A stretch of DNA of 43,994 nucleotides from Desulfovulcanus ferrireducens. GTDB lineage: Bacteria > Desulfobacterota > Desulfovibrionia > Desulfovibrionales > Desulfonatronovibrionaceae. The notes beneath the pieces were generated by a model. The model had not been told where the DNA came from. It worked only from the letters and a program-made list of their open reading frames with translations, and searched no databases. Positions 1 to 43,994 of this stretch are shown here, one piece after another. Location: NCBI RefSeq assembly GCF_018704065.1, contig NZ_JAGUQP010000024.1, forward strand, positions 1 through 43,994. The letters run 5' to 3'. Numbering within the stretch: position 1 is the first letter of the stretch; every line of letters starts with the position of its first letter. Made by a program: the position numbers and the translations under genes.

Positions 1-259
1 GCCCTCGCAATGACAATCTCGCTCCTGTCATTGCGAGTGGAACAAAGTGTAGCGAAGCAATCTCAAAGTTTGAACTGGAAAAAAATCGCTCATAAATTTT
101 AGATAGTTATGGTCAGTATCGCAAAATATTCAGCCCATTCATCCCGATGCTCTGTTTTCCGCAAGCTTGCACTAAGATGGGTTACCCAAACCATTGATAA
201 TGCATTTCAGAGACCAAGACTTTCAATCAGAGGCTAAAATGGGGTTGGGCCACAGGCTC
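1..259 (-). repeat. Foldback intergenic repeat, copy A (cut by window edge)
   Basis: This copy belongs to the foldback family that recurs at about 14.0, 18.2, 23.5, 32.9, 36.4 and 39.3 kb. The first ~110 bases are the inner module, with CATTGCGAG and GCGAAGCAATCTC words. The rest is one outer arm with the shared words GATGCTCTG, CGCAAGCTTGC and GGGCCACAGGCTC. It runs opposite to copies B and C. The other half lies outside the window. Bases 260-414 hold no gene that I can see, only the AT-rich upstream region of the lipoprotein gene. Confidence 0.85.
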
Positions 260-414
260 AAAATACGAACTAGATACGCATGCAAAAATAAAGTCCTCTT
301 TCAGAAACTGTCGAAATTTATTTATCGAATTTCAAAATTTCGCCGGTCGCCAAACAAGTCTTAAAAATTAGCGGACCAATTATTTGCATACTCATTTATT
401 CAAAGGAGACTAAA

Positions 415-1188
415 ATGCCTAAGCTTCTAATCTATACTTTAATCCTTTCTTTTTCACTTGTTGGTTGTGCAGGTAAATGGCCCAAAAGTAAGGAATGGCG
501 CCTGCAGACTCTAGAGGAAAATTTTTTGGAGCTAAAAAACAACCAGAAAAATACCCAAACCAAACTGGTTCAACTAGAAAAAAGGCTTTCTGACGTGGAA
601 AATAACCTGGTAGAGATAAAGCAGAAACAGGATAAAAGCCAAATCCAGCAGACAGAAATTCAGGAGAAAAATGCTGAACAGCCAAGTCAACAGGATATTA
701 TTCCTGAGTCTCAAAATAAAAGCGATCCTCAGGTCGAAGACGAAGTGTCCAAAGAAAAACAAGTGACAAAAAAAATCAATTCTGTGCCAGAGAAGCAGGA
801 ACATAAAAATGATGAACAGGCATTATACAAAAGGGCCCTTGAGCTAGTCTGGCAAAATAAACCAGAACAGGCTCGGAAACTTTTACTAGATTTTAAAAAT
901 AAATATCCCCACAGTGAGCTCATGCCCAATGTCCTATACTGGATTGGCGAAACTTATTATTCCCAGGATCAATTTGCCAAGTCTATTTTGAACTTCAAAC
1001 AAGTTATGCAAACTTTCCCCAAACACCCAAAAGCTGTCCATGCCCTGTTGAAAATTGCCTATGCCTATGAAAACCTAAACGATAAAAGTAATGCCTTATT
1101 TTACCTCAAAGTACTTGTTCAAGATTACCCTAACTCTGACGTAACAGCCAGAGCCAGAAAGAAGATTAAAGAAATCAGCGGCAAATAA
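415..1188 (+). CDS. CpoB/YbgF-like TPR lipoprotein
   Basis: This is a 257-residue envelope lipoprotein. An N-terminal hydrophobic segment ends in a lipobox, LVGC, with the lipidated cysteine at residue 18. A charged Gln/Lys/Glu-rich coiled coil follows at about 30-75, then a low-complexity linker. The C-terminal third (about 135-255) has three tetratricopeptide-like repeats with the NKYPHSE / TFPKHPK / DYPNSDV spacing typical of YbgF (CpoB). Those proteins coordinate outer-membrane constriction and peptidoglycan synthesis with Tol-Pal. No tol or pal gene is nearby, so the specific role is inferred from the family. The start is supported by an AAGGAG site 8 bases upstream. A paralogue of the same design lies at 8530-9420. 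Confidence 0.85.
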   Translation: MPKLLIYTLILSFSLVGCAGKWPKSKEWRLQTLEENFLELKNNQKNTQTKLVQLEKRLSDVENNLVEIKQKQDKSQIQQTEIQEKNAEQPSQQDIIPESQNKSDPQVEDEVSKEKQVTKKINSVPEKQEHKNDEQALYKRALELVWQNKPEQARKLLLDFKNKYPHSELMPNVLYWIGETYYSQDQFAKSILNFKQVMQTFPKHPKAVHALLKIAYAYENLNDKSNALFYLKVLVQDYPNSDVTARARKKIKEISGK

Positions 1189-1262
1189 GGGAGTGAGTGG
1201 ACTGTTGTGATCTTTATTTCTCCACCCATTTACCCGTTTGCACATATACCCATTTACCCATT

Positions 1263-2390
1263 ATGAAAAAATACTCCCGAATTGAGGAAATAAGGGCCTG
1301 CCTTGCCATGTACCACATCAAGGGACTGGGGCCAAGAACCTGGAAAAGGTTAGCCAGCCATTTTGGGTCACCTGCCAGAGCCTTGAATAATTATGAACAG
1401 TGGTTAGACTTAGGCCTGGCCAGAGGTTCCGTGATCAAGGCAGTCAAAGATAAACAATGGGAGGAAAAGGTTGAACAGGATCTGAAAAGAATCGCTAGAA
1501 AGAATTATGGGATTGTTATCTGGACAGACGATGATTATCCCTATCTTTTAAGACAGATCCCCGATCCCCCTTTTCTGCTTTATTTTTTAGGCGATAAAAA
1601 ACTATTAAATGGCGCATGTCTGGCAGTAGTTGGATCGCGCAAGTGTTCCAGGTATGGGCAGGATATGGCCGGAGAAATTTGCTCAGAGCTTTCGGCAAAA
1701 GGAGTGACCATAGTATCCGGCCTGGCGCAGGGCATTGATAGTAAAGCTCACCTGGCCGCTCTGGATGGAAAGGGTAGTTCTGTTGCTGTTTTGGGCACAG
1801 GCATTGACATTATTTATCCGGCTACGAATAAAACCTTATGGCACAAGCTGACCCAGACAGGACTGATTGTAACAGAATTTGCTCCCGGCACTAAACCTGA
1901 GTCCCCTAATTTTCCTCATCGAAACCGCATAATCAGCGGCCTGTCTCTAGGAGTGTTGGTAGTCCAGGGCGCGCAAAAAAGTGGCACCATGATTACGGCC
2001 ATGCTTGCACTGGAGCAGAACCGGTTGGTGTTTGCTGTCCCCGGGGCAGTAAATATGGCCAACTTTGATGGATGCAATTATCTTATTCAACAGGGTGCTT
2101 TTTTGGTGCAAACAGCAGTAGATATCCTGCGCGAACTAAAGCCCATGCTCGGCAAACAGCATGCTTTCCCGGCAACAGAAGAAAAGGACACTGTACCACT
2201 TAATGAGGAACTTGATTTAAGTAGAGATGAAAAAAAGGTGCTTGAAACTCTGGCTAAAGAGATTAAAATGCATATTGATCACCTGGCACACGAATTAGAT
2301 TGGCCCAGCTTTAAGGTTAGTCAGATACTCATCGACCTGGAGATAAAGGGGGCTGTCAAGCGACTGCCCGGAATGCACTATAGTGTTTAA
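1263..2390 (+). CDS. dprA: DNA-processing protein DprA
   Basis: DprA (Smf) loads RecA onto incoming single-stranded DNA during transformation. From the ATG at 1263 the protein has 375 residues. It has an N-terminal helix-hairpin-helix-like segment (IKGLGPRTWKRL). The Rossmann core follows with the hallmark strings VVGSRKCSRYG, VSGLAQGIDSKAH, VLGTGIDIIYP, FPHRNRIISGLS and SGTMITAMLALEQNR. A C-terminal winged-helix segment runs from about residue 320. A GTG at 1197 behind AAGGGAG would add 22 residues. That stretch lies in a low-complexity ACCCATTT word repeat and does not look coding, so I prefer 1263 although its ribosome site is weak. Function is certain; the start is uncertain. Confidence 0.93.
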   Translation: MKKYSRIEEIRACLAMYHIKGLGPRTWKRLASHFGSPARALNNYEQWLDLGLARGSVIKAVKDKQWEEKVEQDLKRIARKNYGIVIWTDDDYPYLLRQIPDPPFLLYFLGDKKLLNGACLAVVGSRKCSRYGQDMAGEICSELSAKGVTIVSGLAQGIDSKAHLAALDGKGSSVAVLGTGIDIIYPATNKTLWHKLTQTGLIVTEFAPGTKPESPNFPHRNRIISGLSLGVLVVQGAQKSGTMITAMLALEQNRLVFAVPGAVNMANFDGCNYLIQQGAFLVQTAVDILRELKPMLGKQHAFPATEEKDTVPLNEELDLSRDEKKVLETLAKEIKMHIDHLAHELDWPSFKVSQILIDLEIKGAVKRLPGMHYSV

Positions 2391-2515
2391 AGAGGAGTAG
2401 AGTTAAGTGGGTGTTGCAATTCATTTGTTTACTCTATAACCATGATGACCGTGACATTCACCCCACCGCTCAGCCATTACTCTAAAACTTCAAATTTATA
2501 TCCGAGGTTTCTGGC

Positions 2516-2860
2516 ATGCAAAAGATCCCTTTAAACCTTGCCCAGCCAGGCATGGTCTTGGAAAAACCAGTGCTAAGAGACAATGGCCTGGTCCTGGTGG
2601 CCGAGGGCACTGAGCTCAGCGAACCACTGATCAGTCGTCTGGAGAATATGGGAGTAAAGAATATCATTGTTCAAGGCGAGCCATTAGAATTGGAAGGGAT
2701 GGCTGGAACCACTTCTTATGCCCAACGCATTGAACGTTTGGACCACCTTTTTCGTAAGTTTAAAGATGACCCCTGGATGAATCAGGTCAAAGCTTTTCTA
2801 AAAGCCTATTATGAACAAAAGGCTGCTGAGCAAATCCAACCTCAAAAGCAAAACGATTAG
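2516..2860 (+). CDS. Conserved small protein paired with an HDOD gene
   Basis: This 114-residue soluble protein has no enzyme motif that I recognise. Its first ~65 residues resemble the short beta-rich segment often found ahead of HD-GYP domains: a GMVL..PV turn, a G.VLVAEGTEL stretch and a final MGVKNIIVQG. The C-terminal half is helical and charged. It ends 3 bases before the HDOD gene, so the two are surely co-transcribed and may form a signalling unit. Exact function is unknown. The resemblance to the HD-GYP-associated segment is by eye only. Confidence 0.75.
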   Translation: MQKIPLNLAQPGMVLEKPVLRDNGLVLVAEGTELSEPLISRLENMGVKNIIVQGEPLELEGMAGTTSYAQRIERLDHLFRKFKDDPWMNQVKAFLKAYYEQKAAEQIQPQKQND

Positions 2861-2863
2861 ATT

Positions 2864-3703
2864 ATGCAAGACTTAAGAGTAGAACGTAAAGGAAGACTCC
2901 TGGCCGTTAAGGACCTGCCCACTTTGCCCACGGTTTTGGATGAGGTGAGCAAGCTGGTTCAGGATCCCGCCTCCTCCACAGAACAGATAGCCAAGGTTAT
3001 TTCCAAAGACCAGGTACTATCGGCCAAGGTACTCAAGATGGTGAATTCACCCATCTATGGATTCCCCAGACGAATCAGCACAATCCAGCATGCCTTGGTT
3101 TTGCTGGGATTTAATGTCATTAAAGGTCTCATTATCAGCACTTCTGTCTTTGATATCATGGCCAAGAACATGATCGGCCTGTGGGAACATAGCTTGGGGT
3201 GTGCTCTGGCCTGCTCTAGTATAGCTAAGATTGCCGGATTAAAGGATCCTGAGGAATATTCGGTAGCAGGGCTGTTGCATGATTTGGGTAAAGTAGTGGC
3301 TACAGTACAACTGCCGGAACTGAAAGAAGAAATAGATGTTTTGCTCAAAGAAAAAGAATTGACCTATATCGAAGCCGAAGTTGAAGTTATGGGCTTTGGA
3401 CATGACAGGGTTAATGCCTGGCTATCAGACCACTGGCACCTCCCCCTGCGATTACGCGAAGCACTGGCCTGGCACCATCGTCCTAAATCCGCCCAACATT
3501 ATCCGGATATGGCCGCCGTTGTCCATATAGGCGACTTTCTCACTCGGGCTTTTGAAGTAGGCTCAGGCGGGGATGATCATATCAGCTACTTAAAACCTGA
3601 AGCATTAGAGATATTAAATCTTAAGCTAACCGATCTGGAAAAGGTACTCGATGACCTGGGGCAGGAGTTTGTTGAGCTTTCCGATTTTAGACCGGAAGAT
3701 TAG
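2864..3703 (+). CDS. HDOD domain signalling protein
   Basis: This is a 279-residue cytoplasmic protein made almost wholly of an HDOD domain (about 12-210). Visible landmarks are LPTLPTVLDEVSKLV, the VLKMVNSPIYG motif after the first helices, ISTIQHALVLLG, and an intact H-D pair in LLHDLGKVV. The WHHRP segment near residue 205 is also typical. HDOD proteins are linked to chemotaxis, motility and c-di-GMP circuits, and catalytic activity is generally doubtful. It lies between a small partner gene and a REC-GGDEF gene, which fits a signalling operon. No clear Shine-Dalgarno sequence precedes it; tight spacing suggests coupling to the upstream gene. Confidence 0.88.
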   Translation: MQDLRVERKGRLLAVKDLPTLPTVLDEVSKLVQDPASSTEQIAKVISKDQVLSAKVLKMVNSPIYGFPRRISTIQHALVLLGFNVIKGLIISTSVFDIMAKNMIGLWEHSLGCALACSSIAKIAGLKDPEEYSVAGLLHDLGKVVATVQLPELKEEIDVLLKEKELTYIEAEVEVMGFGHDRVNAWLSDHWHLPLRLREALAWHHRPKSAQHYPDMAAVVHIGDFLTRAFEVGSGGDDHISYLKPEALEILNLKLTDLEKVLDDLGQEFVELSDFRPED

Positions 3704-3737
3704 AGGTTTGAATAATTGTTCGAGAAGCTAGGGAACT

Positions 3738-4661
3738 ATGAAACACTTTTTTTTAGTTTCATCAGATGCAGAACTTTTTAAACTCTTTAAAGAGATCTGT
3801 CCCCAGGTGCAGTGGTCTGTTTTTGAACGCGGGGCCGGGGCCATTGAGTACCTATTCAATGATCCCCCTGAGCTCTTGATAGTGGATAATGATCTGGATG
3901 ATATAAGTGGTCTGGAACTGATCAGACTTTTTAAGAGCGAAAATGTCTATCGCCAGGTCCCGGTAGTCCTTTGTCTAAAAAAGGAGGCGCTGAGACAAAA
4001 TCTGGATTTCTCAATGATAGAAGTGGATGATTTCCTGGTCAAGCCGCTGGACAAAGAATTGACTGCTGCCAGGTTAAAGCTGACCTTGGCCCGGGCTGGA
4101 CGGGCACTTGATGCCAACCCATTAACCAAGTTGCCAGGCAACACCTCCATTATCCATAAAATCCAGGAACTCATAGTTCGTAAACAGGAATTTGCTTTGG
4201 CTTATGCTGATTTGGACCATTTTAAATCCTTTAATGATAAATATGGTTTTTCTCGTGGAGACGAAGTACTGATGATGACCGCACGGGTTATTGTGAACAC
4301 CATTCGAGCATTTGCCGGAATGGATTCCTTTGTCGGCCATATAGGTGGGGACGATTTTGTATTTATTGTGCCACCGGATAAAGTAGAGACTGTTTGTAAG
4401 ATGATTATCCAAAGCTTTGATAGCATTGTGCCGAACTTCTACGACCAGGAAGACAGGACCCAGGGGTTTATTCGCTCGACAGACCGCCAGGGTAAAATCC
4501 AGACATTTCCCATCATGGCCTTGTCCATAGCAGTAGTCTTTAACTTAAAGGGAGAACTGAGTCACTATGGCCAAGCTTCACAAATTGCCATGAACCTAAA
4601 AAAATTAGCAAAGAAAAACCCAAAAAGCTGTTATGTCCTGGACCGACGAAAATCTTCCTGA
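3738..4661 (+). CDS. Response regulator with GGDEF domain
   Basis: This 307-residue protein combines an N-terminal receiver domain (about 1-120; candidate phospho-acceptor Asp50 in IVDND, conserved Lys in FLVKP) with a diguanylate cyclase-type domain (about 125-300). The active-site loop reads GGDDF at residues 203-207, and the substrate helix DLDHFKSFNDKYG is present, so c-di-GMP synthesis is plausible. The RxxD inhibitory site expected just before the loop is not visible. The usual Thr/Ser after the third receiver strand is replaced (VVLCLKK), so phosphorylation-dependent switching may be altered. The 3' end overlaps the Xer gene by 29 bases. AGGGA precedes the start. Confidence 0.87.
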   Translation: MKHFFLVSSDAELFKLFKEICPQVQWSVFERGAGAIEYLFNDPPELLIVDNDLDDISGLELIRLFKSENVYRQVPVVLCLKKEALRQNLDFSMIEVDDFLVKPLDKELTAARLKLTLARAGRALDANPLTKLPGNTSIIHKIQELIVRKQEFALAYADLDHFKSFNDKYGFSRGDEVLMMTARVIVNTIRAFAGMDSFVGHIGGDDFVFIVPPDKVETVCKMIIQSFDSIVPNFYDQEDRTQGFIRSTDRQGKIQTFPIMALSIAVVFNLKGELSHYGQASQIAMNLKKLAKKNPKSCYVLDRRKSS

Positions 4662-5556
4662 GACAATCCAAATTTTTTTGGCCTATCTGGATGTGGAGAA
4701 AGGCTATTCAAAGGCCACTTTGAGCTCCTATGCTTTAGACCTGGCTCAGTGGGAAAACTTTTTAAAGACCAGGAACAAGTCCAATGAACAACCAGATCAA
4801 ATAAACCGCGTTGACATTCATGCTTTTCTGGCCGAACTACACCGTCAAAGACTTGCTAAGTCCAGCATCGCCCGCAAACTCTCTTCTTTACGCAGTTTTT
4901 TTCGTTTTCTCCTCAAAAAAAAATATACTCAGCAAAACCCTTGCCAGGGGTTAAAAAACCCCAAACAAGATAAGCCCCAGCCCAAGACTTTGAATGTGGA
5001 CCAGGCACTCAGTTTGATGCAGGCAGTGATTGACCCCACCCCTAAAGGTTTACGCGACCTGGCTCTGGCTGAACTACTTTATGGGTCAGGCTTGCGTATA
5101 AGTGAAGCCCTTGGGCTTGATCTGGAAGATATTGATCTGAGGCAAAAAATTATTCGTGTCCGGGGCAAGGGAGGTAAGGAAAGACTTGCTCCCATCACAG
5201 ATGCAGGCCGGGATAGAGTCAAAGCCTATCTTGAGCAAAGAAGCGCTTTTAATCCTCACCCGCAGGAGCAGGCCCTGTTTTTGGGTCTTCGGGGCAGGCG
5301 GCTGCAACGCAGAGAAGCAAATAGAATTCTGGCCCGTCTAAGCAAGCTTGCAGGTCTTCCCCAGGAGATCAGTCCACATACCTTGCGACACAGTTTCGCC
5401 ACCCATTTGCTCCAATCCGGTGCAGACTTAAGGAGTGTTCAGGAACTTTTGGGGCATAGTCGCATCAGCACTACCCAGCGCTACACCCATTTGAATATGG
5501 AGACAGTGATGAGAATCTACGATCAAGCCCATCCGCGCGCTCGGGAAGAAGATTGA
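4633..5556 (+). CDS. Tyrosine recombinase XerC/XerD family
   Basis: This is a 307-residue site-specific recombinase of the Xer family, which resolves chromosome dimers at dif. The N-terminal SAM-like core-binding domain covers about 9-97 (LDVEKGYSKATLSSYALDL) and the catalytic domain about 110-295. All catalytic residues are visible: Arg155 in GSGLRISEAL, Lys179 in RGKGGKER, His249 and Arg252 in HTLRH, His275 in LLGHSRI, and the nucleophile Tyr284 in RYTHL. Length and motifs fit a housekeeping Xer rather than a phage integrase, and no att-like site was recognised next to it. I cannot decide between XerC and XerD. The start lies inside the upstream gene, which suggests translational coupling. 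Confidence 0.93.
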   Translation: MSWTDENLPETIQIFLAYLDVEKGYSKATLSSYALDLAQWENFLKTRNKSNEQPDQINRVDIHAFLAELHRQRLAKSSIARKLSSLRSFFRFLLKKKYTQQNPCQGLKNPKQDKPQPKTLNVDQALSLMQAVIDPTPKGLRDLALAELLYGSGLRISEALGLDLEDIDLRQKIIRVRGKGGKERLAPITDAGRDRVKAYLEQRSAFNPHPQEQALFLGLRGRRLQRREANRILARLSKLAGLPQEISPHTLRHSFATHLLQSGADLRSVQELLGHSRISTTQRYTHLNMETVMRIYDQAHPRAREED

Positions 5557-5653
5557 GAAGTTGGGAGAACAAAAAAAGACTTATTCCAGCCGGCGCAACC
5601 TATCTTCCCATCTTCCCATCTTCCTAGCTTCCTATCTTCCTCTTCAAGCCTGG
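5557..5653 (+). repeat. C/T-rich short-word repeat between convergent genes
   Basis: The gap between the convergent Xer and cheZ genes holds several copies of the word ATCTTCCC at 5601-5645. A G/A-rich segment (GAAGTTGGGAGAAC at about 5556-5569) is roughly complementary to it, so the region can fold back. The same word appears between the convergent genes at 25.98-26.05 kb. A termination role is inference. Confidence 0.5.
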
Positions 5654-6394
5654 CTAAAGCCCTAATTGAGCCAGAAGCTCATCCACATCCGCCTGGCTAA
5701 CACCTGCTTGTGGGCCTTTGAGTTCCGATACCGTCTTTTCTGTTTCTGCTTTGATAGTTTCAAAATCTTTATCAGGCTCTTTTTCCTTGGTTTTTATGGA
5801 CAGTCCCGCGGTTAGATATAGTTTGAGTACATGTTCCTCAATTTTACGCAAAGAAGAAATAATTTTTTTAATCCTCTGACCGGTTAAATCCTGAAAACTT
5901 AAAGAGGTCATTATTTTCAGGAGATCCTTATTTAACTCATTGTTTTTGGCTATAAGCCAGTCAATGACCTGGGTAGCATCATGTTTTTCTTTTTTGATCT
6001 TTTCCAGAACAGTAATAATATGCGTGCTTTGTTCCAGATGTTTTTCCACAATGGCCATGATCTCTACAGTGGCCTTCTCCGTTGTCTTTAGAACGGCATC
6101 CAGCTGGTCAGATGTTTCGTGAAAAATCTCTTCGGCTTCTTCTTTAGTTAACTCAGGCAGTTCTACGCCCATCTGTTCTGTCTGCGTGATCTCGCGATAA
6201 ATTATCCCCAATCCCTCACGCAGTTCATCGCTTAACTTACGATAAAATTCGCTATCCAACAACGCTTTTGACAGCGCTTCCGCAAGACCTTCTTCCAATA
6301 CTCTGGCAACAGTATCTGAAACAGCTTCTTTGATAAACTTTTCTGTCTGATCAGTAATATTCGGCATAAGTTCTTGTGTAACATCCTTGGTCAA
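5654..6394 (-). CDS. cheZ: CheZ-family chemotaxis phosphatase
   Basis: CheZ removes the phosphate from CheY-P and so resets flagellar motor switching. The 246-residue protein is almost all helix. The catalytic segment SFQDLTGQRIKK is intact, with Asp169 and Gln173 in the positions of the E. coli catalytic pair (Asp143/Gln147). A Lys/Glu/Thr-rich linker leads to a C-terminal amphipathic peptide, ADVDELLAQLGL, which matches the CheY-tethering tail. The start codon is TTG at 6394, supported by AGGAGG seven bases upstream and by no better alternative. It is the last gene of a probable operon with the ATPase-like and PilZ genes upstream. Confidence 0.9.
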   Translation of the reverse strand: MTKDVTQELMPNITDQTEKFIKEAVSDTVARVLEEGLAEALSKALLDSEFYRKLSDELREGLGIIYREITQTEQMGVELPELTKEEAEEIFHETSDQLDAVLKTTEKATVEIMAIVEKHLEQSTHIITVLEKIKKEKHDATQVIDWLIAKNNELNKDLLKIMTSLSFQDLTGQRIKKIISSLRKIEEHVLKLYLTAGLSIKTKEKEPDKDFETIKAETEKTVSELKGPQAGVSQADVDELLAQLGL

Positions 6395-6429
6395 GCCAAA
6401 ACCTCCTGAAATTCGTAACTTGCTAACTC

Positions 6430-7161
6430 TTATTTTAAAAGTGATTTTCTGTCAGGAATTTTAAGAGAAAAGACAGTATCTCCATTCTCACCGGTTAAAG
6501 AGGCTGTCCAATTAAGTCTTGAACATAAAAATTTTATTAAAGTAAGCCCCAAGCCCAGATGACCTGGCTTTGTTGTTTGCCAGGGCTGCCATGGATCTTG
6601 AACAGAAAGCTTTGTCCTGGAGATAATTTTAAATTCCACCCCATTTCCATAGGGCAAGACCATAATAACTAAATCATGTTCACTCTCCGGATCTTTTTGC
6701 TTATAAGCCTCAACGGCATTGGCCAAGGCATGTTCAATACAAAAGGTTAAAGCAAAGGCAGGACACTCAATAACAGGAATATTCTGAGCCAGATTGAACT
6801 GACATTTGACCTTGTGCTTGAAGAACAAGTCATTCTGCCAAAAAGCTTCAAGCCAATGCAAAAAATCATTAGGGCTGGCCTCGACTTGATCTTGTTGCAA
6901 ATAAAATGCCCGTTGAGAATTCAAGTCCAACGCCTGCAATAACTTTTTGCTCCCCTGATTCAGGTAACCAAGTCTTTTGCTCTGATCTTTTAAAGTTGTA
7001 AGAGGGTTCTTAGTCAAAACAGAATTAAGCAGAGCAAGCTGCATATCCAAAATATGCGCAACATTATTCAGATTATGCATCAAGCCGTAAAGTTTTCCTC
7101 CGCAACTGGCATCCAAATAGTATTGGACAAATGCCAATTGTTGCTCTGGGCTAAAGTTCAT
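6430..7161 (-). CDS. Histidine-kinase-like ATPase, atypical
   Basis: This is a 243-residue soluble protein laid out like a histidine kinase core. A helical part contains MHNLNN, recalling the H-box H..xN pattern. A GHKL-type ATPase part follows with an N-box-like EHALANAVEAY and a final GHLGLGLTLIKFL. The DxGxG segment that normally contacts ATP is not recognisable (ISRTKLSVQDPW instead), so activity is uncertain. There is no sensor or membrane segment. The ATG at 7161 has GAGAGAGG just upstream and overlaps the PilZ gene by 11 bases. An upstream in-frame start is possible, but the extension reads poorly. The position between PilZ and cheZ suggests a role in motility signalling. Confidence 0.72.
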   Translation of the reverse strand: MNFSPEQQLAFVQYYLDASCGGKLYGLMHNLNNVAHILDMQLALLNSVLTKNPLTTLKDQSKRLGYLNQGSKKLLQALDLNSQRAFYLQQDQVEASPNDFLHWLEAFWQNDLFFKHKVKCQFNLAQNIPVIECPAFALTFCIEHALANAVEAYKQKDPESEHDLVIMVLPYGNGVEFKIISRTKLSVQDPWQPWQTTKPGHLGLGLTLIKFLCSRLNWTASLTGENGDTVFSLKIPDRKSLLK

Positions 7162-7684
7162 TTTTCCTCTCTCTAATTTGCTCCCTTTGTTCCTGAAAAA
7201 CAAATTGAACAATATGTTCCCGATCAATATCTCGGATGTTGGTAAATTGTACTACCCAAACAGGCACATTATGCAGACTTTCCTGACGATGAATAAGGCC
7301 AACTACCCCCACAATCTTCAAGGGAAATTGGGAAAGAACAAGGGCCATTTCTATGGCATCACCCTTCTTAAACTCTGTTTTGGAAACAAATTTAAGCCCT
7401 GCACCGCTAATCTCAACTACTTCTGCACTAATTGGGAAGTCTTCCTGGATAGTATCCTGTTTTAACAGGCTTAAGATCATATCCAGCTTGGCATCCATGT
7501 TTTGCAAAAATGTGATTAACTCGCGGGGAATGTGGGAACCATGTAGATTTTTGATTACAGAGCTGTCTGCATCACAACCAAGACAGGCAGAAAAAAGAGG
7601 TCTGGTATCGGGGGAAGGTAGCTTACGAACATAAGCCTTGAGCCTGGTGGAGGTTCGCGAATAGGAGCGTTTTTGCTTGATCAT
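7151..7684 (-). CDS. PilZ-domain-like protein
   Basis: This 177-residue soluble protein has an N-terminal Arg-rich stretch (RSYSRTSTR), a helical middle (ELITFLQNMDAKLDMILSLLKQ) and a C-terminal beta-barrel-like part. There EVVEISGAGLKF takes the place of the PilZ (D/N)xSxxG motif, followed by KKGDAIEMALVL. PilZ domains bind c-di-GMP through an RxxxR and this motif. Here the Asp/Asn is Glu and the arginines are distant, so binding is plausible but not shown. It is first in the PilZ, ATPase-like and cheZ operon. A GGGGAAG site precedes the ATG. Several diguanylate cyclases are encoded nearby. Confidence 0.7.
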   Translation of the reverse strand: MIKQKRSYSRTSTRLKAYVRKLPSPDTRPLFSACLGCDADSSVIKNLHGSHIPRELITFLQNMDAKLDMILSLLKQDTIQEDFPISAEVVEISGAGLKFVSKTEFKKGDAIEMALVLSQFPLKIVGVVGLIHRQESLHNVPVWVVQFTNIRDIDREHIVQFVFQEQREQIRERKNEL

Positions 7685-8011
7685 CTTTCTTCCCCATTAA
7701 ATAGAGCTTAAAAATTAAAACAAAATCTTAGGGCGAATAGGACAGTACCTTCGCTCAAATAATCTCTCGCAACTTTCTCATAGTATACTCTCTGGCATCA
7801 TCGAGCAGATGCGGGACTAGCAAGCATGAGATATTTACCGATAAAGAAGAAAGTCCGTGGGCAAGCAGAGCAAAAGTTTACTCATTGGTATATTTTAGAA
7901 ATTCATTTATTTCACCACCTGCTCATGTGTAAATCATTAACGGGACAGACTAGTAACTCTCTTTTAGCATAAAAAAAAATATTTGCAAATCTTTCAAAAG
8001 TGGATTTGCGT
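7685..8011. other. Intergenic region, no gene seen
   Basis: About 330 bases lie between the NIL-ferredoxin stop and the PilZ start, both on the minus strand. I see AT-rich sequence with no RBS-preceded reading frame and no strong hairpin. It presumably carries the promoter of the PilZ operon. A short GAAAGTCCG string (7849-7857) recalls RNase P RNA, but nothing around it supports that. Confidence 0.5.
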
Positions 8012-8443
8012 TTAAAAGTCTCCGTTGATCTCTACATGCATTGCTTTGACAGGGCAGACACGAGTACATTGACTACAGGCAGTACATCTGGAAGATTCAA
8101 AAATCACAAGCCTTGTTTCCAAATCAAGGCGCAAGGCATTAGCTATACACAAAGAAGTGCATAACCCGCAGTGTAAGCATGATTCTTCATCGCGTGAAAT
8201 ACTTTGGGCTACTTCCTGGACGGACACACCATGTTCCTGCAAATAGGAAATGCCCTTTCTATAATCCTCCTCAGTGCCGGAAAGTTCTAAAATCATGTGG
8301 CCTTCTTCCTTGGGATCGATCCTGGCCTTTAAGATATTAAAGGTCAAATCAAACTTTTTAGCCAAATTATACATCATAGGACTACGAGAAGTCTCCGGCG
8401 AAAAATGTAAGGAAATTATTTTGGAATATTTTTTTTGTTGCAT
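8012..8443 (-). CDS. NIL-domain ferredoxin, two [4Fe-4S] clusters
   Basis: This 143-residue protein has an N-terminal NIL domain (about 5-80), the small ligand-binding fold first seen at the end of MetN-type ABC ATPases. A bacterial-type dicluster ferredoxin follows. The two cluster motifs are CLHCGLCTSLC and CTACSQCTRVCP. The usual proline after the first motif is Ile. Such proteins are common in anaerobes and have been linked to sulfur transfer in methionine or homocysteine synthesis. Which partner it has here cannot be told. It is a single gene behind the second CpoB-like gene, with GGGAG before its start. Confidence 0.88.
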   Translation of the reverse strand: MQQKKYSKIISLHFSPETSRSPMMYNLAKKFDLTFNILKARIDPKEEGHMILELSGTEEDYRKGISYLQEHGVSVQEVAQSISRDEESCLHCGLCTSLCIANALRLDLETRLVIFESSRCTACSQCTRVCPVKAMHVEINGDF

Positions 8444-8529
8444 CTTAACTCCCTAATAAAAGAAGCAAAAAGGCCTTAAAAGTTTTGTTTAACCTCTTAG
8501 CCTCTTAAACCTTTTAATCTGAAACAGAT

Positions 8530-9420
8530 TTAATCAATGCTGGCCAAAAAACCTTTTGCCCGTCTGGCCTCTATTGTATGAGGAAATTTTTTAATCAATT
8601 CTTTTAACACAAGCTGGCCAGCTTTTTTCTTGCCTAGCTTATAAAAGGCCATGCCCTGTTTTAACATGCTCGGCCTTAGTTTATTACTTTTGGAGAATTT
8701 ACTGATGACCTCTTGGTAGGCCAGGACCGCCCTGGCATAATCCCCCATTTGATAAAAACATTCACCCTGCCAGAAATAGGCATTAGGGACCAATTTATCC
8801 TTGGGAAAAGTCCGAATAAACTCATCCCACAAAGACTGGGCCAAATCATACTTGCGAGCATAAAAAGATTCCAAGGCCTTTCTGTATAATTCCTGGGCTG
8901 AGTTAGCCGTAAGAAAGGCTGCTTCCTTTTTATCCCCTTCTTTAGGTGACACAACTTTCTCTGACTTTTCGCCTTTTTCATCTTCCAAAAATTCAAGGCC
9001 CAATTGACTTTTGGTCCTTTGCCAATTCTTTTCCAGTTGTTCAATTCTTTTGCTCAATATAGTCAGGGTCTGGGTAGAGTTGGTCTGAACCGTGTCTAGT
9101 CTTTGTAGTTTTCGGTCAAGTGCATCCATTTGACCGCTTAAAGTAGCTAGTTGAACGCGCAAAGACTCTATTTCGGCCCAGAGATTGGCCTGGGTAGATC
9201 TGACAGGAGTACTCGTTTGGACAATCTGCTCTTTTAAAATCTTGGTCCGAGAGTTTAATTCCTGGCGCAGGGCCTCAAGCTGCTTTTTTAGTGCATTATT
9301 TTCTCTTACCAGCTTGGCATTTTGGCTACTGACCTGGATACGCAGTGTATCCAGATCATTTTTAGTGACACAAGAGGCGCATAAAAATAAAGCGGCGATA
9401 AGAGTAAGTATCCCTTTCAT
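8530..9420 (-). CDS. CpoB/YbgF-like TPR lipoprotein, second copy
   Basis: This 296-residue lipoprotein has a signal segment ending LCASC, with Cys17 as the lipidated residue. A long coiled coil follows (about 22-135, heptad-rich with many Leu/Gln/Glu), then a Lys/Glu linker and three C-terminal TPR-like repeats (about 175-290: ELYRKALESFYARKYDLAQ, AYFWQGECFYQMGDYARAV, MAFYKLGKKKAGQ). This is the architecture of YbgF/CpoB. It shares design but not close sequence with the protein at 415-1188. No Tol-Pal genes are near. GAAGG precedes the ATG, and a small palindrome lies 25 bases further upstream. Confidence 0.85.
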   Translation of the reverse strand: MKGILTLIAALFLCASCVTKNDLDTLRIQVSSQNAKLVRENNALKKQLEALRQELNSRTKILKEQIVQTSTPVRSTQANLWAEIESLRVQLATLSGQMDALDRKLQRLDTVQTNSTQTLTILSKRIEQLEKNWQRTKSQLGLEFLEDEKGEKSEKVVSPKEGDKKEAAFLTANSAQELYRKALESFYARKYDLAQSLWDEFIRTFPKDKLVPNAYFWQGECFYQMGDYARAVLAYQEVISKFSKSNKLRPSMLKQGMAFYKLGKKKAGQLVLKELIKKFPHTIEARRAKGFLASID

Positions 9421-9444
9421 TTCTGCCTTCTTTTGATATGCTAT

Positions 9445-9463
9445 CGGACTACTAAATAGTCCG
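9445..9463. promoter_or_regulatory. Small palindrome upstream of the CpoB-like gene
   Basis: CGGACTA at 9445-9451 and TAGTCCG at 9457-9463 form a perfect 7-base-pair dyad around CTAAA. It lies 25 bases upstream of the lipoprotein start on the minus strand. No T-run follows on either strand, so an operator or mRNA hairpin is as likely as a terminator. Confidence 0.4.
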
Positions 9464-9534
9464 CCAGATTAAATATTTCCTTTACTTGCCTCCTCAACCA
9501 CTCAACGACTTAACCGCTCAACTACTCAACTAAA

Positions 9535-9747
9535 TCAAACTTTCTTCCCTCTTTTACGGCCCCAGAACAAATAGGCCAGACCGCCTAAAACAGGAATAAA
9601 CACAGCACCGGCCAACCAGGCCATCTTTTCTTGAGGTGTGGCAAAGTCACGCTGAAAAATATGCCAGATTGCCCAAAGATTGGGTAAAATAGGCACAACT
9701 AATACGATTAGTACTAGTGGTAATTTCTCCGGAGGAATGCCGAACAT
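9535..9747 (-). CDS. PLDc_N-like small membrane protein
   Basis: This 70-residue inner-membrane protein has two hydrophobic helices (about 8-28 and 42-62) joined by a charged segment. The PNLWAIWHIFQRDFATPQEKMAW and GLAYLFWGRK patterns are those of the phospholipase D N-terminal (PLDc_N) family, whose free-standing members have no known function. I place the start at the ATG at 9747 because GGAG lies at proper spacing. Its ATG shares one base with the lgt stop (TGATG), so it is translationally coupled to lgt. Confidence 0.8.
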   Translation of the reverse strand: MFGIPPEKLPLVLIVLVVPILPNLWAIWHIFQRDFATPQEKMAWLAGAVFIPVLGGLAYLFWGRKRGKKV

Positions 9748-10493
9748 CAAGCTCTCCTTTTATAAATGACCCAAAGGCCCAAAATAAAAAGCCCCAGGGC
9801 AAGGATTTGTGTTACGCTTAAAATTCCGATTGAGCCACGATAGTCGCCTCGAAAAAACTCGATGCTAAATCTAAAAAAAGCATATAAAATGAGAAACAAG
9901 CCCATCAATTGGCCAGATCCTTTTAGACGCTTTTTGGCGACCAAAAGGAAGATAAAAGTTACCAGCCCGGCCAGAGAATGATAGATTTGCGTTGGATGCA
10001 AGGGAACATACAGAGGCGCCAGAGAATCAGGATGAGTAAAGGTTACGGCCCATGGCAGAGTACATTTCCTCCCATAACAGCAACCGGCAGCAAAACACCC
10101 TAGCCTGCCCACGGCCTGACCCAAAGCCAGCCCCGGAGCAACGGCATCCAGCCATGGCCACAAAGGCTGGTTTCTCTTACGCAAAAACACGTACCCACAT
10201 ATAGCACCAACAATGGCACCACCCAAAAAAACCAGACCACCCTTCCAGAACATGAAGATTTCCAGAGGGTGTTCCAGAAAATACCTGGGATTAATGAGCA
10301 CATAAAGAAGCCTGGCCCCTAAAATACCGCCCAAAATCAGATAAAAACCGAGGTCAGAGACAAGTTTAGGATTTAATCCCCGGTACCTGGCCTCGCGCAT
10401 GGTCCATGACATACCAAGCAAAAAAGCCGCTGCTATAAAAAAACCATAAGTATAGATGGTAAAAGAACCAATAGTAATCAGTTTAGGATGCAT
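9747..10493 (-). CDS. lgt: Prolipoprotein diacylglyceryl transferase
   Basis: Lgt transfers diacylglycerol from phosphatidylglycerol to the lipobox cysteine, the first step of lipoprotein maturation in the inner membrane. The 248-residue protein has about seven membrane helices. It shows the signature GRLGCFAAGCCYGRK, the conserved LHPTQIYHS, and the early YGFFIAAAF helix. The ATG at 10493 has GGAAG upstream and overlaps lspA by 11 bases. A start further upstream would add 19 unlikely residues. With lspA next door, this cassette processes lipoproteins, including the two CpoB-like proteins of this window. Confidence 0.95.
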   Translation of the reverse strand: MHPKLITIGSFTIYTYGFFIAAAFLLGMSWTMREARYRGLNPKLVSDLGFYLILGGILGARLLYVLINPRYFLEHPLEIFMFWKGGLVFLGGAIVGAICGYVFLRKRNQPLWPWLDAVAPGLALGQAVGRLGCFAAGCCYGRKCTLPWAVTFTHPDSLAPLYVPLHPTQIYHSLAGLVTFIFLLVAKKRLKGSGQLMGLFLILYAFFRFSIEFFRGDYRGSIGILSVTQILALGLFILGLWVIYKRRA

Positions 10494-10968
10494 TTTTCTT
10501 CCGTTTGTAAAAGGAAATAAGCAGGGCAAGCGAGCCAAGGCTAATGGCAATGTCCGCTACATTAAAGGCCGGCCAATGATGGGTACCCAGGTAAAAATCC
10601 AGAAAATCAATGACCTGCCCCAAACGAATACGGTCAACCATGTTGCCCAGAGCCCCACCTAGAATAAGTCCCAGCCCTGTAAACAAGAATTGGTCATTTC
10701 GGTCAACAGTTCTAACCAGATGAAAAATAAGGACTATAGCCAGAGCAGAAACTGCAATAAAGAAATAAGTCTGCCACGTCAGGTCTGCTCTATTTAGAAA
10801 ACCAAAGGCTGCACCTTTGTTCAAGACATGGACCAGGTTAAAAAAACCGGGGATTATGGTAGTCCCTGACCATAAAGGGATGTTGTTCTGTACCCAAAGC
10901 TTGGTTATCTGGTCCAGGATCAGGACCAAGGACCCCAGAAAAATAACTATTTTGTATTTTTTGGCCAT
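10483..10968 (-). CDS. lspA: Lipoprotein signal peptidase (signal peptidase II)
   Basis: LspA cleaves the signal peptide of diacylglyceryl-modified prolipoproteins. The 161-residue protein has four membrane helices, the DQITKLWV start of the family, NKGAAFGFL, and both catalytic aspartate motifs, GNMVDR and FNVADIAI. It follows ileS with a 112-base gap and overlaps lgt. The ileS-lspA order is widely conserved. The ribosome site is weak (GGTAAAG). Confidence 0.95.
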   Translation of the reverse strand: MAKKYKIVIFLGSLVLILDQITKLWVQNNIPLWSGTTIIPGFFNLVHVLNKGAAFGFLNRADLTWQTYFFIAVSALAIVLIFHLVRTVDRNDQFLFTGLGLILGGALGNMVDRIRLGQVIDFLDFYLGTHHWPAFNVADIAISLGSLALLISFYKRKKNAS

Positions 10969-11080
10969 CTGACTTTACCAGGTTTGTACAATTAAACACG
11001 TAGTACTGCAAATAACAAATTAAATAAAAAGCACCGCCATTCTGAACAAAACATTTCTTCTGCTCAGAACAGCCTGGCCA

Positions 11081-13897
11081 CTACGAGCTATATTCCCTCA
11101 TCACCTCAGCACACCTGGGACAAATTTCAGGATGTTCTTCATCCTGCCCCAGTTCCTCACTGTACACCCAACAACGGCTGCATTTTTGTCCGGAAGCCCT
11201 ATCGACTTTTATTTTCAGATTGTCGATCTCTTCGCTGGTGTATATGTCCTCCGGAGCCTCTGAGATGGGGGCAATATTTACCTGCGAGACAATAAAAACT
11301 TCCCTTAAATATGAGTGCACAGACTGCAACATTTCCCGAAGTTCATCGGATACATAAAGAGTGATCCGGCTATCAAGTGAATGTCCTAAAAGACCTGATT
11401 TGCGTGCCGGTTCAATGGCTCTGGTAACTTCGTAGCGCAAATCCAGGACAAGATTCCATAGACTCTTCTCTTCCTCAGTTAAGAGATCTTTTAAATCAGG
11501 TTGAAAACAAAGGCCGAACACGGTTTTCGATTCCTGCTTAATCTTTTCAGGCAGATACTGGTAAATTTCTTCCGCAGTAAAACTTAAAATAGGAGCCATA
11601 TCCTGTAGCATGAGGAGAAGAATCTGGTACAAGACTGTTTGGGCCGACCTTCTCTCCAAACTCTTGGCCCCAGAGACATAGAGTCTGTCCTTTAGGATAT
11701 CCAGATAAAAAGCGGACAGGTCGGTAACACAGAGGTTGTGCAACGTATGAAATACCTTGTGAAACTCAAAATCATCATAGGCCTTTTGCATACGTTTGTG
11801 CCGGGTATAAACCAAGTCTAATGCAAAGCGGTCTAATGGTAAAAGCTCCTTATTGGCCACTAAATCCTTTTGCGGGTCAAAATCCGTTAAATTCCCCAGG
11901 ATAAAGCGGCAGGTATTGCGGATGCGCCGATAAGCATCGACCAGTCTCTTTAGAATTTCCTCTGAAATACGCAGGTCTTCCTGGTAATTTTCTGAAGCAA
12001 CCCACATGCGCAAAATTTCTGCGCCGTATTTATCAATGATCTCTTGTGGAGCTATAACATTACCAATGGACTTAGACATTTTTCGACCCTGACCGTCAAC
12101 CACAAAACCGTGAGTGAGCACGGCCTTATAAGGGGGCACATCCCTGGTGCCAATACTGGCCAGGAGTGAAGAATGGAACCATCCGCGGTGCTGGTCAGTG
12201 CCCTCCAGATAGAGATCAGCAGGAAAACGACATTCCTGACGCCCCTCTAAAACAGCAGCAAAGCTTGTGCCCGAGTCGAACCAGACATCCAAAATGTCAT
12301 CTTCTTTTGTAAAATTTTTGCTGCCGCAATGAGGACAAGTAAGGTCTGCCGGCTTTAATTCATCTATTTCTGCCTCAAACCAGTAATCCGCACCACGCTC
12401 ATGGGCGGCAAACTTGTCCACAACAGACTGAACCCAGTCAGGGTCATGCCAGGCTTCGCCACAATCCGTACAGAGCAAAGCAATAATTGGCACTCCCCAC
12501 ATCCTCTGCCTGGAGATACACCAGTCAGGCCTGTGCTCGATCATATTATAGATCCTGTCCCTACCCCAGGCAGGAATCCATTTAACCTTTTGATCTATGG
12601 CCTCCAGTGCTTTTTGGCGCAAATTATTCTCCTCCATGGAAATAAACCACTGGGTCGTGGCCCTGAAAATGACCGGTTTTTTACAGCGCCAGCAATGGGG
12701 ATAGGAGTGAGTAATATCTTCCCGGGCCAGAAGATGTCCTTCCTGGCTCAACTTTTCTATGACTTTGGGATTGGCTTCAAAAACAGTCTGGCCCGCAAAA
12801 AATTCTACCGAGTTTAAAAATCTACCTTCATTATCTAAAGGTGAGAGAACCTCCAGACCATATTTTAAACCTGTTTCGTAGTCTTCGCGACCATGCCCTG
12901 GGGCCGTATGCACACAACCTGTTCCGGCATCAAGAGTAACATAATCGGCCAGGACTATAGGAGATTGGCGATCATAAAAAGGGTGTTTGGCCTTTAACCC
13001 CTCCAGGTCACTGCCTTTTATTCGCGCTATAATTTCCGGGTTTTCCCAGCCAAACCTCTCCTTATTTTCCGGCAACAAGTACTCTGCCAAAATATAACCA
13101 TCATCGTTTACCTTCACCACTACATACTCAAAATCAGGATGCACGGCCACGGCCATATTATCAGGAATGGTCCAGGGCGTGGTAGTCCAGATCACTACAA
13201 AAAAATCTCCGGTAATTTGCGGAAATTTCTCTTTTGCTTTGGGGTCAGGCACAGGAAAACGAACATAAATAGAGGGAGAAGTGTGATCATAATACTCCAC
13301 TTCAGCCTCGGCCAAGGCTGTCATACAGGAGATACACCAATAGATGGGCTTTTTGGCCCTTTTAACTGATCCCCTGGCCATAAACCGGCCCAGTTCGCGA
13401 GCCGTGGCCGCCTCATAGTCCGGGGTCATGGTCAGGTATGGCTTATCCCACACTCCTAGTACGCCCAACCGCTTAAATTCATCACGCTGAATATCTAAAA
13501 ATTTCAGAGCATATTCCCTGCATTTTTGACGTATCTGAAGTACGGGCATCTCTTTTTTCTTCCCGCCCAGGGACTGCTCAACTTTCAACTCAATGGGTAA
13601 ACCATGACAGTCCCACCCGGGTACGTATTCGGCCTTGTAGCCCTGCATGTTTTTGGACTTGACAATGATATCCTTTAAAATCTTGTTCATTGCCGTGCCT
13701 AAATGGATGTGCCCGTTGGCATAGGGGGGGCCGTCATGCAGAACATAGGTTGGCTTATCTTTATTGGCCTGGATCATGGCTTTATAGGCATTTATCTCTT
13801 CCCAAAATTTGAGCATTTTGGGTTCATTTTTCGTCAGGTTTGCCCGCATGGGAAATTTGGTCTTAGGCAAATTAAGAGTCTTTTTATAATCAACCAT
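11081..13897 (-). CDS. ileS: Isoleucyl-tRNA synthetase
   Basis: This 938-residue class I aminoacyl-tRNA synthetase charges tRNA-Ile. The HIGH motif appears as NGHIHLG at about 61-67 and the KMSKS loop as RKMSKSIGN near residue 600. The CP1 editing domain lies between them ([22 protein letters not shown]). The C-terminal zinc module has two CxxC pairs (CSRCW and CPRC). Length is normal for bacterial IleS type 1. An AGGAGG lies 11 bases upstream of the ATG. No T-box or other leader element was recognised. A small dyad, TTCTGA / TCAGAA (11040-11069), lies just downstream. Confidence 0.97.
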
Positions 13898-14024
13898 AAG
13901 TCAAGTTACCTCCTGCAGAGAATTTTCATATGTTAATATTGATTGTATTAATCGTAAAAGAAAAGCTGAACTTGAAACATAGTTTAACTGAAGTCAAGAA
14001 AGAGCGAAGATTAAAAGGCCATAA

Positions 14025-14122
14025 GTGTCTGTGGTCAAACCTTGCTCAAAGGATAATTTTACATATTTTTTTCAATCCTGATTTCTCATCTGGTAGTCAA
14101 AATGGGGTTTGGCTACAGGCTT
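14025..14122. repeat. Foldback repeat, copy G (minimal form)
   Basis: A ~98-base unit starts with GTGTCTGTGGTCAAACC and ends with GGGGTTTGGCTACAGGC. It holds the CCTGATTTCTCATCTGGTAG core shared with copies E and F. The ends are imperfect inverted repeats. It stops within two bases of the galE stop codon. The rest of the ileS-galE gap (13898-14024) shows no gene. Confidence 0.75.
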
Positions 14123-14123
14123 T

Positions 14124-15107
14124 TTAGCCTCTTAGCTTCTTCTCCCAATTATAGGCCGTGCGGACTATCTCTTCAATGTCGTCATATTTAGGCTTCCAGT
14201 TCATCTCATTCAGAAGTTTGCCCGGGTCAGCAACAAGTTGCGCAGGGTCACCCGGACGACGGCCTGTTTCAATTACCTTAAAATCAACACCGCTTACCTT
14301 TTTGACCGCATCAATGATTTCACGCACAGAGTATCCATGTCCATAGCCACAATTGTAAATTCCGGAAGGTTTTCCCTGCTCTAAAAACTTCAGGGCCAAA
14401 ACATGAACATCAGCCAGATCAACCACATGAATATAATCCCTGATGCCTGTACCATCAGGTGTTGGATAATCAGTACCAAAAATGGATAAAGATTCTCGTA
14501 ACCCCAGAGCGGCTTGACAGGCTACCTTGATTAAATGTGTGGCATCTGGCGTACTCTGCCCAATGCGGCCCAGAGGATCTGCCCCTGCTACATTAAAATA
14601 ACGCAAGATGATGAAATTAAAATCAGGATGGGCAAAACTTGCATCCCTGATAACCCACTCACTCATGACTTTGCTACGACCATAAGGATTTATGGGCATA
14701 AGCGGACTTTGCTCGTTTACAGGCACTTTCTCCGGCATGCCATAGACAGCCGCTGTCGAAGAAAAAACAAAGTTAGGGATGTTGTTCTTAACGGCCAATG
14801 CAATAAGAGAAGTGGTATTAGAAGTGTTGTTTAAATAATATTTCAGGGGGTTTTCTACTGATTCCGGAACCACTATACTGGCGGCAAAGTGAATAATGGC
14901 CTGAAATTTTTCTTCGCGCATAAGCTTGTCTAATTTGTCTCTATCCTTTAAGTCCCCGACCACCAGCCGGGCTGGAGGCAGTACAGCATCGACCCGGCCA
15001 GTAGAGAGGTTATCATAAACAATTACCTCATATCCTGCTTGAGTTAGAGCAAGGCTTGTATGAGAGCCGATATATCCTGCTCCACCAGTAACGAGAATCT
15101 TACCCAT
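14124..15107 (-). CDS. galE: UDP-glucose 4-epimerase
   Basis: GalE interconverts UDP-glucose and UDP-galactose and supplies sugar for envelope polysaccharide. The 327-residue short-chain dehydrogenase/reductase-type enzyme has the NAD-binding GGAGYIGSH at its N-terminus, an active-site FSSTAAVYG serine/threonine segment, and the catalytic YGRSK. Family signatures RYFNVAGADP, GIRDYIHVVDLADVH and GYSVREII are intact. Other nucleotide-sugar substrates cannot be excluded from sequence alone. GGAGA precedes the ATG. It stands alone, with a repeat element abutting its stop codon. Confidence 0.93.
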   Translation of the reverse strand: MGKILVTGGAGYIGSHTSLALTQAGYEVIVYDNLSTGRVDAVLPPARLVVGDLKDRDKLDKLMREEKFQAIIHFAASIVVPESVENPLKYYLNNTSNTTSLIALAVKNNIPNFVFSSTAAVYGMPEKVPVNEQSPLMPINPYGRSKVMSEWVIRDASFAHPDFNFIILRYFNVAGADPLGRIGQSTPDATHLIKVACQAALGLRESLSIFGTDYPTPDGTGIRDYIHVVDLADVHVLALKFLEQGKPSGIYNCGYGHGYSVREIIDAVKKVSGVDFKVIETGRRPGDPAQLVADPGKLLNEMNWKPKYDDIEEIVRTAYNWEKKLRG

Positions 15108-15209
15108 GAGCTTGTCTCCAAACGAAAAATTTTTCTTTTATGCTTAATAGTTTTTGCAGGCAAAGACAAATGTTTTGCGTGACCTGTATCTGTATGGTAA
15201 ACATATTAA

Positions 15210-15305
15210 AATTAGTGGGTGAGTGGGTGGATTTGTTTGCTGGATTGATAAATAGGGGGCCTTATATCCCTTTCCCATTAATCCACCAAACAAACCACTA
15301 GCCAT
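15210..15305. repeat. Foldback short-word region between divergent genes
   Basis: The galE-PreP gap contains GTGGGTGGATTTGTTTG on one side and AATCCACCAAACAAACCAC on the other. These are imperfect inverted copies about 60 bases apart. It resembles the other short-word foldbacks of the window. No promoter could be picked out with confidence. Confidence 0.4.
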
Positions 15306-15330
15306 AACCCCAAAAGTCAGGAGGTTATTA

Positions 15331-18237
15331 ATGCATAAAAAATACGGCTTTGAACTTATTGAGGAAAGAGAAATTAAAGAGATTTCCTCAAAGGCCAAAC
15401 TTTACAGACATAAAAAAACAGGGGCCAGGTTTTTATCCATATTAAATGAAGACGAAAACAAGACCTTTGGCATAACTTTCCGCACTCCACCAAAAGACAA
15501 TACAGGGGTAGCCCATATTTTGGAGCACTCGGTCCTTTGTGGTTCCAGAAAGTACCCGGTTAAAGAACCCTTTGTAGAATTGCTAAAGGGTTCACTCCAG
15601 ACCTTTCTAAATGCCATGACCTACCCGGATAAAACCTGTTATCCGGTGGCCAGCCAGAACTTGCGGGATTTTTATAATCTCGTTGATGTCTACCTGGACG
15701 CGGTATTTTTCCCCCGGATTTCCAAAGAAATTTTCGCCCAGGAAGGTTGGCATTATGAATTGCATAACCCGGATGAACCGCTAAGGTATAAGGGTGTAGT
15801 GTATAACGAAATGAAAGGGGCCTATTCTTCTGCTGATAACCTCCTGGCCGAATATGCTCAACAGTCCTTGTTTCCTGACACTCCCTACAGCCTGGATTCA
15901 GGTGGGAACCCAGAACACATCCCCGACCTTACCTATGAACAATTTAAAGAGTTTCATCGCCGTTACTATCATCCGTCCAATGCCTGGATATTTTTTTATG
16001 GCGATGACCAGGAAGAAATGCGTTTTAAGGCCTTAAGCAGCTATTTGGATCAGTTTGCCCCCCTGACCATTGACTCCAGGATTCCTGAACAAAAGGCGCT
16101 GAATTTAGAAAAAAAGATAAGAAAAGCTTACATGGCAAGTGAAGACAACTCCAAGGCCATGCTCACGATAAACTGGCTCTTGCCTACCACTTTTGATCCG
16201 GAGACAAACCTCTCCTTACGTATTTTAGACTATATCCTGATTGGTATGCCGGCCTCTCCTTTACGCAAAGCCCTTGTTGACTCTGGTTTAGGAGAGGACC
16301 TGGCAGGAGTGGGTCTGGAAACAGACCTTATGCATCTGTTTTACTCCACAGGTCTTAAAGGTGTGACCAGTGATAATTTGGACCGGGTCGAAGAGCTGAT
16401 TTTTTCCACTTTAAAAAGCATAGTTGCCGAGGGATTAAGCAAAGATATTATTCAGGCAGCCGTTAATACAATAGAATTTGCTTTGCGCGAAAACAATACC
16501 GGATCCTTCCCTCGCGGACTGGCAGTCATGCTTCGGGCTTTGACAACCTGGCTTTATGGACAAAGTCCTTTTCTGCTGATGGAGTTTGAACCTGTTTTAG
16601 CGCGGATTAAGGACAAAATTAACAAAGGGCCGCTGTTTGAGCAACTAATTGATAAATATTTTCTACAAAACAAGCATCGAACAACCCTGGTTTTAGAGCC
16701 TGATAAAGACCTTGAAAAACAGCTCAGGGAAAAGGAGCATAAACGACTTTTACAGGTCAAAGAAAGCTTGAGTCCCCAGGAATTAGATAGAATCATTGAA
16801 GAAACGAAAAGGCTTGAACAAATGCAGGTTGCCCCGGATTCACCCGAAGCCCTGGCCACTATCCCCAGGTTAAAAAGAGATGACCTGGATAAAAAAATAA
16901 AGAAAATTCCCCTTGAGGAAGAAAACATAAATGGAATAAACGTACTCATTCATCCTTTGCCCACTTCCGGTATCTTTTACGTAGACCTCGGACTTAATAT
17001 CCATCTTCTACCCCAGAAATACCTATCTTATGTTCCCCTGTTTGGCCGGGCGTTACTTGAGCTGGGTACCAGATTTGAAGACTTTGTATCGTTGACCACC
17101 AGGATTAGAAAAAAGACCGGGGGAATTTTTGCCCAGCCTTTGGCCTCTCAGATTCTGGGCGAACAGGATTGCACGGCCTGGCTCTTTTTGCGCGGCAAGA
17201 CCCTGCCTGAAAACTTAAAAGAAATGTTAAACATATATAAAGATGTGCTTCTGGATCTAGCCCTCGATAACAGAGAGAGGTTTCGTCAGATCGTCCTGGA
17301 AGAAAAGGCCGGTATGGAGGAGAGTCTTGTTCCGCAAGGCCATCGTTATGTAGCCATGCGCCTAAAGGCCAGGTTTTCCGAAGCAGACTGGGCCATGGAG
17401 CATATGTCTGGTATAAGTTATCTTTTATTTTTGCGCTATTTACTGGACCAAATTGATAATAATTGGGACCAAGTACTGAGGACCCTTGAAGAAATTAAGT
17501 TCCTTCTTATACATAAAGGCGCGCTCCTTTTGAATGTGACCACGGAAAGCAGACTTTGGGAAAAGCACAGCCAGGACTTTCACGACTTTCTGACTTTATT
17601 TCCCAAACGATTCATTTCTGATAGTAAATGGCTTCCGGGTTCTCTATGCGACAATGAAGCAATGATCCTGCCTGCCCAGGTCAACTATGTTGGCCAGGCC
17701 GTAAATCTATTCGCCAATGACTATGCCTTCCATGGTTCTTCACTGGTCGGCACAAGATTTTTACGAACCGGCCTACTTTGGGAAAAAATCAGGGTCATGG
17801 GCGGAGCTTATGGTGCTTTCTGTTCTTTTGATCACTTAACAGGAGTGATGACCTTTGTCTCTTATCGCGACCCTAATGTACTAAACACCCTTGAAGTGTT
17901 TAACCAGGCTGGAGAGTTCTTATCCACAAATCCACTGCCAGAGGAAGAAATAGACAAGGCAATAATTGGTACCATCGGCGATATGGACAGCTATCAATTC
18001 CCTGACGCTAAAGGGTTTAGCTCTCTAATCAGGTACCTGACAAAAATTGATGACCAAGTAAGGCAAAAAATTAGAAACGAAGTCCTGGAAACAGACCGTG
18101 AGGACTTGCAAAGCTTTGGTTTAAGCCTTGATAAGGCCCGCTCAGAACGATTGATTTCTATCATGGGCAACAAGGCCAAACTAGAAGAGGCTCTCAAGGA
18201 AGGCCTAGATATTGCGAACGTGTTTAGTTTGCTTTAG
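15331..18237 (+). CDS. Presequence-protease-type M16C metallopeptidase
   Basis: This is a 968-residue zinc peptidase of the PreP/falcilysin group, a two-half clamshell that degrades peptides in its chamber. The inverted zinc motif HxxEH is HILEH at 62-66, and the distal Glu ligand lies in VVYNEMKGAYSS near residue 159. KEPFVELLKGSLQTFLNA and the hinge region (about 480-530, charged helices) also match the family. No signal peptide is visible, so a cytoplasmic location is likely. A perfect AGGAGG precedes the ATG. The TAG stop is part of the direct repeat flanking foldback copy B. Confidence 0.93.
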   Translation: MHKKYGFELIEEREIKEISSKAKLYRHKKTGARFLSILNEDENKTFGITFRTPPKDNTGVAHILEHSVLCGSRKYPVKEPFVELLKGSLQTFLNAMTYPDKTCYPVASQNLRDFYNLVDVYLDAVFFPRISKEIFAQEGWHYELHNPDEPLRYKGVVYNEMKGAYSSADNLLAEYAQQSLFPDTPYSLDSGGNPEHIPDLTYEQFKEFHRRYYHPSNAWIFFYGDDQEEMRFKALSSYLDQFAPLTIDSRIPEQKALNLEKKIRKAYMASEDNSKAMLTINWLLPTTFDPETNLSLRILDYILIGMPASPLRKALVDSGLGEDLAGVGLETDLMHLFYSTGLKGVTSDNLDRVEELIFSTLKSIVAEGLSKDIIQAAVNTIEFALRENNTGSFPRGLAVMLRALTTWLYGQSPFLLMEFEPVLARIKDKINKGPLFEQLIDKYFLQNKHRTTLVLEPDKDLEKQLREKEHKRLLQVKESLSPQELDRIIEETKRLEQMQVAPDSPEALATIPRLKRDDLDKKIKKIPLEEENINGINVLIHPLPTSGIFYVDLGLNIHLLPQKYLSYVPLFGRALLELGTRFEDFVSLTTRIRKKTGGIFAQPLASQILGEQDCTAWLFLRGKTLPENLKEMLNIYKDVLLDLALDNRERFRQIVLEEKAGMEESLVPQGHRYVAMRLKARFSEADWAMEHMSGISYLLFLRYLLDQIDNNWDQVLRTLEEIKFLLIHKGALLLNVTTESRLWEKHSQDFHDFLTLFPKRFISDSKWLPGSLCDNEAMILPAQVNYVGQAVNLFANDYAFHGSSLVGTRFLRTGLLWEKIRVMGGAYGAFCSFDHLTGVMTFVSYRDPNVLNTLEVFNQAGEFLSTNPLPEEEIDKAIIGTIGDMDSYQFPDAKGFSSLIRYLTKIDDQVRQKIRNEVLETDREDLQSFGLSLDKARSERLISIMGNKAKLEEALKEGLDIANVFSLL

Positions 18238-18708
18238 AGACTGTCCACCCTATTTTAAGCGCTGATTGAAAGTCTTGGTTTCTGAAGTGCATTACAAACG
18301 GCTTGGGTAACCCATCTTAGTGAAGCTTGCGGAAAACAGAGCATCGGGATGAATGGGCTGAATATTTTGCGATACTGACCATAAATATCTATAGTTTAAA
18401 TTGAACGATTTTTTTGCAGTTCAAACTTTGAGATTGCTTCGCTACACTTTGTTCCACTCGCAATGACAGGAGCGAGTTCGTCATTGCGAGGGCAGCGAAG
18501 CTGTCCGTGGCAATCTCATCACCCATTGAGTGAAAATAGCTAAACTTAGGTATAATTAAAAGACTATTCGTTTACCCAAAGTATCCCATTATGCTCTGTC
18601 CGCAAGCAAGCTCTAGATGGGTCCGAGTCTTTGTACCAGCATGAAAGAAACCAAGACCGAAATAAAACCTTGGAAATTAAGTTGATAAAAAGGTTTGGCA
18701 AGAGGCTC
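18238..18708 (+). repeat. Foldback repeat, copy B (full form with inner module)
   Basis: A 471-base element whose left half resembles the reverse complement of its right half. Shared arm words are CTTGGTTTCT, ACCCATCT and AGAGCAT. Between the arms, at about 18390-18553, sits an inner module bounded by CTATAGTTTAAATTGAACG and a related inverted end, containing ACTCGCAATGACAGGAGCG hairpin words. TTTAG flanks the element at 18233-18237 and 18709-18713; the left copy includes the TAG stop of the peptidase gene. No protein is encoded. Confidence 0.88.
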
Positions 18709-18716
18709 TTTAGCAA

Positions 18717-18738
18717 CGGCAGGCCCATGGGCCTGCCG
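18717..18738 (-). terminator. Perfect 22-base palindrome after the M23 gene
   Basis: CGGCAGGCCCA followed directly by its exact complement makes an 11-base-pair GC-rich dyad. It lies 7 bases beyond the stop of the minus-strand M23 peptidase. Only TTGCTAAA follows, not a clear T-run, so rho-independent termination is likely but not textbook. Confidence 0.6.
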
Positions 18739-18744
18739 CTTACC

Positions 18745-20031
18745 TCATCTATCCAGAATATTATTCTTAAGCCAGTTTAAATCCCACCATTCAACCGGAT
18801 TCACCGGTAGTCCGGAAATAACGATACCAAAATGGAGGTGATCTCCACCAGCCATGCCGGTTGAGCCGGTTCTCCCGATAATCTGTCCCTTGCGTACCGA
18901 CTCTCCTTCCTGAACATCAATCTGACTTAAATGGGCATAAAGTGACTGCAAACCAAGGCCATGGTCAATAATGACTACCTGACCATAAATCCCTAAAAAC
19001 CCGGCAAAAACAACCTTTCCGTTATTTGCTGCCGGAACCGGGGCTTGAGCCAGGGAGGCAAGATCAATGCCCAGATGGACCTGCTTGTCAATGAGCTGAC
19101 CCTGATAATAATAACTTCGATGATCACCAAAAGAAGCCTTGCGGGCAGCATTTGGCTGGCGTAAAAACTGGCCGGTAAACAAAAAGTGATCAGCTGTTTT
19201 CAGGCCGATTTTACGGAGTTCCTGGCGGTTTTTGGCCCGAAGATCCTGGTTTACTCTCAAAAATAGGTGCAACAAGTCCTTTTCTTCCGGGAAAATGGAC
19301 TGAAATTGAGGCATCTTGGCCTTTAGAAACCTGTCGCTGATATTGATTTTATCATGCCGAAATTTTCTCTTGTTTAGGTGATAATAAAAACCTGACTTGG
19401 CCTTATTTTCTGCCAGATCAAGAGCCGTAATCGTAGGCATATCCTCCCCAGGCCGTGCATCATATGGATAGGCAAACAGACAATAATAAAGACCGTTTTT
19501 TTGTTTGTATGCTGGAAAAAAATATTTTCCTACCTCAACTCCCGTCTGGGTAACATCCTCGGAAACCTTGTATACAACAAGCCCTGCACCGCCCTGGGAC
19601 AAATTGTGTTTTTTGCTGACCAGTGAAATGAGCGGCGCTTTAGTGTCATAAACCATTTTTTTTACATAAAGACTGGTGTTGCCCTTGCCCCAATTATTCC
19701 ATGACCTATCAGTACAAATTATCAGCAACTCAAAAGGCCCCTGTTTAAGTTTCGGGAGCTTAAACTCACCGGACCAGGTCATGGTCTTGGCCGGAAAGAC
19801 CTGTTCGAGGACAGTGATTCTCTTCATGTTCTGCTTTAAAATCACCCGCAGTTGCTTTAAACCCAATCCCTCATCTTTAGCTACTACTTGAAAAGTTTTT
19901 TGAGCATTAGTGTAGATTAGGTCCGGAGAAACATTAATAATGGGTTTCTTCCTCTCGCCAAAGACAAAATAAACCAAACCGAGACCTACACAGATTAAGA
20001 TTATAAATAAAATATATATCTTTTTTTTCAT
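18745..20031 (-). CDS. Membrane-anchored M23 (LytM-type) peptidase
   Basis: This 428-residue envelope protein starts with one membrane anchor (about 4-24), followed by a ~270-residue beta-rich region of unknown fold. The C-terminal M23 endopeptidase domain (about 315-415) cleaves peptidoglycan crosslinks. Its zinc and catalytic residues are all visible: HLGID, YAHLS and HLHFG. It may therefore be an active enzyme rather than a degenerate LytM activator. The ATG at 20031 has GGAGGAG immediately upstream; an upstream start would add a non-hydrophobic tail. It stands alone and diverges from the hydrogenase operon. Confidence 0.9.
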   Translation of the reverse strand: MKKKIYILFIILICVGLGLVYFVFGERKKPIINVSPDLIYTNAQKTFQVVAKDEGLGLKQLRVILKQNMKRITVLEQVFPAKTMTWSGEFKLPKLKQGPFELLIICTDRSWNNWGKGNTSLYVKKMVYDTKAPLISLVSKKHNLSQGGAGLVVYKVSEDVTQTGVEVGKYFFPAYKQKNGLYYCLFAYPYDARPGEDMPTITALDLAENKAKSGFYYHLNKRKFRHDKINISDRFLKAKMPQFQSIFPEEKDLLHLFLRVNQDLRAKNRQELRKIGLKTADHFLFTGQFLRQPNAARKASFGDHRSYYYQGQLIDKQVHLGIDLASLAQAPVPAANNGKVVFAGFLGIYGQVVIIDHGLGLQSLYAHLSQIDVQEGESVRKGQIIGRTGSTGMAGGDHLHFGIVISGLPVNPVEWWDLNWLKNNILDR

Positions 20032-20369
20032 AACTCCTCCATGGCCAGAATTTCTGGCTACCTTACCCGACCTAGCCAATAAACTCAATGTCCTCAGCTC
20101 TCATCACTCACTCCACCCCCTCAAGGTATTACCTTTTGTAAAAAGATAATCTTGGAAAAATACAATTCTAAAATAGTTATGCTTTTATTTAATTTTTATT
20201 GCTAATTATAAAAATTTTTGATTAAAATAAGCTAAATGTATAGCTAATATTCGCCCGATATTTGAATAAAGTTACATATTGGTATGTGAATTGGTAGGTC
20301 AGTATGTTTACAATTTTTTTGTAGTACTTACTAACCTACTCAAATTAACCTAATTGTAGGAGGAGGGGT
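20032..20369 (+). promoter_or_regulatory. Upstream region and leader of the hydrogenase operon
   Basis: This AT-rich gap between the M23 gene and hysB must hold the hydrogenase promoter, but I cannot fix a -35/-10 pair. Visible structure: an AATAT / ATATT dyad near 20247-20263, and a hairpin of GTAGGTCAGTA (20294-20304) with TACTAACCTAC (20329-20339), one mismatch. The CCTAC at 20335-20339 could instead pair with GTAGG at 20356-20360, which leads directly into the AGGAGGAGGGG ribosome site. That gives two mutually exclusive folds. No reading frame is present. Confidence 0.45.
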
Positions 20370-21287
20370 ATGAGTTTAACCAGACGTGAATTTGTCAAAT
20401 TGTGCACCGGCACAGTTGCTGGCCTTGGGATTTCCCAGATGTTCCATCCAGCTCTTGTTCGAGCAATGGAAGAGGCAGCAAAGAAGACACCGGTGATCTG
20501 GGTCCAGGGCCAGGGATGCACAGGGTGTTCCGTATCGCTTTTAAATACAGTGCATCCAAGCATCAAAGAAGTTTTGTTAAATATTATCAGCCTGGAGTTC
20601 CACCCCACAATCATGGGCTCCGAAGGAGAAATGGCTCTTGAGCACATGTATGAAGTGGCTGAAAAGTTTGCGGGCAAGTTCTTCCTGGCTGTAGAAGGAG
20701 CTATCCCTAAAGCAGCAAACGGCAAGTACTGTATTGTGGGCGAAATGCATCATAGAGAAATCACCATGCTCGAACTGACTGAGGAGCTTGGTCAAAAAGC
20801 CGCGGCCGTGCTGGCTCTTGGCGCCTGTGCATGTTTTGATGCCGGCATTCCCGGCGCAGAGGGTAACTTGACCCAGGCCAGTTCAGTCCAGACTATATTC
20901 GATGAGAAGGGTATCAAGACTCCTGTTGTAAATATTCCCGGATGTCCGCCCCATCCTGACTGGATGGTCGGAACCATTGCGCATGCTCTCATGCACGGCA
21001 TTCCCGAATTGGATGATAATGGCCGGCCAACCATGTTTTATGGAGAAAACATCCATGAAAATTGTCCTTACCTGAAATATGCCGACGATGGAGTAATGTG
21101 TGAGACATTTACACAAAAGGAAGGCTGCCGCATGGAGCTGGGTTGTAAAGGGCCAAATGCCAATGCTGACTGCTTCAAGAGAAAATGGAATAACGGCATA
21201 AACTGGTGTGTAGAGAACGCTATTTGTATTGGATGTGTTGAACCTGGCTTCCCTGATGAGATGTCTCCATTTTATGAGGGCATGTAA
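20370..21287 (+). CDS. hysB: Periplasmic [NiFeSe] hydrogenase small subunit
   Basis: This 305-residue electron-transfer subunit carries three iron-sulfur clusters from the active site to periplasmic cytochrome c3. A twin-arginine signal, TRREFVK (4-10), plus a hydrophobic stretch directs Tat export. The proximal cluster begins with CTGC at 50-53, and GACACFDAG and GCPPHPDWMVG follow. The C-terminal half has the remaining cysteines (HENCPY, CETF, GCRMELGC, NADCF). Cys280 in INWCV takes the place of the proline found in ordinary [NiFe] enzymes and marks a medial [4Fe-4S] cluster, as in [NiFeSe] hydrogenases. A strong AGGAGGAGGGG precedes the ATG. hysA follows after 161 bases. Confidence 0.95.
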   Translation: MSLTRREFVKLCTGTVAGLGISQMFHPALVRAMEEAAKKTPVIWVQGQGCTGCSVSLLNTVHPSIKEVLLNIISLEFHPTIMGSEGEMALEHMYEVAEKFAGKFFLAVEGAIPKAANGKYCIVGEMHHREITMLELTEELGQKAAAVLALGACACFDAGIPGAEGNLTQASSVQTIFDEKGIKTPVVNIPGCPPHPDWMVGTIAHALMHGIPELDDNGRPTMFYGENIHENCPYLKYADDGVMCETFTQKEGCRMELGCKGPNANADCFKRKWNNGINWCVENAICIGCVEPGFPDEMSPFYEGM

Positions 21288-21292
21288 CTTAT

Positions 21293-21425
21293 TTTAAAGT
21301 TTAAAGTGTGGGGAAATGAACCTTATAGAGGAAACACATGTTATCTTTAACTTTCGAGATTTAAACTTTTCCTCAAAACGAGCTTAAATCAACTCTGGAA
21401 CCAAACTTCACACTCTAAACTTAAA
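21293..21425 (+). promoter_or_regulatory. Long-range stem between hysB and hysA
   Basis: TTTAAAGTTTAAAGTGTG (21293-21310) can pair with CACACTCTAAACTTAAA (21409-21425), apart from one bulge and one mismatch. Inside it, GAGGAAA (21328-21334) pairs with TTTCCTC (21368-21374). The structure spans nearly the whole intergenic space and ends just before the hysA ribosome site GAGGAGG. It may protect or process the mRNA so that the two subunits are made in balance; that is inference. Confidence 0.55.
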
Positions 21426-21448
21426 TTAAATATCGAGGAGGATAAATT

Positions 21449-22966
21449 ATGTCTGGATGCAGAGCAAAGCAGGCGCCTATGGCGGCTGGCGCTCCAGGAA
21501 AGAAAATAAAAATTGCGGTAGATCCAGTGACCAGAATCGAGGGTCACCTGAAAGTCGAGGTAGAAGTAAAGGACGGCAAAGTAGTAGATGCCCGCTGTTT
21601 TGGCGGCATGTTTCGCGGCTTTGAAAACATCCTGAAAGGCCGTGATCCCAGGGATTCCTCCCAGATTGTGCAAAGAATCTGCGGTGTTTGCCCTACTGCC
21701 CATGCCACGGCCTCGGTGCTCGCACAGGACAAGGCCTTTGGCGTCAAAGTAACCACCAATGGAAGGATTGTGCGCAATCTCATTTTTGGCGCCAACTATT
21801 TGCAATCTCATATTCTGCATTTTTACCATCTGGCTGCCCTTGACTATGTCAATGGCCCTGATGTTGCTCCTTTTGTGCCTCGGTACAAAAATAATGATGT
21901 CAGAGTAGATGCCAAAACAAACCAGATCGGGGTTGATCAATACTTGAAAGCTCTGGAAATCAGACGGATCTGCCACGAGATGGTAGCCATGTTTGGGGGC
22001 AAGATGCCTCATGTCCAGGGCTTGGTTGTTGGCGGTACTACAGAGATTCCAACCGCAGAAAAAATCAAGCACTTTGCTGCCAACTTCAAGAAAGTCAAAG
22101 AGTTCATCGAAAAAGAATACCTGCCTTTGGTTTATGCCTTGGGTTCTGTTTATCCGGATCTACTGGAAACAGGCACAGGCTGGAAAAATGTAATCTCTTA
22201 TGGCGTATTCCCATTAAATGATGAAGAAACAGAGTTCCTGCTCAAACCCGGCGTCTATACCAATGGCAAAGACGCCCCATTGGATCCTGCTAAAATCAAA
22301 GAATACGTCAAATACTCCTGGTTTGACGATTCAACTACAGGCTTGCATCCCAGCGAAGGTAAAACCGTGCCCGCTCCGGAGAAAGCGACTGCCTACAGTT
22401 TTGTTAAGGCTCCACGTTACAACGATATACCCCACGAAGTTGGCCCATTGGCCAGAATGTGGATTACCAATCCCGAACTAAGCCCTGTTGCCAGGAAAGC
22501 TGGCTTTAAGAGAATGCGCGATTTCGGCGACAAGGCATTCTCCATACTGGGTCGTCACATTGCTCGTGCCGAAGAGGCATTGCTGGTGGCTCAGGCAGTT
22601 GAACAGTGGCTTGCCGAAGTAAAACCCGGAGCTGAAACTTATGTGCCCTCTGAGGTACCAGAACAAGGCGAAGGCATGGGACTTACAGAGGCCCCACGCG
22701 GCAGCTTGCTTCACTACCTGAAAGTTAAAGATTCGGTAATAGATAACTACCAGATCGTCTCTGCAACCCTGTGGAATGCTTCTCCCATGGATGACATGAA
22801 TCAAAGGGGTCCCATTGAACAGGCCTTGATTGGCGTTCCTGTTCCGGATCCCAAAAATCCAGTCAATGTCGGGCGCTTGATCCGCGCCTTTGACCCGTGA
22901 CTGGGCTGTGCCGTGCACGTGCTGCACGCTGAGACTGGTGAGGAGCAGGTTGTACATATAGATTAA
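21449..22966 (+). CDS. hysA: Periplasmic [NiFeSe] hydrogenase large subunit, selenoprotein
   Basis: This subunit holds the nickel-iron active site for hydrogen uptake. The frame appears to stop at TGA 22898-22900, but it continues for 21 more codons to TAA at 22964. Read as selenocysteine, the protein has 505 residues with Sec484. The resulting DP-U-LGCAVH matches the family's DPCxxCxxH with Sec replacing the first Cys. The N-terminal ligand pair is Cys78/Cys81 in RICGVC. Maturation should cleave after His490 and remove 15 residues, VLHAETGEEQVVHID. The protein begins MSGC and has no signal peptide. In D. vulgaris HysA this cysteine is reported to be lipidated, so a lipoprotein exported with HysB is likely. 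GAGGAGG precedes the ATG. Confidence 0.96.
22912..22928 (+). promoter_or_regulatory. Candidate bacterial SECIS hairpin
   Basis: CGTGCA (22912-22917) and TGCACG (22923-22928) form a perfect 6-base-pair stem closed by the loop CGTGC, which contains the GU expected for SelB recognition. It is 17 bases long and begins 11 bases after the in-frame TGA. That matches the size and spacing of the minimal E. coli fdhF SECIS as I remember it. It lies within the coding sequence. Confidence 0.75.
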
Positions 22967-22992
22967 TCCGGATAAAAAATTGACGTGACAAC

Positions 22993-23027
22993 AAAGGGCC
23001 GTTAGAAATAAACGGCCCTTTATTTTT
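22993..23027 (+). terminator. Rho-independent terminator after hysA
   Basis: AAAGGGCCGTT (22993-23003) pairs perfectly with AACGGCCCTTT (23011-23021) around a 7-base loop, followed by ATTTTT. It separates hysA from the protease gene, whose ATG is only 13 bases later. The protease is therefore expressed by read-through or separately. Confidence 0.9.
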
Positions 23028-23039
23028 GGATAGCAGCTT

Positions 23040-23498
23040 ATGAAAAAATTACTGGTATTAGGCGTTGGCAATATTTTACTTATGGACGAAGGCGTGGGCG
23101 TATACGCGGTTCAGGAGCTTGGCAAGGAAGACTGGCCTGACGGGGTTGACTTTCTCGACGGCGGCACCTTTACCCAGGATCTTTTTTATCTCTTTGAAAA
23201 ATATGACCATGTGCTGGTCCTTGATGCTGTCCGTGGCGGCCAGGAGCCAGGAACTATCTATCGGCTAAAGGAAAAGGATTTGATTGAAAATAAAGATCAA
23301 TCTTTGTCCTTGCACGATATTGACCTGTTGGACTCCCTGAAAATGGCCGAGCTTCTGGGCAAAAGACCAGATCTGACTGTAATTGGTATTGAGCCTGAAA
23401 AGCTCGACTGGAACATGGAGCTGACTCCAACTTTAAAAGAAGCCTTCCCCAAATTTTTACAGGTCATTCGCCAGGAGATACATAAAATTCTGGAGTAA
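23040..23498 (+). CDS. hysD: Hydrogenase maturation endopeptidase
   Basis: This 152-residue HyaD/HybD/HycI-family protease removes the C-terminal extension of the hydrogenase large subunit once nickel is in place. The nickel-sensing residues are in the expected positions: Asp16/Glu17 in LLMDEGVGV, Asp62 in VLDAVRGG, and His92 in SLHDIDLLD. They align with Glu16, Asp62 and His93 of HybD. GVGNILL at the N-terminus is also typical. Its neighbour hysA, with a 15-residue tail after His490, is the obvious substrate. A terminator lies between the two genes, and the ribosome site (GGATAG) is weak. The symbol follows use in Desulfovibrio. Confidence 0.92.
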   Translation: MKKLLVLGVGNILLMDEGVGVYAVQELGKEDWPDGVDFLDGGTFTQDLFYLFEKYDHVLVLDAVRGGQEPGTIYRLKEKDLIENKDQSLSLHDIDLLDSLKMAELLGKRPDLTVIGIEPEKLDWNMELTPTLKEAFPKFLQVIRQEIHKILE

Positions 23499-23510
23499 CT
23501 GCTCTTTTAG

Positions 23511-23990
23511 TTCCTGTGGCCAAACCCTATTTTAACCGCTGATTGAAAGTCTTGGTTTCTGAAATGCATTACAAACGGCTTGGGTAACCCAATCTTAATG
23601 AAGCTTGCTTAAAAAACAGAGCATCGGGGAGACAAAGCTAAGTATCCGGGACTACTTGCCATGAGTATCTATAGTTTAATTTTAACGATTTTTTTGCAGT
23701 TCAAACTTTGAGATTGCTTCGTCGCCTCGCTCACGCTCGCTCCTCGCAATGACAGGAGCGAGTTCGTCATTGCGAGGGCAGCGAAGCTGTCCGTGGCAAT
23801 CTCACCCATTGAGTGAAAATCGCTCAACTTAGGTATAATTAAAAGAATATTTGTTTACCCAAAACACCCCATTATGCTCTGTCCGCAAGCAAATTTTAGA
23901 TGGATCCAAGTCTTTGTACCAGCATGAAAGAAACCAAGACAGGAATGAACAATAGCAATTGAATTGATAAAGAGGTTTGGCCACAGGCTC
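23511..23990 (+). repeat. Foldback repeat, copy C (full form with inner module)
   Basis: A 480-base element in the same orientation as copy B, starting TTCCTGTGGCCAAACC and ending GGTTTGGCCACAGGCTC. The arms are imperfect inverted copies. The inner module carries GCGAAGCTGTCCGTGGCAAT and CTCGCAATGACAGGAGCG words. TTTTAG flanks it at 23505-23510 and 23991-23996, and the match extends to GCTCTTTTAG on both sides. It starts 12 bases after the hysD stop. No gene lies between 23499 and 24029. Confidence 0.88.
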
Positions 23991-24029
23991 TTTTAGAAGT
24001 CAAAAAGACAGGAAGACGTGGAGATAATA

Positions 24030-24581
24030 ATGCAAAAATTTGCCCTGTCAGTACTTGGCCAGGATCGGCCAGGGATCGTTGCCAAGGTTGCGGAGATACT
24101 TGCCGATTTTGGCTGTAATATTGAAGATCTGTCACAGACAATATTGCAGTGGGAGTTCGCTGCCATTTATATCTTCAGCAAGCCTGACCAGGTCGATCCC
24201 GAAGATATTTTACATACTCTTGAACAGGCCTTAAACCCATGGGGACTGACAGTTATATTAAAACCAGCCGACAAGCCAAATAAATGGATAGATGAGCCGG
24301 CTGACCCTTTTGTGGTTACCGCCATAGGGCAGGATAAAGTGGGCCAGATAGCCAAACTTACGGGAATTATGCGCGATTTTGGATGCAATATCACGGGACT
24401 TAAGGCCATAAATCATAGTCAAACTTTTCCTGACAAGATGGTCATGGTTTTTGAGATCGCGGTTCCTTTAAGTACAAATTTTAAACAGTTACGAGATGAA
24501 CTGGAGCAAGCAGCCCATAGCGTTGGCTTAAAATTTACTATTCAACATCGGGATATTTTTGAAAATATTCACCGGATTTAG
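24030..24581 (+). CDS. Tandem ACT-domain regulatory protein
   Basis: This 183-residue soluble protein is made of two ACT domains (about 1-85 and 93-175). Each opens with the typical pattern, FALSVLGQDRPGIVAKVAEIL and FVVTAIGQDKVGQIAKLTGIM. Each continues with DFGCNIEDLSQ / DFGCNITGLKA. ACT domains bind amino acids or similar small ligands. The nearest named family is GcvR/UPF0237. The ATG at 24030 has GGAG at good spacing; a GTG at 24018 is possible. It is followed 11 bases later by a UPF0210 gene. This pairing recurs in many bacteria and archaea, so the ACT protein probably controls or senses for that partner. Confidence 0.88.
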   Translation: MQKFALSVLGQDRPGIVAKVAEILADFGCNIEDLSQTILQWEFAAIYIFSKPDQVDPEDILHTLEQALNPWGLTVILKPADKPNKWIDEPADPFVVTAIGQDKVGQIAKLTGIMRDFGCNITGLKAINHSQTFPDKMVMVFEIAVPLSTNFKQLRDELEQAAHSVGLKFTIQHRDIFENIHRI

Positions 24582-24592
24582 CGAGGTAGGCC

Positions 24593-25963
24593 ATGCTTTC
24601 AGAACGTGAGGTTCTTTCTACTTTCGAGATGATCAAAAATGAACATCTGGATGTGCGCACCGTGACACTTGGCATTTCTCTCTTTGATTGTGCCTCTGAT
24701 GATTTATCTAAATTCTTTGACAAGATCTATACTAGGATAGTTTCCACTGCAAAAGATTTAGTCCGTGTTTGTGATGAAGTAGGTGATAAGTATGGCATAC
24801 CAGTGGTGAATAAGCGTATCGCCATTAGTCCCATGGCTATTGTCGCCGCACCTTTTGATTCAGAACAAATGGTTGAAATAGCCAGGACTCTGGATAAGGC
24901 AGCCAGGGAGGTCCAAATTGATTTCATCGGTGGATTTTCAGCCCTGGTGGAAAAGGGCATGGCTACTGGCGATTTGTCCTTGATAGAAGCTATCCCGGAA
25001 GCCCTGACCCAGACTGAACGAGTCTGTGCTTCAGTTAACGTGGCTTCCACCAAGGCCGGCATAAATATGGACGGAGTTTATTTGATGGGCAAAACCATCA
25101 AGGAAGCCGCGCATTTAACACGCGACAGAGATGGCCTGGCCTGTGCCAAATTGTGTGTTTTCGCCAATATCCCCCAGGATATTCCCTTTATGGCCGGGGC
25201 CTATTTGGGAGTGGGCGAGCCAGGAGCCGTGATCAATGTCGGCGTCAGCGGTCCCGGGGTAGTCAAAAAGGCCATTGACCGGACACTGGAGGCCAATCCG
25301 GAAGCAGACTTGGGAATGCTTTCAGAAACAATCAAGAAAACGGCTTTTAAAGTCACTAAAATCGGAGAACTCATTGGTCGGGAAGTAGCCAAAAAAGTAG
25401 GCGTTCAATTTGGCATTGTTGACCTTTCCTTGGCCCCTACCCCCAATGTTGGTGACAGTGTAGGCGAAATTTTTCAGTCTCTGGGCCTGGACAGTATCGG
25501 AGTACCGGGAAGTACGGCTATTCTGGCCATGCTCAATGATGCGGTGAAAAAGGGCGGCTCCTTTGCCAGCTCATATGTGGGTGGTTTAAGCGGGGCCTTT
25601 ATTCCCGTCAGTGAAGATTTAAACATTGCCAATGCAGCAAGGGATGGTTTCCTGAATCTGGAAAAGCTGGAGGCCATGACTTCTGTCTGCTCCGTAGGCC
25701 TGGATATGGTGGCTGTGCCCGGGGATACCTCAGCCGAGACCCTGGCCGCTATAATCGCGGATGAAATGGCTATCGGTGTAATCAACAGAAAAACAACAGC
25801 TACCAGGATTATCCCGGTGCCCGGAAAGAAGGCAGGAGATAAAGCCTACTTTGGAGGGCTATTAGGTGAAGCCACAATTATGCCTGTGCGCGAAGGCTTC
25901 TCTGAAAAATTTATTCGTCTGGGCGGACTTATTCCTGCGCCACTACAAAGTCTGAATAATTGA
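24593..25963 (+). CDS. UPF0210 (DUF711) family protein
   Basis: This 456-residue soluble protein matches UPF0210 along its whole length: an N-terminal EVLSTFEMIKNEHLDVRTVTLGISL, INRKTTATRIIPVPGKKAGD near the C-terminus, and many glycine-rich loops such as VGVSGPGVVK and SYVGGLSGAF. The fold is related to glycyl-radical-type barrels, but I see no activating glycine signature, and the biochemical function is unknown. Its fixed partner is the ACT gene directly upstream, so amino-acid-related chemistry is a reasonable guess. The ribosome site is GAGGTAGG. Confidence 0.88.
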   Translation: MLSEREVLSTFEMIKNEHLDVRTVTLGISLFDCASDDLSKFFDKIYTRIVSTAKDLVRVCDEVGDKYGIPVVNKRIAISPMAIVAAPFDSEQMVEIARTLDKAAREVQIDFIGGFSALVEKGMATGDLSLIEAIPEALTQTERVCASVNVASTKAGINMDGVYLMGKTIKEAAHLTRDRDGLACAKLCVFANIPQDIPFMAGAYLGVGEPGAVINVGVSGPGVVKKAIDRTLEANPEADLGMLSETIKKTAFKVTKIGELIGREVAKKVGVQFGIVDLSLAPTPNVGDSVGEIFQSLGLDSIGVPGSTAILAMLNDAVKKGGSFASSYVGGLSGAFIPVSEDLNIANAARDGFLNLEKLEAMTSVCSVGLDMVAVPGDTSAETLAAIIADEMAIGVINRKTTATRIIPVPGKKAGDKAYFGGLLGEATIMPVREGFSEKFIRLGGLIPAPLQSLNN

Positions 25964-25980
25964 AGTTGAGAAGATAAGAG

Positions 25981-26050
25981 GATGGGAAGATAGGAAGAAA
26001 TAGAGGTTGCCTTTCCACCCTAATTTCTTAAATCCCTAACTTCCCATCTT
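25981..26050. terminator. Foldback between convergent genes
   Basis: GATGGGAAG (25981-25989) pairs perfectly with CTTCCCATC (26040-26048), about 50 bases apart, with further weak pairing outside. It lies between the stops of the UPF0210 gene and the minus-strand coiled-coil gene. The word CTTCCCATC is the same one repeated at 5.60-5.64 kb. A bidirectional terminator role is likely but unproven. Confidence 0.45.
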
Positions 26051-26063
26051 CGCACCTAAAAAA

Positions 26064-26522
26064 TTATTGAGCAGAGCCAAGCTCGACCTGAACCTGCTGC
26101 AGTAATTCTTTAGCCTGCATCAGCTTTGCGCTCTGTTCCTCGGTGGATACTTGCGAGCTTAAATAAGCTGCCTTCTGAGACATTTCCTGTAAAATATTGG
26201 AGAGAAGCATATTCTTGGTCATTTGTGGCAAATTTTCCAAAGTAGCAATCTTTTGCTCCATGCTCAGCATTTTACTGTCCAGACTCTGAACATCCCCTTT
26301 CAAGCTGGAAAGTTCCTCTACCTTGGCCGAAAGTCCGGAAAGATTCTGGTTCAGGCCAAAAAAGAAGACCACCAGGAGCAGGACACAAAGAATCGAAATA
26401 ATCATGGCCACTTTTCCCATATCCTTGCGGGAATTGGCAATGATATCCTTGGCAAATTGCTGCTTATTATCCCCTGTCTGTTCCTCATGCCTTAATGGAG
26501 TAACCTTTTCTTGTGCTTGCAT
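26064..26522 (-). CDS. Single-pass membrane coiled-coil protein, unknown
   Basis: I do not recognise this family. The 152-residue protein has a polar N-terminus (about 1-35), one strong membrane helix (about 37-57, VAMIISILCVLLLVVFFFGL) and a C-terminal domain. That domain is mostly coiled coil (LSAKVEELSSLKGDVQSLDSKMLSMEQKIATL and an Ala/Gln/Leu-rich end). The topology suggests a membrane-tethered periplasmic rod or scaffold. GGGAGG precedes the ATG. No operon partner is evident, and the 220 bases upstream hold no gene. Confidence 0.75.
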   Translation of the reverse strand: MQAQEKVTPLRHEEQTGDNKQQFAKDIIANSRKDMGKVAMIISILCVLLLVVFFFGLNQNLSGLSAKVEELSSLKGDVQSLDSKMLSMEQKIATLENLPQMTKNMLLSNILQEMSQKAAYLSSQVSTEEQSAKLMQAKELLQQVQVELGSAQ

Positions 26523-26745
26523 TAGAATAACCTCCCTTGTTCAATTATAAGCTTAGAGTTTGAAGAGGTGTAAGTTCCTTGTTAAAAGCTAATACGACAA
26601 TGACCAGTGATATGTTTATCCGCTTTTGGGAAAAAAATATCAATTTAACAGTTCAATGGCAAGACTGAGTTTTGAGATTTAATCTTACCCGGTGAGGTCT
26701 GGCTCGCCTGGTATTTTCCTTACCTTCTTACCATCTCGCCCAAAT

Positions 26746-27081
26746 TTAGACGGGAATATCTTGATTTTTTAACATATCATCAAGGAGTTCTATCATTTTC
26801 TCTCTTTGTGCTGGCGTGGCATAGGTAATACACTCACAGCGAATTTTGCCCCTGGCCCGCACTAAAAGTTCCAGTTTAAGCCAATTTTTTCCTGTTTCCA
26901 ACGCCAGATAATATGGACCGCAGTCCTTAAGATGATCAGATTGTCTCTCGCTTAACGTATCAACAGGTAATGGCAGCCAGAAAATATCATCTATGGGGCC
27001 TTGGTAGCCTTGCTCTCTAAGATACTGCTCAAATTTTTTAATATGATCCTGGTTTATTTCTTCAATATAATATGAACGCAT
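26746..27081 (-). CDS. Conserved small protein downstream of hemA, unknown
   Basis: This 111-residue soluble protein has no motif that I can name. It begins with a MRSYYIEEI stretch, followed by a helix (HIKKFEQYLREQG), then an alternating strand region with LPLPVDTLSERQSDHLKDCGPYYLALE and a final helix. It has two cysteines, Cys73ish in the CGPYY turn and one in RCECI, and looks like a compact alpha/beta domain. A perfect AGGAGG precedes the ATG. It lies 81 bases downstream of hemA on the same strand and may be co-transcribed, but a link to tetrapyrrole synthesis is only guilt by association. Confidence 0.75.
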   Translation of the reverse strand: MRSYYIEEINQDHIKKFEQYLREQGYQGPIDDIFWLPLPVDTLSERQSDHLKDCGPYYLALETGKNWLKLELLVRARGKIRCECITYATPAQREKMIELLDDMLKNQDIPV

Positions 27082-27162
27082 GATTTTCTCCTCCTTACTT
27101 CACCGCTTCCCTTTGCTAACTACTATTATATTGTCTTCTCTCCGTTTTACCCTTTCCCCTCT

Positions 27163-28476
27163 TCATCGTTTCCTGTCCTTGTGTGCATTTTCGGGTATAT
27201 GCTCGTTATCCAGATTAAACATTCGTCTGGTTAAATCTATGAACTTTTGCGCATTTTCCTCCTCGCGAGTTCGTCTTTTTAAGAACATAATCGGTTCATG
27301 ATAAAGTTTTTTCACCAAAGACTGGGCCAACGTTTCCATAGCTAAATAGGTCTTCTCATCAACATCCTGCTTTAAGCCACGCAGTGTTCTTTTGAGCTCT
27401 CTCTGGGCGATGGTTTCTCCCTTGGCCAATAAATCCACTATGGTAGGATTCAAATCCAGGGACTTAAGCCACTGGGCGAACTTGTCTACTTCCTGCTTAA
27501 TGATCATCCTGGCCTTTTCAGCCTCTGCCTTCCTATTGGCCAGGTTTTCTTCCACAACCTCTTTTAAGTCATCAATATCGTAGAGATAGACATTGTCCAA
27601 AAGGTTGACGTCAGGATCAATGTCTCGGGGCACAGCAATATCAATAAAAAAAATAGGCCTGTGTTTTCTCTTTTTAAGGATCTTTTTTAAATCCCTGGCC
27701 TGAATAATAGTTGAAGGAGCGCCGGTTGAACTTATAACGATATCCACTGTAAGCAGGTTGTCCTGGAGATCATCTAGACACGCTGCCTTACCCTGAAACT
27801 TGCAGGCCAATTCTTGAGCTCGTTCCAGGGTCCTGTTGACCACCAAAATTTCCTGCACACCACTGTTTAACAGATGTATGGCTGCCAATTCAGCCATTTC
27901 CCCGGCGCCTACGAGCATGGCCCGATGTTTGGACAAGTCACCAAATATCCTTTTAGCAAGTTCCACCGCCGCATAGCTTATGGATACGGCATTGGCAGCC
28001 ACTGCTGTTTCTGTGCACACTCTCTTGGCCACAGAAAAGGATTTGTGCAAAAGCCGGTTGATGATTACTTTGACTGTTTGTTCTTTTACTGCTTTTCGGT
28101 AGGCATCTTTAAGCTGCCCCAAGATTTGGGGCTCTCCTAGAACCATAGAGTCCAGGCTGGAGGCCACGGTAAACAGGTGCTCTACCGCTCCCAAGTCTTG
28201 ATAAAAATACATATTTTTTTTCAACAGATTAATATCCGCAGCACAAAATCCAGCCCAGGTATTTAAGACTTTATTTTCCACATCTTCTTGCGCAGCACTT
28301 CCAACACAAAGGATTTCAACCCGGTTGCAAGTGGACAAAACCAGTGCCTCGGTTATGGGACCGTCCTGGCTTATTAAACCCTCTTTTAAGGGATTGAAGT
28401 TGGTCAGAGCAAATTTCTCCCGCACCTCAACACTGGCTGTGCGGTGATTTAAACCAAACAAATATATTTTCTGCAT
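27163..28476 (-). CDS. hemA: Glutamyl-tRNA reductase
   Basis: HemA reduces glutamyl-tRNA to glutamate-1-semialdehyde, the first committed step of C5-pathway tetrapyrrole synthesis. The 437-residue protein has the catalytic Cys50 in LSTCNRVEI, the early GLNHRTASVEVRE motif, an NADPH fold starting VGAGEMAELAA, and a C-terminal dimerisation helix (about 310-430). Length is slightly above the usual ~420 because of a charged tail. It is third in the sirC-ccsA-hemA operon, 11 bases after ccsA. Sulfate reducers make siroheme and heme from this route, which fits the cluster. Confidence 0.96.
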   Translation of the reverse strand: MQKIYLFGLNHRTASVEVREKFALTNFNPLKEGLISQDGPITEALVLSTCNRVEILCVGSAAQEDVENKVLNTWAGFCAADINLLKKNMYFYQDLGAVEHLFTVASSLDSMVLGEPQILGQLKDAYRKAVKEQTVKVIINRLLHKSFSVAKRVCTETAVAANAVSISYAAVELAKRIFGDLSKHRAMLVGAGEMAELAAIHLLNSGVQEILVVNRTLERAQELACKFQGKAACLDDLQDNLLTVDIVISSTGAPSTIIQARDLKKILKKRKHRPIFFIDIAVPRDIDPDVNLLDNVYLYDIDDLKEVVEENLANRKAEAEKARMIIKQEVDKFAQWLKSLDLNPTIVDLLAKGETIAQRELKRTLRGLKQDVDEKTYLAMETLAQSLVKKLYHEPIMFLKRRTREEENAQKFIDLTRRMFNLDNEHIPENAHKDRKR

Positions 28477-28487
28477 CGCTTCGCTAT

Positions 28488-29318
28488 TTATGGTTTAAAA
28501 CTGTGATGAGTTGGAATTAAAAAATTAACTCCGAGCATGGAGATTACAGTCAGGACAAAAATAATAATGGCCAGTTTGGCCGGTTTTCTTCCTTTCCAAC
28601 CCAGGGCAAGGCGTTGATGAAAAAGATAAGCATATAATAGCCAGATGATAATGGCCAAAATTTCCTTTGGATCCCAGGTAAATATTTTTTTCCAGGTAAA
28701 GGCAGCCCAGATAAATCCTGACAAAGTTCCCACAGTAAAGAGGGGAAATCCCCAGGTCACTGCCAGGTGATTGGCGCGGTCAAAGGCAGTCAAGGAAGGC
28801 AAATCCTTGGAAAAAGAAGAAAGTCTGGATTTGGTTTTAATCTTTTTTTCTAAATATAAATAAGCAATTCCGGCTCCAAAAGCCATAGCCAAAAACCCCA
28901 TGCTAATAAATAACGTGCCTATGTGCAGGGCAAACCAGAGGCCACTTAGCCGTGGAGGGATTGGGATGACTTTCGGGGAAATAGCCAAAGAAGATGAAAA
29001 AAGTATTAAAGCCAGAGGGGCAGCAATTAGAGATAAAAATTTTAATTTTAGTCTAAACCAGAGTAAGAAAAAAACCAGCAAAAAGGCCCAGGCTAATAAA
29101 CTAAAATAGAACTGGCTCTGGACGAGGGTCTCCTTAAAATAAAAAAAATATTGCAAACCAAGGTCTATACTATGCAGGCCAAAACCTGCTACGGTCAGAT
29201 AGTTGCCTAGACTTTGCAGTTTTTTTTGCCGGAAGAGAAAACCGGCCAAGACCTGTATCGCAGCTACAAAGTAAAGCAGTGCAATACCTAAGTCAAAAAT
29301 TCTTAGAGATATCATCAA
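28488..29318 (-). CDS. CcsA/HemX-type cytochrome c assembly membrane protein
   Basis: This 276-residue inner-membrane protein has about eight helices. The family signature near residues 200-235 is present in reduced form: SGFIWAAFTWKKIFTWDPKE, followed by IIWLLYAYLFHQRLALGWKGR. Conserved histidines (LHIGTLFISMG and the FHQR region) fit heme handling. Proteins of this shape next to hemA are called HemX or CcsA. Some take part in cytochrome c maturation and some influence HemA level, and I cannot separate these here. AGGAGGA precedes the ATG. It overlaps sirC by 26 bases. Confidence 0.87.
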   Translation of the reverse strand: MMISLRIFDLGIALLYFVAAIQVLAGFLFRQKKLQSLGNYLTVAGFGLHSIDLGLQYFFYFKETLVQSQFYFSLLAWAFLLVFFLLWFRLKLKFLSLIAAPLALILFSSSLAISPKVIPIPPRLSGLWFALHIGTLFISMGFLAMAFGAGIAYLYLEKKIKTKSRLSSFSKDLPSLTAFDRANHLAVTWGFPLFTVGTLSGFIWAAFTWKKIFTWDPKEILAIIIWLLYAYLFHQRLALGWKGRKPAKLAIIIFVLTVISMLGVNFLIPTHHSFKP

Positions 29319-29976
29319 TCAGTCCTCCTATATGCATATGGAGGTTTGGAGGCAAAATTTTCTTCAAAACTTTTTCTACTTTCCCCAGTTCCTTTAATTT
29401 TAAGGCATCTAAAAGCTCAGAGGAAGTTAGTTGGCGAAAAATACTCGCATTTTCTTGTTGCTCAAGACCAAGAGACAGAACCAAAGGTCTAATCTTAGAC
29501 ATAAGCCTGGTCAATAAAAAGTATTCGGGACCGAAGACTTGCTCTAGGTCCTGACGGATCTTCCTGGCCAGTGCCGGGCTATGCCCGCCAGTGGATATGG
29601 CCAGACATAGATCACCTTGAGTAAAGATAGAAGGAAGAATAAAGTCGCCCTGTTCAGGGGCGTTGGCTACATTGCAAAAAATATTTCTTTTTTTACATTC
29701 AGAGGCAATAGTCTGGTTTAGTTCTTTATCGTTGGTACAGACAAAAACCAGGCTGACCTCGTTTAAATCGCTGGGCTGAAAATTATTTCTTTTAAATTCA
29801 AGGCGAGGATGGGAAGATAAATCCTCAGGCAAACAGTTGTAGGGATCAAGAACAAAAATCTTTTTTGCCCCGCAATTAAGCAAGGTCCTGATTTTTCGCC
29901 GACCAACCTTACCGGCGCCAATCACCAGGCAAGTCTTGTCCTTGAGGTCTAAAAAAATTGGATAATAGCGCATCAA
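29293..29976 (-). CDS. sirC: Precorrin-2 dehydrogenase / sirohydrochlorin-forming enzyme
   Basis: This 227-residue enzyme is of the Met8p/SirC/CysG-N group and oxidises precorrin-2 to sirohydrochlorin with NAD; some members also insert iron. The Rossmann motif is VIGAGKVGRRKIRTLL near the N-terminus. The conserved NVANAPEQGDFILPS and STGGHSPALARKIRQDLE follow, and the C-terminal part is helical. It lacks the CysG-C methyltransferase domain. As first gene of the ccsA-hemA operon it supplies siroheme for sulfite reductase and the alternative heme pathway. The ribosome site is poor; a second ATG follows immediately. The symbol is given by family, since ferrochelatase activity is unknown. Confidence 0.9.
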   Translation of the reverse strand: MMRYYPIFLDLKDKTCLVIGAGKVGRRKIRTLLNCGAKKIFVLDPYNCLPEDLSSHPRLEFKRNNFQPSDLNEVSLVFVCTNDKELNQTIASECKKRNIFCNVANAPEQGDFILPSIFTQGDLCLAISTGGHSPALARKIRQDLEQVFGPEYFLLTRLMSKIRPLVLSLGLEQQENASIFRQLTSSELLDALKLKELGKVEKVLKKILPPNLHMHIGGLIDDISKNF

Positions 29977-30455
29977 AAAAAGTTAAAGTTTAAGCTGTAA
30001 AGTTCACCCAAAGCATGTTTCGGGGCTCGATTTTGTACTGAACTTCAAAACAAGTCTACAGGTTTAATAAAAAACGGTAAAGGGTTTGCGGTTAATAAAA
30101 TTTAAACGGTAAGTGGACAAACGCTATGAATTATCTGAGACCTGCATCTTAAATCTTTCCTTGAACAAGCCCCTATGAGCAAAGCTCAAGGAAAGAACCC
30201 CATTGACTAGACTTATTAAGTAAATGTTAACTCTTATTTGACATAAAAAATACAAGGAAATTTCGATATTTGTCAAAGATGTTGCCTCCAAACGCTAAAA
30301 AAAGTTAATAAAGTCTGTTTGCTTCAAAAAAAATTAACGTTTTTGAACAAAAAAATGTTGTCTTTCACCAAAAAAATTATCAAAGGGGGGTTGAATTAGC
30401 CTGTAATTTTTCCTATGCTAAATTCTATTATACTGTCTAACAACATAGGTGGGCT
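29977..30455. promoter_or_regulatory. Intergenic region with an 11-base-pair hairpin
   Basis: This AT-rich, 479-base gap separates the divergent sirC and GGDEF genes. TCTTTCCTTGA (30154-30164) pairs perfectly with TCAAGGAAAGA (30186-30196) across a 21-base loop. TTTGACA (30237-30243) and TGTCAAA (30271-30277) form a second spaced dyad. No reading frame with a ribosome site is present. Promoters for both genes must lie here; I cannot place them. Confidence 0.5.
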
Positions 30456-32900
30456 ATGATAAAAATAAATGATTTCAAAAGTAAGAAGGACAAAAAAATT
30501 CAGAAGATAAAATTTTCTTTGTCCAAAATTCTTAACCCAGAAGAATGGAGCCTTAACGGAAGATTTCTATACCTACCTACAATTTTGTTAATTTTATGCC
30601 TAACTGTCAGCATGCTTTACTTTACAAACACCCTTACGAGACACTTAGGCAGCAATATAGAAAATCAATTAAAGCTTATTACCTCCGGGATACAAGATGA
30701 GATAAACAAGGGGGCCAGGTTTGCCCAAACCCAGGCATTTTCGCTCTCACTAAACCCTGAAATTCAAAAAGCACTTGAAACCCAGGACCGTGACCTTTTA
30801 AAAAAGATTGTCCTTCCATACCTTGACCGTATGCGCGTTGTTTCTGGTTACACATCTTTATCCTATCATTTTATGATTCCTCCTGCTGTCAGCTTTTTAA
30901 ATACACAAGATTTAAATGTAAAAGGTACGGACTTATCCGGAGAAAAACCATTAGCGTCCAGGGCAGGAGAAGAATTACGCATGCTCTGGGAGATAGTTCC
31001 GGGACACCATGGGCTTAATATTCAGGTAGTGTGTCCGATAACTAGTGCCGACTCCTTGCTCGGCATTGTTGAAGTAAGTCTGAATGTTCAAGAAATTGTC
31101 ACCAACATACAACTGCCAAAGGGTATTGGAATTGCTACTTTTGTTGACAAAAGTTTAAAATCGACTCTCGAGCCAGACATAAATTTTACAGAAGGAAAAA
31201 AATGGATCTATTTTCAAAAAGAAAGTTATCGCAAAATACTTTTTGATTTAGACGCAGATATTAATTTCCTTTCTATAAATAAAAAAGGGCAAATATATTA
31301 TTCCATAATCCCCGTAAAAAACAACAGTGGCAATATCATAGGAGGGATTTCCATAAATTATGACGCCAAACTAAACCAAAAAGAAAACGAAAATGCAATC
31401 TTCTATTTCTTTAACATATTATTCTTACCTTTTCTAGCTATCATATCAGCCCTTTACTTGAACATTAAAAGAATTAAGATTTTCTTTGCTAGACTAAGAA
31501 AAATGATTATTGCATCACATACCAATGACTTTGCGGATAGATTTGAAACTGATCATATACACTGTCTAGAAGTATTGCATTGTAACCACGAAGAATGTCC
31601 CGTTCACAAAAATCCATCACTGGTCTGTTATCTGGAGACAGGCTCGGAGGCTATTTCTCCGGAATGGAGAAATAGCTGTGTGTTCTTAAATAAATATGGT
31701 TCTTGTCTGAATTGTCCTGTCTATGTACTGCGCAAAGGAGATGAACTTACAGAAATGCGCAATGTTGTTAACACCATGATGCGCTTATGGAAGACATTCC
31801 TTAGCCGCATTGGTCAACTTCTTGACGAGGTCTTGCGCACCAAAGAAAACTCAAGGCGGATCCTATCCCTTGACGAGGTATCTTCACGACTAGAGCAAAT
31901 GGCAAAGCTCACCTCGTTTAGCAGAGACATCAAAGGTGTGTACAGTAAAGACGAAGTCTATGAGCAGTTAAAATACGTCTCTGAAAACACCTTTCACATG
32001 AGCCGATTTGTGATCTTTGAAGTTAACTCCAGTGACAACCGCATGATTCCAGTTTTGGACAATGTTCCTTCTGAACCACTTTGTAAACGTGACATCCTTC
32101 TCTCCCCGGAACTGTGTAGAGCTAAAAGAATGACCGAAGAGATCTGTTCAAAAAACAATCCTGCTCTTTGTCCTTTCTTTAACTGTGATCAGACCAAATA
32201 TTATCGTTGCTGTTTGCCCTTGGTTATGGGTGGACAAGTCGGGGCAGTGATTTCTTTTCTGATCCCCAAGTCAGAATGGGATACACGCAGTGAACAACTC
32301 GTTATCATTAGGAAGTATCTGGATGAAACAGCCCCTGTCCTTGCATCACTCAGACTTTTGGAAATGTCCAAAGAGCAAGCCTTGCGCGATCCTTTAACTC
32401 GCTCACACAATCGAAGATTTCTAGAGGAATATATCGCGCAATTTGAACCTTTATCAAAAAGGGAAGAAAAAAATGTTGGATTTTTGATGGTAGATCTGGA
32501 CTATTTTAAGCAGGTTAATGATAAGTATGGACATCAGGCAGGCGATGCAGTCCTCAAACAACTGGTAGAAATAATGAAGAAGAATATCCGTAGTTCCGAC
32601 TTGCTTGTTCGTTATGGAGGAGAAGAGTTCTTAGTGCTTTTACCGCAAGTGGAACCGAATATGTCAGAAAAGGTGGCGGAAAAAATCCGGTCCAGTGTTG
32701 AACAGTATAAATTCGAGCTACCCAGAGGCCAGAAAATAAATAAGACCGTCAGCATCGGGGTTGCTGAGTACCCCAACGATGCCGATACGCTCTATAAAGC
32801 CATCAAATTCGCCGATGTGGCTCTGTACGAGGCCAAAAACCAGGGCAGAAACAGGGTGGTAAGATTTCAGAAAGAGATGTGGTTAGACGACCAATACTAG
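30456..32900 (+). CDS. Membrane diguanylate cyclase with cysteine-rich sensor modules
   Basis: In order, this 814-residue protein has a membrane helix at about 40-58 and an extracytoplasmic Cache-like sensor at about 60-320. A second helix at about 325-345 is followed by a cysteine-rich cytoplasmic segment at about 368-430, with seven Cys including CLEVLHC and GSCLNC. A GAF-like region at about 480-640 carries a second cluster of seven Cys, and a GGDEF domain covers about 645-805. The active loop is GGEEF at 721-725, preceded by the feedback-inhibition site RSSD at 712-715, so it should make c-di-GMP under product control. The cysteines suggest a metal or redox input; that is inference. Its TAG stop lies in the direct repeat flanking copy D. 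Confidence 0.9.
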   Translation: MIKINDFKSKKDKKIQKIKFSLSKILNPEEWSLNGRFLYLPTILLILCLTVSMLYFTNTLTRHLGSNIENQLKLITSGIQDEINKGARFAQTQAFSLSLNPEIQKALETQDRDLLKKIVLPYLDRMRVVSGYTSLSYHFMIPPAVSFLNTQDLNVKGTDLSGEKPLASRAGEELRMLWEIVPGHHGLNIQVVCPITSADSLLGIVEVSLNVQEIVTNIQLPKGIGIATFVDKSLKSTLEPDINFTEGKKWIYFQKESYRKILFDLDADINFLSINKKGQIYYSIIPVKNNSGNIIGGISINYDAKLNQKENENAIFYFFNILFLPFLAIISALYLNIKRIKIFFARLRKMIIASHTNDFADRFETDHIHCLEVLHCNHEECPVHKNPSLVCYLETGSEAISPEWRNSCVFLNKYGSCLNCPVYVLRKGDELTEMRNVVNTMMRLWKTFLSRIGQLLDEVLRTKENSRRILSLDEVSSRLEQMAKLTSFSRDIKGVYSKDEVYEQLKYVSENTFHMSRFVIFEVNSSDNRMIPVLDNVPSEPLCKRDILLSPELCRAKRMTEEICSKNNPALCPFFNCDQTKYYRCCLPLVMGGQVGAVISFLIPKSEWDTRSEQLVIIRKYLDETAPVLASLRLLEMSKEQALRDPLTRSHNRRFLEEYIAQFEPLSKREEKNVGFLMVDLDYFKQVNDKYGHQAGDAVLKQLVEIMKKNIRSSDLLVRYGGEEFLVLLPQVEPNMSEKVAEKIRSSVEQYKFELPRGQKINKTVSIGVAEYPNDADTLYKAIKFADVALYEAKNQGRNRVVRFQKEMWLDDQY

Positions 32901-32904
32901 ATAG

Positions 32905-33220
32905 ATTCAGTGGCCAAACCCCATTTTGACTACCAGGTTAGAAATCCTGGTTTCTTGAATGCATTGCAAGGGGGTGGGTAAACCATCTTGGCGAAGCTTG
33001 CGGATAAGCAGAGCATCGGGGTGACAAAGCTAAATATCCGGGACTATTTACCAATAACTATCGACAATAAAAAGAATATTCATTTATCCTAAATGCCCCA
33101 TTATGCTCTACCCGCAAGCAAGCTATAGATGGGTCCAGGCATTTGCACCAGCATGAAAGAAATCAGGATTGAAAAAATTATGAAAAATTGTCCTCTTAAG
33201 TAAGGTTCGGCCACTGACTC
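32905..33220 (+). repeat. Foldback repeat, copy D (no inner module)
   Basis: A 316-base element starting ATTCAGTGGCCAAACC and ending GGTTCGGCCACTGACTC. It has both outer arms but lacks the ~160-base CATTGCGAG inner module present in B, C and E; the arms meet near 33060-33070. GATAG flanks it at 32900-32904 and 33221-33225. The left copy begins at the last base of the GGDEF gene's stop codon. Confidence 0.85.
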
Positions 33221-33260
33221 GATAGTAGAAAAGATCTACTTTTCAGCCAAGTCTAGGCAA

Positions 33261-34628
33261 TCATTCCAACCCATATTTGGCCAGCTTGTACCGTAAAACC
33301 CGCTCTGAAATACCCAAGAGTTTGGCCGCCTTGGTCTTAATCCCTTCTGCCTCTTGCATGGCTTGAGCAATGCGCATCTTTTCCAGCTTTTCAACGGCTT
33401 CCATTAAGGGCAGATCAAAAAAGTCCTGAGCAGGATTAGACCCTTTGCTTTTATGCAAATAAGGAGGCAGGTCTTCCAGGGTAATATAGTCACTTTCAGT
33501 AAGAATCACAGCCCGTTCAACAATATTTTCCAACTCGCGCACATTGCCTGGAAAATCGTAGGTCAGCAAAGCCTCCAGAGCCTTACGCGTAAACCCCTTA
33601 ATTTTCTTGTTATATTTTTGGGCAAACCTGGAGCAAAAAAAATCGGCCAAGGGGCCAATATCTTCTCTTCTCTGACGCAAGGAAGGGATGTTTAGACTGA
33701 ATACATTTAACCGCCAGAAGAGATCTTCTCTAAACTTTTCTTCTTTGACCATTTCTTCAAGATTGCGATTGGTGGCCGCAATGACCCGCACATCAACTTT
33801 AATTTCCTTAACACTGCCCACGCGTGTAAATGTCCCATTTTGCAAAACTCGTAGGAGCTTGGCCTGAAGTTCTAAAGGGAGATCTCCTATCTCATCCAGA
33901 AAAATGGTTCCATGGTCAGCGGCTTCAAACAAACCTTGTTTAGCTTTGGTCGCACCTGTAAAGGCACCCTTTTCATGACCAAAAAGTTCACTCTCAAGAA
34001 GCCCGCCGGGAATGGCCGCGCAATTTATGCGTACCAATGGTTTATCTCGTCTGGGTGATAGGCGATGAATGAGTTCGGCTAAAACCTCCTTTCCCGTGCC
34101 TGACTCCCCTAAAAGAAGCACAGTGGCTTCTGTCTCGGCCACCTTTCTGGCCAAATTCAAGAGTTCCTTCATGGCGGAACTCTGGGCGATGATCTCTTTA
34201 GGCAAAAAATCCGGCCACCCACTTACCTGGCGGCGCAGACTAGCAACTTCCTGTTCAAGCCTGGCCTTCTTTAGGGCCCTCTCGATAAGCAGCAATAATT
34301 CTTCCAGGTGCACAGGCTTGGTTAAATAATAGAAAGCTCCCGCGCGCATGGCGTTCACGGCTTTGTCTACCGAACCAAAAGCAGTAATTATAATGACAGG
34401 GGTTAAGGGCAACCTCTCTTTTAACTCGGTGAGGACTTCCAGCCCATCTGCATCGGGAAGCTTATAATCGAGCAAAATCAAATCAGGGCTCTTATCCTGC
34501 GCCTGCTTGATTCCTTCTGAACCCGTCATAGCAGTAACTACTGAAAAGCCATGATGGACAAGGTAATCAGACAAGATCTCTCTCTGCGAGGAATCGTCTT
34601 CAATGATTAAAATCCTTTTTTGAGACAT
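33261..34628 (-). CDS. Sigma54-dependent response regulator (NtrC family)
   Basis: This 455-residue transcription activator has a receiver domain (about 1-120, phospho-acceptor Asp54 in LLDYKLP) and a AAA+ domain (about 145-375). The AAA+ domain shows Walker A GESGTGKE, the sigma54-contacting GAFTGA loop and Walker B FLDEIGDL. A Fis-type helix-turn-helix lies at the end (AAKLLGISERVLRYKLAKYGLE). It requires RpoN and binds upstream dyads. Its kinase gene lies 42 bases upstream on the same strand. Promoters controlled by it are unknown; the tandem dyads at 36.8 kb are one candidate. Confidence 0.94.
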   Translation of the reverse strand: MSQKRILIIEDDSSQREILSDYLVHHGFSVVTAMTGSEGIKQAQDKSPDLILLDYKLPDADGLEVLTELKERLPLTPVIIITAFGSVDKAVNAMRAGAFYYLTKPVHLEELLLLIERALKKARLEQEVASLRRQVSGWPDFLPKEIIAQSSAMKELLNLARKVAETEATVLLLGESGTGKEVLAELIHRLSPRRDKPLVRINCAAIPGGLLESELFGHEKGAFTGATKAKQGLFEAADHGTIFLDEIGDLPLELQAKLLRVLQNGTFTRVGSVKEIKVDVRVIAATNRNLEEMVKEEKFREDLFWRLNVFSLNIPSLRQRREDIGPLADFFCSRFAQKYNKKIKGFTRKALEALLTYDFPGNVRELENIVERAVILTESDYITLEDLPPYLHKSKGSNPAQDFFDLPLMEAVEKLEKMRIAQAMQEAEGIKTKAAKLLGISERVLRYKLAKYGLE

Positions 34629-34670
34629 ATTTACTTTACTGGTTTATTAGGTTGATTATTTTAGAACCTA

Positions 34671-35930
34671 CTATTCAACCAATACAAGCGTAAACTCAGC
34701 CCCTTCACCGGTCTTACTTTCAACAATGAGCTTACCATTATGGGCCTTGGCCACCATTTCTACTAAAAAAAGACCCAGGCCAAACCCTTGTTTCTTCTGC
34801 GTGTAAAAAGGACGAGCAATCTGCTTCAATACTTGTTTTTCTATGCCAGGACCATTGTCTTTAACCTGAAGATGAACTTTTGCCCCATCTTTCCAGGCTT
34901 TCACCCGCACCCAGCCATTTTCCGGCACAGCTTCCAGGGCATTACGCACCAGGTTGCCCATGGCCCGCATAATCCAGCGGAAATCAGCCTGGAAAGAAAA
35001 GTCATTATCAAGAACCAGCTCAAAATGGACTTTTTTACTTTTGGCCAGAGGTAAATATTCCTCCTCAAGTGCATGCAAAACATCTCTGGCCTCCATTCTC
35101 ACTGGTCTAACCTCTATCCCTTTGGCCACTTGCAGAAGTTCATAAATAAGCTCATCTAACTTTCTAACTTCGTTTTGCATCTTGACAAGAAGCTCTGGCT
35201 TTGGCTGACCGAGCTCTTTTAAATATTGCAGGCCCATACTCAAAGAATTCAGAGGATTGCGTACCTCATGTGCAAGCATAGAGGTCAGCCTTCCCACGGC
35301 GGCCAGCTTTTCAGCGTCTACAAGCTGCTTACTGAGCTCTTCCTGCCTGCGACTTAATCTCTGAAGAAAAATTCCAAGAACAAGCATAATCAAGCTGCCG
35401 CCTGTGGCTGTAATCACACCATGCCATAATCCTTCCATCCACATAACTCTCCCAAAACCGACATCAATACCCACTAAAATATTTACTCCAGGCTGGGGCC
35501 ATTCTTTAAAAGGCTGACACACGTAGTAAATGGAGTCCTTTTCAACCCCTTGACCGCAAGACAAAAGAAGATCTTTTTCAGGGAGTCTCGCCTGAGGAAA
35601 GCTATTTAAAAAGAATCGTTCTTCCTGCCATACTAAAACTCCATAGAGGAGAGGCTGACTTTGAAATTCATCCACCAACCAAGAAAGATTTTTAAGGTAC
35701 GCGGGGGGATCTGGAATGAGACCAACTGTTTCTATATGACCTACTAGCCGAAGACGGACAAAAGACAGGGCCTGCTCAGCTTCCTGGCGTAAATGTTCTT
35801 TAAGCTGAGTGTGAATGAAAAAAAGATGAATGGCCGTGGCTATCCACAAAACCAGGATTCCTGCTCCGGAGATGAGCAGAGGAAGAATGTGTTTAGAATG
35901 GAAAGTTATTTTTAATTTACTAATAGCCAT
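34671..35930 (-). CDS. Membrane sensor histidine kinase
   Basis: This 419-residue kinase has a membrane helix at about 18-40, a ~130-residue extracytoplasmic sensor and a second helix at about 171-190. HisKA carries the phospho-accepting His221 in AHEVRNPLNS. The HATPase domain shows NLVRNALEAVPE (N-box), VKDNGPGI (G1) and KQGFGLGLFLVEM (G2). There is no PAS or HAMP domain of normal length. It pairs with the sigma54 regulator at 33261-34628. The sensor has no motif that I recognise. Upstream lies a 10-base-pair palindrome at 36001-36024. Confidence 0.93.
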   Translation of the reverse strand: MAISKLKITFHSKHILPLLISGAGILVLWIATAIHLFFIHTQLKEHLRQEAEQALSFVRLRLVGHIETVGLIPDPPAYLKNLSWLVDEFQSQPLLYGVLVWQEERFFLNSFPQARLPEKDLLLSCGQGVEKDSIYYVCQPFKEWPQPGVNILVGIDVGFGRVMWMEGLWHGVITATGGSLIMLVLGIFLQRLSRRQEELSKQLVDAEKLAAVGRLTSMLAHEVRNPLNSLSMGLQYLKELGQPKPELLVKMQNEVRKLDELIYELLQVAKGIEVRPVRMEARDVLHALEEEYLPLAKSKKVHFELVLDNDFSFQADFRWIMRAMGNLVRNALEAVPENGWVRVKAWKDGAKVHLQVKDNGPGIEKQVLKQIARPFYTQKKQGFGLGLFLVEMVAKAHNGKLIVESKTGEGAEFTLVLVE

Positions 35931-36000
35931 CTTTTTTTGTCTGCCGCAAAATTATGTAAATGTCCATTTTAATTATTCTATTTTTCACGACCGGATGGAT

Positions 36001-36024
36001 ATGCAAAAATTAGCATTTTTGCAT
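36001..36024. promoter_or_regulatory. Palindrome upstream of the kinase gene
   Basis: ATGCAAAAAT and ATTTTTGCAT form perfect 10-base arms around TAGC, 71 bases upstream of the kinase start on the minus strand. It could be an operator or a hairpin. Bases 35931-36158 otherwise hold only AT-rich sequence with no gene. Confidence 0.45.
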
Positions 36025-36158
36025 GGAGTTTGTAATTATGGATTTTGAGTTTTTAGTTATTTCAACATGTTGCATTGTGAAAATTCTATTGAAAATTTAT
36101 AAAAACTACTTTTGCAATTGCGTCCAACCAGATATTTACAAGCTTATTGGAGCTCATG

Positions 36159-36225
36159 GATGCATCTGCGAGCTGTTCTGGTTTCGTCATTCTGAGCAAA
36201 GCGAAAAATCTCGTTCTCTACGTTA
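36159..36225 (+). repeat. Second repeat family, copy 1
   Basis: The stretch GATGCATCTG ... TCGTCATTCTGAG ... AAGCGAAAAATCTC ... CTCTACGTTAGG recurs with high similarity, in the same orientation, at 43289-43350. CATTCTGAGCGAAGCG-type words are widespread intergenic repeats in bacteria. The two copies lie on either side of the YeiH and two-component block. Confidence 0.65.
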
Positions 36226-36420
36226 GGAGATCATTCGGTCACTGACGCTCCCGAATGTTTTGGATAAACGAATTTTCTTTTAATTATACCTGATGCGCCT
36301 GCCAAAAGGGACTTTTTTGCAGGCAATGTTGAATTTTGAATTATGAATGTTGAATTATTTAAACAGGTTATAGGTTGTTTTTTGTCAAAATTGTAAATTT
36401 TTAATTTTTGCAGTTGCATC

Positions 36421-36740
36421 ATACCAAAGTTTTTAGCGATTTTCACTCAATGGGTGAGATTGCCACGGACAGCTTCGCTGCCCTCGCAATGACGAACTCG
36501 CTCCTGTCATTGCGAGTGGAACAAAGTGTAGCGAAGCAATCTCAAAGTTTGAACTGCAAAAAATCGCTCAATTTAAACTATAGATAGTTATGGCAAATAG
36601 TCCCGGATATTTAGCTTTGTCACCCCGATGCTCTGCTTTCCGCAAGCTAAGCTCAAGATGGCTTACCCAGCCCTTTGCAAGGCTTTCAAGAAACCAGGAT
36701 TTCTAATCTGGTAGTCAAAATGGGGTTCGGCCATAGATTC
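36421..36740 (-). repeat. Foldback repeat, copy E (inner module plus one arm)
   Basis: The inner module is complete (about 36421-36583, from ATACCAAAG to TTTAAACTATAG). It is followed by a single outer arm ending GGGGTTCGGCCATAG. The other arm is missing: upstream sequence is unrelated AT-rich DNA. Orientation is opposite to B and C. This copy shows the inner module can occur with one arm only. Confidence 0.85.
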
Positions 36741-36771
36741 TATAGGATAATGAGAATAAAATCATTAATCA

Positions 36772-36820
36772 TGTTCCCATTTGGGAACACAAAATTTAAC
36801 ATTGTTCCAGAAAAGGAACA
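36772..36820 (+). promoter_or_regulatory. Tandem activator sites TGTTCC-N6-GGAACA
   Basis: Two dyads with identical arms and spacing lie at 36772-36789 and 36803-36820. Their centres are 31 bases apart, close to three helical turns, so both face the same side of DNA. They lie about 230-290 bases upstream of the sigma54 promoter, a normal distance for enhancer-binding proteins. I saw no other copy of this dyad in the window. Confidence 0.75.
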
Positions 36821-37047
36821 TCTAACCTGCGCAATAAAAGACAAGTCTCAGAAAACCCTACCCGTTCAACGATTGAATTCTCCTGCCAACTTAAAACTTA
36901 CAAGGATAAAAATGGGGAAAAATTTACATATAACATCCTGTTTTTACAGCCTATTTAAAAATCATTCCTTTAAAAATCAGTTTAGACCAAACGTCTAAAA
37001 AATCTCCTCTCCACCAGTCTCCCCCAATCCCCGCCTCAAATAAACTT

Positions 37048-37063
37048 TGGCACCTTCCTTGCT
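37048..37063 (+). promoter_or_regulatory. Sigma54 (-24/-12) promoter of the yeiH gene
   Basis: TGGCAC-CTTCC-TTGCT matches the sigma54 consensus TGGCAC-N5-TTGCW exactly, with GG at 37049-37050 and GC at 37061-37062. The transcript should start near 37074, giving a ~154-base leader to the ATG at 37228. Tandem activator dyads upstream support it. This is the only convincing sigma54 promoter that I found in the window. Confidence 0.85.
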
Positions 37064-37092
37064 TCTGGTGGCCGCGACCGACGTCTTAATAC

Positions 37093-37145
37093 CGTTTGCC
37101 AAACGCCATAAATCACCTTCAGCCACTGGTTGTGCGTGACTGAAG
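37093..37145 (+). other. Hairpins in the yeiH leader
   Basis: The predicted leader has CGTTT-GCC-AAACG (37093-37105) and then a larger stem, CTTCAGCCAC (37117-37126? region) with GTGACTGAAG ending at 37145, one mismatch and a 9-base loop. They could stabilise the mRNA or control translation. A GGAGGAG follows at about 37151-37157, far from the start codon. Confidence 0.45.
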
Positions 37146-37227
37146 AAGCAGGAGGAGAGGCTAATCCACAGTAGAAAGGCTTAATGCCAAAGAAACCCAA
37201 TTAACATTTTAAAATTTGGAGGTAGAT

Positions 37228-38325
37228 ATGTCACAAGAAGTAGGGGCAGGTGTGGCACACGAAGTGTCCGTGGAGAAACCTAAATCTTTTGCCCAGGAAT
37301 TCATAGATAGCATTCCTGGAGCTATTCTTGTTATTGCTGTAGCTGTTGCAGCATACGTTATCGCACCCTATCTGCGCCAGTATCCGCTTTTTAAGACTTA
37401 CCTGTCTTTAAAGGACTTCATTCTTGCTATCTTGTTTGGGATACTGATTAAAAACACCGTTGGTGTTCCTAAAAGATTTGAGCCAGGTCTGAGATTTTCC
37501 ACAATTTTGACCAAGACAGGCATTGTTATAATGGGTGCCAAATATTCTCTAAGCGGCCTGCTAACAGTAGGTGGTCAGGCACTCCTGTACATCAGTATCT
37601 TCCTCTTTGGGACAGCTATCGTCATGATGTGGGTAGCCAAAAAGCTGAACTTACCAACTGCTTTGGGAGCATGTCTAGCTTCTGGCCTTTCCGTTTGCGG
37701 CGTTTCAGCAACAATTGCTATTGCACCGGCTGTTAGAGCAAAAAACCAAGACATGGCCTATTCGATTGCCGTAGTACTCATGTTTGGTCTTCTGGCTCTG
37801 CTGGTTTTCCCGCCCATCGGCAAGTTGCTCAATCTCAGCGATGCCCAGTATGGTGCCTTCTGCGGTGTTGGTATTGTAAACTCAGCACAGGTTCTGGCTG
37901 CCGGATTCGGATATAGCGAACAGGCAGGATTAATCGCTGGTATCTACAATATCGGTAGAGTAATATTCCTACCGTTTGTTGTTCTTCTCCTTGCTATCAT
38001 GGCTGCAAGCCAAGAGGCCGAAATTGCCAAAGAGCAAGTGAATGTTAATAAATTCAAGATTATTGTGGACAAGTTCCCCGTCTTTGTACTCGGCTTCCTC
38101 TTTGTTGTCATGCTCAATACCATGGGACTTTTTAGCAAACCTGAAATCCATCAGGCCAAGGTTTTCATGAACTGGGCCTTTCTCCTCGGTTTTGCAAGTA
38201 TCGGCCTGACTACCAGGCTCGCCGACCTGAAAGCTGCCGGATTATCCGGTTTCGTTTTAGGGTTTCTTGTCGCAGGCACCAAAGCCGCTTTAGCTTTGCT
38301 GGTAGTTCTAACCTTCATGAATTAA
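37228..38325 (+). CDS. YeiH/UPF0324 family membrane protein
   Basis: This 365-residue inner-membrane protein of the YeiH family is often annotated as a putative sulfate exporter. It has about ten hydrophobic helices after a 25-residue polar start. Family signatures visible are LAILFGILIKNTVGVP, GIVIMGAKYSL, the conserved SGLSVCGVSATIAIAPAV (about 153-170) and GIVNSAQVLAAGFGYSEQAG. Substrate is unproven for the family. The ATG at 37228 is chosen because GGAGG lies five bases upstream; a TTG at 37216 is less likely. It is the first gene behind the sigma54 promoter and is followed by a microprotein and a universal stress protein. In a sulfate reducer, an anion or sulfur-oxyanion substrate is a reasonable guess. 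Confidence 0.9.
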   Translation: MSQEVGAGVAHEVSVEKPKSFAQEFIDSIPGAILVIAVAVAAYVIAPYLRQYPLFKTYLSLKDFILAILFGILIKNTVGVPKRFEPGLRFSTILTKTGIVIMGAKYSLSGLLTVGGQALLYISIFLFGTAIVMMWVAKKLNLPTALGACLASGLSVCGVSATIAIAPAVRAKNQDMAYSIAVVLMFGLLALLVFPPIGKLLNLSDAQYGAFCGVGIVNSAQVLAAGFGYSEQAGLIAGIYNIGRVIFLPFVVLLLAIMAASQEAEIAKEQVNVNKFKIIVDKFPVFVLGFLFVVMLNTMGLFSKPEIHQAKVFMNWAFLLGFASIGLTTRLADLKAAGLSGFVLGFLVAGTKAALALLVVLTFMN

Positions 38326-38391
38326 AGAGGCAGTCCTTGCTAGGTCGAGTACTGGTAACAAAAAAAGATTACAGAAAGGAGGTTAATTTAG

Positions 38392-38496
38392 ATGAGCGAA
38401 AAATCTAAAAAAGGACTGTCAAAGTCGCGAAAACAGGACTTGGTTGTAATCGTTTTGGGCGTAGCAATGGTTCTCCTGGCCGCCCTGCTCAAATAA
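38392..38496 (+). CDS. 34-residue single-helix membrane microprotein
   Basis: This very short gene lies 66 bases after the YeiH-family gene. A strong AGGAGG (about 38378-38383) precedes the ATG at 38392, and it ends in TAA at 38494. The product starts MSEKSKKGLSKSRKQ, strongly basic, followed by one hydrophobic helix of about 17 residues (LVVIVLGVAMVLLAALL) and a final Lys. This predicts an inner-membrane peptide with its basic end in the cytoplasm. A rho-independent terminator follows 32 bases later, so it is probably the last gene of the sigma54 transcript. I know no named family. A regulator or small subunit of the transporter is a plausible inference. Confidence 0.75.
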   Translation: MSEKSKKGLSKSRKQDLVVIVLGVAMVLLAALLK

Positions 38497-38528
38497 ACAA
38501 CCTGTCTGAATCTTAAATTTATAATAAC

Positions 38529-38558
38529 AGGGGTAGAATTTTCTACCCCTACTTTTTT
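38529..38558 (+). terminator. Rho-independent terminator after the microprotein gene
   Basis: AGGGGTAGA (38529-38537) and TCTACCCCT (38542-38550) form a perfect 9-base-pair stem around ATTT, followed by ACTTTTTTT. The ribosome site of the stress-protein gene (AAGGAG) comes immediately after, so that gene needs read-through or its own start. Confidence 0.9.
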
Positions 38559-38573
38559 TAAGGAGACTATTTT

Positions 38574-39026
38574 ATGTTTAAAAAGATACTTCTTGCAACG
38601 AATGGCTCCAAGGCATCGAAAAAAGCAGAGGACTATGCCCTCTACCTTGTCAAGACCAGCGGCGCCCAACTGACTGTCGTACACGTCATGGACGACAAGT
38701 TATGCCACTACGGCTACGTTGACCAGCTGGTCCCAGGGACGACCAAAGAGCAATTTGTATCTTACGTCCTTTCAGAACGCGCATCCGCAGCCCAGCAGGC
38801 TATCTACGAATTTAATGAAAAGGCAAAAGAACAAAAAATCCTCTACGACCTGAAACTCAGACGGGGGGAACCCGCCAAGGAGATAGTAGCCGCGGCTGCA
38901 GAAGAGAAATGTGATCTCGTGATTGTCGGCGGCCGTCATCCTTCTGAACGAAAACTGTTCAAATCAACTTGTACGGCAGATAAAGTTGCAAGCCAGAGCC
39001 CTTGCAGCGTAACAGTTATCATCTAA
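38574..39026 (+). CDS. Universal stress protein (UspA family)
   Basis: This 150-residue single-domain Usp protein has an alpha/beta nucleotide-binding-like fold. It begins FKKILLATNGSKASKKAEDYAL and has TVVHVMDD after strand 2 and DLVIVGGRHPSERKLFKST near the C-terminus. ATP-binding members show G-2x-G-9x-G(S/T) there. Here the second and third glycines are replaced, so ATP binding is doubtful. AAGGAG precedes the ATG. It follows the YeiH-microprotein unit behind a terminator. Usp proteins next to transporters often act as stress-linked modulators, but its role here is inference. Confidence 0.9.
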   Translation: MFKKILLATNGSKASKKAEDYALYLVKTSGAQLTVVHVMDDKLCHYGYVDQLVPGTTKEQFVSYVLSERASAAQQAIYEFNEKAKEQKILYDLKLRRGEPAKEIVAAAAEEKCDLVIVGGRHPSERKLFKSTCTADKVASQSPCSVTVII

Positions 39027-39060
39027 GGAAACCGTCCTTCAAACTGCTTTGTTTTTAAAA

Positions 39061-39162
39061 GTCGCCCCTGACGAGTCACCTAGCTCAAGCGGGCTTATTA
39101 TCGGCTCATCTCTAAAAGCCGAAAATGCATCTGAAAATACTTGGGCTTTTACATAGGGCGAC
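39061..39162 (+). ncRNA. Candidate structured RNA after the usp gene
   Basis: GTCGCCC (39061-39067) pairs with GGGCGAC (39156-39162) and encloses a second stem, TCGGCT (39101-39106) with AGCCGA (39117-39122). This gives a closed, possibly multi-branched structure of 102 bases. It may be the 3' end of the usp mRNA or a separate small RNA. No T-run follows (AAAAAATTTT). It has not been assigned to any family that I know. Confidence 0.35.
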
Positions 39163-39267
39163 AAAAAATTTTCCCAGTTTTCATCAGCCTTTTAGAAAAA
39201 CCTCTGGTTTAAAATACCGCAAGTAGCACAAATAACCTATTCAATACAATTGACTTTGTGGCTCTTA

Positions 39268-39363
39268 GAGTCTGTGCCCCCTACTCAGAGGACAATTTTC
39301 CATAATTTCTTTTCAGCCCTGATTTCTAATCTGGTAGTCAAAATGGGGTTTGGCCACAGACTC
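39268..39363. repeat. Foldback repeat, copy F (96-base minimal form)
   Basis: The unit begins GAGTCTGTG and ends CACAGACTC, perfect 9-base terminal inverted repeats. Inside are GAGGACAATTTTCCATAAT, matching the outer end of copy D's right arm, and CTGATTTCTAATCTGGTAGT, matching copy E's arm end. It thus contains only the outer ends of both arms. No gene lies between 39027 and 39478. Confidence 0.85.
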
Positions 39364-39478
39364 CTGACGCTTTTGAGGTTGACCAAGGCTTTTTTTTGCT
39401 TATATTAATTGGCTCCACCACGCTCGAATCTGTTTACGAACCCCTCCCCTTTTGATATTTCATGTTTAAAGGATGATT

Positions 39479-40387
39479 ATGGATCGTATACGCCTGTTTT
39501 CAATCATATTTACCGTCTTATTTTTGTTGGCCTCGGCAACACCTCGCTTAAATGCTGAGACCAAGGAGAAACCGGGATCGCAGAAAACCGTCTATTTTGG
39601 GGTAATCACACTCTATCATCCCCTGGTCATGTACAGAAATTATCAGCCTTTTATGGATTACCTTACAAAACATACCCCCTATCATTTCGAACTCAAAATA
39701 AGCCAGGACTACAAAAATATTATTACTTACCTGCGCGATGGCAGTGTGCAGGTGGCCATGCTCGCCGGCTTGACATACCTTGAGGCAAAAAAGGCTGCCG
39801 GAGTTATCCCACTTATGGCGACACTAAGGGAAGACAAAAGACCTCTATGTCAGGGCATTTTCATTACAAGGGCTGACAACAAAAAAATAAACACCATTGC
39901 AGACATTCGAGGTAAACGCTTTGCCTTTGCGTCCGAGCGCTCAACATCTGGAAACCTTGCCCCCCTCTATCACCTGTACGCCAGGGAGGGCATAAGGCTT
40001 ACTGACCTCGGTTATTACAAAAACCTCAGATATCATGACTCGGTGGCAAGAGAGGTACTCAGGGGCAACTTTGATGCGGGAGTCGTACTTGACTCTGTTG
40101 CGATGAAATATAAGGACATGGGAATAAAATTTATCGGTCAAACAGATCCGTTACCTCGATTTTTAATCGTAGCGCGTAAAGGCACGGACCACGAAGTAAT
40201 GCGATCTTTGAAGAAAGCGCTCCTTGAGCTTAACTACGACAACCCGGCAAATAAAGTGATAATGGACTCATGGGATGTGAATATAAGGTACGGTTTTGCC
40301 GAAGTAGCTGATTCCGACTACGAGCCGATCAGGAATATGATCTCATATCTCGCTAAAGAAGGGGTAAAGTTAGGGGTTAGAAAGTGA
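39479..40387 (+). CDS. PhnD-like periplasmic binding protein
   Basis: This 302-residue protein has an N-terminal signal peptide (hydrophobic to about residue 20, cleavage near LNA). The rest is a phosphate/phosphonate-binding-protein-like fold (PhnD, about 35-295). Landmarks are VYFGVITLYHPLVMYRNYQPF, SVQVAMLAGLTYLEA, ADIRGKRFAFASERSTSGNL and VLRGNFDAGVVLDSV. Ligand identity cannot be read; relatives bind phosphonates, phosphite and other oxyanions. No ABC permease or ATPase follows. Its last bases overlap the GTG of a histidine kinase, so it more likely feeds a sensor than a transporter. AAAGGA five bases upstream supports the ATG at 39479. Confidence 0.87.
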   Translation: MDRIRLFSIIFTVLFLLASATPRLNAETKEKPGSQKTVYFGVITLYHPLVMYRNYQPFMDYLTKHTPYHFELKISQDYKNIITYLRDGSVQVAMLAGLTYLEAKKAAGVIPLMATLREDKRPLCQGIFITRADNKKINTIADIRGKRFAFASERSTSGNLAPLYHLYAREGIRLTDLGYYKNLRYHDSVAREVLRGNFDAGVVLDSVAMKYKDMGIKFIGQTDPLPRFLIVARKGTDHEVMRSLKKALLELNYDNPANKVIMDSWDVNIRYGFAEVADSDYEPIRNMISYLAKEGVKLGVRK

Positions 40388-41865
40388 GATTTTTCTTGGG
40401 GGTTCAAAGCAAGTTCATCCTGGCAACATCTCTCATTATCTTTATCTTCGCAGGCCTTGGAGGCTATATAATAATCAAGCGGGAGGAAAAACTCTATACC
40501 CAGGACACAATTCATCAGGCAAGGATCATCGCGGAAATATCAGGAGTGATTTTCACCAATGCTCTGGTTTATAAGGAACTAGGGCTCGTGGAAGATATAA
40601 GCCTGACAGACTACCTAGATTATTATGTGTCAGACATAATGCACAAGGATCAACGCATAGTCTATGTGGTTGTTCTTGACCCTAAGGGCAGGGTACTGTC
40701 CCATAGCAACATAAAGGAGTACGGCAAAATATACACAGACCATATAACGAAACAGGCTCTTAAAGCAACAGACATAACAGTTCAAAAAACCACAGACAAC
40801 AACGGAAACGAGATAGTCGATGTCGCTGCCCCCTTGAAAATAAGCACAAAACACTGGGGCGTGTGCCGGGTCGGTTTTTCCCTGCAAGAGGTCAAAGAGG
40901 GAATCAGGACACTAAGAAATGAAATTATCTCCATGATAGCCCTGATGCTGATGGGCTCTTTGGCCTTTATCGGCATCTTTGCTAAAACTTTTGCAACTCC
41001 ACTTATAAAATTGGCAAAGACCATGGACCAAATTACCGAGAAAGGAGACCTGGATATCAAATGTCCTGAACCAACTCCCAGGCGAGATGAGATCGGCAGA
41101 CTCCAGGCGAGCTTCTCCTGGATGGTTAAGAGGTTGCGTGAAGCAAACAAAGAAAAAATGAAGGCCTTTGACATGATGTGTCAGACTGAAAAGATGGCCA
41201 CCGTGGGCAATCTCGCCGCAGGAGTTGCTCATGAGATAAACAACCCCCTTGGAGGGATAATCCTCTGCTTCAAAAATCTCACAGAAACCGACATGGATGA
41301 GAAGACAAAAAAGGAACATATAGAGGTAATCAACTCTGGCCTCATTAAAATCCAAAATACAGTTAGAGAACTCCTGGACTTTGCAAGAAAAACACCTATC
41401 ACCATCGTCCCATCATCCATTAACTCTCTCCTCGAAGAAAGTCTCAACTTAGCGGACGCCCTGCTATCCAAGAAAGGCATAAACATCAAAAAAGAGCTTA
41501 GCCAAGATATTCCATTGCTCCCTGTAGACCCGAATAAGATTCAACAGGTATTCCTTAATATAATTATAAATGCCGCCCATGCCATGGGAGACAGAGGCAC
41601 ACTTTTTCTTTCCTCAAAGGTAGAAGACGAGATGTGCGTCATCTCAATAACTGATACGGGACCGGGAATGGACCCTGAAATATTGGCCCGAATATTCGAC
41701 CCTTTTTTCACCACAAAAAAACCGGGAAAAGGGACAGGATTAGGTCTTGCCGTGTCTAAAGCAATTGTAGAACAGCACGGAGGGAGCATAGAGGTTATTT
41801 CTAAAAAAGGGGCCGGTGCAAAGTTTATCGTAAAACTGCCCATAAAGGGAAATGAAAAGACATGA
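40384..41865 (+). CDS. Membrane histidine kinase coupled to the binding protein
   Basis: This 493-residue kinase has a membrane helix at about 10-31, a periplasmic Cache-like sensor at about 35-180 (YVVVLDPKGRVLSHSN, DVAAPLKISTKHWGVCRVGFS), and a second helix at about 181-203. A HAMP domain follows at about 204-255 and HisKA with His283 in AHEINNPLG. The HATPase domain has IIINAAHAMGD, TDTGPGM and GKGTGLGLAVSK. It starts with GTG and shares four bases with the upstream PhnD-like gene. It ends in a four-base ATGA overlap with the regulator gene, so the three are one translational unit. Sensing through the binding protein is likely by analogy with other solute-binding-protein/kinase pairs. Confidence 0.93.
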   Translation: MRFFLGVQSKFILATSLIIFIFAGLGGYIIIKREEKLYTQDTIHQARIIAEISGVIFTNALVYKELGLVEDISLTDYLDYYVSDIMHKDQRIVYVVVLDPKGRVLSHSNIKEYGKIYTDHITKQALKATDITVQKTTDNNGNEIVDVAAPLKISTKHWGVCRVGFSLQEVKEGIRTLRNEIISMIALMLMGSLAFIGIFAKTFATPLIKLAKTMDQITEKGDLDIKCPEPTPRRDEIGRLQASFSWMVKRLREANKEKMKAFDMMCQTEKMATVGNLAAGVAHEINNPLGGIILCFKNLTETDMDEKTKKEHIEVINSGLIKIQNTVRELLDFARKTPITIVPSSINSLLEESLNLADALLSKKGINIKKELSQDIPLLPVDPNKIQQVFLNIIINAAHAMGDRGTLFLSSKVEDEMCVISITDTGPGMDPEILARIFDPFFTTKKPGKGTGLGLAVSKAIVEQHGGSIEVISKKGAGAKFIVKLPIKGNEKT

Positions 41866-43220
41866 AACGCAGAATACTGCTTATAGAAGATGAACTTTCA
41901 GTAAGACTTGGAGTAAACCACGCTCTCGCTGGTGCTGGTTATTCTGTAACCGCCTGCGAAGATGGAGACGAAGGCATCAAAACTTTGAGTCGGGAGCCCT
42001 TTGACCTGATTATAACTGACCTGAGGCTTCCTGGCCTAAGCGGCATGGAAGTCCTTACCCAAGCCAAAGAAATCCGCCCGGATGTTGGGGTAATAATTAT
42101 TACCGCCTTTCCTGAGATAGAGACCGCTGTGTCTGCCATAAAGCAGGGAGCCTTTGACTACCTGAGCAAACCATTTACAAATGAAGGGCTTCTCATAGTA
42201 GTCGACAGATACTTTAACTATCGTGAACTCCAGCTCGAGAATGTCAGACTCAAGGAAACTATCAGGGAGAAGACCCAGTTTGAAAATTTTGTAGGCGAAA
42301 GCTCAGCGATGAAGGCGGTGTTTGATCTTATAGCCACTGTAGCCCCCACAGACGTACCAGTCCTCATCCAGGGCGAAAGCGGGACAGGAAAGGAACTCGT
42401 GGCCAATGCCGTCCACAACCTAAGCCCGAGAAAAGACAAGCCTTTCATAAAGATAAACTGTGCGGCCATCCCTGAAAATCTCCTTGAATCAGAGCTCTTC
42501 GGCCACGAAAAAGGTGCCTTTACCGGGGCAATTCAGGCGAGAAAGGGCAAGTTCGAGGTCGCAGACGGCGGTACCATCTTCTTTGACGAAATCGGAGACA
42601 TGCCGTTCAGCCTGCAGGCAAAGCTCCTCAGGGTGCTTGAGGACCAGGAAATTACCAGGCTCGGTGGATATAAGAGTTTCAAGGTGGATGTCAGGACGAT
42701 CTTTGCCACGGCCAAAGACCTAAAAGAGGCTATAACGGCAGGGACCTTCAGGAAGGATCTCTTTTACAGAATAAATGTAGTACCCATCCACTTGCCACCT
42801 TTAAGGGACAGGGGAGAGGATCTAACCGCACTAATAGATCATTTTTTAAAGGAATATTCCAGTAAATACGGCAAGCAAGGACTCGAAATTTCACCTGATG
42901 CCTACAAAAGTCTCCTTGCCTACGACTACCCCGGCAACGTTAGGGAACTCAAGAATGCAATAGAGAGGGCCGTGCTTCTATCAACAGGCAGCCGTATCCA
43001 TGTCACCCACCTACCTTCAGTCATCAGGAAACTGGCCGAAGATCTTCCCTGTGTTTCAGAAGATCTGCCTCTTGAGGAAGGAGTCAAATGTTATGAAAGG
43101 CAGAGAATTCTCAAGGCCCTTGAACAGACCAGGGGCAAAAAGATTGAGGCCGCCCAAAGACTTGGCATAAGCAGAAAAGTCCTCTGGAAGAAACTCAAGG
43201 AGCTAAACATAGATATCTAA
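41862..43220 (+). CDS. Sigma54-dependent response regulator (NtrC family), second
   Basis: This 452-residue activator has a receiver (about 1-120; Asp53 in IITDLRLPG), a AAA+ domain (about 140-375) with Walker A GESGTGKE, the GAFTGA loop and FFDEIGDM, and a C-terminal Fis-type helix-turn-helix (AAQRLGISRKVLWKKLKELNIDI). It is coupled to the kinase by ATGA. As the nearest sigma54 activator co-located with the YeiH block, it is the leading candidate to bind the dyads at 36.8 kb. The regulator at 33261-34628 is the alternative. The gene uses ATA and AGG codons more freely than housekeeping genes of the window, by eye. Confidence 0.94.
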   Translation: MKRRILLIEDELSVRLGVNHALAGAGYSVTACEDGDEGIKTLSREPFDLIITDLRLPGLSGMEVLTQAKEIRPDVGVIIITAFPEIETAVSAIKQGAFDYLSKPFTNEGLLIVVDRYFNYRELQLENVRLKETIREKTQFENFVGESSAMKAVFDLIATVAPTDVPVLIQGESGTGKELVANAVHNLSPRKDKPFIKINCAAIPENLLESELFGHEKGAFTGAIQARKGKFEVADGGTIFFDEIGDMPFSLQAKLLRVLEDQEITRLGGYKSFKVDVRTIFATAKDLKEAITAGTFRKDLFYRINVVPIHLPPLRDRGEDLTALIDHFLKEYSSKYGKQGLEISPDAYKSLLAYDYPGNVRELKNAIERAVLLSTGSRIHVTHLPSVIRKLAEDLPCVSEDLPLEEGVKCYERQRILKALEQTRGKKIEAAQRLGISRKVLWKKLKELNIDI

Positions 43221-43288
43221 CAGATACTACACGGACCTTACACTATTATGGCCATTCAGATCCCTGTGGGCCGACCAGCATGCAACGG

Positions 43289-43350
43289 GTGCATCTGTCA
43301 GGTATCCTGATTACGTCATTCTGGGTGAAGCGAAAAATCTCTACGTAACG
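43289..43350 (+). repeat. Second repeat family, copy 2
   Basis: GGTGCATCTG ... ACGTCATTCTGGG ... AAGCGAAAAATCTC ... TACGTAACG is a close relative, in the same orientation, of the sequence at 36159-36225. It lies about 70 bases past the second sigma54 regulator. The gap 43221-43552 holds no gene. Confidence 0.65.
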
Positions 43351-43495
43351 AATGAAATTTTTTCCAGCCAAAACGACACTTATACACTCTTCAGACCGAA
43401 AATCTGGCAAAACTGTTATCGCCTAGAGTAAAACTCCTACCCCGTAGATTAAAAAATTTTGATCCGAAAGTTACTGTCAATGGCCCGCCTATTCT

Positions 43496-43532
43496 TGCAA
43501 ATTGTATGTTACAAAAAAACATACAATTTGCA
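43496..43532. other. Perfect 15-base-pair hairpin between convergent genes
   Basis: TGCAAATTGTATGTT (43496-43510) and AACATACAATTTGCA (43518-43532) are exact inverted repeats around ACAAAAA. The hairpin lies 20 bases beyond the stop of the minus-strand SHOCT gene. It is AT-rich and has no T-run outside the stem on either strand, so it is not a classic terminator. Confidence 0.6.
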
Positions 43533-43552
43533 GTTAATCTCTCCTAGTCTTG

Positions 43553-43849
43553 CTACTCCTCCAAATCCTCTTTCATTTTTTGAAACTCCTCTTTTGAGAT
43601 CTCACCTCTGGCATATCTCTTCTTTAAAATATCCATTGCATTTGCTTCTTTCTGGCTATTCTTCTTTACAAGAAAATAAACGATTAATGCAACTGCTACA
43701 AGGATAAAGATCATCATAACCGCTCCCCCAAAGGGATATCCTACCATATGCCCCCATCCATCCATGTAACCACGACCATTTTGTTCAGGATATGCCACGT
43801 TTGAAAAGAAATCATTCAATAAAAACAAGTTTGACACCATCTTACTCAC
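43553..43849 (-). CDS. SHOCT-domain membrane protein
   Basis: This 98-residue protein has a Gly/Tyr/His-rich start (YMDGWGHMVGYPFGG), one membrane helix (about 43-63) and a C-terminal SHOCT domain (about 70-98: MDILKKRYARGEISKEEFQKMKEDL). The arrangement is common in small proteins near envelope or stress genes; function is unknown. A perfect AAGGAGG precedes the ATG. A 15-base AT palindrome (43856-43870, AAATAAA-A-TTTATTT) overlaps the leader and could be an operator. Beyond it, 43871-43994 shows no gene. Confidence 0.85.
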   Translation of the reverse strand: MSKMVSNLFLLNDFFSNVAYPEQNGRGYMDGWGHMVGYPFGGAVMMIFILVAVALIVYFLVKKNSQKEANAMDILKKRYARGEISKEEFQKMKEDLEE

Positions 43850-43994
43850 CTCCTTAAATAAAATTTATTTTTCAACTTTCTCGTATGTTTACATCACCTG
43901 TTTTCAAATTTAAGAGATAAAGAAATAAGAATTTAGGCGTGACAGACCGTTCAACTTTCTGGTGCATCAAGACACCGTAACTCAGCTTTTGGTC

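Follow-up and report, generated by a model that had tools for sequence, protein, structure and literature searches.

A conserved sigma-54 enhancer-promoter region at a yeiH locus of Desulfovulcanus ferrireducens and its probable partner regulator

We analyzed the genes around a candidate sigma-54 control region in a 43,994-nucleotide stretch of the Desulfovulcanus ferrireducens genome (the window). The gene predicted to be controlled lies at 37228 to 38325 on the plus strand and encodes a 365-amino-acid transporter of the YeiH/putative sulfate exporter (PSE) family, based on a PF03601 match (E = 2.8e-59) that covers 302 of 304 positions, as expected for a whole-protein member. The transporter scored 96 bits against the NCBIfam YeiH model TIGR00698, short of the 232.6-bit cut-off; thus, it is a divergent YeiH relative that need not share the sulfite role. 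Homologs of the transporter, at 72 to 85% in search alignments, were taken from five genome records, L023 to L027 (Desulfocapsa, Thermodesulfobacteriales, Desulfococcaceae, Thermodesulfobacteriota, and Desulfobulbaceae MAGs), and from G089, G340, and G359. L039 is the G089 locus, and L024 and L026 correspond to G445 and G447.

Directly 3' of yeiH is a 34-amino-acid, single-helix membrane open reading frame (ORF) (LSKSRKQDL...; 38392 to 38496, plus strand) that no Pfam or NCBIfam family matches. Each of the eight loci compared (the window; L023, position 10152; L024, 10069; L025, 10170; L026, 10069; L027, 10112; L039, 8488; and L040, 9849) has such an ORF after the transporter, 26 to 34 amino acids long with a common SKxRKxD start and one hydrophobic helix; this includes loci without the dyads and regulator described below. 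The ORF likely encodes a small membrane partner of this YeiH branch. Between this ORF and a universal stress protein gene (usp; 38574 to 39026, plus strand; PF00582), which adjoins yeiH in relatives, is a hairpin with a T-run (38529 to 38550, plus strand) that resembles an intrinsic terminator by consensus match only; a similar hairpin with a T-run occupies the same interval in L039. The hairpin suggests partial read-through into usp.

Three further plus-strand genes follow. The first encodes a PhnD/PtxB/ArrX-like periplasmic oxyanion-binding protein (39473 to 40387), identified by PF12974 and PDB matches and proposed as the sensor input. The second encodes a membrane histidine kinase with sCache_3, HAMP, HisKA, and HATPase domain matches (40384 to 41865), and the third an NtrC-type response regulator (41862 to 43220), which its domains and comparison with relatives suggest as the activator that binds both dyads. 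On the other side of the promoter, a second kinase (34671 to 35930) and a second NtrC-type regulator (33261 to 34628) are encoded on the minus strand, the kinase gene divergently from yeiH. Both regulators have receiver, Sigma54_activat, and HTH_8 domains and a GAFTGA motif, the combination of AAA+ domain, GAFTGA, and Fis-type helix-turn-helix that marks a sigma-54 activator.

Several repeats accompany these genes. A 43-nucleotide direct repeat (93%) occurs just upstream of the dyads (36698 to 36740) and upstream of the PhnD-like gene (39321 to 39363), and a second repeat pair (36158 to 36212 and 43287 to 43341) flanks the cluster. Both pairs may mark the boundaries of a cassette or be what remains of mobile elements. 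A MITE- or REP-like imperfect inverted repeat of 39 nucleotides, TGAGATTGCC...GCAATCTCA, lies at 36455 to 36544, in the interval that separates the dyads from the upstream kinase gene.

Upstream of yeiH are two exact TGTTCC-N6-GGAACA dyads, TGTTCCCATTTGGGAACA (36772 to 36789) and TGTTCCAGAAAAGGAACA (36803 to 36820), to which no strand applies and which fit the form GTT-N10-AAC. They are followed on the plus strand by an exact -24/-12 promoter, TGGCACCTTCCTTGC (37048 to 37062), with the sigma-54 signature GG-N10-GC within TGGCA and TTGC; transcription would be expected to start near 37074. The first dyad starts 276 bp and the second 245 bp upstream of the -24 element; the 31 bp between these starts is 2.95 turns at 10.5 bp per turn and therefore places both dyads on one side of the helix. 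The sequence-only reading had described a perfect promoter, two dyads about 240 and 270 bases upstream of it in helical phase, and two NtrC-type regulators on either side; the elements agree letter for letter, and the phasing and the regulators were confirmed.

A search for further dyads, which the same reading had advised, found no exact dyad besides these two in the whole 2.59-Mb genome. From base composition, about 0.14 exact dyads would be expected per genome, and about 5e-8 pairs spaced 28 to 34 bp. Exact promoter matches would be expected 0.05 times in the window and 0.0002 times in the 400 bp that follow the dyads; by itself, the promoter would be weaker evidence than the dyads. The dyads and the promoter are real, far beyond chance. 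Weak dyads (at most 2 mismatches) are no commoner in the genome than matches to a reversed-pattern control (122 versus 125), and nowhere else does it hold a tandem pair spaced 31 bp with at most 3 mismatches. Thus, nothing points to a broad regulon in the host genome, and we rejected one. An RNA element at the dyads was also rejected, given that the window has no Rfam match and the dyads are upstream of the transcript. For an IHF site between enhancer and promoter, we found only one-mismatch matches, in the window and L025, and none in the other three loci; therefore, we do not claim one. Exact dyads in 60 relatives are scattered singletons or repeats (for example, seven near-identical copies in G058), and we treated them as chance or unrelated.

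The design recurs in distant genomes. A tandem dyad pair and a -24/-12 site precede the transporter in L023, L025, L027, and L039, from four distant Desulfobacterota genomes; in L027 the promoter region precedes a usp-yeiH pair. One dyad of the L023 pair is strongly degraded (4 mismatches), and both L025 dyads are imperfect. Scanning related loci for pairs spaced 20 to 44 bp yielded ten distinct pairs, five of them from the single genome G089. All ten are spaced 31 to 33 bp, and reversed sequence gave none. A -24/-12 site with 0 or 1 mismatch follows nine of the ten, compared to a background of 0.04 per 430 bp, and lies 179 to 237 bp from the center of the second dyad in eight of these nine and 379 bp in the ninth. 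The tenth pair has TGGCAT-N5-TTGT about 249 bp on. Across all twenty dyads, G, T, and C at positions 2, 3, and 5 and A and C at positions 16 and 17 are invariant. This non-random conservation strongly supports the earlier claim of a complete sigma-54 control region.

In G089, where the binding-protein and regulator genes are each present in two copies, there are four more tandem pairs (L039, 11755 to 11804, 13715 to 13763, and 16232 to 16281; L072, 6215 to 6264). Three of them lie ahead of genes for an O/P-type porin, Rex, and a PhsA-like molybdoenzyme, and the fourth precedes an uncharacterized ORF; together they would represent an enlarged regulon. The molybdoenzyme scored 318 bits as PhsA-like and 112 bits as ArrA in NCBIfam, all below cut-offs. 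An O/P-type porin, a Rex repressor, and a PhsA-best molybdoenzyme fit a sulfur-redox theme. A further tandem pair in L027 (449 to 498, sigma-54 site at 687) lies ahead of an unclassified ORF and methyl-accepting chemotaxis genes; a chemoreceptor gene is also under AioR control (PMC5335332). The Desulfocapsa locus carries, ahead of its full-length regulator gene, a truncated second copy without the DNA-binding domain (L023, 13700 to 14662), which is a decayed duplicate.

We compared the locus with known systems. As in NtrC-type enhancers, inverted repeats lie upstream of a -24/-12 promoter, where a phosphorylated AAA+ activator binds; the NtrC half-site, TGCACC, differs from the half-site here. 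A closer likeness is to the arsenic systems AioXSR and ArrXSR, which share the gene order PhnD-like binding protein, kinase, and NtrC-family sigma-54 regulator. This order (39473 to 43220 here) is also found in L023, L025, and L071 and is incomplete or split in G089. The arsenic systems likewise have a GTT-N10-AAC consensus and a -24/-12 promoter preceded by two palindromes in tandem (PMC5335332, PMC3834237, PMC5908839). The AioR site, GTT-N10-AAC, has spacing identical to that of the dyads (PMC5335332), and two tandem palindromes with a -24/-12 site were reported for 12 of 12 aioBA promoters accompanied by aioXSR and for none without it (PMC3834237). The locus differs in its target, a YeiH/PSE transporter and usp rather than arsenic oxidase or reductase (aioBA, arrAB); in its binding protein, which is nearer PtxB and lacks the pocket cysteine; and in its enhancer, about 200 to 240 bp from the promoter.

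The nearest functional precedent, likened by published gene content rather than by binding motif, is the Desulfovibrio vulgaris DVU0539-0545 module. In D. vulgaris, the DVU0540/DVU0539 and DVU0945/DVU0946 two-component systems and the PSE operons DVU0542-0545, DVU0943-0946, and DVU2133-2132 show a sigma-54 regulator driving an operon that combines a PSE transporter with universal stress proteins and a small membrane protein, and the regulator genes adjoin the target operon (PMC3333781, PMC4641369, PMC10102598). Through sigma-54 promoters, DVU0539 and DVU0946 regulate PSE/usp operons (PMC3333781, PMC4641369), and DVU0539-0545, the related PSE module, has molybdate phenotypes and responds to molybdate (PMC10102598). 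Unlike the locus here, these systems are not described with a PhnD-like component (PMC10102598). Kazakov et al. reported regulator-motif groups with TGT and ACA half-sites 9, 11, or 12 bp apart, and the dyads fit this form as TGT-N12-ACA (PMC4641369). In Salmonella YeiE-YeiH, a YeiH-family membrane protein is also under a dedicated oxyanion sensor (PMC12880088); the Salmonella regulator is a LysR-type one-component protein, whereas a three-component sigma-54 switch is predicted here.

The resemblance to the arsenic systems bears on the ligand. The system could be a true arsenic sensor, of AioX/ArrX function, that controls a transporter; the architecture and GTT-N10-AAC spacing are those of arsenic systems, and ArrX is among the best PDB matches of the binding protein. 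However, by sequence this protein matched PtxB, a phosphite-binding protein, better (1e-19) than ArrX (4e-14) or AioX (1e-4). It retains STS and HD as pocket motifs, but where AioX, ArrX, and ArxX have a conserved pocket cysteine (PMC5908839), each of the six compared orthologs has Ala or Gly, at a position inferred via the ArrX alignment. Furthermore, no aio or arr genes were seen among the window ORFs or in the examined clusters of relatives, and the G089 molybdoenzyme is far closer to PhsA than to ArrA by the sub-cut-off scores above. An arsenic ligand is therefore unlikely; this alternative concerns only the ligand. By analogy, the ligand may instead be an oxyanion of sulfur or a similar one, which YeiH would export; this is the most speculative part of our interpretation. 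Sulfite is favored because YeiH gives Salmonella sulfite resistance and because sulfite is similar to phosphite in shape. Salmonella yeiH is also sulfite-induced (PMC12880088). A partial literature search found no sulfite-sensing PhnD-type sigma-54 system.

Which regulator works the switch was addressed by comparison among genomes. Orthologs of the downstream regulator (41862 to 43220), at 64 to 84% identity, are present in the genomes of L023, L025, L027, and L039, inside the cluster in three of the four. G445 and G447 have the transporter, no match to this regulator at threshold, and no dyads; G359 has the transporter, only a 50% relative of the regulator with a different recognition helix, and no dyads. 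Dyads are thus found in five of five genomes with an ortholog (64 to 100%) and in none of three without (one-sided Fisher, ~0.02; G340, cut by a contig end, was left out). The recognition segment LGISRKxLWKKxKxL is kept in the orthologs of dyad genomes and differs in the upstream regulator (33261 to 34628).

This co-inheritance picks the downstream regulator, not the upstream one, as the probable partner of the dyads. The upstream pair (33261 to 35930) is nearby, with a GAFTGA-bearing sigma-54 activator and a kinase gene divergent from yeiH, and might activate the promoter alone or jointly with the downstream regulator. It is missing, however, beside every other dyad-bearing yeiH locus, and the orthologs of its regulator, at 84% in G001 of the same genus and at 65% in G004 and G010, are in genomes that have neither an exact dyad nor the downstream kinase. 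In G001 the pair adjoins hemA-region genes, which also neighbor it here, so that it is part of the host locus rather than of a cassette. We therefore rejected the upstream regulator, an old lineage resident, as dyad partner, and consider any role for it at this promoter very improbable. Thus, one of the two candidate activators named by the sequence-only reading gained comparative support and the other did not; its remark that few windows show promoter, enhancer, and activators together overstated the rarity, as such co-location is common in Desulfovibrionales (PMC4641369). It is also highly unlikely that the dyads serve some other DNA-binding protein, whether repressor or global regulator, beside a coincidental sigma-54 promoter: a palindrome alone does not name its protein, and those ending in TGT/ACA are common, but tandem spacing (31 to 33 bp) and distance to the -24/-12 sites are fixed, the dyads co-occur with one sigma-54 activator, several such pairs surround its genes in G089, and the host genome has only two exact dyads.

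We conclude, with a probability of roughly 0.85, that this region is an enhancer-promoter with 41862-43220 as its partner regulator, whatever the ligand. The region is best read as the enhancer-promoter through which a mobile three-component switch, AioXSR/ArrXSR-like in design, would turn on YeiH. In the predicted sequence of events, the PhnD-like protein binds an oxyanion in the periplasm and signals via the membrane kinase, which would phosphorylate the downstream regulator. Phosphorylated dimers would then bind both helically phased dyads and assemble an ATPase ring, which would loop to RNA polymerase-sigma-54 at 37048 to 37062 and open the yeiH promoter. The transcript would comprise yeiH, the small membrane ORF, and, beyond the terminator-like hairpin, usp.

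The distribution of the system is patchy, which suggests horizontal transfer. Transporter and regulator share 65 to 85% identity with their counterparts in genomes that reach only 53 to 56% identity in isoleucyl-tRNA synthetase, compared to 66 to 71% for this enzyme among family members, and 60 relatives, the majority from the same order, yielded no close homolog of the downstream kinase. The place of the upstream pair in its G001 neighborhood marks that pair as resident and the yeiH-sensor cluster as the newcomer. Horizontal acquisition of the cassette together with its enhancer would be the simplest account. More tentatively, and as a possibility rather than an expectation, the cluster may belong to an undescribed AioXSR-like branch in which a PhnD-fold protein detects sulfite, or a different sulfur oxyanion, in the periplasm and induces a YeiH-type exporter; the branch would spread among sulfur-metabolizing Desulfobacterota as a cassette of cis enhancer and trans regulator, and in G089 it would control an O/P-type porin, a Rex repressor, and a PhsA-like molybdoenzyme as well.

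The predicted sigma-54 three-component switch is of an already known kind, and what would be new here is an AioXSR-like design wired to a YeiH transporter. The probable YeiH/PSE target gene, the third component (39473 to 40387), and the AioXSR resemblance were identified beyond the sequence-only reading. With these assignments, YeiH/PSE, a widespread and poorly understood transporter family in sulfur-cycle bacteria, would gain a likely regulon along with a regulator and its binding motif. The assignments would also carry the three-component design of the arsenic systems over to another oxyanion, probably one related to sulfur, and suggest that an enhancer and its activator are heritable as one transferable cassette.
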